From the NCBI RefSeq assembly GCF_014526325.1, contig NZ_JACNMJ010000001.1, positions 744,001-808,000 of the forward strand: a DNA stretch of 64,000 nucleotides, given 5' to 3'. Numbering within the stretch: position 1 is the stretch's first letter; each line of letters begins with the position of its first letter. This stretch comes from Psychroserpens algicola (lineage in GTDB: Bacteria > Bacteroidota > Bacteroidia > Flavobacteriales > Flavobacteriaceae). The notes beneath the pieces are model-generated. The model was not told the DNA's origin. It made no database searches and saw nothing but the letters and a program-made list of their open reading frames with translations. Below, piece by piece: positions 1 through 64,000 of this stretch. Both the position numbers and the translations under genes were made by a program.

Positions 1-1127
1 GTTTACAAAAATTAGAAGACAACGACTGGAATGGCGCTATTTTCGCTGCAGCGGGTTTAGGTCGCCTCAATATGAAGCCTGAAGAAAGCTTTAATTTAGA
101 GTGGATGATTCCTGCGCCTGCCCAAGGAGCCGTTATGATTGCAGCGCTTGAAAATGATGAAGAAATACGTACAATTTGCAAAGAGATTAATCATGAAGAC
201 ACTCAAATTGCAACATCTATAGAACGTGAATTCTTAAATCGCTTAGAAGGTGGATGCTCAGCACCAATTGGCGCTTTAGCTTTTGTAAAAGAGGAAGAAG
301 TCCATTTTCAAGGCATCTTATTAAGTCTTGATGGAAGTAAAAAAATAGAAGTCCAACGTACTGTCGCTTTAGGTAAACACGATGAACTCGCTCAGTTTTG
401 TTCCGATTTTATAATCGAGCGTGGCGGAAAGCGCTTAATGGACGATTTAAAAAAATCATCTCAGGAGGTTAGTATATTTTCGACCAAAACCTTAACCGAT
501 GATCAAAAACAATTGTTTCATGATGCTGTGGTTTCTGATAGTACCGATTTTATAAAAATCAGCCTCAATCGTATGACGCATAAAGTCTTACGACCAATGC
601 CAAAAAATGTAATCATTACCAGCAAAAATGCTGTTGAGGCCTTGCTAACCAACTTTGCACCTCAAGAATTACAATTTGAAAACATCTATTGTGTAGGCCG
701 ACGAACCAAGCGATTGGTAGAACGTAAAATAGGTCCTGTAAAACATACCGAAAACAACGCTAAAGCCTTAGCCGAATATTTAGTAGACTATATTGAAGGG
801 ACTCAAGTCACCTATTTCTGTAGCGATATTCGTTTAGATGAATTGCCTGAAATTTTAAAAGACAATCAAATTGAAGTCAATGAAGTAACCGCTTATGAGA
901 CTAAGTATGATGCTGTTAAAATTAAAGACACGGTTAAAGGGGTTATGTTTTATAGTCCGTCAACAGTTCAAAGCTACAAACAGGAAAATGAAAATGATGA
1001 TATTACTGCATTTTGCATAGGAGAAACTACTGCAAAAGAAGCCCGCAGACATTTTAAAGATGTTAGAATTGCTAAAGTTCCAACGGTAGAAAGTGTCATC
1101 GCGCTGGTCAACCAGTATTTTGAATAA
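1..1127 (+). CDS. hemC-hemD: Porphobilinogen deaminase / uroporphyrinogen-III synthase fusion (HemC-HemD), 5' end missing
   Basis: The gene enters the window from the left: the frame is open from base 3 with no stop, and the first residues (LEDNDWNGAIFAAAGLGRLN) are typical mid-HemC sequence, so the methionine at 72 is internal. HemC joins four porphobilinogens into hydroxymethylbilane. The cysteine that would carry the dipyrromethane cofactor lies in GGCSAPIG (codon 255-257). From about base 460 the protein continues into a HemD-like domain, which closes the tetrapyrrole to uroporphyrinogen III; this half is weakly conserved, as is usual for HemD. The fused order and the following hemE fit a haem pathway operon in Flavobacteriaceae. 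The fusion is read directly from one uninterrupted frame; the HemD assignment rests on position and length. Confidence 0.93.
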   Translation, partial: LQKLEDNDWNGAIFAAAGLGRLNMKPEESFNLEWMIPAPAQGAVMIAALENDEEIRTICKEINHEDTQIATSIEREFLNRLEGGCSAPIGALAFVKEEEVHFQGILLSLDGSKKIEVQRTVALGKHDELAQFCSDFIIERGGKRLMDDLKKSSQEVSIFSTKTLTDDQKQLFHDAVVSDSTDFIKISLNRMTHKVLRPMPKNVIITSKNAVEALLTNFAPQELQFENIYCVGRRTKRLVERKIGPVKHTENNAKALAEYLVDYIEGTQVTYFCSDIRLDELPEILKDNQIEVNEVTAYETKYDAVKIKDTVKGVMFYSPSTVQSYKQENENDDITAFCIGETTAKEARRHFKDVRIAKVPTVESVIALVNQYFE

Positions 1128-1138
1128 CGAAGCGTCAA

Positions 1139-1155
1139 GCTGAATCAAGTTCAGC
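1139..1155. repeat. Solo REP-like hairpin between hemCD and hemE
   Basis: A perfect inverted repeat, GCTGAA-TCAAG-TTCAGC, in the 49-bp gap before hemE. Its loop and stem core (TGAA.CAAGTTCA) match the hairpins of the large array at 49.2-50.6 kb, so it is probably a lone member of the same dispersed family. There is no T-run after it, so it is not a good terminator. Confidence 0.55.
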
Positions 1156-1176
1156 ATTTTAAAGGAATAAAAAACA

Positions 1177-2202
1177 ATGATAAAAAACGATTTATTTTTA
1201 AGAGCACTAAAAGGCGAAACCGTTGAGCGTCCACCAGTTTGGATGATGCGTCAAGCAGGACGTTACCTTCCAGAATTTATGGAAATCAAAGCAAAGTATG
1301 ACTTTTTCACACGTTGCCAAACGCCTGAGCTTGCCAGTGAAATTACTGTACAACCGATTCGTCGTTACGGGATGGATGCCGCTATTTTATTCAGCGATAT
1401 TTTGGTCATTCCACAAGCCATGAATATTGAAGTCCAGATGAAACCTAATTTCGGACCTTATTTACCAAATCCGGTTCGCACTCAAAAAGACGTCGACAAA
1501 GTTATTGTTCCCGATGTTAAAGAAGCTTTAAACTATGTGTATCAAGCCATTAAGGCGACTAAGGAAAAATTAAACGACGAGATTCCGTTAATCGGATTTG
1601 CAGGTTCGCCGTGGACGATTTTATGTTACTGCGTGCAAGGTCAAGGCTCTAAAAATTTTGATAAAGCCAAAGAGTTTTGCTTTACAAACCCTGTGGCGGC
1701 ACATCAATTATTGCAAAAAATCACCGATACTACCATTGCTTATTTAAAAGAAAAAGTAAAAGCAGGATGTAATGCTGTTCAGGTGTTCGATTCTTGGGGA
1801 GGCATGTTATCACCTGTTGATTATCAGGAGTTTTCATGGCAGTACATTCAACAAATTATTGATGCGTTAAAAGCCGATGCGCCTGTGATTGCCTTCGGAA
1901 AAGGCTGCTGGTTTGCATTAGACACCATGGCAAAATCTGGTGCTTCTGCTTTGGGTGTCGACTGGACTTGCTCTGCCAAAAACGCACGCTATTTAACTGG
2001 CGGAAACATTACTTTACAAGGTAATTTTGACCCGACACGTTTGTTTTCTCCGCCTTCAGACATTAAAAAAATGGTCCACCAGATGATTGATGATTTTGGT
2101 AAAGACAGATATATTGTAAATTTAGGTCATGGTATTTTACCTAATATTCCGTTAGATCACGCGAAGGCGTTTATTGATGCTGTAAAAGAATATAGGGCAT
2201 AA
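1177..2202 (+). CDS. hemE: Uroporphyrinogen decarboxylase
   Basis: Removes the four acetate carboxyls of uroporphyrinogen III to give coproporphyrinogen III, in the cytoplasm. The 341-residue length is normal. The N-terminus has the family signature [15 protein letters not shown] (residues about 19-33), with the substrate-binding arginines, and the middle has the conserved FAGSPWTI stretch (about 141-148). The ATG follows AAAGGAATAAAAAACA, a weak purine-rich leader. It lies 49 bp after hemCD and is read in the same direction, so it is likely co-transcribed. High certainty. Confidence 0.97.
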
Positions 2203-2203
2203 G

Positions 2204-2287
2204 TTGCGTTGGGCGTTACCTAAAGGTCGCGCTCTCACCAGTCGCTATCAAAGATGAGCTCCAACAAAGGCTCCATCGCTAACGCAA
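2204..2287. repeat. Interspersed flavobacterial-type intergenic repeat with inverted ends
   Basis: The hemE-EI24 gap contains an 84-bp GC-richer block. It begins TTGCGTTGGGCG and ends CGCTAACGCAA, so its ends are an imperfect inverted repeat. The inner text (GCGTTACCTAAAGGTCGCGC) is like a repeat I recall from many Flavobacteriaceae intergenic regions. No frame in it looks like a protein. The family match is from memory, not from a search. Confidence 0.55.
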
Positions 2288-2344
2288 AATTGAGATACAA
2301 TGGTTACTTTAGTCCTAATTTAAAACAGACGTAATTAAAGTGTT

Positions 2345-3112
2345 ATGATAAAAAATATTCTAAAAGGCATCCAGGCGTATTCAGGTGCTTTGGCATTAAT
2401 TTCAAAATTAAAGCTTTGGAAATACTTTTTTATTCCTATCATCATTAGTATCATCACTGCAACTATAATTGGATTTACAGCCTATGGTTTATCAGATAAT
2501 CTTGGTCGATTTCTGGCAAAGGTCTGGATTTGGGATTGGGGAAAAGACACCTTTACATCTGTAACAAGTGTTATTGGAGGCATTATCATAATCGCTATTG
2601 GTTTGATTCTCTACAAACACATTATAATGGCATTGTCTGCGCCATTTATGAGTCCAGTATCCGAAAAAATAGAAGCTCATCTCACAGGTATAGAAAAACA
2701 CCATCACAGAAACACCTCGTTTAAAGAGCAACTCTGGAGAGGGATTAGAATCAATATGCGAAATTTAGGCAAAGAACTTCTAATCACACTCCCTATTTTA
2801 CTCTTAAAATTTATTCCCGTAATCAATATTTTTTCTACGGTCTTATTGTTTTTGATTCAGGCGTATTATGCAGGTTTTGGTAATATGGATTATACACTAG
2901 AACGCCATTTTAAATACAGAGAAAGTATTCAGTTTGTGAGAAAATACAGAGGAGTTGCGATTGGAAATGGTATCGTATTTATGCTCTTTTTATTAATTCC
3001 GGTTATAGGCGTAATTTTAGTATTACCAATGAGTGTCACAGCAGCATCCTTAAAAACGGTAAATCTGCTTAAAGACGACCAACTGTTAGGAGGTCATAAA
3101 ACCTTAGTGTAA
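2345..3112 (+). CDS. EI24 domain-containing membrane protein (CysZ-like)
   Basis: A 255-residue integral membrane protein with four hydrophobic stretches at about residues 24-48, 66-92, 144-175 and 203-235, separated by basic loops. Pattern and length fit the EI24/CysZ family, whose best known member is a sulfate transporter; the substrate here is unknown. It lies within the haem gene run and ends one base before the GNAT gene begins, so the two are translationally close. Nothing in the sequence ties it to haem chemistry; the linkage is positional. The family call is fairly sure, the function is not. Confidence 0.75.
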   Translation: MIKNILKGIQAYSGALALISKLKLWKYFFIPIIISIITATIIGFTAYGLSDNLGRFLAKVWIWDWGKDTFTSVTSVIGGIIIIAIGLILYKHIIMALSAPFMSPVSEKIEAHLTGIEKHHHRNTSFKEQLWRGIRINMRNLGKELLITLPILLLKFIPVINIFSTVLLFLIQAYYAGFGNMDYTLERHFKYRESIQFVRKYRGVAIGNGIVFMLFLLIPVIGVILVLPMSVTAASLKTVNLLKDDQLLGGHKTLV

Positions 3113-3113
3113 A

Positions 3114-3653
3114 ATGATACAGTTCGACGGTTTTGAAATCAACCCTATCCACAGTGGTGATGCCTGGAAAATCTGTGACTTTATGGTGGCCAATGCCGAT
3201 CGCTTAAAACGCTATTTCCCAAAAACCTTAGAACAAAATTTAAACCCGACGCTCTCTCAATTTTTTGTTGAAAAAAAAGTCAAAGCCTTTGAAAACAAGT
3301 CTGAGTTTTTATTCACTCTAAAAAAAACGGAAACACGTGAACTTGCCGGACTCATATACATCAAAGAAATCGATTTGGACAATAAGCAGGGAGAATTTGC
3401 CTATTGCATTGGGTATCCTTTTGAAGGGCAAGGCTTAACATCAAAATCAATAGAAGTTTTATTGCAATATGCCTTTGAAACCATAGGTTTAAATACGCTT
3501 CAAATCATTGTACATAAAGACAATATACCAAGCGTTAGAGTTGCTAAAAAGAATGCTTTTAAATGGCAAAAAACATTAGATAAAAGTTTTACTCCTCCTG
3601 GAGAAATAGCTCTGGATATGGAACTATACGAATTATATAAAAATGAAAGATAA
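3114..3653 (+). CDS. GNAT family N-acetyltransferase (RimJ/RimL-like)
   Basis: A 179-residue protein of the GNAT fold that transfers acetyl from acetyl-CoA to an amine. The C-terminal half has the RimJ/RimL-type pattern: GEFAYCIGYPFEGQGLTSKS (about 103-122), where the GQGLTS loop would bind the CoA pyrophosphate, followed by a TLQIIVHKDNIPSVRVAKKN-type segment with the conserved Asn. The N-terminal region looks like members that acetylate ribosomal-protein N-termini, but the substrate cannot be read. It overlaps hemF by 11 bp, which indicates translational coupling. Confidence 0.85.
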   Translation: MIQFDGFEINPIHSGDAWKICDFMVANADRLKRYFPKTLEQNLNPTLSQFFVEKKVKAFENKSEFLFTLKKTETRELAGLIYIKEIDLDNKQGEFAYCIGYPFEGQGLTSKSIEVLLQYAFETIGLNTLQIIVHKDNIPSVRVAKKNAFKWQKTLDKSFTPPGEIALDMELYELYKNER

Positions 3654-4545
3654 ATTTTTCAACTACATACACGACTTACAAGATACCATCACTTCAAAGC
3701 TGGAAGCCATTGATGGTAAAGCGACATTTCAAGAAGATCTCTGGAAACGTCCTGAAGGTGGTGGTGGAAGAACACGTGTCATAGAAAATGGTGCTGTTTT
3801 TGAAAAAGGTGGTGTTAATATTTCTGGGGTTCATGGAAAACTTCCTGAGTCTATGCAAGCCTATTTTGGTGTTAAGGATGCCGATTTTTTTGCCTGCGGA
3901 CTAAGTCTTGTTCTGCATCCTAAAAACCCAATGGTGCCAACTGTTCACGCCAACTGGCGCTATTTTGAAATGTATGATCAAAAAGGTAATATTGTAGATC
4001 AATGGTTTGGTGGCGGACAAGATTTAACGCCTTATTATCTGTTTGAAGACGATGCGACACATTTTCACCAAACTTGCAAAACTGCTTGCGATAAACACCA
4101 TCCAGAATTTTATCAAAATTATAAAGCGCGTTGTGACGACTATTTTTACAACGCTCACAGAAATGAAGGTCGTGGTGTTGGTGGTTTGTTTTTCGACTAT
4201 TGCAAACAAACAGATGCGATGAACATGCAAAACTGGTACGACTTTGTCACCGAAGTTGGTAACAGTTTTTTAGAGGCCTATGTGCCCATTGTTGAAAAAA
4301 GAAAAGGTTTAGACTACACCAAAGCGCAACGGGATTGGCAGGAAATTAGACGTGGTCGCTATGTAGAGTTTAATCTCGTTCATGATAAAGGCACGCTTTT
4401 CGGATTAAAAACCAACGGTCGTATTGAAAGTATTTTGATGAGTTTACCACCTCATGTCCAATGGGTTTATGACCATCACCCAGAAAAAGGCAGCGACGAA
4501 GAAAAATTAATAAACGTATTACAAAACCCTATTGATTGGGTTTAA
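3643..4545 (+). CDS. hemF: Oxygen-dependent coproporphyrinogen III oxidase
   Basis: Converts coproporphyrinogen III to protoporphyrinogen IX using O2. The 300-residue protein carries the HemF hallmarks: WKRPEGGGGRTRVIENGAVF near the N-terminus (about 31-50), the VPTVHANWRYFE segment, WFGGGQDLTPYY and GRGVGGLFFDY in the middle, and RRGRYVEFNLVHDKGT.FGL near the C-terminus. The oxygen-dependent enzyme implies aerobic life. Its start lies inside the GNAT gene (11-bp overlap). High certainty. Confidence 0.97.
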   Translation: MKDKFFNYIHDLQDTITSKLEAIDGKATFQEDLWKRPEGGGGRTRVIENGAVFEKGGVNISGVHGKLPESMQAYFGVKDADFFACGLSLVLHPKNPMVPTVHANWRYFEMYDQKGNIVDQWFGGGQDLTPYYLFEDDATHFHQTCKTACDKHHPEFYQNYKARCDDYFYNAHRNEGRGVGGLFFDYCKQTDAMNMQNWYDFVTEVGNSFLEAYVPIVEKRKGLDYTKAQRDWQEIRRGRYVEFNLVHDKGTLFGLKTNGRIESILMSLPPHVQWVYDHHPEKGSDEEKLINVLQNPIDWV

Positions 4546-4566
4546 GACATTAAAAAATATACTACT

Positions 4567-5556
4567 ATGTTTCCACTTAGACGAAACCGAAGATTAAGAA
4601 CCAACGAAGCGATTAGAAGCTTAGTTCGTGAGACCATTATTACACCTAATGATTTTCTTGTGCCACTTTTTGTCGTTGAAGGAAAAGGCGTTAAACAAGA
4701 AATTCCATCGATGCCAAACTATTATCGCTTTAGCCTTGATTTATTAGAACACGAAGTCAAAGAGTTATGGGCACTAGGTTTAAAATCGGTGTTACTCTTC
4801 GTAAAAGTACCAGACCAATTAAAAGACAATAAAGGCACTGAAGCTTTAAATCCTGACGGACTCATGCAACGCGCCATAAAAACCGTAAAAAATGTGTGTC
4901 CACAAATGTTAGTCATGACCGATGTGGCACTTGATCCTTATTCGTCATATGGTCATGATGGTATTATTCAAAACGGCATTATAGTCAACGACGATACCGT
5001 TGATGTCTTAGCAGAAATGAGCCTATCTCATGCTCAGGCTGGTGCCGATTTTGTCGCACCAAGCGATATGATGGATGGTCGTATTTTAGCTATACGAGAA
5101 GCCTTAGAAGATGATGGATTTACCGATACTGGAATTATGAGCTATTCGGCTAAATATGCCTCAGCATTTTATGGTCCGTTTCGTGATGCTTTAGACTCTG
5201 CGCCTGCAGATGTGAAAGATATTCCGAAGGATAAAAAAACCTATCAGATGGATTTTGCCAACCGTTTTGAAGCTTTAAAAGAAACTGAAATGGATATCGA
5301 TGAAGGTGCTGATATTGTGATGGTAAAACCAGGTTTATGCTATTTAGATATTGTTAGAGAAATTAAAAATGAAGTTGATGTTCCTGTGGCTGTTTATCAG
5401 GTTTCCGGAGAATATGCGATGCTTAAAGCTGCCGCCGAAAAAGGCTGGTTAGACCATGACGCTGTGATGTTTGAACAAGTTACTGCGATTAAACGTGCTG
5501 GTGCTGATATAATTGCGAGTTACTTTGCCAAAGATGTTGTAAAATTATTATCGTAA
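4567..5556 (+). CDS. hemB: Delta-aminolevulinic acid dehydratase, Mg-type
   Basis: Condenses two 5-aminolevulinates to porphobilinogen. The 329-residue protein has the two active-site lysines in SYSAKYASAFYGPFRDA (about residues 195-211) and DIVMVKPGLCYLD (the Schiff-base lysine). The metal-site loop reads DVALDPYSSYGHDG: the cysteines that bind catalytic Zn in the animal and E. coli type enzymes are replaced by Ala, Tyr and Asp, as in Mg-dependent bacterial enzymes such as that of Pseudomonas. It follows hemF by 21 bp and closes the haem run. High certainty for the enzyme; the metal type is inferred from the loop. Confidence 0.97.
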   Translation: MFPLRRNRRLRTNEAIRSLVRETIITPNDFLVPLFVVEGKGVKQEIPSMPNYYRFSLDLLEHEVKELWALGLKSVLLFVKVPDQLKDNKGTEALNPDGLMQRAIKTVKNVCPQMLVMTDVALDPYSSYGHDGIIQNGIIVNDDTVDVLAEMSLSHAQAGADFVAPSDMMDGRILAIREALEDDGFTDTGIMSYSAKYASAFYGPFRDALDSAPADVKDIPKDKKTYQMDFANRFEALKETEMDIDEGADIVMVKPGLCYLDIVREIKNEVDVPVAVYQVSGEYAMLKAAAEKGWLDHDAVMFEQVTAIKRAGADIIASYFAKDVVKLLS

Positions 5557-5585
5557 ATTCGCAATACTAAAACTAAAATCAATCC

Positions 5586-6713
5586 ATGGGATTACTCATT
5601 TTCTACGCACTTATTTCAATTTTCTTTTCATTCTTATGCTCTATCTTAGAAGCTGTACTTCTAAGCATAACGCCTACATTTCTCAACTTAAAGAAAAGTG
5701 AAGGTAAAGCCTATGCCGAAGACTTAGAACTACTAAAAAAGGATGTTGATCGCCCACTTATTGCGATTCTGACTCTAAATACAATCGCACATACTGTGGG
5801 AGCGATTTTAGTTGGTGTACAAGCTAAAGTGGCTTATGCAGAACTCTACGGAACCACCTCAAGAAGTATTTTTGGTATTAAATTCACAGAAGACTTAATG
5901 GTTGGTGTCGTATCAACAATCATGACAATTCTTATTTTAGTGGCTTCGGAAATTATTCCGAAAACCATCGGTGCTACTTACTGGAAACAACTAGCCAATT
6001 TCACAACCAAAGCTCTAAATGTTTTAATCTTTCCGTTAAAATGGACTGGAATTCTTTGGATTCTTCAACTTACAACGAAGTTAATTGGCGGTAAAGGTCA
6101 TGGCAGTGTGCTAAGCCGAGAAGGATTTTTAGTTATGGCAGATATGGCTCATGAAGAAGGCGTATTTCAGGAAAATGAAAGTAAAATTATTAAAAACTTA
6201 CTCACCTTTAAAGAGGTCTTTGCCAAAGATATTATGACTCCAAGAACAGTCATGAAAGCTGAAGACGAAACGACAACCGTTGAGGATTTCTTCAAAAAGA
6301 ACATGAACCTTCGTTTTTCACGAATTCCTATTTATTCTGATAACCCAGATAATATCAAAGGCCTGGTATTAAAAGATGAGATTTTTAAGGAAATGGCTTT
6401 GGATAATGGGACTAAAAAACTATCAGAATTAAAACGTCATATTATTGTTGTGGATCGCAACTTAGCGATTCCAAAATTATTCGAACAATTGGTAGAAACT
6501 CGTAATCATATGGCACTTGTGGTTGATGAATATGGTTCAGTAAGTGGTTTAGTAACTATGGAAGATGTGATAGAAACCTTACTTGGGTTAGAAATTATGG
6601 ATGAAAGTGACAATGTCACAGATCTTCAATATATGGCTAGAAAAAGCTGGGAATCACGAGCTAAAAAATTAGGAATTCTAGACGATAACGCTTCCGAAGA
6701 CAACAACCAATAA
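5586..6713 (+). CDS. CNNM/DUF21-CBS domain membrane protein (HlyC/CorC family)
   Basis: A 375-residue protein with an N-terminal DUF21 (CNNM) membrane domain of about four hydrophobic segments (residues 2-22, 58-82, 100-125, 130-160) and then a cytoplasmic CBS pair: IMTPRTVM opens the first CBS (about 214) and VDEYGSVSGLVTMEDVIETL closes the second (about 317-336). The C-terminal CorC/HlyC transporter-associated domain of longer paralogues is absent; the chain ends in an acidic tail. The family is linked to Mg/Co handling, but no substrate can be read here. Its stop codon overlaps the next ATG (TAATG). Confidence 0.88.
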   Translation: MGLLIFYALISIFFSFLCSILEAVLLSITPTFLNLKKSEGKAYAEDLELLKKDVDRPLIAILTLNTIAHTVGAILVGVQAKVAYAELYGTTSRSIFGIKFTEDLMVGVVSTIMTILILVASEIIPKTIGATYWKQLANFTTKALNVLIFPLKWTGILWILQLTTKLIGGKGHGSVLSREGFLVMADMAHEEGVFQENESKIIKNLLTFKEVFAKDIMTPRTVMKAEDETTTVEDFFKKNMNLRFSRIPIYSDNPDNIKGLVLKDEIFKEMALDNGTKKLSELKRHIIVVDRNLAIPKLFEQLVETRNHMALVVDEYGSVSGLVTMEDVIETLLGLEIMDESDNVTDLQYMARKSWESRAKKLGILDDNASEDNNQ

Positions 6714-7186
6714 TGGAAACTTGCATCATCAATTCGCCTCTTGGTTTTACCAAAATTATTGGTGATAAAGATGGTATTACGCAAGTTACTGTTCTAAATT
6801 CTGAAGAAAAGGAAACGGATATTATTCCTGACGAACTGGAAGATTGCGCTATTCAGCTACAGGAATATTTTGAAGGTTCACGTACAAAATTTGATTTAAA
6901 ATTAAATCCGCAAGGCACTGAATTTCAAAAATTAATCTGGACACTTCTTGAGGAGATTCCCTACGGAAAAACGGTTTCGTATTTACAATTATCAAAACGG
7001 CTGGGTGATGTCAAAGCGATTAGAGCTGTTGCTAATGCTAATGGTAAAAATCCATTGTGGATTATAATACCTTGTCATCGTGTTATTGGTAGTGACGGAA
7101 GCCTTACAGGATATGCTGGAGGACTACACAGAAAACAGTGGTTGCTGGAACATGAAAGCCCTTATAAACAACAATCTTTATTTTAA
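6713..7186 (+). CDS. ogt: Methylated-DNA-[protein]-cysteine S-methyltransferase
   Basis: A suicide repair protein that takes the alkyl group from O6-alkylguanine onto its own cysteine. The 157-residue chain has a degenerate N-terminal ribonuclease-H-like domain and the full C-terminal DNA-binding domain: GTEFQKLIWTLLEEIPYGKTVSY, then AIRAVANANGKNP and the acceptor motif IIPCHRVIGSDGSLTGYAGG. The cysteine of PCHRV is the acceptor. It overlaps both neighbours by single-base TAATG junctions, so the three genes from 5586 to 7701 are translationally coupled. Confidence 0.95.
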   Translation: METCIINSPLGFTKIIGDKDGITQVTVLNSEEKETDIIPDELEDCAIQLQEYFEGSRTKFDLKLNPQGTEFQKLIWTLLEEIPYGKTVSYLQLSKRLGDVKAIRAVANANGKNPLWIIIPCHRVIGSDGSLTGYAGGLHRKQWLLEHESPYKQQSLF

Positions 7187-7701
7187 TGTATAGGTACTTA
7201 AGTCAAGTATTAAAACGTTTTGTTAAGCCTTCAACTTTATTTAAATATGGCTTCAACTGGTCGCCCATGTATAGGCGAACCACTGCTAAATTAATTGAAG
7301 TTAGTGACGATTTACACAAGGTGGTCATCACGATGAAACCACAGTGGAAAAATCGCAATTTTGTAGGTTCTATATTTGGAGGAAGCATGTTATCGGCTAC
7401 CGACCCAATTTACATGATCCAGCTTATACAAATCTTAGGTGATGATTATGTTGTTTGGGATAAATATGTTGAAGCACGCTATAAAAGACCTGCTAAAAGC
7501 AAAATATTTGGTGTGTTTATATTTTCCGAAGAGGATATTAAACAAATAAAACAAGATGTAGCTCTAAACCATGAAATTGATCTTGTTAAAACGATGAGTC
7601 TCGTGGATAGCAACCAAAATAATATTGCTACTTTTAAGAAAACAATTTATATCGCAGACAAGCAATTTTACAAGGAAAAGTTAAAACAACGTCGTACATA
7701 A
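7186..7701 (+). CDS. DUF4442 hotdog-fold protein
   Basis: A 171-residue soluble protein resembling the DUF4442 family, a hotdog-fold group related to acyl-CoA thioesterases. The conserved core is the stretch around NFVGSIFGGSMLSATDPIYM (about 64-83), where the glycine-rich turn and the following helix lie in hotdog enzymes, then a Y..ARYKRPA strand. Catalytic activity has not been established for most members, and no classical catalytic Asp/Glu can be named. It is coupled by TAATG to ogt; the pairing may be only positional. Confidence 0.7.
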   Translation: MYRYLSQVLKRFVKPSTLFKYGFNWSPMYRRTTAKLIEVSDDLHKVVITMKPQWKNRNFVGSIFGGSMLSATDPIYMIQLIQILGDDYVVWDKYVEARYKRPAKSKIFGVFIFSEEDIKQIKQDVALNHEIDLVKTMSLVDSNQNNIATFKKTIYIADKQFYKEKLKQRRT

Positions 7702-7717
7702 ATACAATGAAATACAA

Positions 7718-8872
7718 ATGAAATTTTTAAAAAAATTCTTCAAATGGACATTAGGCATTATCGCCTTATTGGTGTTACTCTTATATATTTTTGATTACGG
7801 TTATATCTTAAGAGGTGTGCGTGTGGTCTATTTTACAGGACATGACACAGCATTTATCGATGACTACCCGTATTTTGAAAACGATACCATTAACAAAGGA
7901 GCCACTACAGATGAATGGGCTAATCATAAAAATTATAATACCGTAACACCAACACCAGCCTTAGAAAAAGCAAATCAAGATTGGGGAACTATAGCCTATG
8001 TGATTATTAAAAACGATAGTATTTGGTTTGAAACTTATTATGATGGTTTTGATGATACATCAAAAACCAATTCATTTTCTATGGCAAAAAGTTATACCTC
8101 AGGCTTATTAGGTAAAGCAATTATGGATGGTTATATCGAGAGTTTGGACCAACCGCTTAGTGATTTTTTCCCGGAATACAGCTATGCAAAAACTACTGTG
8201 GGAGATTTGTCGTCTATGGCATCAGGATTAGATTGGGTAGAGCATTATACGAGTCCGTTTTCAGTAACAGCCAGAGCAAATTATGATGATGATTTAGCTG
8301 AAACCATTTTAAATCAAAAGGTCGTAAAAACTCCTGGAGTTGCATTTGAATATTTGAGTGGCAGCACCCAATTATTGGGAATGGTCATCGAAAAAGCAAC
8401 AGGAAAAACACTTTCTAATTATCTCTCTGAAAGCTTCTGGAAACCTTTAGGATCGTCGGAAGATGCACTTTGGCAGTTAGATGACGAAGACAACAGACTG
8501 GCTAAAGCATTTTGTTGTATCGCTAGTAATGCTAAAGATTTTGCCCGATTTGGAAAGTTGTATAAAGATCATGGACAATGGAACGGACAACAATTATTAG
8601 ATTCTGCATTTGTAGCAAAATCCATTACACCGCGATTTCCTGAAAGTCCAGAATATGGATATGGATGGTGGCTTAAAGACGTTGGAGACAAAAGTTTTTT
8701 TATGATGCGAGGACACTTAGGGCAATACGTTATTGTTGAGCCGGATGACAATGTTATTATCGTTAGATTAGGACATCGAAAATCTCCAGATAACAATACA
8801 CATACATTTAGTAACGATATTTCTTTGTATATTGAAGAAGCTTACAAGATGTTAGGCACACCTATCAATTAA
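7718..8872 (+). CDS. Class C beta-lactamase-family serine hydrolase
   Basis: A 384-residue protein of the penicillin-binding/beta-lactamase class C fold. An N-terminal hydrophobic segment (residues about 10-27) acts as signal or membrane anchor, so it is probably periplasmic. The catalytic SxxK is SMAK in SFSMAKSYTSG (about 122-132), the second motif is YLSGS (about 209) at the YxN/YxS place, and RGHLGQY (about 331-337) fits the third motif position. The family covers esterases, D-aminopeptidases and beta-lactamases; the substrate is not readable. It starts 16 bp after the DUF4442 gene. Confidence 0.85.
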   Translation: MKFLKKFFKWTLGIIALLVLLLYIFDYGYILRGVRVVYFTGHDTAFIDDYPYFENDTINKGATTDEWANHKNYNTVTPTPALEKANQDWGTIAYVIIKNDSIWFETYYDGFDDTSKTNSFSMAKSYTSGLLGKAIMDGYIESLDQPLSDFFPEYSYAKTTVGDLSSMASGLDWVEHYTSPFSVTARANYDDDLAETILNQKVVKTPGVAFEYLSGSTQLLGMVIEKATGKTLSNYLSESFWKPLGSSEDALWQLDDEDNRLAKAFCCIASNAKDFARFGKLYKDHGQWNGQQLLDSAFVAKSITPRFPESPEYGYGWWLKDVGDKSFFMMRGHLGQYVIVEPDDNVIIVRLGHRKSPDNNTHTFSNDISLYIEEAYKMLGTPIN

Positions 8873-8917
8873 ATATAAATCTCTAAACATTAGAATGACT
8901 TAAAACCTTTTTCACTC

Positions 8918-9631
8918 ATGATTTCGAAATTACATATAGAAAATATTCTATTTTTAGATATTGAAACGGTTCCTGAAACCGAATATTATTCTGAATTGGA
9001 TGACACCAAACAGCAACTTTGGGAACATAAATCACAGTACCAGAGGCGTGACGAATATACTGCTGAAGCGTTTTACGAGCGTGCAGGAATTTGGGCTGAG
9101 TTTGGTAAAATCATCTGTATTTCGGTTGGTTATTTTAAAATGGAAGGCGACATCAGAACGTTTAGAGTTACTTCGTTTTATGGTGATGAAGTCAAAATCC
9201 TGAAGGACTTTAAAAACCTGTTATTGACTCATTTCAGTTCAAATAAACATTTGCTTTGCGCACATAACGGTAAAGAATTTGATTTCCCATACATAGCCAG
9301 ACGTATGATCATTCACAATATTGAATTACCATATAAGTTAAATCTCTTCGGAAAAAAACCTTGGGAAGTTCCTCACCTGGATACCTTAGAACTTTGGAAA
9401 TTTGGCGACTATAAAACCTACACCTCTCTAAAATTACTGACTAATGTATTAGGCATTCCTTCTCCAAAAGATGATATTGATGGCAGTGAAGTATATCGCG
9501 TGTATTATAAAGATCAAGAAATTGACCGCATTATCACCTATTGCGAAAAAGACACCATCGCTGTTGCTCAAATTTTCTTAAGATTACGTAGCGACGACTT
9601 ATTACATGATAATGAAATTATTCATGTATAG
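8918..9631 (+). CDS. PolB-like 3'-5' exonuclease
   Basis: A 237-residue DnaQ-fold nuclease of the family related to the exonuclease domain of DNA polymerase B. The acidic metal ligands are visible: Exo I in LFLDIETVPE (about 12-21), Exo II in CAHNGKEFDFPYIARR (about 115-130) and Exo III in YCEKDTIAVAQIFLRL (about 208-223), with the YC.KD form typical of this family. No polymerase domain is present, so it acts as a separate nuclease in repair or RNA/DNA turnover; the substrate is unknown. Its end converges, 16 bp apart, with the large - strand gene. Confidence 0.88.
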   Translation: MISKLHIENILFLDIETVPETEYYSELDDTKQQLWEHKSQYQRRDEYTAEAFYERAGIWAEFGKIICISVGYFKMEGDIRTFRVTSFYGDEVKILKDFKNLLLTHFSSNKHLLCAHNGKEFDFPYIARRMIIHNIELPYKLNLFGKKPWEVPHLDTLELWKFGDYKTYTSLKLLTNVLGIPSPKDDIDGSEVYRVYYKDQEIDRIITYCEKDTIAVAQIFLRLRSDDLLHDNEIIHV

Positions 9632-9647
9632 AACCAAAACTTTAACT

Positions 9648-12600
9648 CTAGTTAATGACAACTTTTTGAGTTTTCTTTTGAACACTATTCTTTAATGCCA
9701 CAATATAAGCGCCTCTTGCCGCAGATGACACATCAATACGATGTATAGTCTGAGTACTGTCTAAAGTTATGTGTTTAACCAGTCGTCCCTGAATGTCGTA
9801 GATGCTTAGATCTGTATCCTCAATCAACTGCCCTTTGATATACACAACTTTTGTATTAGTACTTGTATAGATCTCAATAGTGTTGTCTTCAGTAGAAACT
9901 GTACTTAAAGTGTCTTCGTTAAATCGTAAAAAGTATCTTCCTATATTACTTAAGTCCTCATTTAATGTTATGGTATAATCACTATTATTTAATAAGGTAA
10001 AAGTATTATTCACACTGTCTTCTAAATAGACTTCTATATTTTCTGGTAATGTGCTTTCAGAAATACTAATGGTTAATTGCTGACCTTGAGCTATATGAAC
10101 ACCTAACGGAATCACAGCGTTAGATAAAGCATCAAACCCAAGAGATTGAATTGCCATATCAATACCATTATTATCTTCTAATAGGTGAGAATACAAAGCG
10201 AAATTTGAAGGCGCCTGGTCTCCAAAGACGCTAGAATCATAGTTAAAGTCCATTCCGTTAGAAGCATTATTGGTAAAGTAGAAATCTGTTTTATAAACGC
10301 CTTGCGTAGTATGACTTAACTCTAATTGTAGATGAACAATACTTGAACTTCCGTCTTGTCTGCCTAGTATAAAATCATCTGAACTTCCTATACTTCGCAT
10401 TGTTGGTGTAAAACTTATCAAGCCGCTATTAGTTGCAGAGGCTACTAAAAATCCTTGACCTGGTGTGATAATAGCATTGGGATTAGCATCAGAATAAGCC
10501 TGATTCCATATTTCCCATCCATTAGAAGCGTTGCCATCATAACCATAGATTCCTGCACTTTGAGTATCAAACTGTGAACTATTTACTGAAAGAAAATCGG
10601 AAAGCTTTATATACGACGGATACGGATTTCCTACTAAATTCCATTCTGGATTATTAGGTCCATTATTAACTATAGGTAGACTTAATGCTCTAGTAGTAAC
10701 TAATCCATCAAATGTAAAGGTACTTGCATCTGTAGATGCTGATCTGTAACCAATCCCAGCATACATAGGTGCTGTTTCAGTAGCTGAATACAATACATAA
10801 GTATCTGTAATTTTATCAAATGGTCCGAATAAATATAACGTGTTACCCGTATTACTTACAATATTAGGATTAGCTTGCCTGAAATTTAAAAACGATTCCC
10901 CAAATACTGGTGGTGCAATAAGGTCATTGCCTCCAGTACTAGCTGTCGTGTTTACATGACGTTTGTACTGCACATTTCCGATAACAAAATTGTTGACAAT
11001 CAAACTTGCATATTCATTAGAATCGGATTCTAAAATAACATTGTCATTAGTAATTAAATTACCATTAACCGATAATGACTTTGCTTTTTCAATAATTATT
11101 CCTGCGCCAGTATTAACTCTTATATCATTGATTTGAATATCGTCAGTAACTGTATATGTTCCATCTAAAACAATGGCATTATCAGTTCCTGTTAATGCTG
11201 ATGGTGCATATGGCGTCCAAGCGCTATTTGTGTAAATTAAATCTCCTGAACCAATAAGTTTTACCGTATAGTCTTCTACTTCACCCCAGGTGAATTCTTC
11301 ACAAGAGGTAGGAATCCCATTATACTTTAAAGACACACGCATTCTTGTATCTGTTTCAGTAGCACTTAACGGAATAGTAAAATTACCACTAATAGGTGTA
11401 TTGGTCGTAGGTGCTTGAGAAAACACAAGTTCACCTGAGTCTTCAAAATCACCATCTTTATTATAATCAATCCAAACAGCATAACCTTCAGAATAAATCG
11501 TGCCTGTCCAAGTAGGTGTTATAGTAATCGTATACTGGTTGCCTTTTCTCAAAGTCGTTGATATATTGGTAAAATCAGAATAAAACTGAGCATCTGAAGA
11601 ATTATCTATAGTGTTTAATTGTACACGGCTAATATATTCATCATCAACATTCTCACTTTCAGAAACACAATAACTTAAAACTTCCGGTAATGTCAATATT
11701 GCCACTTCATTGCTATCTTCTGACTCGTTTCCTGCAGCGTCTTTAGCTATCACTTTAAATACGTAAATCGTTTCAGGAGTTAAGCTTGTAACTTGATAAT
11801 TTGTCGTTGGGACATTCGCAATAAGCGTTCCATCCTGATACACATCATAAGTCACTACACCTAGGTTATCGGTTGATGCTTCCCATGCTAAATCTACTGT
11901 AGTATCAGTAACATTGCTTGCTAATAGATTTAATGGTGTTGTAGGACTTTCTGTATCTGGCGCGAGAGTCGTAATAGAAACCGTATTACTTTGAGGAGAG
12001 CTGTTTCCAGCAGCATCTTTGGCAATAACATAAAAATCATAGTTGGTTAAAGGGCTAAGTCCTGTAACTTGATAAGAAGTCGTTGGTATTGTAGCTATCA
12101 ATACGCCGTCTTGATAAATTTCATACTCAGTAACAGCAATATTATCAGTTGAGGCATCCCAACTTAAGTCTACAGAATTAGCAGTGATATTAGCAGCTGT
12201 TAAATTTGTTGGTTCAGTAGGCGCTTCAGTATCTGGAATAGCTGCTTCGGTAAAACTCCCTGTAAAAACACCTCTTCCGTAGGTAGAAGCAATGACCTGA
12301 TTCGTTGTATCATCACCGCTCACATCCCAGTAATCTAACGACGTTACGCTCACATCACTCATACCGTTATAAGACTGAGTCCATGACGGATTAGCAGTAT
12401 CAAAATCTATAGTTTGCCAAACACCTAACTGGGTTGCAACAATAGCTTCGTTAGGACTTAAAGGATTCAAAAGAAAGTCTCTCACAGGTATATTAGGAAG
12501 ATCTCCTTCTTTACTTACCCAGTTTTGACCTTCATCATCAGAATACCAAATGCTTGTTACCCCATAATTATGAATGGTAACAATTAAATCTTCAAAGGTT

Positions 12601-14774
12601 TCACCAAATCTAACTGAAGACACAGAGCCCACGAAAGGCGTTGTAATTGTTGTCCACGTCGCGGAAGAATTAGTCACATTAGTTAACCTTAATAAGCCTC
12701 CATTTGCTGTCCCGACATACCATGTATTTGCGGCAAAAGGTGATGCTCTAAAAGCGGTTGGTTTTGATGTTAAATTCGTAGCATTAGAAAGTGTACCACT
12801 AGATGCATTGTTAACATTAATACTTCGAATAGAATAAGACGTACCCGAAGAATTGTTCGACAATAATCGATTAGCATCATCATCATAACCCATTTGATTC
12901 ACAAAATCTCCAGTCGTTTGACTATTAGCTAAAGACGTGGCACCTCCATTAATTCGGCTCACACCATCCCATGGTAGATCAAATCTGTAGATAACATTAA
13001 ATACGTAAGTGGCAATCATATAATCACCATCTTTATCTACAAAGGTGTAAAAACCATCACCATCACTTAATTCTTCAGAAGAATTTATACCAGGCGATGT
13101 GTTTCCGTCTCTAAAAGCCTGAGTCCCGTTATCTTGTGCGCCAGCAGAAAAAATACCATTGGTGTCACCTGTTCCGTCAGGACCTATTCCTGCTTTAACA
13201 AATTGCGTGACATTATAACCGTTGTTTCTGGTGCTAATCGTTCCTCCTGCATTACTCGAATAAGATATACCACCATCATGCCCAAAAAGCATAGCTGTTG
13301 AAGAGTTATTTCCAAATGCAATAGAATGCTGATCAGCGTGAACAAATTGATAACCAAAACCACCATACCAATGCGAAAGCTGTGTATATGTTGTTCCTCC
13401 ATTAGTTGTTTTAAACAAATCGATTCCTCCTACATAAAATGTATCATCATCGGCAGGATCAGCTTCGATTACTAAATCGTAAAATGCTTGTCCGCGACAA
13501 AAGTCATTTGCGGCTATATTGGTATCGGCATCGTTAGGTAAATTTAATGAGGTAATACTTCCAAAAGCATTTGTAGTTTCGTAAATATGAACAGGAGAAC
13601 TATTACCTTCTGTTAATGCATAAATTTTATTAGCATTAGTTGCAGAACACTCCAACTCTACTCTATCTGAATCGGTTAATGGAGACGCTGCAGCTTCTGT
13701 CCATGTACTTCCGTTAGTAGAACTAAATACACGGCCTCCACCTTCTCCAATAGCAGAACTAATTGTCCCTACCCATATTCTATTATCTGCACCAACTTCA
13801 AAATCGTTTGGAATATAATAATATGTTTCTCCGCCAAAAGAATGTTGCATATTAGCAGATTCTATTCTATTCCAATTAGCACCACCATCTGTAGAACGAT
13901 AAATTCCTGAAGATTGTAAACCCAGCCAATTATTGGGATTAGCTGCGTCACCATATATATGAGCACCAACTGCCACGAAAAGTTCGGTAGATGTTCCATT
14001 ATCCCATGCTAAAATATCATTGACGTAATAAATACCTGATAGGAATAAGTTTGCAGCACTAAAGTTAATATCTCCACTATCTGCTGGTGGGATATTTATG
14101 GCGTTCCATGTTGTACCACCATCTGTAGTAACATAAACTCCATTACCTACAACATCACCTGCGGTGTATTGTTCTCCTGTACCAACATACCATATATTAG
14201 AATTTCTTGGGTCTACGGTTATTGAAGTTACTGATAGATTGCCAGGTACATTATCTACTCTTGCCCAGGTTGAAGCAGCACTACTAATGTTAGTGTTTTT
14301 CCATAGTCCACCACTAACACCACCTGCATAAACCGTATTATTTGTCAAATCATTAGGGTCAAACATAATAACACGGGTTCTTCCTCCAACATTGTCGGGT
14401 CCTCTTTCTACCCAAGCATTATCTACACTACCCGGAGATCTAAACAAACCTCTTTGTTGCACCAATTGCTCACGTAATAACGATAACTCACCATCATCTA
14501 ATCTACCCGTAGAAGGATTTAAAGTGAGCTCCCACATTTGCTCAAAATAGCGATTAGGCGGTAAACCATTCTGTTTACGTTTTTTCTTATCCCATGTTAG
14601 GGTATTTTTAAACGGACTATTATTTAAATAGGTTTTATGCTTTTCTCTTAATTCTTCAACGGAAAGTTGAGCTTCTATTTCAGTCTTTTCTGATTGAATA
14701 TTAAATAAATAAAGGGCACCTACAGATAATACAGTTAGGCAAAAAACTATAGTGGGGTATAATTTTTTATTCAT
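9648..14774 (-). CDS. T9SS-exported BNR/propeller protein with FN3, GEVED and shared C-terminal module
   Basis: A 1708-residue exported protein. The N-terminus has a hydrophobic signal (residues about 6-24). Residues about 100-840 form a propeller-like region with several Asp-box/BNR motifs, for example VTTDGGTTW, RSTDGGANW, KTTNGGTTY and YSDDEGQNW, as in sialidase and VPS10/sortilin-like repeats. Two fibronectin type III domains follow (about 848-935 and 938-1025; both contain SW/AWEAST-type and AKDAAGN strands), then a GEVED domain (about 1030-1166), a 450-residue region almost repeated in the neighbouring M14 protein, and a T9SS type A sorting domain (about 1625-1708, with IYDIQGRLVKH). 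The protein should reach the cell surface or medium through T9SS. No catalytic residues for a sialidase can be assigned, so a binding or adhesive role is equally possible. Confidence 0.88.
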   Translation of the reverse strand: MNKKLYPTIVFCLTVLSVGALYLFNIQSEKTEIEAQLSVEELREKHKTYLNNSPFKNTLTWDKKKRKQNGLPPNRYFEQMWELTLNPSTGRLDDGELSLLREQLVQQRGLFRSPGSVDNAWVERGPDNVGGRTRVIMFDPNDLTNNTVYAGGVSGGLWKNTNISSAASTWARVDNVPGNLSVTSITVDPRNSNIWYVGTGEQYTAGDVVGNGVYVTTDGGTTWNAINIPPADSGDINFSAANLFLSGIYYVNDILAWDNGTSTELFVAVGAHIYGDAANPNNWLGLQSSGIYRSTDGGANWNRIESANMQHSFGGETYYYIPNDFEVGADNRIWVGTISSAIGEGGGRVFSSTNGSTWTEAAASPLTDSDRVELECSATNANKIYALTEGNSSPVHIYETTNAFGSITSLNLPNDADTNIAANDFCRGQAFYDLVIEADPADDDTFYVGGIDLFKTTNGGTTYTQLSHWYGGFGYQFVHADQHSIAFGNNSSTAMLFGHDGGISYSSNAGGTISTRNNGYNVTQFVKAGIGPDGTGDTNGIFSAGAQDNGTQAFRDGNTSPGINSSEELSDGDGFYTFVDKDGDYMIATYVFNVIYRFDLPWDGVSRINGGATSLANSQTTGDFVNQMGYDDDANRLLSNNSSGTSYSIRSINVNNASSGTLSNATNLTSKPTAFRASPFAANTWYVGTANGGLLRLTNVTNSSATWTTITTPFVGSVSSVRFGETFEDLIVTIHNYGVTSIWYSDDEGQNWVSKEGDLPNIPVRDFLLNPLSPNEAIVATQLGVWQTIDFDTANPSWTQSYNGMSDVSVTSLDYWDVSGDDTTNQVIASTYGRGVFTGSFTEAAIPDTEAPTEPTNLTAANITANSVDLSWDASTDNIAVTEYEIYQDGVLIATIPTTSYQVTGLSPLTNYDFYVIAKDAAGNSSPQSNTVSITTLAPDTESPTTPLNLLASNVTDTTVDLAWEASTDNLGVVTYDVYQDGTLIANVPTTNYQVTSLTPETIYVFKVIAKDAAGNESEDSNEVAILTLPEVLSYCVSESENVDDEYISRVQLNTIDNSSDAQFYSDFTNISTTLRKGNQYTITITPTWTGTIYSEGYAVWIDYNKDGDFEDSGELVFSQAPTTNTPISGNFTIPLSATETDTRMRVSLKYNGIPTSCEEFTWGEVEDYTVKLIGSGDLIYTNSAWTPYAPSALTGTDNAIVLDGTYTVTDDIQINDIRVNTGAGIIIEKAKSLSVNGNLITNDNVILESDSNEYASLIVNNFVIGNVQYKRHVNTTASTGGNDLIAPPVFGESFLNFRQANPNIVSNTGNTLYLFGPFDKITDTYVLYSATETAPMYAGIGYRSASTDASTFTFDGLVTTRALSLPIVNNGPNNPEWNLVGNPYPSYIKLSDFLSVNSSQFDTQSAGIYGYDGNASNGWEIWNQAYSDANPNAIITPGQGFLVASATNSGLISFTPTMRSIGSSDDFILGRQDGSSSIVHLQLELSHTTQGVYKTDFYFTNNASNGMDFNYDSSVFGDQAPSNFALYSHLLEDNNGIDMAIQSLGFDALSNAVIPLGVHIAQGQQLTISISESTLPENIEVYLEDSVNNTFTLLNNSDYTITLNEDLSNIGRYFLRFNEDTLSTVSTEDNTIEIYTSTNTKVVYIKGQLIEDTDLSIYDIQGRLVKHITLDSTQTIHRIDVSSAARGAYIVALKNSVQKKTQKVVIN

Positions 14775-15084
14775 ATGAGCTTGGGTTAATTTCTGAAAAT
14801 AAATGATTCAGATGAAATTTTATAATGTGTTAAAACGCTGAAAATAATGAGTTTTGGTTAAAACTGAAGTACAATAAATAGTTTATTTGATTATCGGTAT
14901 TAAAAATTAAGAATTACCTTACAAAAACCTTTCGATTACTTGCTATACTGACTCCTCATTTGATAAATTGAACTTGGGTTTAGGTCAAAAACAAAGTCCA
15001 GACATTATATCTGGACTCTATATCAATTAGTTAAATGTGAAAGTAATAAGGTGTTTTGACCTCACACTCATTATATTATAAGTA
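14775..15084. other. Intergenic region between two T9SS genes
   Basis: 310 bp without a supportable gene. It must contain the promoter of the - strand propeller gene (start 14774) and it contains the terminator of the M14 gene (14995-15017). No clear shared motif with the other T9SS promoters was found. Confidence 0.6.
14995..15017 (-). terminator. Terminator of the M14 carboxypeptidase gene
   Basis: Perfect 8-bp stem AGTCCAGA / TCTGGACT with a 7-base loop, 68 bp beyond the stop codon; on the - strand it is followed by TTGTTTTT. Confidence 0.7.
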
Positions 15085-18000
15085 TTATTTAATCACTACT
15101 TTTTCAGTTCTCTCTTGTATACCATTCTTTAGAGTTACCACGTATACTCCTGTTGACATTGACGACACATCTATACGATGGGTATTTTGATCTTTACTTA
15201 AAGACCATGTTTTAATCAACCTACCTTGTATATCATGTATTGTGAGTTGCGTATCTTTTAGTAGATTTCCTTTAACAAACAATGTTTTAGGCTGAGTTGT
15301 AGTATACACCTCTATTGTGCTCGATTCTGTACTAGATGTGCTTAAAGTAGACTCGGCAAACCTTAAATAAAATCGTCCAGTACCAGAAATATTAGTATTA
15401 GCTGTAAAAGTATAGTCTGAGGTATTCAATAACGTAAATGTGTTAGTAAGGTTATCCTCTAAATATACATCTACATCTTGAGAAAGGGTACGTTCAGCAA
15501 TACTGATCGCGACTTGTTGACCTTCGGAAACATGAACTCCAAGAGGAATAGCAACGTCAGATAAATTTGTCGTACCTATAGACTGAATTCCATAGTTACG
15601 TCCCTGATTCTCTTCTACTAGATGAGAATAGATTGAAAAACCTGGAGCGGTTCCAAATAATCCAGAGTCATAATTATAGTCTAATCCTAAAGATGCATTA
15701 TCAGTAAAATAAAAATCGGTAAAATATAATTTAGAAGTACCACTCATTTGCAACTTTAAATGTGAAATAGCCGAACTATTATCTTGTCTTCCTAAAATGA
15801 AATCATCATCACTTCCAATAGTTCTCATAATTGGTGAAAATTCGATGTCTTCCTGATTGAAAGCAGAAGCAATTAAGAACCCTTGTCCAGGTGTAATTTT
15901 TGCATTCGGGTTCGCATCAGAATAGGCTTGATTCCAAATGGTCCAACCATCAGAAGCATCTCCATCATAACCATAAATTCCTGATCTCTGAGCATCAAAC
16001 TTAGAGTTGTTAGCGCTTAAAAAGTCTGACAAGTTTATATAAGACGGATATGGGTTTCCAATTAAGTTCCATTCAGGATTTGTTGGTCCAGATATCACAA
16101 CCGTTGATTTTACATTATTGGTCTTCACTGCACCTTTAAACGTAAAAGTACTTGCATCTGTTGATGCAGCTCTATAACCTATTCCTGCTTCTAACGGAGC
16201 TGTTTCAGTATTTGTATATATTACATAGGTATCAGTAACTTTATCAAATGGTCCAAATAAAAATAAGGTATTGGCTCCATTACTTAATATGTTAGGATTT
16301 GCAGCCCTAAAATCAATAAATGATTCTCCATAAACCGGAGGAGCAATTAAATCATTTCCACCTGTACTTGCAGTTGAGTTTACATGACGCTTATACTCTA
16401 CAATTCCGAAAACAGAATTTGTAACTATTAAACTAGAATACTCATCAGAATCAGATTCTAAACTCACATCATCACTAGAAATTAAATCGCCATTAACGGT
16501 TAAAGATTTTGATTTTTCAACAATAATTTCAGCACCATCAAAAACTTTGATATTATTAATTTGAACATCATCTGTTACATTGTAAACGCCATCTAAAACT
16601 AAAGCATTTTCTATTACTGTAGTTGGAGAAGGTGCATAAGGTGTCCATGAGTTATTAGTAAAAATCAAGTCATCAGAACCTGCAAGTCTTATAGAATAAT
16701 CTTCCACTTCACCATACTGAAATTCTTCACAAGCATCTGGAACGTCGTTAAATTTAAACGATACACGCATTCTTGTAACTTCTTCTAGAATATTACCTGT
16801 ATCAGGAACTGTAAATGACCCAGAAACTGAAGCATTAGAATTAGGTCCAGCTGTAAAAACTTGCTCACCTGAGTCTAAGAAATCTCCATCTCTATTATAA
16901 TCAATCCATACTGCATAGCCTTCATTATATGGTCCACCAATAAAAGTTGGAGTAATGGTAATAGTATAAGTTTGACTCTTACGTAAAATAGTGCTTATTC
17001 CTGTAAAATCAGAATAAAATTGTGCTCCTGAGGTGTTATCAATTGTATTCAACTGAACACGACTTATATACTCAAAATCAACATTCGAACTTTCTGAAAC
17101 ACAATATCCCGTAACGTCATCTAAAGTTGTGAAAGTAATTGCTGCGGCATATTCTGAAGTCTCAGAACTAGAACATTTACTTCTTATTTCTACGATATAT
17201 TCCGTAAGTGGTAATAGCGCTGTTAAGTTTTGTGTATTTGTTGAAATATCTAAAATATCATTCCATATTGGATTTCCATATTCACGATATCTTAAGTCAA
17301 AATCAAATGGAGGTAAGGCATCCCAATTAATTGTTGCTCCAGTAGCTGTTATTGAGTTAACAGCTAGCCCTGTTGGTTCGGCTGGAGGCGTTCCTAAATT
17401 TTCCCACTCACAAATCATATTGTTAAATTGATAATCATCCCAGCAATTCGTTGCTGTTGGCTCAATTGGTTCTGTGCCTTCGTTAACCCAAGTACAATAT
17501 GTTGGAGATGTATCATCATTGTCAAATTGATAGTCATCCCAGCAGTTCGTTGCTGTTGGCTCAATTGGCTCTGTACCTTGGTTAACCCATGTACAATACG
17601 TCGGAGATGTATCATCATTGTCTAATTGATAATCGTCCCAGCAGTTTGTCGCTACTGGTTCTATTGGCTCTGTACCTTGGTTAACCCATGTACAATACGT
17701 TGGAGATGTATCGTCAGTATCAAATTGATAATCGTCCCAGCAGTTTGTTGCTATTGGTTCTACTGGCTCCGTACCTTGATTAACCCATGTGCAATACGTT
17801 GGAGATGTATCATCATTGTCAAATTGATAATCATCCCAGCAGTTTGTCGCTACTGGCTCGATTGGCTCTGTACCTTGGTTAACCCATGTACAATACGTTG
17901 GAGATGTATCATCATTGTCTAACTGATAATCGTCCCAGCAGTTTGTCGCTACTGGCTCGATTGGTTCTGTTCCTTGGTTGACCCATGTACAATATGTTGG

Positions 18001-21000
18001 CGAAGTATCATCAGTATCAAATTGATAATCGTCCCAGCAGTTTGTCGCTACTGGCTCTATTGGTTCTGTACCTTGGTTGACCCATGTACAATATGTTGGT
18101 GAAGTATCATTAGTATCAAATTGATAATCATCCCAACAGTTTGTCGCAGTTGGTTCTACTGGTTGAGTGCCACTAACATCCCACATACACGTTGTGTAAT
18201 TATAGTTAGCAGTTTCCCAACATTCTAATCCTGATGGAGCATCTTGTAATGTGATAGTAACTACAGCTGTACATGTGTCTACATTTCCATTGGTGTCAGT
18301 CACAGTAAGTGTAACGTTATTATCACCTTCATCAGCACATGTGAAACCTGTTTGAGATGCCGCAATTGAAGCTATACCACAATTATCAGTAGATCCATTA
18401 TTTATTTGAGCAGCTGTAATTGTAGCATTTCCTGAAGCATCTAACTGAACAGTAATATTTTGACACACAGCTACCGGGTTTTGGTTATCGACAACTACAT
18501 TTACAGTAAATGATGCTGTATTTGTGTTTCCATTTCCATCGTCTACTGAATAACTGATGGTTGTTAATCCATCAGGAAATGTGCTTCCACTATTAAGACC
18601 TGTTCCGTCAGTTCTTACAGGTGTTAAGCCTGTTCCGCAATTATCAGTAACGGTAGGATCTGTCCATGTTGGCTGATTATTTCCGCAGGTTAATGTAATA
18701 TTAGCAGGAACATTAACAAATTCAGGATCTACTTGATCTTCAACAGTAACTGTTGCGATACATGTATCTGTTTGATTATCTCCATCGGTCACTGTCAATG
18801 TCACATCAACAGGTGTTCCAATATCACTACAATCAAAAGTATCTATATCGATACTTAAGTCGGTAATTAGAACATCATCTGTAGAACCACCATCAACATC
18901 TGCAGCAACTATAGTTGCATTACCAGCAGCATCTAACTGAACTGTTATGTTTTGGCAAAGAGCGATTGGTGGATTAGATCCTGTGGCTGGATCGGCTTCT
19001 ATGTTAATATTATCAAGAGCCATATCACTACTCCAAGACGAACCAGTTACACCTCTAAATCGAATTAATATAACTTTACCATCATAAGAGGAAAGGTCAA
19101 TATCAGCAGCTGTTTTCCAAGTATTAGCACTATCGTCATTAATTATCGTTTCTGTAGTCCAATTAAGACCATCATCTTCACTAACTTCTAGAGCTACATA
19201 TCCTATTTCTGCTGGGTTTTCTGTTGAGCTACCTAAATCTGCACCAAACATATGGTAATCAAAACTTATTTTAGCATTTTCCCAATCTGTAAAATCGATA
19301 CAATCACTGGTAATGATTGCTGTTTTTAACGGACTACCAGCAGGTGTCACATTAGTAGATGCTTCTGTATATACATACCAGGTAGATCCAGATCCTGTTG
19401 TTGGTCCTGTATTATTTGAAGGTGTACCACCACTGTCTCTGGTCCAATCGATATCATCATCGGTATTATTAACACCCTGTTTCCATTCATTAATGAAACT
19501 TGCATTATTTTCAAAACCTTGTGTGTATGGGAATGACGATATAGTACCATCTAAACAAGCTTCCAGAGTTGTAAATACTTCAGAGCTTGTATATGCTGAA
19601 GTCGATGCGGTACACTTTGTTCTTACCTGAACTTCGTATTCAGTAAAATTAGTTAATCCACTAATAGCATAAGTATTCATGGTTAAGTCTAAAACGTCCG
19701 TCCAAGGTGTTGTACCAGTTTCTCTATATCTTAAATCGTAAGTTGCCGAAGGGACTACATCCCAAGTAACATCAGCTGTTGATGTCGTAACATTACTTAC
19801 AACAACATTAGTTGGTACACTGGTAACACATGGAATCTTAATTTCTGTGATTTTAAAATCATCAAAGGTAAACCCTTCAAAGTCGGCATTATAATATGAA
19901 TCTTGTCTGTTTGATGAATCTGTAAAGAATACAAACCTGAAATTAACAGCACTTTGTTGAGAGAATGTCGAATTGTTTGAAGCATCAATGACAATTTCTT
20001 CCATATACCATCGGTCTTGAGTATCACCATCGTATAATGGTTCGCCATCAGGTTGGAAATCGTTATTGGTATTGCTTTTACCTGAATAGGTGTTATTCTC
20101 ATCTGGCGCACCAGGTTTTGTGAGTTTTCCGCAAAGTGGTGTCCAGGTACTTCCATCTAATGAGGCTTCTAATTGTACGTAATCAAAACTACGCTCTAAA
20201 TCCCATTTTGCATAGAATTGTACAAGAGCTGTAGAAACACCTGTTAAATCAATTGTTGGATTTAACTGTATTCCATTAGCTAAGCTATTTGAGTATGTCG
20301 CTGCACTGTTTGATTTAATTGCAGAGTTACCAGTAGAGTTTGGGTAGTTATCTGTAGTAGTACTCCATGTACCACCAGTTCCTACAGCTGTCCAGTTTGA
20401 TAAGTTGTCGGTTGCATCGTCAAAAATAACATTTGTTGGTGCATAAGTCTTTTTTATATTGGCTTCATATAATACGTTATCAGACGCATAATCATTGGTG
20501 AATACAACTTTAAACTCGACCTCATCATCAGCCTGAATCCCACCATTTAACGTATAAGGAATGCTAACAAATCGCTGGTCTAATACCTGAGCAGCTGAAA
20601 AACTTTCAGTTACCGAGTTTGTAGCGCCAGGAATAGTAATATTTGATGAAACTGCAGTTACAGTAACTGTAAAATCTGAAGCTTTCTGACCAAGATTTTC
20701 GATAGCAAATTCTAAATTTCCTGATGTTGCTGTTATATCACTTTGATTTAAGTCGTGTATTTTTCCGTATTTACCACTAAAATATGCAGCTAAAAAGTTC
20801 ATACGCATGGCACGTTTAGCAATTGGTAAGAAATTAGAAGGCGCTGGCCAAAACCCACTACCAGTAGAACCTGCTTCAGACCCTGTTCCATTTTCTGGAG
20901 TCCAGGCTAAGGTTTCTTTTCCAGACCCTGTTCCTGTTGGTGTACCATTAGCACTTGTTCCTGCTGGACCACCAAGCATCCAGTCATTCATATTTCCACT

Positions 21001-22212
21001 GTTAAGAGAACTAATTGAGGTACTTGGTCCATGAGCATACCTGTTATAATAGGTCATATCATGGTTGTATTTTGAGTATTCGTCTGGTCTTGGATTGGTA
21101 ATGTTTGTTCCTGCATAAGCATGGAGCATCGCATTTTTAAAGGAGTGATGATTTAAAGCTAATTCGAAATCATGGAGTAAAAAGAAATCACGCATAATTT
21201 GTGTTTCATTTTCTGAAAATGGACCTGTACCCATATAGGTTTCACTACATGAGTCTGTCGATGAACCACCATTTCCCCAATAATAGGCTGAGTTTCTGTT
21301 TAAATCAATACCTTCAACATATGTACCACATGATCCAGGAGCTGATGTGTTTCTGTTTTTACGTTGTAATCCACCTCCATTTGGCGCAACAGTTTGATTG
21401 TATACAAATCCATCTGGATTAAAGACAGGGATAAAATATAACGCCTGATTATTAACTAAGTTTCTTATCGCTGGATCGGTATCGTAATTTTCTAATAAGT
21501 ACCACATGAAAAACAACTGATTCATCACTGTAGCTGATTCTCTTGAGTGAATAAGCGATTGGTATAAGGTCTCTGGTTCACCAGCTTCATCTAAATCTGG
21601 ATTGTCAGAAATTCTAACATAATAAATAGTTCTGCCTTCAAGTGTGGTTTGGTTAGAAGGAGATGCGTCTGCTTTTGCTGAAATCAGATTTGGATACTGA
21701 GCACGCATATCATCTAATTCGTCTAGAACCATTTGATAAGTTAAACAACCTCCAAATGAATTAGGTGAACTGTTAGGATTTAAGTTCCAGTTTGCAGGAG
21801 TTGCCCAATCGATCTCATCACATCCATCATATTGACCAACATTGTTTAAAACCTCACTCACACTATACCTAGCATTTTGTAAGGCCATTTGTTTTTCTTG
21901 TTCTAACTCTAAACGAGCTTTAGGTAAGTCTGAAATTGCTCTTTCACTGTAGAATTCTTCTAAATCATCAATTAAAACGGTATAGCTTATACCTTGATTA
22001 GATAATTGATTAAGGTCATTTTGACTTAATTCTATTTGTAACTTATCCTCAGTAAATATAGCACCACAGGTCATATCTATACCTGCATTATCCAGTGATT
22101 GAATTACTGAATCATTAATATTGTTAATTGTGACTCTTTTGTAAATATCTTGCGAAAAGGAATTTTGAATCACTAATAGTAGTAAAACAAATAAGCAGGT
22201 AATTTTTCTCAT
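15085..22212 (-). CDS. Giant T9SS-exported M14 zinc carboxypeptidase with HYR, Cys/Trp repeats, FN3 and GEVED
   Basis: A 2375-residue exported peptidase. A clear signal peptide (residues 1-20, ending NSFSQ) leads into an M14 carboxypeptidase domain (about 155-480): zinc ligands H and E in IHSRES (about 221-224), the NR pair in GIDLNRNS, the third ligand in ALNHHSF, and a glutamate in TPENGTGSEAG at the catalytic position. Next come an FN3 domain (about 795-885), a MAM/jelly-roll-like region (about 890-1075), HYR/Ig-like repeats (about 1085-1320), seven 33-residue Cys/Trp repeats with degenerate flanking copies (about 1330-1600), another FN3, a GEVED domain (about 1705-1845), the 450-residue module shared with the downstream propeller protein, and a T9SS type A sorting domain (about 2295-2375). 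All active-site residues seem present, so it is probably an active secreted carboxypeptidase. Most of the length is for surface display or binding. Confidence 0.92.
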   Translation of the reverse strand: MRKITCLFVLLLLVIQNSFSQDIYKRVTINNINDSVIQSLDNAGIDMTCGAIFTEDKLQIELSQNDLNQLSNQGISYTVLIDDLEEFYSERAISDLPKARLELEQEKQMALQNARYSVSEVLNNVGQYDGCDEIDWATPANWNLNPNSSPNSFGGCLTYQMVLDELDDMRAQYPNLISAKADASPSNQTTLEGRTIYYVRISDNPDLDEAGEPETLYQSLIHSRESATVMNQLFFMWYLLENYDTDPAIRNLVNNQALYFIPVFNPDGFVYNQTVAPNGGGLQRKNRNTSAPGSCGTYVEGIDLNRNSAYYWGNGGSSTDSCSETYMGTGPFSENETQIMRDFFLLHDFELALNHHSFKNAMLHAYAGTNITNPRPDEYSKYNHDMTYYNRYAHGPSTSISSLNSGNMNDWMLGGPAGTSANGTPTGTGSGKETLAWTPENGTGSEAGSTGSGFWPAPSNFLPIAKRAMRMNFLAAYFSGKYGKIHDLNQSDITATSGNLEFAIENLGQKASDFTVTVTAVSSNITIPGATNSVTESFSAAQVLDQRFVSIPYTLNGGIQADDEVEFKVVFTNDYASDNVLYEANIKKTYAPTNVIFDDATDNLSNWTAVGTGGTWSTTTDNYPNSTGNSAIKSNSAATYSNSLANGIQLNPTIDLTGVSTALVQFYAKWDLERSFDYVQLEASLDGSTWTPLCGKLTKPGAPDENNTYSGKSNTNNDFQPDGEPLYDGDTQDRWYMEEIVIDASNNSTFSQQSAVNFRFVFFTDSSNRQDSYYNADFEGFTFDDFKITEIKIPCVTSVPTNVVVSNVTTSTADVTWDVVPSATYDLRYRETGTTPWTDVLDLTMNTYAISGLTNFTEYEVQVRTKCTASTSAYTSSEVFTTLEACLDGTISSFPYTQGFENNASFINEWKQGVNNTDDDIDWTRDSGGTPSNNTGPTTGSGSTWYVYTEASTNVTPAGSPLKTAIITSDCIDFTDWENAKISFDYHMFGADLGSSTENPAEIGYVALEVSEDDGLNWTTETIINDDSANTWKTAADIDLSSYDGKVILIRFRGVTGSSWSSDMALDNINIEADPATGSNPPIALCQNITVQLDAAGNATIVAADVDGGSTDDVLITDLSIDIDTFDCSDIGTPVDVTLTVTDGDNQTDTCIATVTVEDQVDPEFVNVPANITLTCGNNQPTWTDPTVTDNCGTGLTPVRTDGTGLNSGSTFPDGLTTISYSVDDGNGNTNTASFTVNVVVDNQNPVAVCQNITVQLDASGNATITAAQINNGSTDNCGIASIAASQTGFTCADEGDNNVTLTVTDTNGNVDTCTAVVTITLQDAPSGLECWETANYNYTTCMWDVSGTQPVEPTATNCWDDYQFDTNDTSPTYCTWVNQGTEPIEPVATNCWDDYQFDTDDTSPTYCTWVNQGTEPIEPVATNCWDDYQLDNDDTSPTYCTWVNQGTEPIEPVATNCWDDYQFDNDDTSPTYCTWVNQGTEPVEPIATNCWDDYQFDTDDTSPTYCTWVNQGTEPIEPVATNCWDDYQLDNDDTSPTYCTWVNQGTEPIEPTATNCWDDYQFDNDDTSPTYCTWVNEGTEPIEPTATNCWDDYQFNNMICEWENLGTPPAEPTGLAVNSITATGATINWDALPPFDFDLRYREYGNPIWNDILDISTNTQNLTALLPLTEYIVEIRSKCSSSETSEYAAAITFTTLDDVTGYCVSESSNVDFEYISRVQLNTIDNTSGAQFYSDFTGISTILRKSQTYTITITPTFIGGPYNEGYAVWIDYNRDGDFLDSGEQVFTAGPNSNASVSGSFTVPDTGNILEEVTRMRVSFKFNDVPDACEEFQYGEVEDYSIRLAGSDDLIFTNNSWTPYAPSPTTVIENALVLDGVYNVTDDVQINNIKVFDGAEIIVEKSKSLTVNGDLISSDDVSLESDSDEYSSLIVTNSVFGIVEYKRHVNSTASTGGNDLIAPPVYGESFIDFRAANPNILSNGANTLFLFGPFDKVTDTYVIYTNTETAPLEAGIGYRAASTDASTFTFKGAVKTNNVKSTVVISGPTNPEWNLIGNPYPSYINLSDFLSANNSKFDAQRSGIYGYDGDASDGWTIWNQAYSDANPNAKITPGQGFLIASAFNQEDIEFSPIMRTIGSDDDFILGRQDNSSAISHLKLQMSGTSKLYFTDFYFTDNASLGLDYNYDSGLFGTAPGFSIYSHLVEENQGRNYGIQSIGTTNLSDVAIPLGVHVSEGQQVAISIAERTLSQDVDVYLEDNLTNTFTLLNTSDYTFTANTNISGTGRFYLRFAESTLSTSSTESSTIEVYTTTQPKTLFVKGNLLKDTQLTIHDIQGRLIKTWSLSKDQNTHRIDVSSMSTGVYVVTLKNGIQERTEKVVIK
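17406..18228 (-). repeat. In-frame 99-bp tandem repeats (33-residue Cys/Trp units)
   Basis: Inside the M14 gene the text recurs exactly every 99 bp: the marker TGATAATC/GTCCCAGCA starts at 17429, 17528, 17627, 17726, 17825, 17924, 18023 and 18122. Each unit encodes one copy of ATNCWDDYQFD.DDTSPTYC followed by TWVNQGTEPIEP; the copies at both ends are degenerate. The variants (FDT, LDN, FDN; VEP/IEP) are mixed between copies, as expected for unequal exchange or conversion. The repeats keep the antisense frame open too, which produces false + strand reading frames. Confidence 0.93.
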
Positions 22213-22283
22213 TAGTTTGGAGTTTTAACGAATTTATGTCAATTAATTCGGCTGCTAATATATCACTTTATTTATAATTTACT

Positions 22284-22316
22284 CCATAAAATGCAAAAAA
22301 AACCGATGAAATGCAT
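22284..22316 (-). promoter_or_regulatory. Candidate direct-repeat regulator site upstream of the M14 gene
   Basis: On the - strand the text reads GCATTTCATCGG, eight T, then GCATTTTATGG: two related half-sites starting 20 bp apart, about 70-105 bp upstream of the M14 start codon. Paired direct repeats at about two helical turns are the arrangement bound by LytTR-type response regulators. A similar pair occurs at 31138-31172. The regulator identity is inference only. Confidence 0.35.
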
Positions 22317-22439
22317 TTATCTTTATTGGACAAGAATCTATATATCTGATTATCAATAATATGAAAATACGAGTACAATTACAAATAATGAGAGACATAT
22401 GATGTTTCTTTTACATTCATTAAGATTACAGTATAAAAA

Positions 22440-22466
22440 AAAGCTCAGACACGAAGTCTGAGCTTT
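22440..22466 (-). terminator. Terminator of the M43 metalloprotease gene
   Basis: Stem AAAGCTCAGAC / GTCTGAGCTTT with a 5-base loop, 25 bp past the stop at 22491; on the - strand it runs into TTTTTTTT. Confidence 0.88.
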
Positions 22467-22490
22467 TAGTATTAAGTTAACGGTTAGTGT

Positions 22491-24803
22491 TTATTGCTTA
22501 ATAAACTTCTTAGTCATTGTTTCTTCTCCGTCATTAACTTCAATGAAGTATAATCCAGATTTTAAACTAGAAACATTGATTTCTTTTGCAGAATCTCCTC
22601 TCATCATAGTTTGACCTAACATATTTAAAATTCTATAAGATGCTTTCGCATTATCAGGTAACTTGACAAATAGTGTATTTCCTTTGACTGGATTTGGATA
22701 GATAACAAAGTCATCTTCAGAACCAAAACTATCATTTACATCAACCGTTCTGATAACTTCTAATGTGTTACCTTTTCCTCTAGATCCCGAACCAATTCCT
22801 GTTATAGTAACCTGATCTATATAAATTTGGTCATTATTTCCAGAAGCATCGCATTGGAATCTAAATTGAGAGTTACCAGCAAAATTATACTGAGATGCAT
22901 CTAAAGTCACAGTAGCAGTATAGAATGTACTATTATTAAAGTTTGTTCCTCTAGCATAAGTTGCAACAGTAGTCCATGAAGACCCATTATAATAACGTAA
23001 CCAAAAATCTTCTCCATTTTCCATACTATTTGCATAGAAGTAGAATTCAACTTCAACCTGATTGTAAGGTGTTAAGTTAAATGAAGGTGAAGTCATTGCT
23101 GAAGCCGTTCCAGAGTTATCTCTTATTCTAATAGAGTAAGAACCTTCATATGAACGTGATCCTGAATAACGAAAACAATCGCTTCCGCCATCAGACCATC
23201 CATCCCAGCCAGACTCGAAGTAACCTTGATGTAGTACATCAGTTCCGCCAGTAGAGCAAGGTGCACAACTTGAACCTCCACAATCTACGCCTGTTTCATC
23301 TCCATTTTGGATACCATCATCACAAGTTGGATCAACAGCACATGGCTCACAATTTGAACCACCGCAATCTACGCCAGTTTCATCACCGTTTTGAACACCA
23401 TCACTACATGTTGGAGCTGTTCCGCCACCTACACATATTTGTGTTGCTTCTGAACTACTAAACGAACCTCCTGAAGCTAAAACTCCTGAAGCATCTGTCA
23501 CGCTATACGAACCATTTCCGTATGAACAGCAAATTCCGTCTCCATAAGTATCTGTAATAGTAAATGTGTAGCAACCATCAGGTAAGCATAAATCTTCGGT
23601 ATAAGTCGAACCATCTGCTTGATTACCATATGTTCCTCCAGAAGCTACAGTAGAACCTGATGCATTTGTAAGAGTCCAAGCCGTTTCTTCAGGATAATTA
23701 TCAAATGTAATTGATAAATTAACTTCATTATCAGAGCAACCTGATTGACAAGGTGCACAAGATGAACCTCCACAATCTATTCCTGTTTCATCTCCATTTT
23801 GAATACCATCTGTACATGTTGGAGTTGTTCCTCCACCATCACATTTATTTGAAAGTGCCAAACTTCTTCTTACACCTCCAGCAGCTAAAACAGCTCTCAT
23901 TCTATCTTTTTGACCCTGAGTAAATAAGTTCATACAAGAATCGTTTGTATAATCCATATAGTTTTGAACCATATCGGTAGAGCCACAAGATACTTGTCCA
24001 ATTGGACAACCTCCATTAGATGTTTGGTGTGTTGGTGTATCTGCTACAAAATCATTTCCACAGTTAGAATCACCCCAAATATGACGTAAATTTAAAAAAT
24101 GACCTACCTCATGTGTTGTTGTTCTACCTAAATCGAAAGGTGACGATAAGTAGAATCCTGAACCTTTGGCAGAACTACCAAAATATTGAGGTCCCATTAC
24201 TACACCATCAGTTGAAGCACTACCTCCAGGAAACTGAGCATAACCTAAAATTCCTCCACCGATATTACAAACCCACATATTTAAATACTGTGATGTATCC
24301 CATGCATCGACACCTCCTTGTGCACTACTTTTCATAGCATCATTAGTTCCCCAACTGGTTCTCGTTGATGATTTTCTTGTAATACCTGTTGTTGCATTTC
24401 CGTTTTCATCTACTGATGCCAGACAGAATTGAATTTCCATATCTGCTGCTTGTGACCAAGCATTGTCTGCATCAGCATTAGTACGTCTAAAATCTTCATT
24501 TAAAACGTCTATTTGTGATTGAATTTGAGCATCACTGATATTTTCATTACTTGTTCTGTAAATAACGTGTACTACAACTGGAATGGTAATTATGCTTCCA
24601 TTGACACTTTTCGCCGTTGGACTTTGTATGTAATTTTGAGTGAATGTTTCTATACGTTGCATTCGAGCTTCCAAATCAGGATTTTGTTGTTTTCTGATTT
24701 CTAAATTTTCCATAGCTCCGCAATTTCGTTCAATGGCATCTTGGGCAAAGACACAAAACATTGATAGAAAGCATAATAATGTTAAAGTAAAAGTTCTTTT
24801 CAT
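22491..24803 (-). CDS. T9SS-exported M43 (pappalysin/cytophagalysin-type) zinc metalloprotease
   Basis: A 770-residue exported protease. Signal peptide at residues 1-20 (ends CVFAQ). The M43 domain (about 60-325) shows the extended zinc motif HEVGHFLNLRH in TTTHEVGHFLNLRHIWGD (about 231-241) and the downstream Met-turn region around QNYMDYTNDSCMN. Then come three copies of a short Cys motif (GIQNGDETG.DCGGS.C.PC), a 110-residue module with FDNYPEETAW and GDGICCSYGNGSY that recurs in the subtilisin next door (about 360-465 here), a jelly-roll/CBM-like region (about 520-668) and a T9SS type A sorting domain (about 688-770, FVIYPNPVKGNTLFVKL). It should be a secreted, surface-released endopeptidase. 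Its upstream region shares a 93-bp element with the subtilisin gene. Confidence 0.94.
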   Translation of the reverse strand: MKRTFTLTLLCFLSMFCVFAQDAIERNCGAMENLEIRKQQNPDLEARMQRIETFTQNYIQSPTAKSVNGSIITIPVVVHVIYRTSNENISDAQIQSQIDVLNEDFRRTNADADNAWSQAADMEIQFCLASVDENGNATTGITRKSSTRTSWGTNDAMKSSAQGGVDAWDTSQYLNMWVCNIGGGILGYAQFPGGSASTDGVVMGPQYFGSSAKGSGFYLSSPFDLGRTTTHEVGHFLNLRHIWGDSNCGNDFVADTPTHQTSNGGCPIGQVSCGSTDMVQNYMDYTNDSCMNLFTQGQKDRMRAVLAAGGVRRSLALSNKCDGGGTTPTCTDGIQNGDETGIDCGGSSCAPCQSGCSDNEVNLSITFDNYPEETAWTLTNASGSTVASGGTYGNQADGSTYTEDLCLPDGCYTFTITDTYGDGICCSYGNGSYSVTDASGVLASGGSFSSSEATQICVGGGTAPTCSDGVQNGDETGVDCGGSNCEPCAVDPTCDDGIQNGDETGVDCGGSSCAPCSTGGTDVLHQGYFESGWDGWSDGGSDCFRYSGSRSYEGSYSIRIRDNSGTASAMTSPSFNLTPYNQVEVEFYFYANSMENGEDFWLRYYNGSSWTTVATYARGTNFNNSTFYTATVTLDASQYNFAGNSQFRFQCDASGNNDQIYIDQVTITGIGSGSRGKGNTLEVIRTVDVNDSFGSEDDFVIYPNPVKGNTLFVKLPDNAKASYRILNMLGQTMMRGDSAKEINVSSLKSGLYFIEVNDGEETMTKKFIKQ

Positions 24804-24847
24804 GTTGATAGTTTAAAAAATTAGTGTTAAAGTTAAATATTCGCTCA

Positions 24848-24940
24848 TGAAAGTATTAAAATAATGTTAAAATCAAAATTTTACGATAACGTTTTCGTTG
24901 AAGCGCATGAATAAAAAACACGACTACGGTTTTACCGTAA
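24848..24940 (-). promoter_or_regulatory. 93-bp upstream element, copy 1 (M43 protease gene)
   Basis: Starts 44 bp before the M43 start codon and aligns without a gap to 29085-29177 before the subtilisin gene. It contains the hyphenated palindromes AACGTTTTCGTT (24888-24899) and TACGGTTTTACCGTA (24925-24939), an identical AAATCGA-free AT-rich centre, and TGAAAGTATTAAAAT at the gene-proximal end, which probably holds the core promoter. By hand count 76 of 93 positions agree with copy 2. Likely a binding region for a shared regulator. Confidence 0.65.
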
Positions 24941-25008
24941 TTTGGCTTAAATAAATTCTTACATTTTAGCCTTTTTAATTTTCTGAAATTTAAATTCTTG
25001 TTATAAAA

Positions 25009-25033
25009 AAACCCAGACATGAAGTCTGGGTTT
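25009..25033 (-). terminator. Terminator of the subtilisin gene
   Basis: Perfect 10-bp stem AAACCCAGAC / GTCTGGGTTT with loop ATGAA, followed on the - strand by a T-run; 21 bp past the stop at 25055. Its loop and stem style match the terminator at 22440. Confidence 0.9.
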
Positions 25034-25054
25034 TAAATTTAAAATGTTAGAAAG

Positions 25055-28000
25055 TTAATCTTTCAGGAATCGTTTAGTTTTAGTTTTATCTCCAATAGAT
25101 AATTGAAGCATATACATTCCACTTTCTAAACTTGACACATCGATGGTTTCAGTGAACGTACCTTTAAGCACAATTTGTCCGATCATGTTTGTAACCTGAT
25201 AATGCTGAGCTTCAAGTCCGATTAACGACACATTAAGTGTTTCTTTAACTGGGTTTGGAAACAATTTAAACTGATCTATAGTCGTTTCACTTGAAGTTGT
25301 TGTATAACCAAAATCATTCGTTGCTCCGCCAACACAGAAGCTTGTCGTTTCTGAGCTGGTAAATGAACCTCCACTAGCAAGTACTGTTCCGCCGTCGGTT
25401 AATGTATAAGATCCGTTTCCGTAAGAACAACAAATTCCATCACCATAAGTATCATTAATCACTAAAGAATAACAACCTGCTGGTAAATCAACATCAATAT
25501 TTAAAGTTGAACCATCAGACTGGGAACCATAAGTTCCTCCTGAGGCAACAGTAGAATTACCACTATCTAAAATAGTCCAAGATGTTTCTTCAGGATAGTT
25601 ATCAAATACAAAGGTTAAAGTTACTGTTGTATCTCCTCCAGAGCTTCCGCCAGAAGTCAGACTTACAGCATCAACTGCCATATCGCCTTGCCAAGTCGTT
25701 CCGGTAATTCCATTGAACCTCAATTGAACTGAACCTCCTGTATAAGCTGACAAATCAACAATAGCTTTTTGCCAAGAATTACCTTGATTACCAGAAGCAC
25801 TCCAAACTGAAGTCCAGTTGTTTCCATTGTCACTGCTTGCTTCTAAGCTTAAACTTCCCATAGATGATGCACCATACATATGGTAATCAAATGAGAATGT
25901 CGCTTGCGTTTCGGCACTTAAATCATAACACGGCGAATTTAAAATAGCGCGTTTTGTAGAATAATTAGGTGATGATGATTCCATATATACATAATATGAA
26001 CCTGCCGATGCACTTGAAGGTCCTGTATTACTAGAAGGTGTAGTTCCCGAACGTAATGTCCAGTTAAAATCATCTCCCGAACCTTGAGACCAAGCCCCTA
26101 GAGTATTTTCAAATCCTTCAGTATAAGGGAAAGAAGACACACCTCCTGAGCATCCGCCAGTTGAAGGTTGCGTAACGATAACTGTTCTAGTACGTTGCGT
26201 TGCACTGTTTCCAGCAGCATCACTTACGTTATAGTATCTTGTATAAGTCCCAGCAGAATTGGTGTTAACTGTTCCTGTAATAACGATGCTTGAGGTTAAA
26301 TCACCATCAACATTATCAGTAGCCGTCGCTCCCAACTCATTATACGTATCTCCTACTTCAAGGTTTATTGTTGATGCACCATTTAAGGTAATTACAGGCG
26401 CAGTTGTATCTGCAGGCTGAGTTACAATTACAGTTCTGGTTACTTCTGTCGCATTATTCCCAGCAGCATCACTCACATTATAGGTAACGACATAAGTTCC
26501 TGCATTATTCGTATTTACAGTATCACCACCAATAACAATACTCGACGTTAAGTTTCCATCAATATTGTCTGTAGCTGTAGCTCCCAGTTCATTATAAGTA
26601 TCTCCAACTTCAAGGTTGATGGTTGAAGCACCATTTAAGGTAATTACTGGTGCTGTTGTATCTGGAGTTCCGCCTCCTAAATTTACCGTGTAATCTTCAA
26701 CTTCTCCATACGTAAAACTTTCACATGCAGTCGGAATTGCATTATACTTCATTGAAACTCGCATTCTTGTATTTCCAATGTATGTTCCTGACGGAATTAC
26801 AAAACTTCCACTTACAGATGCGTTTTGTGTAGCCGCTTGTGTCCATACTTGTTCTCCAGAATCTGTAAAATCACCATCATGATTATAATCTATCCAAACC
26901 GAATAGCCTTCAGCATAAGTCGTACCTGTCCAAGTTGGCGTTACTGTTATTGAATAACTCTGACCTTGATTAAGATTCGTTGAAAGGTTTGTAAAATCTG
27001 AATAAAATTGAGCGCCTGACGCATTATCAATACTACCTAATTGTACACGACTTATATATTCGTCATTTACATTTGTACTAGCTGAAGCACAATAATTAAG
27101 TTGAACTTCAGTCGTCGTAAAGTTGACTGAACTGGAGTACGATGATGTTGAATTATCAGGACATTCACTTCGTACCTGAACTTCATAGGTTGTCTCAGGA
27201 GTTAAACCTGTTAAAGACGTAGTAGTTCCAGACACAGAAGAGGTTATCCATGATGAGCTTCCGACCTGACGATATCTAAAATCGTAAGATGCTCCAGTTA
27301 CAACATCCCATGACACGGTTGCTGTTGACGACCCATAGCCATCAATAGACACACCTGCTGGAGTTGTTGCATTGCATACAATTGGAGTTCCAGATAAACC
27401 AGTAACAATCAACGAATAATTTTGGCTTCCACCAGTTAAGGTGCCTTTATGTGTAATTGTAATCGTATAAGTTCCTGAAGCATTAGCTACATCTACTCTT
27501 TCATAAGGATCTTTATTATTATCTCCTTGACCATTAGTTGTAACTCCGGTCAATCTCCAAGGCGTATATGTTGTTCCGCCTTTTGTTACTCTAATATCTA
27601 AATCGTTAACTAAAACAGCATTGTTTGAATTGGCTGTAGTTGTAGCAGTACCTGCTCTGTCTGTCCAAGAAATTGAAGCATATAAATCGTTAATCCCATC
27701 AGAATCTACTGTGATTTGGTAAGATTGACCATTAGACAGAGTTAATTCTTCAATTTTAGATTCGTTTCCATTGTTAGTGATTGCTTCTGCCGCACGCTTG
27801 GTATTCATTAAACCCCATCCATAAATTGCATCAGGTCCATTAGCTCCGGCATCATCTGCAGTATGAAGTGCTAATCCTTTCAAAGTTGCAGCTCTCATAT
27901 AACTTCCATTGACATTATTGGTATGTTGTTGAAGTAATAATAAGGAACCAGCTACATTAGGCGAAGCCATTGAAGTTCCTGTAATACTATTATAAGCGGT

Positions 28001-29041
28001 ATTACTAGATTCGTAAGTTGAATATACTGACGTTCCATTACCTGTAATATCAGGCTTAATTCGATAATCATCTGTCGGACCTTCGCTACTACTGCTATTA
28101 ATAGTCACACTAATTAAATTTCCATTAGCATCTATATTAGCATCTTGAGCATTAGCAACAACCATATTGTTTTTAGATGTAGCATGGCCCGAAAGTTTAT
28201 CATAAGAAGAGTTTCCATCCAAAGGTGCTCCATTAGCCGAATTATCAGAACCATCATTTCCAGCTGCAACTACCATTAAAAAATAAGGTGCATTGTACAT
28301 GATTTCATCCCAATCTCTTGACTCTGCGATATAACCTCCAAAATAATAGTCCGGTAACCATGGTTGTCCTGTATTTGGGTTTCTAGCTGCAAATCCATAG
28401 GAATGATTTGAAACCAGCATTCCGTTTCCTGATGCTGTTGTCGCTTCTGTGGTATCATTATTCCAATCATAACCAACAGCGCTTGCTTGTGGCGCCATTC
28501 CTTTTGCATTCGCAACAACACCTGAGGCAATTATAGTTCCTGTAACGTGTGCAGAATGATAATGTAAGGCTGTTGTACCATCACCAATAGAGAACCTATT
28601 ATTGCCGCCTGGCCCATCATATTCTTGATGAGTAGTACGTGCTAAACCACCATCCCAAACATGAGCTGTCATATTTTGCCCTTCTAAATTGAGTCCTAAA
28701 GAACCTCCTGAATTTAAGTGATTTGCTCGAGTAGATCTTGCCGCACTGACATTAAATGTTCTATAATAAATAGGAGTGCCTTCAGGTGAGATTTTTTGAA
28801 GTTCCATATAGGTATCTTCATTTTTTATAATTAAAGGCCAGCCGTTTTGTATTGCTATCTGTGTAGCTCTATCTTTTTCGGCTTTAGCTTCTTGTTCAAG
28901 TCTTTTACTTAAATCCTGAATTGCTTGTTGATCATAACGACTAGTGATTTGTTCTTTTTGAGGACTGGTTTGCGAATATGCGGTTAGAACCGACAACATA
29001 AACACAATTAAATAAATACCATTTAAATAGTTTTTTTTCAT
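25055..29041 (-). CDS. T9SS-exported subtilisin-family (S8) serine protease
   Basis: A 1328-residue exported protease. Signal peptide at residues about 1-23 (ends TAYSQ). S8 domain (about 115-425) with the catalytic triad Asp in VWDGG (about 130), His in HYHSAHVTGT (about 165) and Ser in GTSMASPNVAG (about 356), and the oxyanion Asn in AAGNDGSDNS. A beta-sandwich region follows (about 430-545), then FN3 (about 550-645), GEVED (about 650-785), two almost identical DUF5011 Ig-like repeats (about 795-965, each starting TTAPVITLNGASTINLEVGD), a MAM-like domain (about 970-1130), the NYPEETSW/CCSYGNGSY module shared with the M43 protease, and a T9SS type A sorting domain (about 1255-1328). All catalytic residues are present. 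Probably an extracellular nutrient-acquiring protease co-regulated with the M43 enzyme. Confidence 0.94.
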   Translation of the reverse strand: MKKNYLNGIYLIVFMLSVLTAYSQTSPQKEQITSRYDQQAIQDLSKRLEQEAKAEKDRATQIAIQNGWPLIIKNEDTYMELQKISPEGTPIYYRTFNVSAARSTRANHLNSGGSLGLNLEGQNMTAHVWDGGLARTTHQEYDGPGGNNRFSIGDGTTALHYHSAHVTGTIIASGVVANAKGMAPQASAVGYDWNNDTTEATTASGNGMLVSNHSYGFAARNPNTGQPWLPDYYFGGYIAESRDWDEIMYNAPYFLMVVAAGNDGSDNSANGAPLDGNSSYDKLSGHATSKNNMVVANAQDANIDANGNLISVTINSSSSEGPTDDYRIKPDITGNGTSVYSTYESSNTAYNSITGTSMASPNVAGSLLLLQQHTNNVNGSYMRAATLKGLALHTADDAGANGPDAIYGWGLMNTKRAAEAITNNGNESKIEELTLSNGQSYQITVDSDGINDLYASISWTDRAGTATTTANSNNAVLVNDLDIRVTKGGTTYTPWRLTGVTTNGQGDNNKDPYERVDVANASGTYTITITHKGTLTGGSQNYSLIVTGLSGTPIVCNATTPAGVSIDGYGSSTATVSWDVVTGASYDFRYRQVGSSSWITSSVSGTTTSLTGLTPETTYEVQVRSECPDNSTSSYSSSVNFTTTEVQLNYCASASTNVNDEYISRVQLGSIDNASGAQFYSDFTNLSTNLNQGQSYSITVTPTWTGTTYAEGYSVWIDYNHDGDFTDSGEQVWTQAATQNASVSGSFVIPSGTYIGNTRMRVSMKYNAIPTACESFTYGEVEDYTVNLGGGTPDTTAPVITLNGASTINLEVGDTYNELGATATDNIDGNLTSSIVIGGDTVNTNNAGTYVVTYNVSDAAGNNATEVTRTVIVTQPADTTAPVITLNGASTINLEVGDTYNELGATATDNVDGDLTSSIVITGTVNTNSAGTYTRYYNVSDAAGNSATQRTRTVIVTQPSTGGCSGGVSSFPYTEGFENTLGAWSQGSGDDFNWTLRSGTTPSSNTGPSSASAGSYYVYMESSSPNYSTKRAILNSPCYDLSAETQATFSFDYHMYGASSMGSLSLEASSDNGNNWTSVWSASGNQGNSWQKAIVDLSAYTGGSVQLRFNGITGTTWQGDMAVDAVSLTSGGSSGGDTTVTLTFVFDNYPEETSWTILDSGNSTVASGGTYGSQSDGSTLNIDVDLPAGCYSLVINDTYGDGICCSYGNGSYTLTDGGTVLASGGSFTSSETTSFCVGGATNDFGYTTTSSETTIDQFKLFPNPVKETLNVSLIGLEAQHYQVTNMIGQIVLKGTFTETIDVSSLESGMYMLQLSIGDKTKTKRFLKD

Positions 29042-29084
29042 GTTAATTAGTAAAATTTTAAGTTGTTTATTTTTAAAAATCGAT

Positions 29085-29177
29085 TGAAAGTATTAAAATT
29101 TTAACAATATCAAAATTTAACTACAACGTTTTCGTTGAAGTGCACAAATAAAAAAAATGGTTACGGTTTTTCCGTAA
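29085..29177 (-). promoter_or_regulatory. 93-bp upstream element, copy 2 (subtilisin gene)
   Basis: Begins 43 bp before the subtilisin start codon. Contains CAACGTTTTCGTTG (29124-29137) and TTACGGTTTTTCCGTAA (29161-29177), and the same gene-proximal TGAAAGTATTAAAAT as copy 1. It lies between divergent genes, so it may also affect the ABC gene that starts at 29208, 31 bp beyond it. Length and spacing to the start codon match copy 1 within 1 bp. Confidence 0.65.
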
Positions 29178-29207
29178 ATCAATAACAGAAAATGACTACA
29201 TTTACCT

Positions 29208-30899
29208 ATGCAGAACTCAAAATTACTCGATATAAAAAATCTTTCGATTTCTTTTTCTTCTGAAGGTATCGAAAGTGAAATTATCCATAACATATCCTAT
29301 GAATTACAACCCAATGAAATTTTAGGTATAGTAGGCGAGTCTGGTTCTGGTAAATCGGTTTCTTCTCTGGCTATTCTGGGTTTACTTCCAAAGCGTATTT
29401 CAAAAATAACACAAGGAACAATTACATTTAATCAACAAAATTTAACATCACTAAGCTCTAAACAGTTTCAAAGCATAAGAGGAAATGAGATTGCAATGAT
29501 ATTTCAAGAACCTATGAGTTCTTTAAATCCGTCTATGACCTGTGGAAACCAAGTTTTGGAAATCCTACTTCAACATACAAGTTTGTCTAAAGCTGAAGCG
29601 AAAGCTGAAACCTTATCTCTTTTTGAAAAAGTAAAACTGCCATTACCAAAACGTGTTTACAGTGCCTATCCTCATGAAATTTCAGGCGGACAAAAACAAA
29701 GGGTTATGATTGCTATGGCTATTGCCTGTAAACCAAAAATATTAATTGCAGATGAGCCTACTACAGCATTAGATGTTACTGTACAAAAAGATATTATCAC
29801 ACTTCTCAAACAGTTACAGTTAGAAGAACAGATGAGTATTATATTTATTTCTCATGATTTGTCGTTGGTTTCAGAAATTGCAGATCGTATTATGGTGATG
29901 TATAAAGGAGCTATTGTTGAACAAGGTGATGTGACTCAAATTTTTAAATCACCAAAACATATCTATACTAAAGCTTTAATTAATTCTAGACCTTCGATGG
30001 ATAGCCGTTTAAAGCAGCTGCCTACAATAGATGATTTTATGAATAATACTTCAAATTCTGAAATTATCACTTCTGAAAAACGATCTCAAACTCAAAAACA
30101 GATATACGCTCAAAAACCGCTTCTGGAAGTCATAAATGTCGAAAAAGAGTTTATTTCAAAATCGGGTTGGTTTTCAAAACCTCAAACTTTTAAAGCTGTC
30201 AATAATGTCTCTTTCAAATTATATAAGGGCGAAACTCTAGGGCTTGTAGGTGAATCTGGATGTGGAAAATCAACACTTTCAAATGCTATTTTACTTTTAA
30301 ATAAAGCAACTTCGGGTTCAATTATGTATCAAGGAGTTGACATTACTAAGCTTTCAAAATCAGATATTAGAAAACTCAGAAAAGATATTCAAATTATATT
30401 TCAAGATCCATATGCGTCGTTAAACCCGAGACTCACTGTAGGTAAAGCTATTATGGAGCCTATGAAGGTTCATAACATTGGAACTTCTGATACCGAAAGG
30501 AAATCAAAAGTTTTGGATTTGCTTTTAAAGGTTGGGTTAGATGAAAGTTATTTTAATCGCTATCCACATGAATTTTCGGGAGGACAACGTCAGCGTATTG
30601 GAATTGCTAGAGCTATTGCTCTTGAACCTCAACTCATTATTTGTGACGAATCAGTTTCTGCCTTAGATATTTCTGTACAAGCGCAAGTACTTAATTTGTT
30701 AAATGAACTAAAAACAAACTTTGGCTTTACTTATATATTTATTTCACATGATTTAGCTGTGGTTAAATATATGTCAGATCAATTAATTGTTATGAATAAA
30801 GGTAGAATTGAAGAACAAGATGATGCTGATAACATCTATAATAATCCAAAACAGCCTTATACCAAAAAACTTATTCATGCTATTCCTAAAGGATTATAA
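29208..30899 (+). CDS. Duplicated ABC transporter ATPase of the peptide/nickel type (YejF/DppDF-like)
   Basis: A 563-residue protein with two complete ABC ATPase domains in one chain. Domain 1: Walker A GESGSGKSVSS (about 43-53), signature SGGQKQR, Walker B ILIADEPTTALD. Domain 2 (from about 310): GESGCGKSTLS, SGGQRQR, LIICDESVSALD. Each ends with the oligopeptide-type C-terminal extension (for example PKHIYTKALI and PKQPYTKKLI). It would energise uptake of peptides or similar small solutes at the inner membrane. No permease or binding protein is adjacent, so the partner must be elsewhere. The ATG lies 31 bp from the subtilisin upstream element; TACATTTA just before it could be a promoter -7 box. 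Confidence 0.92.
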   Translation: MQNSKLLDIKNLSISFSSEGIESEIIHNISYELQPNEILGIVGESGSGKSVSSLAILGLLPKRISKITQGTITFNQQNLTSLSSKQFQSIRGNEIAMIFQEPMSSLNPSMTCGNQVLEILLQHTSLSKAEAKAETLSLFEKVKLPLPKRVYSAYPHEISGGQKQRVMIAMAIACKPKILIADEPTTALDVTVQKDIITLLKQLQLEEQMSIIFISHDLSLVSEIADRIMVMYKGAIVEQGDVTQIFKSPKHIYTKALINSRPSMDSRLKQLPTIDDFMNNTSNSEIITSEKRSQTQKQIYAQKPLLEVINVEKEFISKSGWFSKPQTFKAVNNVSFKLYKGETLGLVGESGCGKSTLSNAILLLNKATSGSIMYQGVDITKLSKSDIRKLRKDIQIIFQDPYASLNPRLTVGKAIMEPMKVHNIGTSDTERKSKVLDLLLKVGLDESYFNRYPHEFSGGQRQRIGIARAIALEPQLIICDESVSALDISVQAQVLNLLNELKTNFGFTYIFISHDLAVVKYMSDQLIVMNKGRIEEQDDADNIYNNPKQPYTKKLIHAIPKGL

Positions 30900-30998
30900 C
30901 ATGAATAATTTTTTAGTTAAGGTTAAGATGTTTTTGAGCAATCTTAGGGTGTTTTGAAAACCAGTTAATAACTTGTTTTCGGTGTTCGTAGGTTTAGG

Positions 30999-31055
30999 TA
31001 GATTTGGGGCAAAAAAGTTCATTTGGTTAAAATTTACGATAGATTTGGGGCAAAA
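30999..31055. repeat. Short direct repeat, two copies of 16 bp
   Basis: TAGATTTGGGGCAAAA occurs at 30999-31014 and at 31040-31055 with the related TAGGTAAATTTGG motif nearby. No coding frame explains it. Meaning unknown. Confidence 0.5.
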
Positions 31056-31137
31056 TCATTTCGTAAGCGTTTTAGGTAAATTTGGTTAATTAGGTTATTT
31101 CGATTTGGTTTTGCTAATATGAAACTTATTTTCAATA

Positions 31138-31172
31138 AATCAGTTAAATGACAAAATAAATCGATGAAATGC
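31138..31172. promoter_or_regulatory. Orphan direct-repeat regulator-like site
   Basis: AAATCAGTTAAATG and AAATCGATGAAATG are separated by 7 bp, a period of exactly 21 bp, that is two helical turns. The half-site matches the pair before the M14 gene (22284-22316). No gene start lies on either side within reach. Confidence 0.35.
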
Positions 31173-31252
31173 ATTAAATTTTAACATTTAACATGTATTT
31201 AACAGATTTTTCTTACAAAATAATAATCATTTTTTACCATCAGTCATAAAAA

Positions 31253-31276
31253 AAAGCCACTCATTAAAGTGGCTTT
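31253..31276 (-). terminator. Terminator of the CoA-transferase operon
   Basis: Perfect stem AAAGCCACT / AGTGGCTTT with a 6-base loop, 22 bp past the scoB stop; on the - strand it runs into a long T tract. The weaker T-run on the other side could also stop + strand transcripts from the ABC gene. Confidence 0.88.
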
Positions 31277-31298
31277 ATTGATACATATTAATAAATTA

Positions 31299-31952
31299 TC
31301 ATATATCCATTTCCGGAATTTCGCCATCAATAATTAATTCGCCTTCGGTAGCCTTTTTTATATCCTCTACCGACACATCTGGTGCACGTTCTAAAAGTTT
31401 AAATCCTTTATTGGTCACTTCTAAAACAGCCATATTAGTTACCACTTTTTTTACGCAACCAACTCCTGTTAAAGGCAATGAACATTGCTTTAATAATTTG
31501 GATGCTCCAGCTCTATTCGTATGCATCATGGCTACAATAATATTTTCTGCACTCGCAACTAAATCCATAGCGCCTCCCATACCTTTAACCATTTTACCTG
31601 GGATTTTCCAATTGGCAATATCGCCATTTTCAGCTACTTCCATAGCACCAAGAATAGTTAAATCAACATGCTGACCTCTAATCATTGAAAAACTTGTTGC
31701 CGAATCAAAAAAACTTGCTCCTGGCAATGTGGTAATGGTTTGCTTTCCTGCGTTGATAATATCTGCGTCTTCTTCGCCTTCAAAAGGAAATGGCCCCATA
31801 CCAAGTACACCATTTTCACTTTGAAATTCTACTTCAATATCATCCCTCACATAGTTGGCTACTAATGTTGGAATTCCGATACCGAGATTTACATAGTAAC
31901 CGTCTTGGACTTCCTTTGCGATACGTTTTGCAATTCCGTTTTTATCTAACAT
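31299..31952 (-). CDS. scoB: 3-oxoacid (succinyl-CoA:acetoacetate) CoA-transferase subunit B
   Basis: The 217-residue beta subunit carries the catalytic glutamate in FQSENGVLGMGPFPF (about 43-57), which forms the CoA thioester intermediate. It shows other family segments such as GYYVNLGIGIPTLV near the N-terminus and GGAMDLVA in the middle. With subunit A it moves CoA between succinyl-CoA and acetoacetate in ketone-body or branched-chain breakdown. The two genes are 2 bp apart and must be one operon. High certainty for the family; exact acid preference is inferred. Confidence 0.95.
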   Translation of the reverse strand: MLDKNGIAKRIAKEVQDGYYVNLGIGIPTLVANYVRDDIEVEFQSENGVLGMGPFPFEGEEDADIINAGKQTITTLPGASFFDSATSFSMIRGQHVDLTILGAMEVAENGDIANWKIPGKMVKGMGGAMDLVASAENIIVAMMHTNRAGASKLLKQCSLPLTGVGCVKKVVTNMAVLEVTNKGFKLLERAPDVSVEDIKKATEGELIIDGEIPEMDI

Positions 31953-31954
31953 AA

Positions 31955-32656
31955 TTATTGTCTTTGTCTAACTGTTCGTTGTTCAATTCGTTTTTCATAA
32001 TGTTCACCTTGAAATATGCGCTTAACAAATATCCCTGGAATATGAATTTGATTAGGATCGAGTGTTCCAACTGGCACTAACTCTTCAACCTCAGCAACAG
32101 TAATTTTTGCAGCGCCGCACATATTAGGATTAAAATTACGAGCTGTTCCTTTAAAAATAAGATTTCCAGCTTCGTCTCCTTTCCAAGCTTTTACAAAAGC
32201 AAAATCGGCTTTAAACGCATATTCTAAAACATACATTTTACCATCAAATTCTCTGGTTTCTTTACCTTCAGCGACCTCTGTTCCAAAACCAGCAGGAGTA
32301 TATACTGCTGGAAAACCAGCTTGAGCTGCTCTACAACGTTCGGCAAGGGTTCCTTGAGGAATCAATTCAACTTCGAGTTCACCTGATAGCATCTGGCGTT
32401 CAAATTCATCATTTTCACCCACATATGACGAGGTCATTTTATCAATTTGTTTGCCTTGTAATAACAAGCCTAATCCAAAATCATCTACGCCTGCATTATT
32501 AGATATGCATTTAAGTCCTTTAGTTCCTATACGCACTAATTCTGCTATTGCATTTTCAGGAATTCCTGAAAGTCCAAAACCACCAAACATAAAGGTCATA
32601 TTATCTTTAACACCTTCAAGTGCTTCTTGAACATTAGCTACTTTTTTACTAATCAT
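31955..32656 (-). CDS. scoA: 3-oxoacid CoA-transferase subunit A
   Basis: The 233-residue alpha subunit has the glycine-rich [16 protein letters not shown] segment (about 21-36) and the long [20 protein letters not shown] region ([20 protein letters not shown]) typical of SCOT/AtoD-type subunits. It is first in the two-gene operon with scoB. The upstream gap holds the terminator of the PBP1A gene, so the pair needs its own promoter in the 38 bp after that hairpin. Confidence 0.95.
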
Positions 32657-32694
32657 TTGTTATAAATTTACTCTTGGAAAATTACGAAATAAAA

Positions 32695-32718
32695 AAGCCA
32701 TTCAAAAATGAACGGCTT
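32695..32718 (-). terminator. Terminator of the PSP1-gldH-PBP1A operon
   Basis: Stem AAGCCATTCA / TGAACGGCTT (one wobble pair) with loop AAAA, 24 bp past the PBP1A stop, running on the - strand into TTTTTT. Confidence 0.85.
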
Positions 32719-32741
32719 AAGATTTTATAATAAATTAGGTA

Positions 32742-35099
32742 TTAAAAATCTAGAACACCATCAAGTTCATCGGCAGGATTTGCGCCTTCATCACCATTAC
32801 CTTTCCACTTGGCACAATCAACCTCAATGGATAGGTTTGCAGGTTTTTCAAAATTATCTTTTGAAATCCCTAATTCTTCGTCTGCATAACAAGACTTCAT
32901 ATACATGCCCCAAATAGGTAATGCCATTGAAGCGCCTTGACCATATGAAATATGTTTAAAGTGTGCTGCTCTATCTTCGGCACCTACCCAAACTCCTGTG
33001 ACTAAATTTGGTACCATTCCCATGAACCAACCATCACTTTGATTTTGTGTTGTTCCTGTTTTTCCTGCAATTGGATTTGTTAATTCGTAAGGATATCCTG
33101 TTATAATTTCTTTATATAGGGTTTGGTTAGCTCTCCAGCTATCTCGAAGTCTGCTTCCCGATCCCGATTCGACAACACCTTGCATTAAATTAACTGTAGT
33201 ATAAGCAACCTCAGCACTTAAAACATCTTTAGTTTCTGGAGTAAATTGATATAGAATTGTTCCGTTTTTATCTTCAACTCTGGTTACCATTACTGGTTTA
33301 TTGTAAACACCTTTATTAGCAAATGTAGCATAGGCTGCGACCATTTCATACACACTAATATCTGGTGTTCCCAATGAGATAGCAGGAACGGCAGGAATTT
33401 CAGAAGTAATACCTAAGTTTTTAGCCATATCTACAACAGGTTCTGGACCAACTTTATCCATTAATCGTGCTGTTGCTGTGTTTACTGAATTTCCTAAAGC
33501 AGATTTTAATGTCAAAAACCCATCGTATCTACCATCAGAGTTTTTAGCTGTCCAAGGCTCTGGATTACCATATTTTTCAGCTTCTATTGTGATTTGTTGT
33601 CTTGGGATAGTATCACAAGGTGATAAGTGTAATTGATCTATAGCTGTAGCATACACAAAAGGTTTAAATGTAGAACCTACCTGACGCTTTCCTTGTTTTA
33701 CGTGATCATACTGAAAATGTCTGTAATTCATTCCTCCTACCCAAGCTTTTACATGGCCAGTTTGAGGATCCATAGACATCATACCTGGTTGTAAAAAAGA
33801 TTTGTAATAGCGCATAGAATCGATAGGCTTCATCACCGTATCTATTTCGCTAGGTTGCCCATCTTTCCAAGCAAAAATGCTCATTTGAACAGGTTTTTCA
33901 AATGACGCTACTATTTCTTTTTCAGATTTACCTTGTGCTCTCAAAACCCTCCAGCGTTCAGAACGTTTCATACTAGCGTTCATTAAATCTTTAATCTCTT
34001 GAGGTTCAAGATCTAGAAATGGTGCTGTCTTATTACGGTCTGGTGTATTTTGATTATCAAATTCGGCTTGAAGTCTTGGCATATGTCTAGCTACTGCATC
34101 CTCGGCATATTCTTGCATTCTAGAGTCTATAGTTGTGTATATTTTAAGTCCGTCGTTGTATAAATTATATGTTGAGCCATCAGGTTTAGGATTCTTTTTA
34201 ATCCAGTCTTTCATAAACTTGTCTAAGTATGCTCTAAAATAAGTTGCAGTTCCTTCACGATGCGATTCTGGAGAATAGTTTAAATCCAATTCTGTTTTCT
34301 GTAAACTATCTTTTAGTTGTTCTGAAATGTACTCGTATTTATTCATTTGAGCCAATACCACATTACGTCTGTTTTTTACTCCTTCAGGGTTGCGGTGAGG
34401 TCTTGGATTGTATAATGAGGAATTTTTAAACATTCCCACAAGCATAGCAGATTCCTTAAGCTCTAGATCTTTTGGCTCTTTTCCGAAGTAAATACGTGAT
34501 GCACTTCTAATCCCATCGGCATTATTTCCGAAGTCATAAATATTAAAATACATGGCTATGATTTCTTCTTTGGTATACTGACGTTCCAAACGAATTGCAA
34601 TAACCCACTCTCTAACCTTTTGAAAAACACGCTGGATTTTATTTGAAGAGACTTGCTTTGTGAACAATTGTTTGGCTAATTGTTGAGAAATGGTACTGGC
34701 TCCTCCGCCTCTTCCCATTTTTACAATAGCTCTCATAGTGCCTCTAAAATCAATACCAGAATGGTCGTAATGTCTAATATCTTCGGTTGCAACAAGAGCG
34801 TCAACCAGTTGTTTTGGCAGCTCTTCATAATCTACTGGTGTTCTATTATCGTCTAAATAAAATTTTCCTAAGGTTTTACCATCAGAAGAAATGATTTCTG
34901 TTGCTAAAAATGTTTTAGGATTTTCAAGAATGGTATGATCAGGCATTTCACCTAATGCGCCCCAAGACGCTAATAAAAACATAAAAAAGAATGCAAAAAC
35001 ACCTCCTGCAAATAGCATCCAGAAGCGTCTTACATATTTTGAAAAGTCTTGAGCGTTATCCTTAGCAGGTTTTTTCTTTGCTACTGTTTTTTTTGCCAT
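32742..35099 (-). CDS. mrcA: Penicillin-binding protein 1A (bifunctional glycosyltransferase/transpeptidase)
   Basis: Builds and cross-links peptidoglycan at the inner membrane. A basic N-terminal tail is followed by one membrane anchor (about 28-50). The GT51 domain shows EDIRHYDHSGIDFRG with the catalytic Glu (about 106-120) and GGASTISQQLAKQLF. The transpeptidase domain shows the SxxK motif in GSTFKPFVYA, the SxN motif SVN in GNSVNTATARL and KTGTTQNQSDGWFMG. Active-site residues are complete. I chose the ATG at 35099 (785 residues); an upstream TTG at 35105 overlaps the gldH stop and seems less likely. It lies 2 bp after gldH in one operon. Confidence 0.96.
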   Translation of the reverse strand: MAKKTVAKKKPAKDNAQDFSKYVRRFWMLFAGGVFAFFFMFLLASWGALGEMPDHTILENPKTFLATEIISSDGKTLGKFYLDDNRTPVDYEELPKQLVDALVATEDIRHYDHSGIDFRGTMRAIVKMGRGGGASTISQQLAKQLFTKQVSSNKIQRVFQKVREWVIAIRLERQYTKEEIIAMYFNIYDFGNNADGIRSASRIYFGKEPKDLELKESAMLVGMFKNSSLYNPRPHRNPEGVKNRRNVVLAQMNKYEYISEQLKDSLQKTELDLNYSPESHREGTATYFRAYLDKFMKDWIKKNPKPDGSTYNLYNDGLKIYTTIDSRMQEYAEDAVARHMPRLQAEFDNQNTPDRNKTAPFLDLEPQEIKDLMNASMKRSERWRVLRAQGKSEKEIVASFEKPVQMSIFAWKDGQPSEIDTVMKPIDSMRYYKSFLQPGMMSMDPQTGHVKAWVGGMNYRHFQYDHVKQGKRQVGSTFKPFVYATAIDQLHLSPCDTIPRQQITIEAEKYGNPEPWTAKNSDGRYDGFLTLKSALGNSVNTATARLMDKVGPEPVVDMAKNLGITSEIPAVPAISLGTPDISVYEMVAAYATFANKGVYNKPVMVTRVEDKNGTILYQFTPETKDVLSAEVAYTTVNLMQGVVESGSGSRLRDSWRANQTLYKEIITGYPYELTNPIAGKTGTTQNQSDGWFMGMVPNLVTGVWVGAEDRAAHFKHISYGQGASMALPIWGMYMKSCYADEELGISKDNFEKPANLSIEVDCAKWKGNGDEGANPADELDGVLDF

Positions 35100-35101
35100 A
35101 A

Positions 35102-35605
35102 TCAATGAGTTTGCGAATGCTCTATTCTAAAACCAACATCTGTGATGCCTTCTAATTTATCAATGCCATCCACACTTCCGTTTTGTCTCATGGCATGTTG
35201 TATGGTAACGGTATACTCTCCTGATTCATTAAATATGAAAGGCGTTTGATATCCTTTATACCATAATTTATTTTCTTTAACATCGGTAAATCCTGTTCCT
35301 AAAAAAGTCCCATCTGGATTTGCCATTTTATATTCTAATGTGTCCTTAACTGTTTTTCCATTAGGATAATTAAGCTCTATAATCAAAAATAAGTTACTGT
35401 ATTTATATGCTTCGGTATTCCTTAAATTAACATATAAATTATAGGTATTTGTTGAATCTGGCGGATTGATTTTAAATTCTACTTTATTGTCTTTATCCCA
35501 TTCATCTGGCACCGATTTATATTCGTCAAATACACGATTAGCATCACAAGATACTGTAACTACTATTATAAATAAACAAATGAGCCAGCACTTATTTTTT
35601 TGCAT
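35102..35605 (-). CDS. gldH: Gliding motility lipoprotein GldH
   Basis: GldH is one of the lipoproteins needed for gliding in Flavobacterium johnsoniae. Starting at the ATG at 35605 gives a 167-residue protein with a short basic start, a hydrophobic stretch and the lipobox VTVSC (Cys about residue 20). The mature part begins DANRVFDEYKSVPDEWDKD, which I recognise as GldH-like. A longer frame up to 35686 lies inside the PSP1 gene and would hide the signal peptide, so I reject it. The start overlaps the PSP1 gene by 14 bp. Located between PSP1 and PBP1A, as in other flavobacteria that I recall. Confidence 0.88.
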   Translation of the reverse strand: MQKNKCWLICLFIIVVTVSCDANRVFDEYKSVPDEWDKDNKVEFKINPPDSTNTYNLYVNLRNTEAYKYSNLFLIIELNYPNGKTVKDTLEYKMANPDGTFLGTGFTDVKENKLWYKGYQTPFIFNESGEYTVTIQHAMRQNGSVDGIDKLEGITDVGFRIEHSQTH

Positions 35606-36770
35606 TACTATTCTTTGGTTTTTTGTTATGCGGTCTTTGTTTGTTTCTATTATTTCTACGTTTCTTTTTACGTTTTGGACTATCAAAACGTGTTAAACTG
35701 TCTTGACCAACAACGTTTTCAAACTCTGTTTTAGTATCTTCTATAAGTTGAGATGCGTATTCTTCTAAACTTGCTACTTTTTCTTTTCGCTTATTTTTTG
35801 CAATAATTTCATTGGCCTGTTCAGTCGTTAATACGTGCCAATTCATCCATTCGCCTTCATATGCATACCACATATGGCCTTTAAAAATATCAGTTTTTTG
35901 ACATACAGCTTTTCCTTTTTCTGTATACAATCTTGTTTCAGTTTTAGGAAATGCTTTTAATGCATCAAGGTAGGCATCTAATTCGTAGTTAAGACAGCAT
36001 TTTAACTTCCCGCATTGACCAGCGAGTTTTAGTGGGTTTAATGATAATTGCTGGTAGCGTGCTGCTGAAGTGCTAACAGATCTAAAATCGGTTAACCATG
36101 TAGAACAACACAGTTCTCTTCCACAAGAACCAATACCACCAAGTCGGGCTGCTTCTTGACGAAAACCAACTTGTTTCATTTCAATTCTAGTTCTAAACTC
36201 TCTTGCAAAAACCTTAATCAGTTCTCTAAAATCGACACGTTCTTCAGCGGTATAATAAAATGTCGCTTTACTAGCATCACCTTGATACTCGATATCAGAG
36301 ATTTTCATTTTAAGCTTTAAATCGATAGCAAATTGTCTTGCTTTGACTTTCATTGGTTCTTCCTTATCTCTTGCCGCCGACCAAATATCAATATCTTTTT
36401 GGCTCGCCTTTCGATAAATTTTTAGAACGTTTTCTTCGTCATCAATATTGATTTTTTTACGTTTCATTTGCACTCTTACCAGTTCACCTGTAAGAGTTAC
36501 CATACCAATATCATGGCCTGATTTGGCTTGTGTAGCAACAATATCTCCTATGCTTAGTGTTAGATTTTCTGTGTTTTTGTAGTATTGTTTTCGTCCATTT
36601 TTAAAACGGACTTCAACACCTTTGAAGGGTTCTTGACCTTGCGGTAACGACATGTTGGCCAACCAATCAAAAACAGTGAGTTTATTGCAGCTATCTGTAC
36701 CGCAAGTTCCATTGTTTTTGCATCCTTTGGGTTGTCCATCCTTTCCAGTTGAGCAACTGTTACAACTCAT
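35592..36770 (-). CDS. ricT: PSP1 C-terminal domain protein (RicT/YaaT-like)
   Basis: A 392-residue cytoplasmic protein. The N-terminus is cysteine-rich (CNSCSTG, CKNNGTCGTDSC). The middle is the PSP1 domain: FYYTAEERVDFRELIKVFAREFRTRIEMKQVG, then the cysteine cluster GIGSCGRELCCSTWL and AGQCGKLKCCLNYE that can hold an iron-sulfur cluster in RicT-type proteins. The C-terminus is a lysine/asparagine-rich basic tail (from about 365). In Bacillus, RicT belongs to a complex that affects RNA processing; the role here is unknown. First gene of the operon with gldH and PBP1A. Confidence 0.85.
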   Translation of the reverse strand: MSCNSCSTGKDGQPKGCKNNGTCGTDSCNKLTVFDWLANMSLPQGQEPFKGVEVRFKNGRKQYYKNTENLTLSIGDIVATQAKSGHDIGMVTLTGELVRVQMKRKKINIDDEENVLKIYRKASQKDIDIWSAARDKEEPMKVKARQFAIDLKLKMKISDIEYQGDASKATFYYTAEERVDFRELIKVFAREFRTRIEMKQVGFRQEAARLGGIGSCGRELCCSTWLTDFRSVSTSAARYQQLSLNPLKLAGQCGKLKCCLNYELDAYLDALKAFPKTETRLYTEKGKAVCQKTDIFKGHMWYAYEGEWMNWHVLTTEQANEIIAKNKRKEKVASLEEYASQLIEDTKTEFENVVGQDSLTRFDSPKRKKKRRNNRNKQRPHNKKPKNSNAKK

Positions 36771-37001
36771 GAAATGTTATATATAATCCAGTAAACAAAT
36801 GTGTTTCTGAATGACGATTAATATTAATTTTGAAATGTAAAGATAAGATTATTTATTCACAAAAATAAGGAAAGAGATACCGACTAATTTTACAAGGGTA
36901 TTTAAAATATAAAACCCTATATTTAAACATGTTATAAAATTTATTGCTCACATTTTCATCTCAAATCGATGATAAAGCATAACACTTTAAAACCATTGAT
37001 T

Positions 37002-38399
37002 ATGAAATTTAAAATTACACACTGTTTACTTACTTTTTTCTTTTTAAGTTTTAGCTATTCTCAATCTCCAAATCAAAATGCTAATGGAGGCGAATTTGTT
37101 TTTAATTCAGACAAGTCTCCATGTTTAACTACCGAACAAAGAAACCATATAAAAGAAACATTACAAGCTAATGAAGGTCTGCTAAAACGTGAAAACGCAC
37201 TTTTTGCTTCTCAAAACCGAGGAGGAGGTCATCCTTTATTTATTTGGCCATTAAGAAAAGCTACAGAATCAAATTACAATGAGATTTATGGAATTTCTGG
37301 ATATGTAGATCATAATCCCAGTTATCCAAATCAATTAACCGATTACAATTGTGGCACTAAATCTTATGATACTAATAGCGGTTATAATCATCAAGGCATC
37401 GACATGTTTACCTGGCCTTTTGGATGGAAAATGATGGATAATGATGAAGCTGAAATAATTGCTGCTGCTCCTGGGCAAATAATTGCAAAACACGATGGTG
37501 AGTTCGATCGAAGCTGTAATTTTAATAATAATATCTGGAACGCTATATATGTACAACACTTTGATGGTAGTGTTGCTTGGTATGGACATATGAAAAATGG
37601 CTCATTAAATCCGAAAAACGTAGGTGATATGGTTGCCGAGGGCGAATATTTGGGTATTGTTGGCAGTTCCGGAAACTCTACAGGACCTCATTTACACTTT
37701 GAAGTGTATACAGATAACAGCTATACTCAATTGGTAGATCCTTATGCTGGAAGTTGTAATAACATGAATGTTGATTCTTGGTGGCAATCGCAAAGACCTT
37801 ATATCAACCCAGGAGTAAATGCTGTATTGACACATGATGCAGACCCTATATTTCCAGCCTGTCCAACAACCGAAACCACAAATGAAGAGAATCAATTTGA
37901 CCTCAACCAATCCATTCATTTTGCTATATATTTAAAAGACCAGATTGCGGGAACAAGTGTAAACCTTAGACTTATTAGACCTGATAATACAGATTTATAC
38001 AATTGGAATTTTGACTTAACCGACAATTATCCAGCATCATGGTGGCGATGGATTTTCACATTGGATATTCAAGGCGAATGGAAATGGGAGGCGACTTATG
38101 GTGGAGACACTGTAACTCATGCTTTTAACGTTGGTGATCCACTGAGTGTTGAAGATAACGATTTAAGCCAAACTTCGGTGTATCCTAACCCTTTTACCGA
38201 TCATGTGCAAATCATTTCAGATAAAAAAATTGTGAAAGCTAAGGTTGTAGATGTTTTAGGTAAGTCTGTTCTTTCAATTGAGCAGTTTTCCGAAGGTATT
38301 CAGAGTCTTAATCTTGAAAACCTCTCGAATGGTCTATATATTATAAAACTCGAAAGTGATTTGAAAGAGACAAAAACAATCAAACTTGTTAAAGAATAA
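37002..38399 (+). CDS. T9SS-exported M23 (LytM-type) metallopeptidase
   Basis: Starting at the ATG at 37002 gives a 465-residue protein with a proper signal peptide (MKFKITHCLLTFFFLSFSYS); the ATG at 36969 adds an unlikely polar extension. The M23 domain has the zinc ligands in NHQGIDMF (His about 130, Asp about 134) and GPHLHFEVY (His 230 and 232). An Ig-like segment follows, and the chain ends with a T9SS type A sorting domain (about 392-465, SVYPNPFTDHVQIIS). It would cut peptidoglycan or glycine-rich peptides outside the cell, perhaps of other bacteria. Unlike the EnvC-like protein at 50.6 kb, all zinc ligands are kept. Confidence 0.92.
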   Translation: MKFKITHCLLTFFFLSFSYSQSPNQNANGGEFVFNSDKSPCLTTEQRNHIKETLQANEGLLKRENALFASQNRGGGHPLFIWPLRKATESNYNEIYGISGYVDHNPSYPNQLTDYNCGTKSYDTNSGYNHQGIDMFTWPFGWKMMDNDEAEIIAAAPGQIIAKHDGEFDRSCNFNNNIWNAIYVQHFDGSVAWYGHMKNGSLNPKNVGDMVAEGEYLGIVGSSGNSTGPHLHFEVYTDNSYTQLVDPYAGSCNNMNVDSWWQSQRPYINPGVNAVLTHDADPIFPACPTTETTNEENQFDLNQSIHFAIYLKDQIAGTSVNLRLIRPDNTDLYNWNFDLTDNYPASWWRWIFTLDIQGEWKWEATYGGDTVTHAFNVGDPLSVEDNDLSQTSVYPNPFTDHVQIISDKKIVKAKVVDVLGKSVLSIEQFSEGIQSLNLENLSNGLYIIKLESDLKETKTIKLVKE

Positions 38400-38406
38400 A
38401 AAACAA

Positions 38407-39411
38407 TTAATTAAACTCTATCTCGTAGTTTAATCTATTGGATAGAGTTTTTAATTCTGATTTCGATTTAAATGCATTAGAAAAAAGCAATTGGCTCCAC
38501 CCTATTTTTTTGGAATAATCATTAAATGACTCTTCTCTCCAATTAAACCCTTCTTTCCAGAATTTATTGGGAGAGACATAACAAAACGTATAATCAAAAA
38601 TTAGGCTAGACTGGTTTTCTCCCTGAAGTGTCGACAAGGTTTCAGGAGCCATTAAAATGATGTGATTTTCAATGCAATTAGCTCTTATTTCTGAAATCAT
38701 TTTAGGATAATCCTTTTCAAGAGATGAAATATTAAAATCGTTGTACTCTGTATTTCCTATTTTTTGAATAGGTCTAATTTGAAGAATGTCAAATCCTTTT
38801 GCGCTAAAGTGTTTGAAGAAATCCTTTAGTTCGTAGAAATTATCTTTATTGAACGTATAATTAATTCTGACTTTAAAATCATAGGTTGCTTTTAACTTAG
38901 CAAAGGCCTTAAACGCATTTTGAAATTTTTCATAGTTCGCTTTTTTCATGAAATTCTCATAACTCTCTTTAGTTACACCATGAAGTGATATGGTGAATTC
39001 ATTAAGTCCTGCTTTTAATAAGTCTTCTATTTTCTCTTCAGTAAGTAAATTAGCATTGGTCGTTATAGAGATATATGGCACCTTATATTGCTTACCTAAT
39101 TCTACAATTTTAACTAGGTTTTTGTAAAGTGTAGGTTCGGTTCCACAACCTATTTGAAGTTTTAAAGCTCTTTTGAAAATGGCCTTAGCCACTTGATCTA
39201 AGTCATCATCTTTAAATTGACCTTTGAGTGTTTTTACATAATCTGCATCGGTGAAATAGCACATTTTACAACGTAAATTGCATGCCATAACAGGATCTAG
39301 GTTAACTGCTAAATAACGTTTATTGAATTTATGGAGCAGGTATAGCGCTAGAAATTTAATTCTGTGGCTTTTAATTTTTCTGTTAAGTTGTAAAAGTTTG
39401 TAGATGTTCAT
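38407..39411 (-). CDS. Radical SAM protein
   Basis: A 334-residue radical SAM enzyme. The cluster motif CxxxCxxC is CNLRCKMC in DPVMACNLRCKMCYF (about 38-52), followed by the glycine-rich GCGTEPT strand. The C-terminal third lacks a clear SPASM cysteine array, so it does not look like a classical peptide-maturing enzyme, though its barrel resembles MoaA/PqqE-like proteins. Substrate unknown. Its start codon lies directly against the stop of trhO (0-bp gap), so the two are probably co-transcribed; a link to RNA modification is possible but unproven. Confidence 0.85.
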   Translation of the reverse strand: MNIYKLLQLNRKIKSHRIKFLALYLLHKFNKRYLAVNLDPVMACNLRCKMCYFTDADYVKTLKGQFKDDDLDQVAKAIFKRALKLQIGCGTEPTLYKNLVKIVELGKQYKVPYISITTNANLLTEEKIEDLLKAGLNEFTISLHGVTKESYENFMKKANYEKFQNAFKAFAKLKATYDFKVRINYTFNKDNFYELKDFFKHFSAKGFDILQIRPIQKIGNTEYNDFNISSLEKDYPKMISEIRANCIENHIILMAPETLSTLQGENQSSLIFDYTFCYVSPNKFWKEGFNWREESFNDYSKKIGWSQLLFSNAFKSKSELKTLSNRLNYEIEFN

Positions 39412-40482
39412 TTACACAGTTTTCTTAAAGGTATCAAAAATATTCCTTAAGTCTTTTTTATAGGGTAAATGATCTGCTCTTCCTTTTTTAAAGATATCGT
39501 TGCTATTGCCTTGACCTTTGCGAAGTGCTTTTTGTTCTTCATGTGGTAACCTGTTAATTTCCATACATGATGTAGAACAGCAGTTTTCCATTTTTTCTTT
39601 ACATTCATCACACTGGATAAACAACAAGTGACATGCTTCATTAGCACAGTTCGTATGCATGTCTGCTGGTTTTCCGCATTGATGACAATTGGCAATGACA
39701 TCATCAGAAATACGCTCAGACCGTCGTTGATCGAACACAAAATTCTTGCCTAGAAACTTATTCTCTAAGTTATTAGCTTCAACTTGTCTCACATAATTTA
39801 TAATACCTCCTTCAAGCTGAAATACATTTTTAAAACCTTTATGTTTATAATAAGCACTGGCTTTCTCACAACGAATACCACCTGTACAGTACATCACTAA
39901 TTTTTTATCCTCTTTATGAGCTCTTAAGTCTTCTTCGATTAAATCTAGAGATTCTCTAAACGTATCTACATCAGGAGTAACAGCATTTTTAAAGTGACCT
40001 ATTTCACTTTCATAGTGATTTCTCATATCGACCAGAACCGTGTCAGGATCTTCTATGAGTTCATTAAATCTCTCAGCATTAACATGAACACCTTTATTAG
40101 TCACATCAAAAGTATCATCGTTTAAGCCATCGGCTACGATTTTATGACGTACTTTAACTTTCAGTTTTAAAAAGGCGAAGTTATCGTGTTCTACAGCAAT
40201 ATTTAATCGCACATTTTCTAAAAATGATATGGTATCCAAATGTTGCTTAAAAGCATCGAAGTTTTCTGCAGGCACAGAAAGTTGAGCGTTAATTCCTTCG
40301 TGAGCAACATAAATTCGACCCAAGACATCTTGTGCGTCCCAAGCTAAAAACATGTGGTTTCTAAAAATTTCGGTGTTGCCAATTTTGGCGTACTTGTAGA
40401 AAGAGATTGTTAAGCGTTCTTTTCCTGCTTTTTCAATAAGTTCGGCTCTTTCTTTAGCACTCAAGTTATTGTACAGTTGCAT
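39412..40482 (-). CDS. trhO: tRNA uridine(34) hydroxylase, rhodanese family
   Basis: A 356-residue protein of the YceA/TrhO family, which makes 5-hydroxyuridine at the tRNA wobble position using O2. An N-terminal acylphosphatase-like domain (about 20-125) precedes the rhodanese domain (about 145-245) with the active cysteine in VMYCTGGIRCEKA. The C-terminal extension is rich in zinc-type cysteines (CHQCGKPADMHTNC, CDECKEKMENCC), as in family members. It is probably the first gene of a pair with the radical SAM gene. Confidence 0.92.
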   Translation of the reverse strand: MQLYNNLSAKERAELIEKAGKERLTISFYKYAKIGNTEIFRNHMFLAWDAQDVLGRIYVAHEGINAQLSVPAENFDAFKQHLDTISFLENVRLNIAVEHDNFAFLKLKVKVRHKIVADGLNDDTFDVTNKGVHVNAERFNELIEDPDTVLVDMRNHYESEIGHFKNAVTPDVDTFRESLDLIEEDLRAHKEDKKLVMYCTGGIRCEKASAYYKHKGFKNVFQLEGGIINYVRQVEANNLENKFLGKNFVFDQRRSERISDDVIANCHQCGKPADMHTNCANEACHLLFIQCDECKEKMENCCSTSCMEINRLPHEEQKALRKGQGNSNDIFKKGRADHLPYKKDLRNIFDTFKKTV

Positions 40483-40560
40483 GCTATACTAATTTTAAGG
40501 TTAAAGAATTATTTTGCAAAGGTATTCTTTTTAATAGAATATCAAATGAGTACAATAAAA

Positions 40561-40587
40561 AAGCCCTTTAGACGATCTAAAGGGCTT
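40561..40587 (-). terminator. Strong bidirectional terminator upstream of trhO
   Basis: Perfect 12-bp stem AAGCCCTTTAGA / TCTAAAGGGCTT with loop CGA and T-runs on both strands. No known gene ends here; it lies 57 bp after the stop of the small frame at 40645-40737 on the - strand, so it probably ends that transcript. Confidence 0.9.
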
Positions 40588-40644
40588 TTTTGAGGACTAA
40601 CTCGTTATTTATATTTTTAATTTGTCTTAAAAACATATAACGAG

Positions 40645-40737
40645 TTATCCACCATCGGCCTTACAGTTACTGTTAGTCTGTACAGAAACTGTAACGCCTG
40701 AAGTTTTGTTAAAAATAATTTTTCTAAAAAATCGCAT
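40645..40737 (-). CDS. Candidate small peptide gene, 30 residues
   Basis: On the - strand an ATG preceded by GATAAAAAAGAA opens a 30-codon frame: MRFFRKIIFNKTSG, then VTVSVQTNSNCKADGG and TAA. It has a basic-hydrophobic start and a polar, single-cysteine end with GG at the tip. The frame stands alone in a 431-bp gap and is followed by a strong terminator, which supports a transcript. The DNA of its 3' half contains the inverted repeats TTACAGTT / AACTGTAA, and AACTCGTTAT / ATAACGAGTT flank the stop, so a structured RNA is the alternative. I do not recognise the peptide. Confidence 0.35.
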   Translation of the reverse strand: MRFFRKIIFNKTSGVTVSVQTNSNCKADGG

Positions 40738-40913
40738 TTCTTTTTTATCAAAAATTAAATGTTGGATATGCCAGATTTGGCTTCTTTTTCATAGCAAGAT
40801 TTCCCAATCTCAATTGGTAGATGCAAAAAGTTTAAAAAGGTTGCGTCATTCCATGAAAAAAATTAAAAGTTGTTGTATTTTAGCTAACGTTTCAAAATTA
40901 AAAATACAGATAG

Positions 40914-41918
40914 ATGAGCAGTGAAAAAGACGCAAAATTAAAAGCGCTAAAATTAACCTTAGACAAGTTGGATAAAGCCTACGGAAAAGGAACGGTTATG
41001 AAAATGAGTGACCAAGCCATAGTTGATGTAGAAGCTATTTCTTCTGGTTCTTTAGGATTAGATATTGCTTTAGGAGTTGGTGGTTATCCTAGAGGACGAG
41101 TTATAGAAATTTATGGACCAGAATCTTCTGGTAAAACCACACTGACATTACATGCCATTGCCGAAGCTCAAAAAGCGGGAGGTATTGCTGCTTTTATTGA
41201 TGCCGAACATGCATTTGACAGAACTTATGCTAAAAATTTAAATGTTGATATCGATAACTTGATTATCTCTCAACCTGACAATGGAGAACAGGCTTTAGAA
41301 ATTGCCGATAACTTAATTCGTTCGGGAGCTATCGATATCGTTGTTATAGATTCTGTTGCTGCTTTAACTCCAAAAAGTGAGATTGAAGGTGAAATGGGTG
41401 ATTCTAAAATGGGATTACATGCACGATTGATGTCACAGGCTTTAAGAAAATTAACAGGTTCTATTAGTAAAACGAATTGTACTGTTATTTTTATAAACCA
41501 GTTAAGAGAAAAAATTGGTGTTATGTTTGGGAATCCTGAAACCACAACTGGTGGTAATGCTCTTAAATTTTACGCTTCAGTTCGTTTAGACATTAGACGA
41601 TCTACTCAAATTAAAGAAACTGATGGTACAGTTGCTGGTAACAAAACCAGAGTTAAAGTTGTAAAAAACAAAGTAGCTCCACCATTTAAAATGTGTGAGT
41701 TTGATATCATGTATGGTGAAGGTATTTCAAAAGTTGGTGAAATTTTAGATGTCGCTGTCGAGCATGAAATCATTAAAAAAAGTGGCTCATGGTTTAGTTA
41801 TGGTGACACCAAACTAGGTCAAGGTCGAGATGCTGTTAAAGCATTGATAAAAGACAACCCAGAACTAATGGATGAGCTTGAAGAAAAAGTACGGGCTATC
41901 ATCCATTCGGCAGAATAA
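40914..41918 (+). CDS. recA: Recombinase A
   Basis: Strand-exchange protein for recombinational repair and SOS control. The 334-residue chain has Walker [10 protein letters not shown] (about 65-73), the conserved [12 protein letters not shown] start of the core, the catalytic Glu in IDAEHAFD, L1 [22 protein letters not shown] (split across about 155-176) and the [21 protein letters not shown]2 region. The C-terminal acidic tail is short, as in many Bacteroidota. Its upstream gap contains no obvious LexA-type box. Followed by its own terminator. Confidence 0.98.
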
Positions 41919-41937
41919 AAAACTCATTACAATAAAA

Positions 41938-41958
41938 AAATCCCATTATTTGGGATTT
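41938..41958 (+). terminator. recA terminator
   Basis: Stem AAATCCCA / TGGGATTT with a 5-base loop and a run of T, 20 bp past the recA stop. Confidence 0.9.
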
Positions 41959-42041
41959 TTTTTTGTTTCTAGACGCAACCTTTCTTTAAATTATGCATCT
42001 ATGTAGTGAAATCTTTTGTATTTCAAAATTAAATTATGTGT

Positions 42042-42452
42042 ATGAAGAAAATTTTTTTATTAAGTTTTTTAATGTTATCACTGTTTTCATGTAGTGTTGA
42101 AGATAGTGCCCCAAACTTCTATTATGAGGTTTTACCTATAGAAAGTGTTGATATTCCTGACTCGTTTGAATTTGGAAATGTTCATGAAATTAAGCTAACT
42201 TATTTTAGGCCTTCTGGGTGTCATGTGTTTAACAACTTTTTTTATGAAACAGATTTAAACCAACGAACAGTTGCTATTATAACTACTGTTCTTCCTGATA
42301 CAGATTGTAATCAGGAAGCTGTATTAGAAGAAGTGGCTTTCAATTTTGAGGTTAATAGCACTGGTCCCTATACATTTAGGTTTTGGTTAGGAGTTGATGA
42401 AAATGGTAATGACACTTACTATATTGTAGAAGTTCCAGTAGACGATCAGTAA
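42042..42452 (+). CDS. Hypothetical lipoprotein
   Basis: A 136-residue predicted lipoprotein from the ATG at 42042 (an ATG two codons earlier is also possible). The start MKKIFLLSFLMLSLFSCS shows a lysine pair, hydrophobic core and lipobox LFSC (Cys about 17). The mature part is an all-beta-looking sequence with two further cysteines (SGCHVFNNF and TDCNQE) that could form a disulfide. I do not recognise the family. It lies 27 bp before an ECF sigma gene and may belong to its operon, so an envelope-sensing role is conceivable. Confidence 0.75.
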   Translation: MKKIFLLSFLMLSLFSCSVEDSAPNFYYEVLPIESVDIPDSFEFGNVHEIKLTYFRPSGCHVFNNFFYETDLNQRTVAIITTVLPDTDCNQEAVLEEVAFNFEVNSTGPYTFRFWLGVDENGNDTYYIVEVPVDDQ

Positions 42453-42479
42453 TAGAATAAATTAACTAAACTAAATTAT

Positions 42480-43022
42480 GTGAGTTTAGACCAACTCATA
42501 GAGCGATGTAAAAAAAATGATGCTCAAGCACAAAGTCAACTATATAAGCTATATGCGAGTAAACTGTTTTCGATTTGCTTGAAGTATTCGCGAAACTATG
42601 TCGAAGCCGAAGATAATTTGCAAGACGCATATATTACGATTTTTAAAAAAATAAATCAGTTTAAAAATCAAGGGTCTTTAGAAGGTTGGATGAAGCGTAT
42701 TACGATTAATACTGCGTTACAACGCTACAGAAGTGTTGGTGTTTTTGACATCGTTAATGAAGGGCAAATTGAAGATGTGACTGTAGATATCGATGATGAT
42801 CATATTCACATAGATTTTTTGTTAAACATCATTCAAGAGTTACCAGATCGCTATCGACTGGTTTTTAACTTATATGCCTTAGACGATTATTCGCATAAGG
42901 AAATTGCAAAACTGTTAGATATTTCTACAGGAACATCAAAATCAAATTTGTCAAGAGCACGTTTGATTTTAAAAGAAAAAATAGAACAATACAAAGCGAG
43001 ACCCAACTCGCAAAGTTTATAA
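42480..43022 (+). CDS. ECF-type RNA polymerase sigma factor
   Basis: A 180-residue sigma-70 factor of the extracytoplasmic-function type. Region 2 lies at about residues 22-90, with the YVEAEDNLQDAYITIFKKI segment and a WMKRITINTALQRYR end; region 4 at about 120-170, with LPDRYRLVFNLYALDDYSHK and a helix-turn-helix KEIAKLLDISTGTSKSNLSR. The start is GTG, since the ATG two bases before it is out of frame and stops at once. Its stop overlaps the start of the next gene (TAATG), so it is coupled to that membrane protein, which is its likely partner. Confidence 0.93.
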   Translation: MSLDQLIERCKKNDAQAQSQLYKLYASKLFSICLKYSRNYVEAEDNLQDAYITIFKKINQFKNQGSLEGWMKRITINTALQRYRSVGVFDIVNEGQIEDVTVDIDDDHIHIDFLLNIIQELPDRYRLVFNLYALDDYSHKEIAKLLDISTGTSKSNLSRARLILKEKIEQYKARPNSQSL

Positions 43023-44620
43023 TGAGTGAAAAAAAGAATATAGACAAACTCTTTAAAGAGCAACTGAAAAATTTTGAAGTTGCTCCTAACGATGCTGTCT
43101 GGGAACAAATAGAACGCGAACTTCATAAAGACAAGCGCAAGCGCAGGGTAATTCCTATCTGGTGGAAGGTTGCTGGTGTCGCTGCTGTCTTGGCTCTGTT
43201 ATTTACTGTTGGAACTAAAGTATTTAATACCAATACTGAAAACACTTTAGACCACGATGTCGTTAACACCAATACTAATAATTCTAAGGAGGACATCAAA
43301 TCAAATCCTGATAAAGATGAGACAACTAAAGGTTCGCCTATTAAACCTTCAGAAGATTCAAATACTACTGAAATTGTAGATACTAAGGTTTCAGAAGAGC
43401 AATTCAACCCATCAACTAACACCAATGTTTCGAAGGAGCAATTCACAACTAATACAAACTCAGATTACAAAAATTCTGTGACAACTTCCTCTTCAGAGGA
43501 TCAACCTTTAGAGCAGCAAAGTGAAAAGAATTCGGTTGTAAACAAATCTCAACAACGTGAAGCCATAGCATCTTCTGATAAACAAAATAAAGACCAAACA
43601 CAGACTAAGGCAACACAAACTAATGCAGTGGTTAATAACTCTCAAGATTTAAAACCTGAGTCTGAAGATGATCAAAATAAACTCAACAAAGAGCAATCTG
43701 AAATTGATCAACTCATCAAAGCATTAAAAGATAGTAATTCAACACGTGTAAGCGCTTCTGATAATTCAGAGAAAGACAATGCATCATCTGTAATAGACAG
43801 TTCAAAAGCAAATGAAATTATTAAAGAAGATAATGCAATTGAAACTGCTATAGCTGAAGCTCAAAAAGACAAAGATTCCATTGCAGAAGCCGAGGCACCA
43901 CTAAAACGATGGAGTGTAGCGCCTAACGTAGCTCCAGTTTATTTTAATACGCTTGGAAAGGGATCTTCTTTAGATAATCAGTTTATAAACAATACCAAAG
44001 AAGGAGATGTCAATGTAAGTTATGGTGTAAAAGGAAGTTATGCCATTAGTGAGAAATTAAAAATCAGAGCAGGAATCAACAAGGTTGATTTAGGCTATTC
44101 GACTAATAATGTGCTTTCGTTTGATGGCACAAGTCCTGCGGCTAGTGCTCAGCAAATAAAAAATGTGAGACTTAACGATTCTATTAATAACAGTGCTTTT
44201 GTAAGTGCTAATAATATCAGTTTTGCTACAGGTCCCGAAATTTTATTTACTAAAGAGCAAGGCTCTATAAGTCAGCAACTTGGTTTTATTGAGGTACCAA
44301 TTGAGCTTGAATATAGCTTAGTGGATAAAAAAATTGGAGTAAACCTTATTGGTGGTTTTAGCACCTTGTTTTTAAGTGATAATGAAATTTATTCGGTTAG
44401 AAATAATGGAGACAAAACACTCGTTGGAGAAGCAACCAATATTAATGACATGAGTTATAGTGCCAATTTTGGACTTGGTGTGAATTATAATATTTCAGAA
44501 AAATTACGATTTAATCTTGAACCGACGTTCAAGTATCAAATAAATACATTCACTGATACGTCTGGTGATTTTAAGCCATTCTTTATTGGAGTGTATACAG
44601 GACTTAGTTTTAAGTTTTAG
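43022..44620 (+). CDS. Sigma-linked protein: inner-membrane helix, long disordered linker, outer-membrane beta-barrel
   Basis: A 532-residue protein in three parts. Residues 1-42 are charged and short, with a VAPNDAVWEQIERELHKDKRK pattern seen in sigma-linked Bacteroidota proteins, then comes one hydrophobic helix (about 43-65). Residues about 70-295 are low-complexity, rich in S, T, N, D, E, K and Q, with no predicted fold. Residues about 296-532 alternate aromatic and polar strands and end in GVYTGLSFKF, a C-terminal Phe as in outer-membrane beta-barrels (PorT/OmpW-like size). If the reading is right, one chain would span inner membrane, periplasm and outer membrane. Coupled by TAATG to the ECF sigma gene, so the N-terminus may act as an anti-sigma part. 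Function is inferred, not shown. Confidence 0.75.
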   Translation: MSEKKNIDKLFKEQLKNFEVAPNDAVWEQIERELHKDKRKRRVIPIWWKVAGVAAVLALLFTVGTKVFNTNTENTLDHDVVNTNTNNSKEDIKSNPDKDETTKGSPIKPSEDSNTTEIVDTKVSEEQFNPSTNTNVSKEQFTTNTNSDYKNSVTTSSSEDQPLEQQSEKNSVVNKSQQREAIASSDKQNKDQTQTKATQTNAVVNNSQDLKPESEDDQNKLNKEQSEIDQLIKALKDSNSTRVSASDNSEKDNASSVIDSSKANEIIKEDNAIETAIAEAQKDKDSIAEAEAPLKRWSVAPNVAPVYFNTLGKGSSLDNQFINNTKEGDVNVSYGVKGSYAISEKLKIRAGINKVDLGYSTNNVLSFDGTSPAASAQQIKNVRLNDSINNSAFVSANNISFATGPEILFTKEQGSISQQLGFIEVPIELEYSLVDKKIGVNLIGGFSTLFLSDNEIYSVRNNGDKTLVGEATNINDMSYSANFGLGVNYNISEKLRFNLEPTFKYQINTFTDTSGDFKPFFIGVYTGLSFKF

Positions 44621-44670
44621 GTTTTTTAGTTGGTTAGATAATTATTGCAATATTATATGCAATGATGACG

Positions 44671-44700
44671 AAAAGCTGCTCTGTGCCAAGGGCAGCTTTT
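44671..44700. terminator. Bidirectional terminator between convergent genes
   Basis: Stem AAAAGCTGC / GCAGCTTTT followed by TTTT on the + strand; lies between the barrel gene end (44620) and the plsC end (44706) and can serve both. Confidence 0.8.
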
Positions 44701-44705
44701 TTGTA

Positions 44706-45443
44706 TTAAGAATTGAATGCATGCAATTGATTTAGTAATAAATCATAGGCTTGAGTATTTAAGCGTTTAGTATCCTCAACGGTTAAGCCTTCGGTTGAAA
44801 TAAATTTATGCATTTTAACACGCATTTGCCCTGGGCTGCCGCTAAAAAAGGTGTATGAAAATCGCTTTTTATTATCTCCAAACGTAATTGGTACTATAGG
44901 AATGTGATGGTTTATTGCCATTCTAAAGGCGCCATCTTTAAATTCGTCTAACACTATGTGTTCGTCTGGAACACCGCCTTCAGGAAAAATACAAATACTC
45001 ATACCTTGTTGTAAACGTCGTTGCGCTCTTAAAAAAACAGCTTGTCTGCTTTTAGGACTGCTTCTGTCTACCAAGATACTTGTACGCTTATAGAAAAAAC
45101 CAAATAGCGGAATTTTAGCCAATTCTTTTTTCCCAACAAATACAAACGGATTTTTAACTGTCACTAACATCAACATGATATCTGCCATTGAAGTATGATT
45201 GGCAATAAACATATAGCTTTTATGAGCTTCAGGGATTTGTTCTCGTTGTATTTTTACATTGAATCCCATACCTATTAAAATAAAGCGAGCCCATAACCTA
45301 GATATTTTAAAAAAGAAAGGGTACCATGATTCTTTTAAAATGGATACAATCAAAATAGGAAATAATACAACAATAGGTAAAGCCACTAAAATGTAGAACC
45401 AAATGCGATATAAAACCCAAAATATAGATTTGAAAAACTTCAT
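44706..45443 (-). CDS. plsC: 1-acyl-sn-glycerol-3-phosphate acyltransferase
   Basis: Adds the second acyl chain to lysophosphatidate in phospholipid synthesis. The 245-residue protein has N-terminal membrane segments (about 7-40) and the PlsC motifs: NHTSMADIML (block I, His and Asp, about 84-93), KKELAKIPLFGFFYKR, and FPEGGVPDE (block III). I chose the ATG at 45443; a TTG at 45452 adds three residues and is less likely. Single gene, divergent from trpS. Confidence 0.93.
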   Translation of the reverse strand: MKFFKSIFWVLYRIWFYILVALPIVVLFPILIVSILKESWYPFFFKISRLWARFILIGMGFNVKIQREQIPEAHKSYMFIANHTSMADIMLMLVTVKNPFVFVGKKELAKIPLFGFFYKRTSILVDRSSPKSRQAVFLRAQRRLQQGMSICIFPEGGVPDEHIVLDEFKDGAFRMAINHHIPIVPITFGDNKKRFSYTFFSGSPGQMRVKMHKFISTEGLTVEDTKRLNTQAYDLLLNQLHAFNS

Positions 45444-45490
45444 GAGGCTCAAAACTAGTTAAATTAATTCAACAATTCTACTAAAAAAAT

Positions 45491-45498
45491 TACCTTTG
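45491..45498 (+). promoter_or_regulatory. Bacteroidota-type -7 promoter box of trpS
   Basis: TACCTTTG fits the TAnnTTTG consensus, 57 bp before the trpS ATG. The -33 TTG is not clear. Confidence 0.5.
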
Positions 45499-45555
45499 CT
45501 GACGATATCAAATGAAATAGTAATTAAATAGATTTTCGTTTTACGAAAAGAGCAT

Positions 45556-46524
45556 ATGGCAAGAATACTTACAGGCATACAAAGCACAGGAACACCACAT
45601 TTAGGAAATATTTTAGGTGCAATTTTACCAGCGATTGAAATGGCTAACGATACTTCTACAGAATCGTATTTGTTTATTGCTAATATGCATACTCTAACTC
45701 AGATAAAGGATGCCGATTTATTACGTCATAATACCTATTCGGTTGCAGCCACATGGTTAGCTTTTGGTTTAGACATTAACAAAACTGTATTTTACAGACA
45801 GAGTGATATTCCACAAGTAACAGAATTAGCCTGGTATTTAAATTGTTTTTTTCCGTATCAACGTTTAAAGTTAGCTCATGGTTTTAAAGATAAAGCCGAT
45901 CGTTTAGATGATGTCAACTCTGGGTTATTCATGTATCCTATGCTAATGGCTGCCGATATTTTATTATATGATGCTCATATTATTCCGGTAGGAAAAGACC
46001 AATTACAACACATAGAAATGACACGTGATGTAGCGACCCGTTTTCATGCAAAAATGGGAGAAACCTTTGTTTTACCTGAAGGAAAAGTACAAGAAAATAC
46101 GAAACTCATTCCTGGAACCGATGGTGAAAAAATGAGTAAAAGCCGTAATAATTTTATCAATATTTTTCTTCCTGAGAAAAAACTACGCAAGCAAATCATG
46201 TCTATAGAAACTGATAGTACACCACTTGAAGATCCTAAAGACTGGAGTACTTGTAACTGCTTTGCACTTTATAAGTTATTAGCTTCGGAAGCAGAAATTG
46301 CAACGATGAAATCCAATTACGAAAATGGTGGTTATGGTTACGGTCATGCGAAACAAGCTTTATTTGAATTGATACTTGAAACATTTGCAACTCAGCGTGA
46401 ACGTTACAATCACTATATGGAAAACCTCAACGAAATTGATGCTGCATTAGCGGTTGGAGCCGAAAAGGCAGCACGTGTAGCCAATGATGTATTACAACGA
46501 GTTCGTGAGAAAGTTGGGTATTAA
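45556..46524 (+). CDS. trpS: Tryptophan--tRNA ligase
   Basis: Charges tRNA-Trp. A class I synthetase of 322 residues with the HIGH-like motif TPHLGN in GIQSTGTPHLGNILGA (about 7-22), the tryptophan pocket segment (ADILLYDAHIIPVGKDQLQH) and the KMSKS loop EKMSKSRNNF (about 193-202). Length is normal for bacterial TrpRS. Its 3' end overlaps the convergent dprA by 4 bp. Confidence 0.97.
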   Translation: MARILTGIQSTGTPHLGNILGAILPAIEMANDTSTESYLFIANMHTLTQIKDADLLRHNTYSVAATWLAFGLDINKTVFYRQSDIPQVTELAWYLNCFFPYQRLKLAHGFKDKADRLDDVNSGLFMYPMLMAADILLYDAHIIPVGKDQLQHIEMTRDVATRFHAKMGETFVLPEGKVQENTKLIPGTDGEKMSKSRNNFINIFLPEKKLRKQIMSIETDSTPLEDPKDWSTCNCFALYKLLASEAEIATMKSNYENGGYGYGHAKQALFELILETFATQRERYNHYMENLNEIDAALAVGAEKAARVANDVLQRVREKVGY

Positions 46525-47624
46525 ATTAACTCAAATAACTTCCCAGGAAGCGGTCGTGTCACCCCTTTTAATTCCATAGTCAATAAAATACTAGCCACTT
46601 TAAAAATAGGCATTTGACATTCTAAGGCAATAACATCTAATAGTTGTTTACCATGTCCTTTGAGGTAGTTATAAATTACTTTTTCTTCGGAAGTTAATTC
46701 GACAAACAGTTGTTTCTGTATCGAAGGCTTTTCTTCTCGTTCTAATTCCCAGTTTAACATATAAGCAATGTCTAAAGGGTTAGAAAGCATGTGTGCTTGC
46801 TGTGTTTTAATTAAATTATTACATCCTATACTCTGATTATCAGTAGTACGACCAGGAACTGCAAAAACATCGCGATTGTAGGAGTTGGCAATATCTGCAG
46901 TAACTAAACTTCCGCCTTTTTCAGCAGATTCAATAACTATAGTCGCTTCACTTAAGCCAGCGATAATTCGGTTACGCTTTAAAAAATTGTTCCGATCAAA
47001 AACAGCTGAGCTCCAAAAATCGGTTAAAAATCCGCCGTTTTTTTCTACATCAGCCATATACTTTTTGTGTGACTTAGGGTAAATTTGATTCAATCCATGG
47101 GCTAAACATGCTATCGTTTGTAAGTTGTTTTTTATTGACGATTTATGTGCTGTGATATCTGTTCCGTAGGCAAAACCAGAAACGATTACCGGATTAAAAG
47201 GCGCTAATTGTTCAATAAGTTTTTCGCAAAATGCTACACCATAGCTTGTGATCTTTCGAGTGCCTACGATGCTAATTATTCGCTGTGATTTGAGTTCTAT
47301 ACAACCCGATTGAAATAATAACATCGGACCATCAATACAATGTTTTAATTTTTCAGGATAATTGTCATTAGTAAAATAGAGGCATGTAATGTTATTCTCT
47401 TTGATAAATTGTAACTCGGTTTCGGCTTTGCTTCTATGAGACGCATCAAAAAGAGTACTAATTGTCGTCGTACCAATACCATCAATTTTAAGCAAATTAG
47501 ACCGTTTTTCTTTTAGTACGCCTTCTGCAGAACCACAATATTGAATTAACTTTTTGGCAGTAACATCACCAATTTTTGGCACATGCTGTAAGGTGAGCGT
47601 ATAAATTAAATCCTGATCTGTCAT
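46521..47624 (-). CDS. dprA: DNA-processing protein DprA
   Basis: Binds incoming single-stranded DNA during natural transformation and loads RecA. From the ATG at 47624 it has 367 residues; a start 33 bases further upstream adds a basic stretch without support. An N-terminal helix-hairpin-helix part (about 1-75) precedes the Rossmann-like domain with SIVGTRKITSYG (about 118-129), VSGFAYGTDITAH and the RNRIIAGLSEATIVIE core; a winged-helix domain closes the C-terminus (about 305-367). Whether the host is competent cannot be seen here. Confidence 0.95.
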   Translation of the reverse strand: MTDQDLIYTLTLQHVPKIGDVTAKKLIQYCGSAEGVLKEKRSNLLKIDGIGTTTISTLFDASHRSKAETELQFIKENNITCLYFTNDNYPEKLKHCIDGPMLLFQSGCIELKSQRIISIVGTRKITSYGVAFCEKLIEQLAPFNPVIVSGFAYGTDITAHKSSIKNNLQTIACLAHGLNQIYPKSHKKYMADVEKNGGFLTDFWSSAVFDRNNFLKRNRIIAGLSEATIVIESAEKGGSLVTADIANSYNRDVFAVPGRTTDNQSIGCNNLIKTQQAHMLSNPLDIAYMLNWELEREEKPSIQKQLFVELTSEEKVIYNYLKGHGKQLLDVIALECQMPIFKVASILLTMELKGVTRPLPGKLFELI

Positions 47625-47714
47625 TAATATAGTATATTTTCTATGCGCAAGTAACAAAAAATTAGCTTGTTAATAAATACTTTTCTGGATGTTTTATTCG
47701 CATTAAAAAAATTT

Positions 47715-47722
47715 TAACTTTG
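47715..47722 (+). promoter_or_regulatory. -7 promoter box close to the SPOR gene start
   Basis: TAACTTTG fits TAnnTTTG and ends 5 bp before the ATG at 47728. Transcription from it would start at or next to the ATG, giving a leaderless mRNA. The box could also be a chance match. Confidence 0.4.
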
Positions 47723-47727
47723 TTTTT

Positions 47728-48666
47728 ATGCAATTAGAGACTTACATCAGCGACTTACTATATCGATATGATTGTGTTATTGTACCTCAATTTGGTGCAT
47801 TTTTGACACATCGTGTTTCTGCCAAAGTACACGAAACAACACATTCATTTTATCCACCTAAAAAGGCCTTATCTTTTAACGAGCAGTTACAAACTAACGA
47901 TGGACTTTTAGCAAATTATATTGCTGAAGTTGAAAAGGTGCCTTACCAAGTTGCTGTCGAAAAAATTGCAAAACAAGTTAAAGCTATCAAATCATATTTG
48001 ATTGAAGGCGAAACGATAGCATTAAACAATATTGGTGATTTAATTTTAAACACTGAAGGAAATATCAACTTTGAACCTTCTCATCATATCAATTATTTAA
48101 CTGATGCTTTTGGCTTATCTCAGTTTTCTTCAGTAAATATTACGAGAGAAGTTCATAAAGAGACCGTTGAGGAACTTGAAGACGTTATTCCTTTAACCAT
48201 AACTCCTGAAAAACGTAAAAGCAGACCCTATCTTAAATATGCCGCTATTGCTTTAATTGCTTTAACTATTGGAGGTTTTGGAGCATCTAAATTTTATGCA
48301 GGTCAAATTGAAAATCATAATCAATTAGCACAGGAAGAAGCTAATGAGCAATTAGATGCTAAAGTACAAGAAGCGACTTTTGTGATCGAAAATCCATTAC
48401 CTGCTGCAACATTAACCGTTGAAAAACCTACCGGAAACTATCATATTGTTGCTGGAGCCTTTCGCGTTGAAGCAAATTCAGATAAAAAAGTGCAACAGCT
48501 TAGGGATTTAGGATTTAAAGCACGTAAAATTGGCGTAAACCGCTATGGTCTTCATGAAGTTGTGTATTCTAGCCATACCGATCGTTTAGAAGCCTTAAAA
48601 GCCTTAAGAACGATAAAACGCACTCACAATCGCGACGCTTGGTTATTAGTGAAAGCTATAGACTAA
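47728..48666 (+). CDS. HU-CCDC81 and SPOR domain-containing membrane protein
   Basis: A 312-residue protein. Residues about 1-145 carry two tandem HU-CCDC81-type DNA-binding-like repeats found in Bacteroidota (VPQFGAFLTHRV and then ALNNIGDLILN strands). One membrane helix follows (about 172-190, IALIALTIGGFGASKF), and the C-terminus is a SPOR domain (about 232-308, YHIVAGAFRVEANSDKKVQQL), which binds denuded septal peptidoglycan. With HU inside and SPOR in the periplasm it could link the nucleoid to the division site. This role is inference; the domains are clear. Confidence 0.9.
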   Translation: MQLETYISDLLYRYDCVIVPQFGAFLTHRVSAKVHETTHSFYPPKKALSFNEQLQTNDGLLANYIAEVEKVPYQVAVEKIAKQVKAIKSYLIEGETIALNNIGDLILNTEGNINFEPSHHINYLTDAFGLSQFSSVNITREVHKETVEELEDVIPLTITPEKRKSRPYLKYAAIALIALTIGGFGASKFYAGQIENHNQLAQEEANEQLDAKVQEATFVIENPLPAATLTVEKPTGNYHIVAGAFRVEANSDKKVQQLRDLGFKARKIGVNRYGLHEVVYSSHTDRLEALKALRTIKRTHNRDAWLLVKAID

Positions 48667-48728
48667 TCGCTATCTATTTTATTTCTTTATATTATCTTAA
48701 ATCGTTTACTTAGGATTTAAAATCGGCT

Positions 48729-48736
48729 TACCTTTG
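48729..48736 (+). promoter_or_regulatory. Bacteroidota-type -7 promoter box of the thioesterase gene
   Basis: TACCTTTG fits TAnnTTTG, 23 bp before the ATG at 48760. A TTTAC stretch lies about 20 bp upstream at the -33 place. Confidence 0.5.
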
Positions 48737-48759
48737 CACGAATTAAACCCAACAGTTAA

Positions 48760-49272
48760 ATGGAACCAAGAACAGCATTTCAGTCTAAAACAATTATGAC
48801 CGATTTGGTATTACCAAGTGAAACCAATCCTATAAATAATCTTTTTGGTGGTGAATTGTTAGCGCGAATGGACCGAGCTGCAAGTATTGCTGCTCGTCGT
48901 CATAGCCGACGTATTGTCGTAACTGCTTCTGTAAATCATGTCGCTTTTAACCGATCTATTCCTTTAGGAAGTGTTGTCACTATTGAAGCAAAAGTTTCAA
49001 GGGCATTTACAAGTTCTATGGAAGTCTTTCTTGATGTCTGGATTGAAGACCGAGAATCTGGTGAATGTATTAAAGCTAATGAAGCCATTTATACATTTGT
49101 AGCTGTTGATGAAACCGGTCGTCCTGTAAAGGTTCCTGAACTCATTGCTGAAACTAAGCTAGAAAAAGAACGCTATGATGCTGCTTTGCGACGCAAGCAA
49201 TTAAGTTTAGTTGTGGCTGGGAAAATGAAGCCTGGCGATGCTACTGAGTTAAAAGCCTTATTTTTTGATTAA
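48760..49272 (+). CDS. Acyl-CoA thioesterase (hotdog, YciA/BACH type)
   Basis: Hydrolyses acyl-CoA to free fatty acid and CoA. The 170-residue protein has the hotdog signature NPINNLFGGELLARMDRAAS (about 23-42), with the conserved Asn and Asp near the active site, and the NHVAFNRSIPLGSVV strand. The C-terminus DATELKALFFD is its own end, but the DNA coding this end has been copied repeatedly downstream: the last 38 bases of the gene are the first unit of the repeat array starting at 49235. The protein itself seems intact. Confidence 0.93.
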   Translation: MEPRTAFQSKTIMTDLVLPSETNPINNLFGGELLARMDRAASIAARRHSRRIVVTASVNHVAFNRSIPLGSVVTIEAKVSRAFTSSMEVFLDVWIEDRESGECIKANEAIYTFVAVDETGRPVKVPELIAETKLEKERYDAALRRKQLSLVVAGKMKPGDATELKALFFD

Positions 49273-50601
49273 ACTTTTGGTATGTAAGCTCTACTGATAA
49301 ACTCAACTTATGAGACCCTGAAACAAGTTCAGGGTGACGTTAGCGATGCTGCCCGATTAAAAGCCCTATTTATTGATTTAACTTTTGGTGTTTAATCCTT
49401 AATTATCTATGTGAATTCTAATTGATGGTAATCTCTCTGAATATTATCCTATACTTATCATACGCCCGTTATCAATCTTATAAACAATGGTTTTTCGTCA
49501 TTCTGAACTCGTTTCAGAATCTCATAACGGAACAATATTATTGTGAGACCCTGAAACAAGTTCAAGGTGACGTTAGCGATGCTACTAGGTTAAAAGCCTT
49601 GTTTTTTGATTAAAATTTTGGCATGTAAGCTCTACTGATAAACTCAACTTGTGGGACCCTGAAACAAGTTCAGGGTGACGTTAGTAATGCCACGCGACTA
49701 AAAGCCCTATTTATTGATTAACCTTTTAGCATTAAATCCTTATTAACTACCAATGTGAATTTTAATTGATGGTAATCTCTCTGAGTATTATCCTATGCTT
49801 ATCAAACTCCCGTTTATCAATCTTATAAACAATGTTTTTCGTCATTCTGAACTCGTTTCAGAATCTCATAACGGAACAATATTCTTGTAGGACCCTCAAA
49901 CAAGTTCAGGGTGACGTTAGCGATGCCACCCGACTAAAAGCCCTATTTATTGATTTAACTTTTGGCATTTAATCCTTAACTACCAATGTGAATTCTAACT
50001 GATGGTAATCTCTCTGAGTATTATCCTATGCTTATCAAACTCCCGTTTATCAATCTTATAAACAATGTTTTTCGTCATTCTGAACTCGTTTCAGAATCTC
50101 ATAACGGAACAATATTCTTGTAGGACCCTCAAACAAGTTCAGGGTGACGTTAGCGATGCTACTAGGTTAAAAGCCTTGTTTTTTGATTAAAATTTTGGCA
50201 TGTAAGCTCTACTGATAAACTCAACTTGTGGGACCCTGAAACAAGTTCAGGGTGACGTTAGAGATTCCACCCGATTAAAAGCCCTATTTATTGATTAACC
50301 TTTTAGCATTAAATCCTTAACTACCAATGTGAATTCTAATTGATGGTGATCTCTCTGAGTATTATCCTATGCATATCAAACTCCTGTTATCAATCTTATA
50401 AACAATGGTTTTTCGTCATTCTGAACTCGTTTCAGAATCTCATAACGGAACAGTATTATTGTGGGACCCTGAAACAAGTTCAGGGTGACGTTAGCAATGC
50501 TACTGGGTTAAAAGCCTTATTTTTTGATTAAAATTTTGGCATGTAAGCTCTACTGATAAACTCAACTTGTGAGACCTTGAAACAAGTTCAAGGTGACGTT
50601 A
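49235..50601. repeat. Composite tandem array of REP-type hairpins and copied gene 3' ends
   Basis: Two unit types alternate as A1 B1 A2 B2 B3 A3 B4 A4. A units are each 108 bp: 49235-49342, 49576-49683, 50153-50260, 50494-50601. B units are 233, 236, 233 and 233 bp: 49343-49575, 49684-49919, 49920-50152, 50261-50493. Every unit opens with a copy of the thioesterase 3' end (GCGATGCTACT..TTAAAAGC) and ends with hairpin CCCTGAAACAAGTTCAGGG plus GTGACGTTA. B units add an opposite hairpin ATTCTGAACTCGTTTCAGAAT, so each B holds two hairpins in inverted orientation, like a REPIN. The array fills the whole gap to the envC end (50609). No gene is supported inside; two 63-codon frames arise from the unit itself. 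Confidence 0.92.
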
Positions 50602-50608
50602 GTAAAGT

Positions 50609-51826
50609 TTACATCTTATAAATCCATGAAGCTGGATTTTCAGGTTTGGAATCTTTATAGATATTGAATCCTAACATAGATTCACCTTCGCTATTGGTAA
50701 ACACCTCTCCTATCACCTGATTTCTTGTGACTTTATCACCTGGTTTTACATAAAACTTAGATAAATTTCTATAAATAGTAATATAATTACCATGTCTTAT
50801 CATGATAATTGGATTGTAATTTTTTTGAACAATCACTTTAGAAACTTCACCTTCAAAAACGGCTTTTACTTTTGCACTCTTTTCGGTAGCAATCCTTACA
50901 CCATTACTCTTTATTTTAACCGTTGGATCAATAGGAGATTGTTGAGTTCCATAGCGTACTTTCACTACACCTCGTTCAACAGGCCAAGGTAGTTTTCCCT
51001 TATTTGAGGCAAAATTCTTAGCTATTATTTTTGCTTTCGGTGTTAATGCAAAACCTTTAGAAGACGAAGAGTTTCCTGCTTTTCTATTAGATTCAGCGAT
51101 AGCCTCTTTGATGACGCGTTCAATTTCTTTATCAATCTTATCAATTTGCTGCTGTGTTTGTCTGATTTTTGACGCATACGAACTCATGTTTTTTCGTATG
51201 GAAGCCATTAATTTTTCTTGCTCTTTTAATTCTTTTTCGAGTTCTTTTTTGGTAATTCTGTTCTCAGCAACCAGTTGATCTTTATCTTTTTTCTGACGTA
51301 TTAAGTCGGTATTTAATTCTTGTAATTTTAAAGTTTTAGCTTTAATCAAATCGCCTTGCTCTTTTTGATAATCGGCATACTGTTTAATGTATTGCAATCT
51401 TTTGTATGCTTGCTTAAAGTCTTCTGAAGATAGAAGAAACATCACTCTACTTTGTTCAGATTTACTCTTATACGATTTGACAATCATTTCAGAATAATCT
51501 TGTTTCAGTGTTGATAATTGATTTCTCAAACTTGAAATTTCATTTTGATTAGCGTTAATTTCACGAGTCAATAAGTTGGCCTGATCATTAGTCACTTTTA
51601 TTAAATCTCGTCTCACACTTACTTTGTAATTGAGATCTTCAACCAGCGAGATAACCGATTTTTCCTTTTTTTGATCTGAAAATAATAATGAATTGAGCTG
51701 ATTTAATTCCTTCTGAAATTTGAGACGTTTAGCCTCTAGTGCCTTTTGCTTTTCACTTTGTGCTTGTATTGAAAAACTATTCAATACGACTAACAGAACA
51801 AGTATATAGGTTGATTTATTTCGCAT
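50609..51826 (-). CDS. envC: Murein hydrolase activator EnvC-like protein, degenerate LytM domain
   Basis: A 405-residue exported protein: signal peptide (about 1-22), long coiled coil (about 25-250) rich in K, E, Q and L, and a C-terminal LytM/M23 domain (about 285-405). The zinc ligands are lost: the first motif reads SNGVRIATE where an active enzyme has H..GxD, and the last reads MLGFNIYKD where HLHFE is expected. This is the pattern of EnvC, which activates amidases at the division septum rather than cutting itself. The start overlaps the DUF4292 gene by 11 bp. Confidence 0.88.
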   Translation of the reverse strand: MRNKSTYILVLLVVLNSFSIQAQSEKQKALEAKRLKFQKELNQLNSLLFSDQKKEKSVISLVEDLNYKVSVRRDLIKVTNDQANLLTREINANQNEISSLRNQLSTLKQDYSEMIVKSYKSKSEQSRVMFLLSSEDFKQAYKRLQYIKQYADYQKEQGDLIKAKTLKLQELNTDLIRQKKDKDQLVAENRITKKELEKELKEQEKLMASIRKNMSSYASKIRQTQQQIDKIDKEIERVIKEAIAESNRKAGNSSSSKGFALTPKAKIIAKNFASNKGKLPWPVERGVVKVRYGTQQSPIDPTVKIKSNGVRIATEKSAKVKAVFEGEVSKVIVQKNYNPIIMIRHGNYITIYRNLSKFYVKPGDKVTRNQVIGEVFTNSEGESMLGFNIYKDSKPENPASWIYKM

Positions 51827-52598
51827 TTTCTAAAATTATTTCTTCAAAACCAGAAGGTATTCTAAATGGGAATCTCACATCTTCGTTAACAGAAACCGAT
51901 TTATACTCCATGACCACATTAAGTTCTTCGGAATCTTCAACAGCTATAATCTTAAGGTTTTTGGGTAGTATCTCTTTTTCGACTTGCTGATAACTCAAGT
52001 AATCTATTTGCAGGAATCGCTTTTTTAGAGGTTGAAGCAATTGCTGAGAATCCATTTTAAAATGTGATGGATTAAATAGTAAAAACAACTCTAGTAAAGC
52101 ACCTTGGTTTTTAGGTTGAAGAATATAGGATTTGTCATTGGTAGAAATGATATAATTATCATCTTTTAAATTAAAAAGCGCTTCTCCAATTAATAAACTT
52201 TGAACCTTTTTATAATCGAGGTCAATTCCCAATAAATCACTTAGTAGCTTATAATCACCATCAAAATACTGGTTATTGATTTTGTCATAAAACTTAACAC
52301 TATCTGGTGTAATCATTGCTCTGGCAAGACCAAGCGTTGCGCTAATCCATATGGTCTTATCCTTTTCCATACGTAAATTAACGGTATATGACGATTCTTT
52401 TAAGTCTTGAATTACATCAATCTTAACTTTAGCCTGAAGTGTTTTAAATTTGGCATCTTGCTTACCATTTTCTTTAATTAATTGTCTTGCAGATAACTTG
52501 TCGTCGACCTCTCCTTTTGTTACAATACTGCGAGCAGATTTACAGGAAACACATAGTCCAACAAACATACACACTAATCCAATGTTTAAAATCCTCAT
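51816..52598 (-). CDS. DUF4292 lipoprotein
   Basis: A 260-residue lipoprotein with lipobox CVSC (Cys about 19) after a hydrophobic signal. The body matches the DUF4292 family, which has a LolA/LppX-like size and strand pattern; that fold relation is recalled, not tested. Segments such as VNLRMEKDKTIWISATLG.ARA and LLGIDLDYKKVQSLLIGEAL are visible. It may carry lipids or lipoproteins across the periplasm. In one operon with the TPR and EnvC-like genes (3-bp gap upstream, 11-bp overlap downstream). Confidence 0.8.
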   Translation of the reverse strand: MRILNIGLVCMFVGLCVSCKSARSIVTKGEVDDKLSARQLIKENGKQDAKFKTLQAKVKIDVIQDLKESSYTVNLRMEKDKTIWISATLGLARAMITPDSVKFYDKINNQYFDGDYKLLSDLLGIDLDYKKVQSLLIGEALFNLKDDNYIISTNDKSYILQPKNQGALLELFLLFNPSHFKMDSQQLLQPLKKRFLQIDYLSYQQVEKEILPKNLKIIAVEDSEELNVVMEYKSVSVNEDVRFPFRIPSGFEEIILENAK

Positions 52599-52601
52599 AT
52601 A

Positions 52602-53963
52602 TTATTGATCTTTCAATAAAGCTTGCGCCTTTTTAGCAAACGCTTCAGATTGGCTAATATTATTTAACTGCTTATAAGCCTCACTTAATTGTTGGTAGAA
52701 ATCGGCTTGCATTTTTGGATTTTCAACAATATAGTCCAAGCCCATTTCCAGACTTTCAATAGCTATTTCAGGCTGTTTTATTTTATTGTTTGCAACTCCA
52801 TTAATTAAATACAAAATAGGCTGCGCCGGAAAAATTTCTATAGCCTCCATACTTTTCTCTGCAGCTTGTTCGTCTTTGTTTATATCGATTTGAAGTAAAA
52901 GCACATCTCTAATTATTTTAAACTCATTGGGTTCTTGAGTTAAAGCTTCTTCATAATAGCTGAGTGCTTTTTCTTTATCATTAGATTTTAAGTAATATTC
53001 GGCTAATTCTAATAACGTCTTTACACTTTTATCTTCACTTACTAAAGCTGTAATCTCTACCAAATCACCTTCATGTTCTGGATGAGTTCCAACAAACTTA
53101 ACAAAGTCATTAAGCACTTTTGTTTTAGCTTCAGGTTTAATCACAGGACTGGTTAACACCACTTTCATCGAATTTATAGCATTGTCGGTATCATTTTCAT
53201 CTAAATAAAACTTGTATAATGCCAAATGCACCAACTGTGACTCCGGATTAATACTTTGTAGGCGCTTTGCAGCATCAAACGCTTTTTTTGTTTCACCTGT
53301 TTCACTATACCTATAAATGAGTCTTAAATAGTTAGATTCATCTTCAGGGTTGCTTTTAACACGTTCTTCTAGGTTGTCTATACGATCATCATGATTCCCT
53401 GTGATATTGTAAACCTGATTACGCAAATAATCACGATCTTCACTGTAACCTAATTGCTCATCCATTTCATCAAGCAATTTAAGGGCATCTTTATATTTTT
53501 TCACGCGAATATACAGTGACGCTAAATCTTGTTTATAATCTGGATGAAACTTGACCAGTTGCTTTACTGTTTTTAAAGCTTTATCCATTTCATCTTGCTG
53601 GATATAAACATCATATAATTCGTCTAAAAACCATTCGTTTTCAGGTGATTTAGACACTGCCTTCTTTAATGCATCTTCAGCAGCTCCAAAATTTTTAAGG
53701 GCTTTGTAATTTTTTCCTAATTCGTAGTATAATACGGGATCATCATCATTTAAATCGATGCATTTTAAAAGCGCATTTGCCGACTTTTGGTAGTTTTCAA
53801 TCCCTTTCTGTTTAAGCGCTTCAAAGAAGTATTCTTGAAATTTATCTTCCACATTACCCAAATCGTCATCTGGACGCTTATTAAAATCGACTTGTGCAAA
53901 ACTGCATGTAGGAAACAGAGCTATTCCGAAGATTAAAAGTAGGATATATAGTTTAGTTTTCAT
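52602..53963 (-). CDS. Exported tetratricopeptide repeat protein
   Basis: A 453-residue protein with a signal peptide (about 1-23, ends CSFAQ) and about ten TPR units through residue 450, for example DPVLYYELGKNYKALKNFGA and NQVYNITGNHDDRIDNLEER segments. TPRs form protein-docking superhelices; the partner is unknown. Located between the nucleotidyltransferase and the DUF4292/EnvC genes on the same strand. Confidence 0.85.
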   Translation of the reverse strand: MKTKLYILLLIFGIALFPTCSFAQVDFNKRPDDDLGNVEDKFQEYFFEALKQKGIENYQKSANALLKCIDLNDDDPVLYYELGKNYKALKNFGAAEDALKKAVSKSPENEWFLDELYDVYIQQDEMDKALKTVKQLVKFHPDYKQDLASLYIRVKKYKDALKLLDEMDEQLGYSEDRDYLRNQVYNITGNHDDRIDNLEERVKSNPEDESNYLRLIYRYSETGETKKAFDAAKRLQSINPESQLVHLALYKFYLDENDTDNAINSMKVVLTSPVIKPEAKTKVLNDFVKFVGTHPEHEGDLVEITALVSEDKSVKTLLELAEYYLKSNDKEKALSYYEEALTQEPNEFKIIRDVLLLQIDINKDEQAAEKSMEAIEIFPAQPILYLINGVANNKIKQPEIAIESLEMGLDYIVENPKMQADFYQQLSEAYKQLNNISQSEAFAKKAQALLKDQ

Positions 53964-54002
53964 GATGTAGATACTTCGTATGTACTGCTCTTAAGTCAAC
54001 AA

Positions 54003-55022
54003 TTATTCCAAAACTGAATAATCACCAATACTAATGGCAGTGAAATTACCATCATAAGTAACGTGGTTACCAATCATAGCATTGTCTAAATTAGCATTTT
54101 TAATCTTAGTATGGTTTTGAATTAAGCTATTTTTAACGGTTGAATTGTCTATAACACAGTTATTTCCAATAGAAACATTAGGTCCTACAGTTGTATTATT
54201 AAGTTCGACATTTTCACCTATAAAGCAAGGTTCTATAATTGTAGAATTATTATTTTTTACTGTTTTTGATACCATTTGCTCTTCACCATCTTCGGTTAAG
54301 AAACCTAGCATTTTGGCATTTGTATCTAAGGTTACGTTTTTATTTCCGCAGTCCATCCACTCATCAACCGTTCCTGTTTTGAAAACTTTGCCGTCAGCCA
54401 TCATACGTTTTATTCCATCATTAATCTGGTATTCACCTCCATTCATAATGTTTTCGTCAAGCACCTCTTGAAGCTTGTCTTTTAATACCGCTACATCTTT
54501 AAAATAATAAATTCCGATGACCGCTTGATCACTTACAAAAGTTTCTGGCTTTTCTACCAGCTCAACGATGTCTTCATCTGCATTAAGCTTAACAACACCA
54601 TAAGCTTCGGGATTAGCCACTTTTTTAGTCCAAATAACACTATCGGCATTGGGATCTAAATCAAATTCAGCACGAATTAAAGTATCTGCATAAGCCACAA
54701 CGGCTGGTCCTGATAATGAAGGTTTTGCACACATGATTGCATGACCAGTTCCTAAAGGTTGGTCTTGACGGTAAATAGAAGGTTTAGCGCCTAAGCTTGT
54801 AGCTAAATCTTTTAAACTATCAACCACGTCGTCACCAAACCAAGCAGGATCACCCAGAACAAAAGCTATTTCATTTATAGGTTGTTTTAATACTTTTGCA
54901 ATGTCTTTTACCAATCGGTGTACAATAGGTTGTCCAGCTACTGGGATTAATGGTTTAGGTACTGTTAAACTGTGAGGTCTGAGGCGAGATCCACGACCTG
55001 CCATTGGTACTATTATTTTCAT
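54003..55022 (-). CDS. Sugar-phosphate nucleotidyltransferase with left-handed beta-helix tail
   Basis: A 339-residue enzyme that activates a sugar 1-phosphate with an NTP. The N-terminus has the nucleotide-binding signature PMAGRGSRLRPHSLTVPKPL (about 5-24), and YADTLI and YQINDGIK segments lie in the active site. The last 90 residues are hexapeptide repeats of a left-handed beta-helix (NTTVGPNVSIGNNCVID-type). Related families are RmlA/GlmU-like and GDP-mannose pyrophosphorylases; which sugar is not readable. It lies in an envelope block with a flippase, fitting surface polysaccharide synthesis. Confidence 0.88.
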   Translation of the reverse strand: MKIIVPMAGRGSRLRPHSLTVPKPLIPVAGQPIVHRLVKDIAKVLKQPINEIAFVLGDPAWFGDDVVDSLKDLATSLGAKPSIYRQDQPLGTGHAIMCAKPSLSGPAVVAYADTLIRAEFDLDPNADSVIWTKKVANPEAYGVVKLNADEDIVELVEKPETFVSDQAVIGIYYFKDVAVLKDKLQEVLDENIMNGGEYQINDGIKRMMADGKVFKTGTVDEWMDCGNKNVTLDTNAKMLGFLTEDGEEQMVSKTVKNNNSTIIEPCFIGENVELNNTTVGPNVSIGNNCVIDNSTVKNSLIQNHTKIKNANLDNAMIGNHVTYDGNFTAISIGDYSVLE

Positions 55023-55025
55023 GAG

Positions 55026-56009
55026 TTAATCTTCAATATTTACTTGTAATTTATGTTTTTTAGCTATCCTGTTAAAAGCCTCCAGTTGATCTAGTTCTTT
55101 CATTTCAGAATATATAAAGCCGATATGTTTTTGTGCATCAATATTATATGGCGAATCCATTTCGACATAGAGGTAATAGGCTTTAATCATATTTTCTAAA
55201 GCAGGTTCATAGTCTTTTTGAAAATATAAAATTCTGCCCATTCCGTAATAACCTTCGGGATCATCATCATAAATTGATTTATAGTTCTCATAAGCCTGTA
55301 ATGCATTTGTAAGATCATTTTTAAGTGAATAGGCTACAGCAATATTCATGAGCGGCATTTTTCCCTTCGGATCAATGGCTAGAGATGTTTTATAACACCT
55401 AATCGCTTCATCAAAATTATTTACTTTTCGGTAACTATACCCTAAATTGTCCCAAGCAAAAGCAAAATTTTTATCTTTTTTAACCGCCTTATTAAATAAC
55501 ACAATTGCGCTGGTATATTCTTGCTTTGCAAAAGCAAGTTGCCCTTTTTCATAAAACTTCATGGCTTTTTTACGATCTGAATATGAGTTTTCACTCGCCT
55601 CATTATCGGTAAAGTAAATTTGCTTCATTTGTGGGCAATTCTCATAGAGATACTCTTCAATACGTTCGTAGTTCTCATCCATGATAATGATATTTTGATT
55701 GTCAGTATCAACAGATATAGAGTCTATTTTAGAAATGTCTTCAATTTTACTGAGTGTATCATTCACTTTTTTTAAACCAGATGTCATCATTTGGTTCATC
55801 TGATACATCATATTGGCGGTTGTGATACATGTCTTTATTTTTTCACTTTTCTCTTTCTTACTTAGATCAAAATCTATCTCATTAATACATGTACAGGCTT
55901 CTCTTGAAATGTCTTTGATTTTTTTAGAGATATCATCCTCTTGTGATATTGAGCTGAAGCTAGATATTAAAGCAAAAATAATCAGTGAAATTTGTTTCAT
56001 GTTTGTCAT
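55026..56009 (-). CDS. Exported tetratricopeptide repeat protein
   Basis: A 327-residue protein, or 324 from the ATG at 56000, which gives a cleaner signal peptide (MKQISLIIFALISSFSSIS). Residues about 20-130 include two cysteines (EACTCINEID) and a charged region; residues about 155-325 contain four or five TPR units (KAMKFYEKGQLAFAKQEYTS, then NFAFAWDNLGYSYRKVNNFD). Partner unknown. It lies 2 bp after dut and 3 bp before the nucleotidyltransferase, so all are in one operon. Confidence 0.82.
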   Translation of the reverse strand: MTNMKQISLIIFALISSFSSISQEDDISKKIKDISREACTCINEIDFDLSKKEKSEKIKTCITTANMMYQMNQMMTSGLKKVNDTLSKIEDISKIDSISVDTDNQNIIIMDENYERIEEYLYENCPQMKQIYFTDNEASENSYSDRKKAMKFYEKGQLAFAKQEYTSAIVLFNKAVKKDKNFAFAWDNLGYSYRKVNNFDEAIRCYKTSLAIDPKGKMPLMNIAVAYSLKNDLTNALQAYENYKSIYDDDPEGYYGMGRILYFQKDYEPALENMIKAYYLYVEMDSPYNIDAQKHIGFIYSEMKELDQLEAFNRIAKKHKLQVNIED

Positions 56010-56011
56010 TT

Positions 56012-56446
56012 TTATTTTGTTCCGGTACTTCCAAAACCACCTTCTCCACGAGCTGTTTCAGATAATTCGTCAACATCTACCCATTCAGCACGTTCATGCT
56101 TAGCGATGACCAGTTGAGCAATACGCTCTCCGTTATTGATTATAAAATCGTCACCAGATAAATTAACTAATATAACGCCTATTTCTCCTCTGTAATCTGC
56201 ATCAATCGTTCCAGGTGCGTTAAGAACTGTGATTCCTTTTTTAGCAGCCAATCCGCTTCTGGGTCTTACTTGAGCTTCTATACCAACTGGCAACTCGATA
56301 AATAGTCCCGTTCCTACAATACTTCGTTCTAAAGGTTTTAATGTTCTTGGTTCAGATAGGTTAGCACGTAAGTCCATTCCTGCTGAAGCAATCGTTTCGT
56401 AATGTGGTAAATCGTGATTTGACTTGTTGATGATTTTGATTTGCAT
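56012..56446 (-). CDS. dut: dUTP diphosphatase
   Basis: Splits dUTP to dUMP and keeps uracil out of DNA. The 144-residue trimer-type dUTPase shows all five motifs: AGMDLRANL (I), [12 protein letters not shown] (II), [18 protein letters not shown] (III), [10 protein letters not shown] (IV) and [10 protein letters not shown] (V, about 133-142). High certainty. Confidence 0.97.
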
Positions 56447-56447
56447 T

Positions 56448-57908
56448 TTATCGTTTTAATAGTTGTTTTATTTCCTTTTTTTCTGAAAAGAACACAATAC
56501 TCAAAAATACAATTAACATTGAAATTCCTATCATATAATTGGCTCTAAAATAATAGAATGACAAAACAGACATGCTAATGGAGAGTGCCATATACAATCC
56601 TATCTTTTTTAGGTTATACGGGATTGGATAGTATTTTTTTCCGAAGTAATATGACAATAGCATCATAATACTATAAGCTGCAAGTGTTGCAATTGCTGAA
56701 GCTTTATAGCTATAGGTTTTGATAAAAGCAATATTAATTATAAGCGTTATAACGGCACCTATAATTGAGATATAAGCTCCAAATTTTGTTCTGTCTGTAA
56801 TCTTATACCATACTGAAAGGTTGTGATAAATTCCTAAACAGAAGTTGGCCAGTAATATAACCGGAACAACCCACATCGCTTCCCAATACGCTTCACTTCT
56901 TACTATTAAAGGTTTTAAAATATCTGCAAAAACGACTACTGTCAGCATAATAACAGACCCGAAAGCAACAAAGAATTCTAAAATTTTAGCATAGTTTTTT
57001 TGAGGGTTATCACTTTTAGCATGACTAAAAAAGAAGGGTTCGATTCCCAATCTGTATGCGGTAGCAAATAAAGTCATAAACAGTGCTATTTTATAACATG
57101 CCGAATACATACCTATTTCGGTTTCGGCTACATCAGGAGGAAGCAATCTATCTAATAAAATACGATCAAAAGTTTCATTTATCGAAAATGCAACACCAGC
57201 AATTAAGACAGGAAAGGCATATCGAAACATGGTTTTCCACAGTTGCTTGTCAAACTTATACTTTACATTTATATAAAAAGACGTTAGTAAAATCAGTGTC
57301 ACAGCACTGGCGATAAGGTTAGCTATAAAGATGTAACTGATTTCAAAATTAGGCTTATAAATAGCGTCAAACACATTACCATCAACAGCTAAGTCTTGTA
57401 ATGCCAGTAAAAAGAATAAGTTGAATCCTAAATTAATTATGACATTTAGAATTTTGATAATTGCATAGCGCATAGGTTTTTGAGTCGCTCTCAACCATGC
57501 AAAGGGAATAATAACTAAAGCGTCTAAGAGTAAAATCCAAATTACAAGATTAATGTATTTGACATCAATTTGGATGATTGATGCTATGTGATTCTGACAT
57601 AGTAGAGCTAAGCTGAAAAAACAAAAAGAGGATACTATCAGAGAGATGGTTGATGTCCCTACTACTTTACTTTTGTCTTGTTCTTTATTAAAAAAACGAA
57701 AGAATGCAGTTTCCATTCCGTAGGCTAAAATCACATTAAACAATACAAAATATGAGAAGATAACCGACACTTTGCCGTATTCTGCTACTGAAGACAACAC
57801 ACCTTTTGTCGTATATAATGGCACTAATAAGAAACTTAACATTCGAGGTAAAACAGTAGCTAAACCATAAATGAATGTTTGCTTAAAAAGAGATTTTAAA
57901 GTGCTCAA
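56448..57908 (-). CDS. Oligosaccharide/polysaccharide flippase (Wzx/MATE-like)
   Basis: A 486-residue membrane protein with about 12-14 helices of the polysaccharide exporter (MOP) superfamily. The N-terminus [20 protein letters not shown] and a lysine-rich end are typical for flavobacterial lipid-linked sugar flippases. The start is TTG at 57908: no ATG or GTG lies upstream in frame before a stop, and the next methionine would remove the first helix. It is 1 bp before dut and leads the - strand envelope block. Confidence 0.88.
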
Positions 57909-57964
57909 GAGTTTTAATTTGTTCTGCTAAAAATACGTTTTTAGCAAACATCAACAAAGATAAG

Positions 57965-58471
57965 TTAATGCTTATTTGCAGGAGCGCTAGGGTAATTGAG
58001 AGGCGCTTTTTCAACCACATTAGAAATCTTATAATATTCTATTTTTTCTCCTTTTTTGTAACTGACAACACATTCGTTATCATTAAGTTTGAAAGGGATG
58101 TTCTCTTTTTTTTCTGGCATCTTATTTACGTATTCCTCTTTTGCATCACTGCTTAAAATAAGGTCAGTAGGTTGATTGATTTCAGTTTTAAAGCGTCCGA
58201 TATATAATGGCTTGTCAGGATACGTTTCTAACTTAGAGCCTTTCCCTCTAAAGTAAACACTATCCAATTGAATAGAAGTGTCAGATACAGGAATAAAAAT
58301 AGTTAAGCCAGAACCTCCTCCTTTTACTCCAGCGCTCCAGCTTTCACAATACACCTCGCCAAACTGAACAGGTGATTTCTCTTGTAATTTTTGAGCCGAA
58401 GAGCAGTGAGAAAAACTTGCCATAAGTGTCAATATTAGTAATAATGATGTGATTTGCTTAAGTATTTTCAT
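57965..58471 (-). CDS. Hypothetical exported protein, paralogue A
   Basis: A 168-residue protein from the ATG at 58471 (a GTG two codons earlier is less likely). A hydrophobic signal ends at FSHC, Cys 23, a lipoprotein-like but non-canonical site (His at -1). The mature part contains SWSAGVKGGGSGLTIFIPV, LDSVYFRGKG.KLE and NECVVSYKKG, which match the next gene upstream on this strand. Otherwise unknown. It probably forms a secreted or anchored beta-rich domain. Confidence 0.78.
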   Translation of the reverse strand: MKILKQITSLLLILTLMASFSHCSSAQKLQEKSPVQFGEVYCESWSAGVKGGGSGLTIFIPVSDTSIQLDSVYFRGKGSKLETYPDKPLYIGRFKTEINQPTDLILSSDAKEEYVNKMPEKKENIPFKLNDNECVVSYKKGEKIEYYKISNVVEKAPLNYPSAPANKH

Positions 58472-58525
58472 GACCACAGATTAGGTTTCATAAATATACG
58501 ATTTCAAAATTTGTGCCATAAAAAA

Positions 58526-58547
58526 AGTCTTGCTGTGTAGCAAGACT
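58526..58547 (-). terminator. Terminator after paralogue B
   Basis: Perfect 9-bp stem AGTCTTGCT / AGCAAGACT, loop GTGT, followed on the - strand by TTTTTTT; 24 bp past the stop at 58572. Confidence 0.9.
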
Positions 58548-58571
58548 TCATATTATTATGGTAAATGCTTA

Positions 58572-59099
58572 TTAATCTTCATCATCATCAAGTGTTGCCA
58601 TTCCTGATGAAGCAGCTTTTAAATAAATTGATGGAGGTCCGTTTTCATAATACGTACCTGCCACTTCATTTAATTGCGTAATTTTATGATATTTCACTAC
58701 TCCGTTCTCGATATAGCTAATAACACATTCGTAATCTTTTAATGTAAATGGGTAGTCGTCTGGACGCTCAGATTTTTTAAAAGTATACCCTTTTGTTGTA
58801 TTTTGAAGAACAGCGACATAGCGGCTGTCTTTTCTTTCTAATTTTCCTTTTAAGTTTCTGAAATAGATACTATCTATTGTTACATTTTGACTAATATTAG
58901 TCACAGGAAGATACACATTTAAGCCTGTAGTTCCCACTTTTATACCAGCATACCATTCTTGAAATGATACTGTTTTAATGTTAAAGGGAGTTTGAATTTC
59001 AAATTGGGTAGCGGCTACTTTTGGACTTGCACATTGAAAAGTAGTTGAAATAATTGCCACAAAGGCCATAGTGAAAGTCACTTTTTTTAATGATTTCAT
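58572..59099 (-). CDS. Hypothetical exported protein, paralogue B
   Basis: A 175-residue protein from the ATG at 59099 (MKSLKKVTFTMAF); a longer frame to 59138 would bury the signal. Cys 23 in TTFQC is at the same place as Cys 23 of paralogue A, again with a poor lipobox (Gln at -1). Shared signature: EWYAGIKVGTTGLNVYLPV, IDSIYFRNLKGKLE, and YECVISY.ENG. The C-terminus is acidic (LDDDED). The pair is an old duplication, by my eye below 40 % identity. Function unknown. Confidence 0.8.
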   Translation of the reverse strand: MKSLKKVTFTMAFVAIISTTFQCASPKVAATQFEIQTPFNIKTVSFQEWYAGIKVGTTGLNVYLPVTNISQNVTIDSIYFRNLKGKLERKDSRYVAVLQNTTKGYTFKKSERPDDYPFTLKDYECVISYIENGVVKYHKITQLNEVAGTYYENGPPSIYLKAASSGMATLDDDED

Positions 59100-59300
59100 G
59101 TCGGTTAAGGTTAAGATTTGGATGAGCAATATATACAAAAAAAATCATTTAATCGGCTAAATGCAATTTTTATCGACAACCTACATTATTAGCAAATCTC
59201 ACAATACCCAATTAATGACTATAATTATGCTCACAATCCAATCTAAACCACTAATTACCCATGCTTTACAATTATGAATTAAGCTAAGACTCAATGGTTT

Positions 59301-59855
59301 TTACATCTGTAGGCCTTTTAATATTGAGAGTTCTTTTTTGATTTGATTTCTAATAAAAAATCCCATTACAATTAAGATAATTACTGCCGAACAAATAATA
59401 TATGTATAAAAACCTTCAGAAAGTTCCTTCTTAAAAGTAGGCAATAACAGTATGAAGCCTAAACTATATAAAATGATAATAATAGGTGTTGTGATATAAT
59501 GCGTTCTTATTCTGCTTTTATAATAAGTAATTATGTTGGTACGAAAAGCCGTTGAATTTTTAGTGATATCTATGCCCTTTAGTTTTTTAATACTAAAGTA
59601 TTCAATAAAGATTCTCACTAATAATGAACTTATCATTAACAATAAAGCTAGGGTTACTGTTCTGTTATTAAAGGCCTCCACATAGAAAAAAAAGCCTATT
59701 AATATAACTACTGTAATCCATAAAACACGATTCGTTATAGCTTGCTTTTTCCTAAGACCATTCATTTTACTGACTATTAATTTTGAACCTTCATCAGGTG
59801 TGTTTTGTTGAGGTTGGTTTTCCCATTGGGATTTTAAATCTTCAAATGTTGTCAT
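59301..59855 (-). CDS. Four-helix membrane protein coupled to an ECF sigma factor
   Basis: A 184-residue protein with a soluble N-terminus (about 1-38, starting MTTFEDLKSQWENQPQQ) and four hydrophobic helices (about 40-58, 66-84, 117-135, 145-165). The N-terminal pattern occurs before membrane helices in sigma-linked Bacteroidota proteins, so it may hold the sigma factor at the membrane. It overlaps the sigma gene by 4 bp (ATGA). No catalytic residues seen. The anti-sigma role is inferred from coupling only. Confidence 0.75.
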   Translation of the reverse strand: MTTFEDLKSQWENQPQQNTPDEGSKLIVSKMNGLRKKQAITNRVLWITVVILIGFFFYVEAFNNRTVTLALLLMISSLLVRIFIEYFSIKKLKGIDITKNSTAFRTNIITYYKSRIRTHYITTPIIIILYSLGFILLLPTFKKELSEGFYTYIICSAVIILIVMGFFIRNQIKKELSILKGLQM

Positions 59856-60343
59856 TTTTTAACGCATTTAGTTAATTCGTTCTTGATTCTATGGATTCTT
59901 ACTCTAATGGTTTCGTGAGATAAGCCCATAATTTCTGCTATTTCTTTTTGTGGCAATCCTTCTAGTTCTAATAGAATAATACTTCTATTTTCACTGTTTA
60001 AGCGGCTAATACAAGTATAAAGTTGCTTAAGCTTAGTTTCATTGTCTTTTAAAAAATCATCATTAGACTGTTCGGGTTCATTACGTTGCGATGAAAGTCT
60101 AACCATTTTTTTCTTTTTTCTCAATTCCAAAAGGCAGGTATTCACCGTAATTCTGTAAATCCATGTCGATATACTAGATTGGTTTCTAAACGATTCTAAA
60201 TGTTCCCATACTTTAATAAAAACATCTTGAGTCAAATCCTTTGCAAGCATACTATCACCATTAGTATATCCTAAACACAAGCGAATCACTTTAGAATAAT
60301 TAGCGTTATAAACGGTTTCAAATTTGTGCTCTAAGGATGTCAT
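59852..60343 (-). CDS. ECF-type RNA polymerase sigma factor
   Basis: A 163-residue ECF sigma factor. Region 2 (about 10-80) has KDLTQDVFIKVWEHLESF and WIYRITVNTCL; region 4 (about 108-160) has ENRSIILLELEGLPQKEIAE followed by the recognition helix SHETIRVRIHRIK. It is coupled on both sides: 2 bp after the hydrolase gene and overlapping the membrane-protein gene. Different from the sigma factor at 42480 in length and sequence. Confidence 0.93.
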   Translation of the reverse strand: MTSLEHKFETVYNANYSKVIRLCLGYTNGDSMLAKDLTQDVFIKVWEHLESFRNQSSISTWIYRITVNTCLLELRKKKKMVRLSSQRNEPEQSNDDFLKDNETKLKQLYTCISRLNSENRSIILLELEGLPQKEIAEIMGLSHETIRVRIHRIKNELTKCVKK

Positions 60344-60345
60344 GG

Positions 60346-61188
60346 TTATTGTAACTCTTCTTTAACTCTAGTTAATAACCATTCGGGCTGATCGAACATA
60401 ATGAAATGTGCAGAATCTTTAGCATACTCAATTGTATAGTTCTTTAAATTTTTATACTGAGTTTCATAAGTTGTCTTCACTACATCTTCACCATAAGGCT
60501 GAGTAGCAGCGAGAATAGTTATTGGGATAGTAATCTTGGCAATTGTTTCTCTTAAATCTAATTTAAGTAAATCTGTATAACCATACACATAAGTTTTTCG
60601 GTCTGCTTTTAGCATCCAATCTTTAATTAAAGCCTGCCTATCTTTATTTAAAGACATTGCACTGGCCATTTGTGTAGCCATAAGTTCAAAACTCTTCGCA
60701 TCCATCTGCAATAATCTTTCATTATACGGATTATCATATACTATGGTTTCACTATTAAAATTTGGCATCATCAATGCACCTGTTGAAGGTAAGGCGTCAA
60801 CAACAATTACTTTGTTGTATCTGGCATTCTCATCTGCAGCTAGCCATAAACCTAATGTCCCTCCCAAGCTATGTCCTATTATTGTTGCCTCTTCCAATTT
60901 ATGGTCTGAAATATATTTACTAATACTGCTCTTAATTTTAGACAACCATGGCGTATCTATAGGAGGCACGTCACCAAACCCAGCAAAAGTAAAGATATGA
61001 CACTCGTTGGTTTTAGATAAGTTGGCTACTAAATCTTCCCAAACCGCTCCAGTACAAGTAAATCCTGGAAATAATACTATTGGATCTCCTTGACCTCTAA
61101 CTTCAACTTCAAAGGCTTCACTTTGAGCGTTTAATGTAATACTCCATATAAAGAGGGTAAATAGGATAATGTTTTTAATTGTTTTCAT
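60346..61188 (-). CDS. Exported alpha/beta hydrolase
   Basis: A 280-residue alpha/beta hydrolase with a signal peptide (about 1-21, ends LNAQS). The oxyanion region is FPGFTCTGAVWEDL, the nucleophile Ser is in IIGHSLGGTLGLW (about 105-117), and the catalytic His is in AKDSAHFIMFDQP (about 259-271). Substrate unknown; esterase or lipase-like. It precedes the ECF sigma gene by 2 bp, which is unusual and suggests an operon that couples an envelope hydrolase to its own regulator. Confidence 0.88.
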   Translation of the reverse strand: MKTIKNIILFTLFIWSITLNAQSEAFEVEVRGQGDPIVLFPGFTCTGAVWEDLVANLSKTNECHIFTFAGFGDVPPIDTPWLSKIKSSISKYISDHKLEEATIIGHSLGGTLGLWLAADENARYNKVIVVDALPSTGALMMPNFNSETIVYDNPYNERLLQMDAKSFELMATQMASAMSLNKDRQALIKDWMLKADRKTYVYGYTDLLKLDLRETIAKITIPITILAATQPYGEDVVKTTYETQYKNLKNYTIEYAKDSAHFIMFDQPEWLLTRVKEELQ

Positions 61189-61262
61189 ATTGTAAATGTT
61201 TATTGATTTTTCTCTTTAGATACAAAATCAATAAAATGTTACAGAAAATTATTAAGAATAAA

Positions 61263-61290
61263 AAAACCCAACGCTTTCACATTGGGTTTT
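61263..61290 (-). terminator. Terminator of the ATP synthase operon
   Basis: Stem AAAACCCAA / TTGGGTTTT with a 10-base loop and a following T-run on the - strand; about 50 bp past the atpG stop. Confidence 0.85.
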
Positions 61291-61305
61291 ATAAGTTTAT
61301 GTAAG

Positions 61306-61326
61306 ATGCTGAAACGCGTTCAGCAT
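61306..61326. repeat. Solo REP-like hairpin after atpG
   Basis: Perfect inverted repeat ATGCTGAA-ACGCG-TTCAGCAT between the atpG stop and the operon terminator. Layout (8-bp arms, 5-base loop, TGAAAC...GTTCA core) matches the hairpins of the array at 49.2-50.6 kb. Confidence 0.6.
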
Positions 61327-61340
61327 AATGTCTAAAACAG

Positions 61341-62201
61341 TTAGTTGTTTAATGCTTCTGCACCACCAACAATTTCAAGAATCTCGTTAGTAATTGCAGC
61401 CTGACGTGCTTTGTTGTACGTTAATTTAAGCTGATCTCTAAGCTCTGTAGCATTATCGGTTGCTTTGTGCATTGCAGTCATACGAGCGCCGTGTTCTGAA
61501 GCGAAACTGTCTCTTACCGACTTATACAATTGTGTTTTTAATGACTTCGGAATGAGTTGTTCAACGATTTCTACTTTTGAAGGCTCAAAGATATAATCGG
61601 TGTTTGTATTAGTGTCTCCTTCCATTGGAACAATTGGTAAAAACTGCTCGGTCATTACAATTTGAGTCGCTGCATTCTTAAACTTGTTATAGATAATTTC
61701 AATTTTATCATAATCACCTGCAACGAACTTATCCATCAACATTTCAGCAATTTCGGCAACGTTATCAAAAGTTAAATCATCAAAAACTTCACTTTTATTT
61801 GCAATAACACTGTTTGTCTTCTTGAATGCATCATTTGCTTTCTTTCCAATGGCTAAATAAGATACCTCTTGGTTTACGTATTTCTGAGTAGCAAGATTAG
61901 TAACCTCTTTAATGATATTAGAGTTAAAAGCACCTGCAAGACCTCTGTTAGAAGTTATTGCTACAAGGAGTACTTTTTTTACTTCACGTTGATCAGCAAA
62001 TTTACTACCAGAATCACCTTCTAACGTCGCACTTAAGCTTTGTAATAGCTCAGTCAACTTATCAGAGTAGGGACGCATAGCAGTAATAGCATCTTGAGCT
62101 TTCTTCAATTTAGCAGCAGATACCATTTTCATGGCACTGGTAATCTGCATCGTTGATGATACTGAAGATATTCTGTTACGTATTTCTTTTAAGTTTGCCA
62201 T
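61341..62201 (-). CDS. atpG: ATP synthase F1 subunit gamma
   Basis: The central rotor shaft of the F1 motor. The 286-residue protein has the conserved coiled-coil N-terminus (KEIRNRISSVSSTMQITSAM, about 5-24) and C-terminus (MTAMHKATDNATELRDQLKL, about 241-260). Last gene of the operon on this strand, 50 bp after atpA. Confidence 0.97.
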   Translation of the reverse strand: MANLKEIRNRISSVSSTMQITSAMKMVSAAKLKKAQDAITAMRPYSDKLTELLQSLSATLEGDSGSKFADQREVKKVLLVAITSNRGLAGAFNSNIIKEVTNLATQKYVNQEVSYLAIGKKANDAFKKTNSVIANKSEVFDDLTFDNVAEIAEMLMDKFVAGDYDKIEIIYNKFKNAATQIVMTEQFLPIVPMEGDTNTNTDYIFEPSKVEIVEQLIPKSLKTQLYKSVRDSFASEHGARMTAMHKATDNATELRDQLKLTYNKARQAAITNEILEIVGGAEALNN

Positions 62202-62251
62202 ATTTCAAAATATGAAAATATCCCTGTTCCAATACAGAACAGGAATGTTAA

Positions 62252-63832
62252 TTATGCTCTATACTTTCCTGATAAGTCTTTAGCTACACTTGTTAATGTA
62301 TCAATAACCTCATCAGTTAATTTTCCTGATTTTAATGTTGCAAGCGTATCTGAATGTTTCGCTCTTAAGAACTCAATAAAATCTCTTTCAAATTCTTTTA
62401 CCTTGTTTACAGGAACGTCTCTTAATAAGTTTTTAGATCCTGCATAAATGATTGCAATTTGATCTTCAACTGTAAACGGATCGTTTTGTGCTTGTTTTAA
62501 GATTTCAACGTTACGCTTACCTTTTTCGATTACATTTAAAGTTACTGCATCTAAATCTGAACCAAACTTAGCAAATGCTTCTAATTCACGGAACTGAGCC
62601 TGATCTAGCTTTAATGTACCAGATACTTTCTTCATCGATTTAATTTGCGCATTACCACCAACACGAGATACAGAAATACCTACGTTAATTGCTGGACGTA
62701 CACCAGAGTTAAATAAATCTCCATCTAAGAAAATTTGTCCATCAGTAATAGAAATTACATTGGTAGGAATATATGCAGAAACGTCACCCGCTTGTGTCTC
62801 AATAATAGGTAAAGCCGTTAAAGAACCTCCACCTTTCACCATTGGTTTTAAGGTTTCTGGTAAATCATTCATTTGTTTTGCAATCTCATCATCATTAATA
62901 ATTTTTGCAGAACGCTCTAATAATCTTGAGTGTAAGTAGAAAACGTCACCTGGATACGCCTCACGTCCTGGAGGACGACGTAATAATAAAGAAATCTCAC
63001 GGTAAGCAACGGCTTGTTTTGATAAATCATCAAATACAATTAAAGCTGGTCTACCAGTGTCTCTAAAATACTCTCCAATAGATGCGCCAGTCATTGGTGC
63101 ATATACTTGCATTGCAGCAGGATCTGATGCATTTGCAGCTACTATTGTCGTATAGGCTAAAGCGCCTTTTTCTTCTAGAGTTTTAGCAATGTTTGCTACT
63201 GTTGATGCTTTTTGACCAACAGCTACATATATACAATATACAGGGTTACCTGCATCGTAAAATTCTTTTTGATTTAAGATGGCATCAATACAAACTGTAG
63301 TTTTACCAGTTTGACGGTCACCAATTACCAACTCACGTTGTCCTCTACCTACTGGAATCATTGCATCAATAGCTTTGATACCTGTTTGTAAGGGTTCTGT
63401 AACGGGCTCACGATAGATTACACCAGGAGCTTTACGTTCTAGTGGCATTTGATAAGTTTCACCAGCAATTGGACCTTTACCATCGATTGGATTTCCTAAA
63501 GTATCAACAACACGTCCAACAATACCTTCACCTACATTAATAGATGCGATACGTGATGTACGTTTTACTGTAGATCCTTCTTTTACTCCTACTGAAGCTC
63601 CTAATAATACGATACCTACGTTATCTTCTTCTAGGTTAAGTACAATACCTTCTAAACCGCCATCGAATTCCACTAACTCACCATATTGAGCGTTAGCTAA
63701 TCCGTAAGCACGTACAATACCATCACCTACTGTTAATACTGTTCCAACTTCGTCTAATGAAGCTCCTGCTTCAAAACCTGAAAGTTGTTGTTTTAAGATT
63801 GCTGATATTTCAGCTGGTTTTACTTCTGCCAT
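62252..63832 (-). CDS. atpA: ATP synthase F1 subunit alpha
   Basis: The nucleotide-binding, non-catalytic F1 subunit. The 526-residue protein has the P-loop GDRQTGKTT (about 171-179), [12 protein letters not shown] (Walker B) and the family signature [10 protein letters not shown] (about 382-391). Order atpH-atpA-atpG is the usual F1 operon order. Confidence 0.98.
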
Positions 63833-63885
63833 CTTTATTTAGTATTATTTCTAAGGGTTATGTTAAAATGAACCGTTAGAAAATT

Positions 63886-64000
63886 TTAATTTAATGTAAA
63901 TTCTCTTTTTAATGTATTCAATTGATTAGCAATACTAGCATTGTACTGGTTATCACCAACACGTAAAATGAAGCCTCCAATGATGCTTTCATCAACTGTA
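63886..64000 (-). CDS. atpH: ATP synthase F1 subunit delta, C-terminal end only
   Basis: The - strand frame from the right window edge ends TVDESIIGGFILRVGDNQYN followed by ASIANQLNTLKREFTLN and a TAA at 63886-63888. IIGGF.LRVGD and the final L..LK..F helix are the C-terminal delta-subunit signature. It links F1 to the stator. 53 bp before atpA; the N-terminal part lies outside the window. Confidence 0.93.
   Translation of the reverse strand, partial: TVDESIIGGFILRVGDNQYNASIANQLNTLKREFTLN

Follow-up and report, generated by a model that had tools for sequence, protein, structure and literature searches.

Two published accounts of REP elements come closest to the locus studied here. In the sections of Di Nocera et al. 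(2013, PMC3733652) on which we draw, CGTC-tagged REPs carry CGTC at one end, a stem of 8-9 bp starting with AT, a loop of 4-5 bases, and a short unpaired tail that is CCA in most but not all cases. As far as those sections go, these elements are apparently without a dedicated transposase (PMC3733652), and in-gene palindromes of Rickettsia are mentioned alongside them. The second account, that of Bertels and Rainey (2011), describes tandem REPIN clusters including flanking sequences in Pseudomonas fluorescens SBW25 (PMC3116915, in the part consulted).

Units of the array

Positions 49235-50601 of the window, the entire 64-kb stretch of DNA that was analysed, are filled by eight units arranged as A B A B B A B A, of which four measure 108 bp, three 233 bp and one 236 bp. 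This array is real. Hairpins are repeated head to tail in it together with local flanking DNA, as in a tandem REP cluster (minisatellite), which makes it an ordinary case of its kind. A first-pass annotation had already given this order and these sizes, and the unit-by-unit comparison, TRF and a repeat finder all agreed with it; the two programs located the same array with periods of 341/344 (A+B) and 233. It can also be written as (AB)(AB)(B)(AB)(A). The array starts within the last codons of an acyl-CoA thioesterase gene (4HBT, YciA-like; ORF at 48760-49272, plus strand; Pfam 4HBT 6.8e-17), which form the beginning of A1. On the other side lies the convergent envC-like M23 peptidase gene (ORF at 50609-51826, minus strand; Peptidase_M23 3.8e-18).

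All units were read on the plus strand. A1 (49235-49342, 108 bp) consists of the thioesterase gene's own tail, a spacer and one hairpin, and B1 (49343-49575, 233 bp) of a tail copy, a spacer, a lost-gene remnant and two inverted hairpins. They are followed by A2 (49576-49683, 108 bp), B2 (49684-49919, 236 bp), B3 (49920-50152, 233 bp), A3 (50153-50260, 108 bp), B4 (50261-50493, 233 bp) and the final unit A4 (50494-50601, 108 bp).

The tails needed some revision of the first-pass annotation, in which every unit opened with a copied thioesterase end reading ..DATRLKALFFD. Seven units do open with such a copy, but the tail in A1 belongs to the gene itself, which brings the number of copies to seven instead of eight. 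The Arg is present in six copies, whereas the gene itself reads DATELKALFFD and the remaining copy has Gly. All seven copies therefore carry R or G where the gene has Glu, and at all 102 thioesterase loci examined in relatives (a few of them from the same genomes) this position was Glu, which indicates that the copies have not been maintained as coding sequence. The unit joins in the window read GTTAGCGATGCTACT, and the tail of the thioesterase gene reads GGCGATGCTACT.

Each B unit carries CGTCATTCTGAACTCGTTTCAGAATCTCA and an inverted partner, with the CGTC tags facing outward. In B1 the pair spans 49492-49575, with cores at 49502-49518 (minus) and 49550-49566 (plus). The B1 pair folded with energies of -33.2/-37.6 kcal/mol (z -6.6/-7.1). 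The hairpin core YCTGAAACNAGTTCAGR, allowing at most one mismatch, occurred 11 times in the 64-kb window, every time inside the array, and never in 100 dinucleotide shuffles. Inspection by eye showed two changes in the twelfth hairpin, which belongs to A4. In the left hairpin of B the sequence is CGTC-ATTCTGAA-CTCGT-TTCAGAAT, and it folds into 8 pairs with a 5-base loop. Its partner, CGTC-ACCCTGAA-CTTGT-TTCAGGGT, departs in the second base of the stem. The left hairpin has the tag, stem and loop of a CGTC-tagged REP, and its tail is CTCA instead of CCA. Judged by their bases and predicted fold, the hairpins fit most of the description in the sections of PMC3733652 used here, the departures being the CTCA tail and the AC at the start of the partner's stem.

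The A units were alike in 101-108 of 108 positions, and the B units in 208 of 231 up to 224 of 233. A2 and A3 are identical (108/108) and lie inside a 119-bp exact repeat. B2 and B3 have the private changes that had been reported for them, and a 160-bp exact stretch common to the two supports a recent event. When the four B units were aligned, sites 37, 39, 45 and 51 grouped B1 with B3, while sites 15, 202, 207 and 215 grouped B1 with B4. These conflicting pairings, four of each kind, imply a mosaic relationship among the B units. The private differences that units carry, together with the ordered mosaic pattern, also argue against an assembly artefact. An artefact would be in keeping with a draft genome (3.8 Mb, 17 contigs, of which the window covers G000:C8:744001-808000) and with the exact repeats of 160 and 119 bp inside the array; one tail-copy match elsewhere (L078) adjoins a run of N, so such artefacts do occur. 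However, misassembly of repeats collapses them more often than it expands them, and we regard an artefact as very improbable.

Elsewhere in the window, a 99-bp tandem repeat of 7.4 copies (17414-18147) lies within a minus-strand ORF of 2375 aa (15085-22212). This ORF contains 33-residue repeats (TNCWDDYQF..TYCTWVNQGTEPIEPVA) and resembles a secreted zinc carboxypeptidase-like protein, the family being assigned by eye.

The sister junction and a lost gene

Among 22 relatives in the genus, G013 had the closest thioesterase (99% protein identity), and it is referred to below as the sister. Its junction begins with the thioesterase tail and a like spacer. A 205-aa gene on the minus strand comes next, then one inverted hairpin pair, and after it three repeats of the envC tail and envC itself. 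The thioesterase tail does not recur behind this single stretch. When window positions 48701-51900 were compared with G013 by BLAST, the B units aligned to both ends of the stretch, and nothing aligned to the middle of the 205-aa gene. All four B units matched the sister gene by DNA in the remnant (79-83%). A search of the 23 genus genomes with the 205-aa protein returned the protein itself and two places in the genome of the window, one in B2 (49750-49860, minus strand; E 5.5e-8, 62% identity) and one in B3 (49983-50093, minus strand; E 1.9e-7, 59% identity). Both cover residues 169-205, the C-terminal end, with two stops; the protein search reported none in B1 or B4. Beyond the B-unit remnants of the window, no other copy of the gene was found in the 23 genomes. 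The sister gene (L128:3143-3760) had no Pfam match. As judged from these alignments, each B unit is composed of a tail, a spacer, an apparently dead 3' remnant of a gene intact in the sister, and a hairpin pair. This remnant is absent from the first-pass description of the array.

The sister junction has the tail and the hairpin pair once each, in agreement with the earlier proposal that the gene end and the hairpins were amplified together. The sequence that follows the hairpin pair in the sister is GCTAGCGAGGCTATC. The segment right behind the pair, GCGAGGCTATC, and GCGATGCTACT of the thioesterase tail share 8 of 11 bases when compared by eye, and the exchange point previously placed near GCGATGCTACT is supported by this similarity. 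The units are closer to each other than to the sister, which indicates that growth or homogenisation of the array postdates the split. This before-state rests on one relative, and a collapsed array in G013 could give the same junction.

Dispersed hairpins and RAYT genes

Exact hairpin cores numbered 28 in the genome of the window (8 in the array, 20 outside) and 24 in the sister. We examined 25 sites outside the array, including all 20 exact cores found there. Twenty-two were intergenic, as with the dispersed intergenic copies of CGTC-tagged REPs, and three were in open frames; none of the 25 had an array. The four B units are head-head dimers and the A units single hairpins, and a second hairpin match was present within 160 bp at 4 of the 25 other sites. 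Across the phylum, the exact 29-base hairpin occurred in 3 of 148 genomes, that of the window included, a pattern too strict for judging spread. The three open frames with a hairpin have 324, 1144 and 186 codons (L149:2023, L157:2023 and L159:2070), and in two of them the hairpin reads NNEILKQVQDD in frame. These two resemble the in-gene palindromes of Rickettsia.

Matches to the A unit elsewhere in the genome covered the hairpin part alone (query 59-103 of 111), meaning that the hairpin is dispersed without the tail. This bears on the idea that small elements integrated one after another at the 3' end of the thioesterase gene, where every element would have supplied its own tail copy, in the manner of integrases acting at tRNA genes. 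A gene tail at the start of each unit and a gene that is still intact would be expected of such integration. However, no match to the A unit outside the array contained the tail, the sister has a single stretch with no second tail behind it, and B consists in part of debris from a local gene. Site-specific integration is thus highly unlikely.

The first-pass annotation had also connected the array with RAYT transposases, and this connection did not hold. In favour of a RAYT having mobilised and amplified a REPIN array are the REPIN-like shape of the hairpin pairs, in inverted orientation in the B units, and the one RAYT above the model cut-off in the genome of the window. A Y1_Tnp match was found in 5 of the 23 genus genomes, and the same five matched the RAYT model, four of them above its cut-off. 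The hairpin does not accompany these genes: allowing up to two mismatches, it was present at none of the 20 fetched Y1/RAYT loci (about 2-3.5 kb each, some being the same gene found by both models). The RAYT of the window's genome sits between inverted copies of an unrelated palindrome, CCTCGCTAGCGCTCGTCTGTGACGAGTG, whose core occurs six times in that genome, all within 3 kb at this place, and once each in G001 and G007. Abundance of the hairpin did not follow the RAYT either, with exact core counts of 28, 4, 4, 5 and 0 in genomes with RAYT matches, and of 24 (G013), 11 (G008), 10 (G011) and 9 (G005) in genomes without them. We therefore consider movement by a RAYT to have little chance of being correct. 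On the present sequence comparisons, the REPIN label holds for the shape and not for the RAYT link, since the pair is inverted and the hairpin flanks no RAYT gene in 20 of 20 loci.

The only RAYT of the genome (L143/L215, G000:C8 about 900349-903171) lies amid six copies of the palindrome core ACGAGCGCTAGCGAGG. The segment CGCTAGCGAGGC is common to the sister junction and this palindrome, which may be chance.

Growth at a convergent gene junction

The array is most probably a neutral minisatellite situated where two convergent genes meet, and it would have grown with no transposase involved. Most of the minus-strand gene would have been deleted, with its 3' end left behind. The likeness between GCGATGCTACT and GCGAGGCTATC may then have led to replication slippage or strand exchange, duplicating the tail, remnant and hairpin pair together; the number of shared bases seems enough for slippage or illegitimate exchange. 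Hairpins may promote such events through replication stalling. One copy could subsequently have been shortened to the one-hairpin A form, and the A+B pairs would have been multiplied and reshuffled by unequal exchange and conversion. Two origins of the A spacer were tried. Its derivation from B by one deletion was unsupported (score 120, against a mean of 113.7 and a maximum of 125 in 20 shuffles), and derivation from the sister stretch gave no signal above shuffles.

A selected array might instead act on RNA or DNA, for example by protecting the thioesterase or envC mRNA or by holding a protein. The strong hairpins on both strands between two convergent genes would suit such a role, and REPs are thought to act in RNA, according to the sections of PMC3733652 used here. 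However, a consensus scan found no terminator-like site (0, against a shuffle mean of 1.2), and no Rfam family came near its cut-off. The sister has just one pair, a scan of the 21 other genus genomes found no thioesterase-tail copy, and the units drift freely. Selection for a function is accordingly improbable, and in itself the array probably has no essential role. The RNA family search gave four weak microRNA matches, all scoring far under the cut-off, which were attributed to chance, given the long hairpins. Promoter-like sites numbered 13, compared with 7.4 (sd 3.2) in shuffles.

The content of the gap between thioesterase and envC is very changeable among the relatives. A small lipoprotein-like gene (by eye) fills it in L087, L088, L089, L090, L092, L104 and L107. 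The envC tail is repeated as units of 40-41 bp in at least 8 of the 23 genus genomes, seven by scan plus G013; the scan reported no such repeat in the genome of the window. The unit comprises the last codons of envC and about 20 bp (L087, L088, L089, L094, L096, L098, L103 and L128), and G020 and G009 have one unit each. Mean likeness of these units was 0.89 within genomes (14 pairs) versus 0.78 between genomes (139 pairs), which fits one old origin followed by homogenisation.

The base rate of tail copies was estimated from the last 20 bases of each ORF, at 85% identity and up to 600 bp downstream. Copies were found for 4 of 766 ORFs in the window plus 80 loci, with none in the mid-gene control. 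In the window plus 20 stretches of its own genome, the thioesterase was the only case among 327 ORFs (control 0), leaving 0 of 326 for the other ORFs sampled there. Twenty stretches of five relatives gave 1 of 285, an unrelated gene (L199). Within the 80 loci alone, 3 of 130 thioesterase/envC ORFs had copies versus 0 of 589 others (Fisher P 0.006), a weak result, as L078 borders on a run of N, for which it was discounted, and L007 and L008 apparently represent genomes G002 and G009.

The rarity of tail copies elsewhere favours a local tendency at this junction, although the envC repeats would count as one event if they arose only once. The junction might accordingly be a hot spot at which gene 3' ends are copied into minisatellites, the thioesterase tail here and the envC tail in at least 8 of the 23 genus genomes, with hairpins at convergent ends as a possible driver through replication stalling. 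We put this forward tentatively and consider it rather unlikely.

With the sister as the before-state, the array illustrates how a REP cluster may expand when no transposase takes part, by local deletion, tail-carrying tandem duplication and exchange inside the array. A gene followed by copies of its own tail is not necessarily a site of integration. If the number of units varies, the array would be usable for telling strains apart. Repeat growth of this sort is ordinary, and its history can be followed here with unusual clarity.

Comparison with described systems

Mycobacterial MIRU repeats and the BIME-2 elements of E. coli are intergenic units that vary in number, and MIRUs overlap the ends of neighbouring genes. 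They are unrelated to the array in sequence, and are likened to it by description.

The earlier view that a higher-order array is unusual was overstated, since tandem REPIN clusters including flanking sequences are in print (PMC3116915, in the part consulted). What stands of it is that the captured gene tail, like the envC-tail repeats at the same junction, is mildly unusual. CGTC-tagged REPs (Di Nocera et al. 2013, PMC3733652), as far as the sections used here describe them, share with the array the CGTC tag, an 8-bp stem and a 5-base loop. Head-head dimers are common among them, and the four B units have this form. They are reported in Bacteroidetes, and they likewise form large clusters reiterated with flanking DNA, apparently with no dedicated transposase. 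The array differs from them in its CTCA tail in place of the usual CCA, and in one B hairpin whose stem starts with AC and not AT, in a comparison made with the published description. The SBW25 clusters (PMC3116915) are similar in having ordered tandem hairpin pairs with flanking sequence, extending over more than 700 bp in the largest. In the part of that account consulted, three clusters adjoin RAYT genes, whereas our array has no RAYT link and its repeated flank contains a gene tail and a gene remnant.
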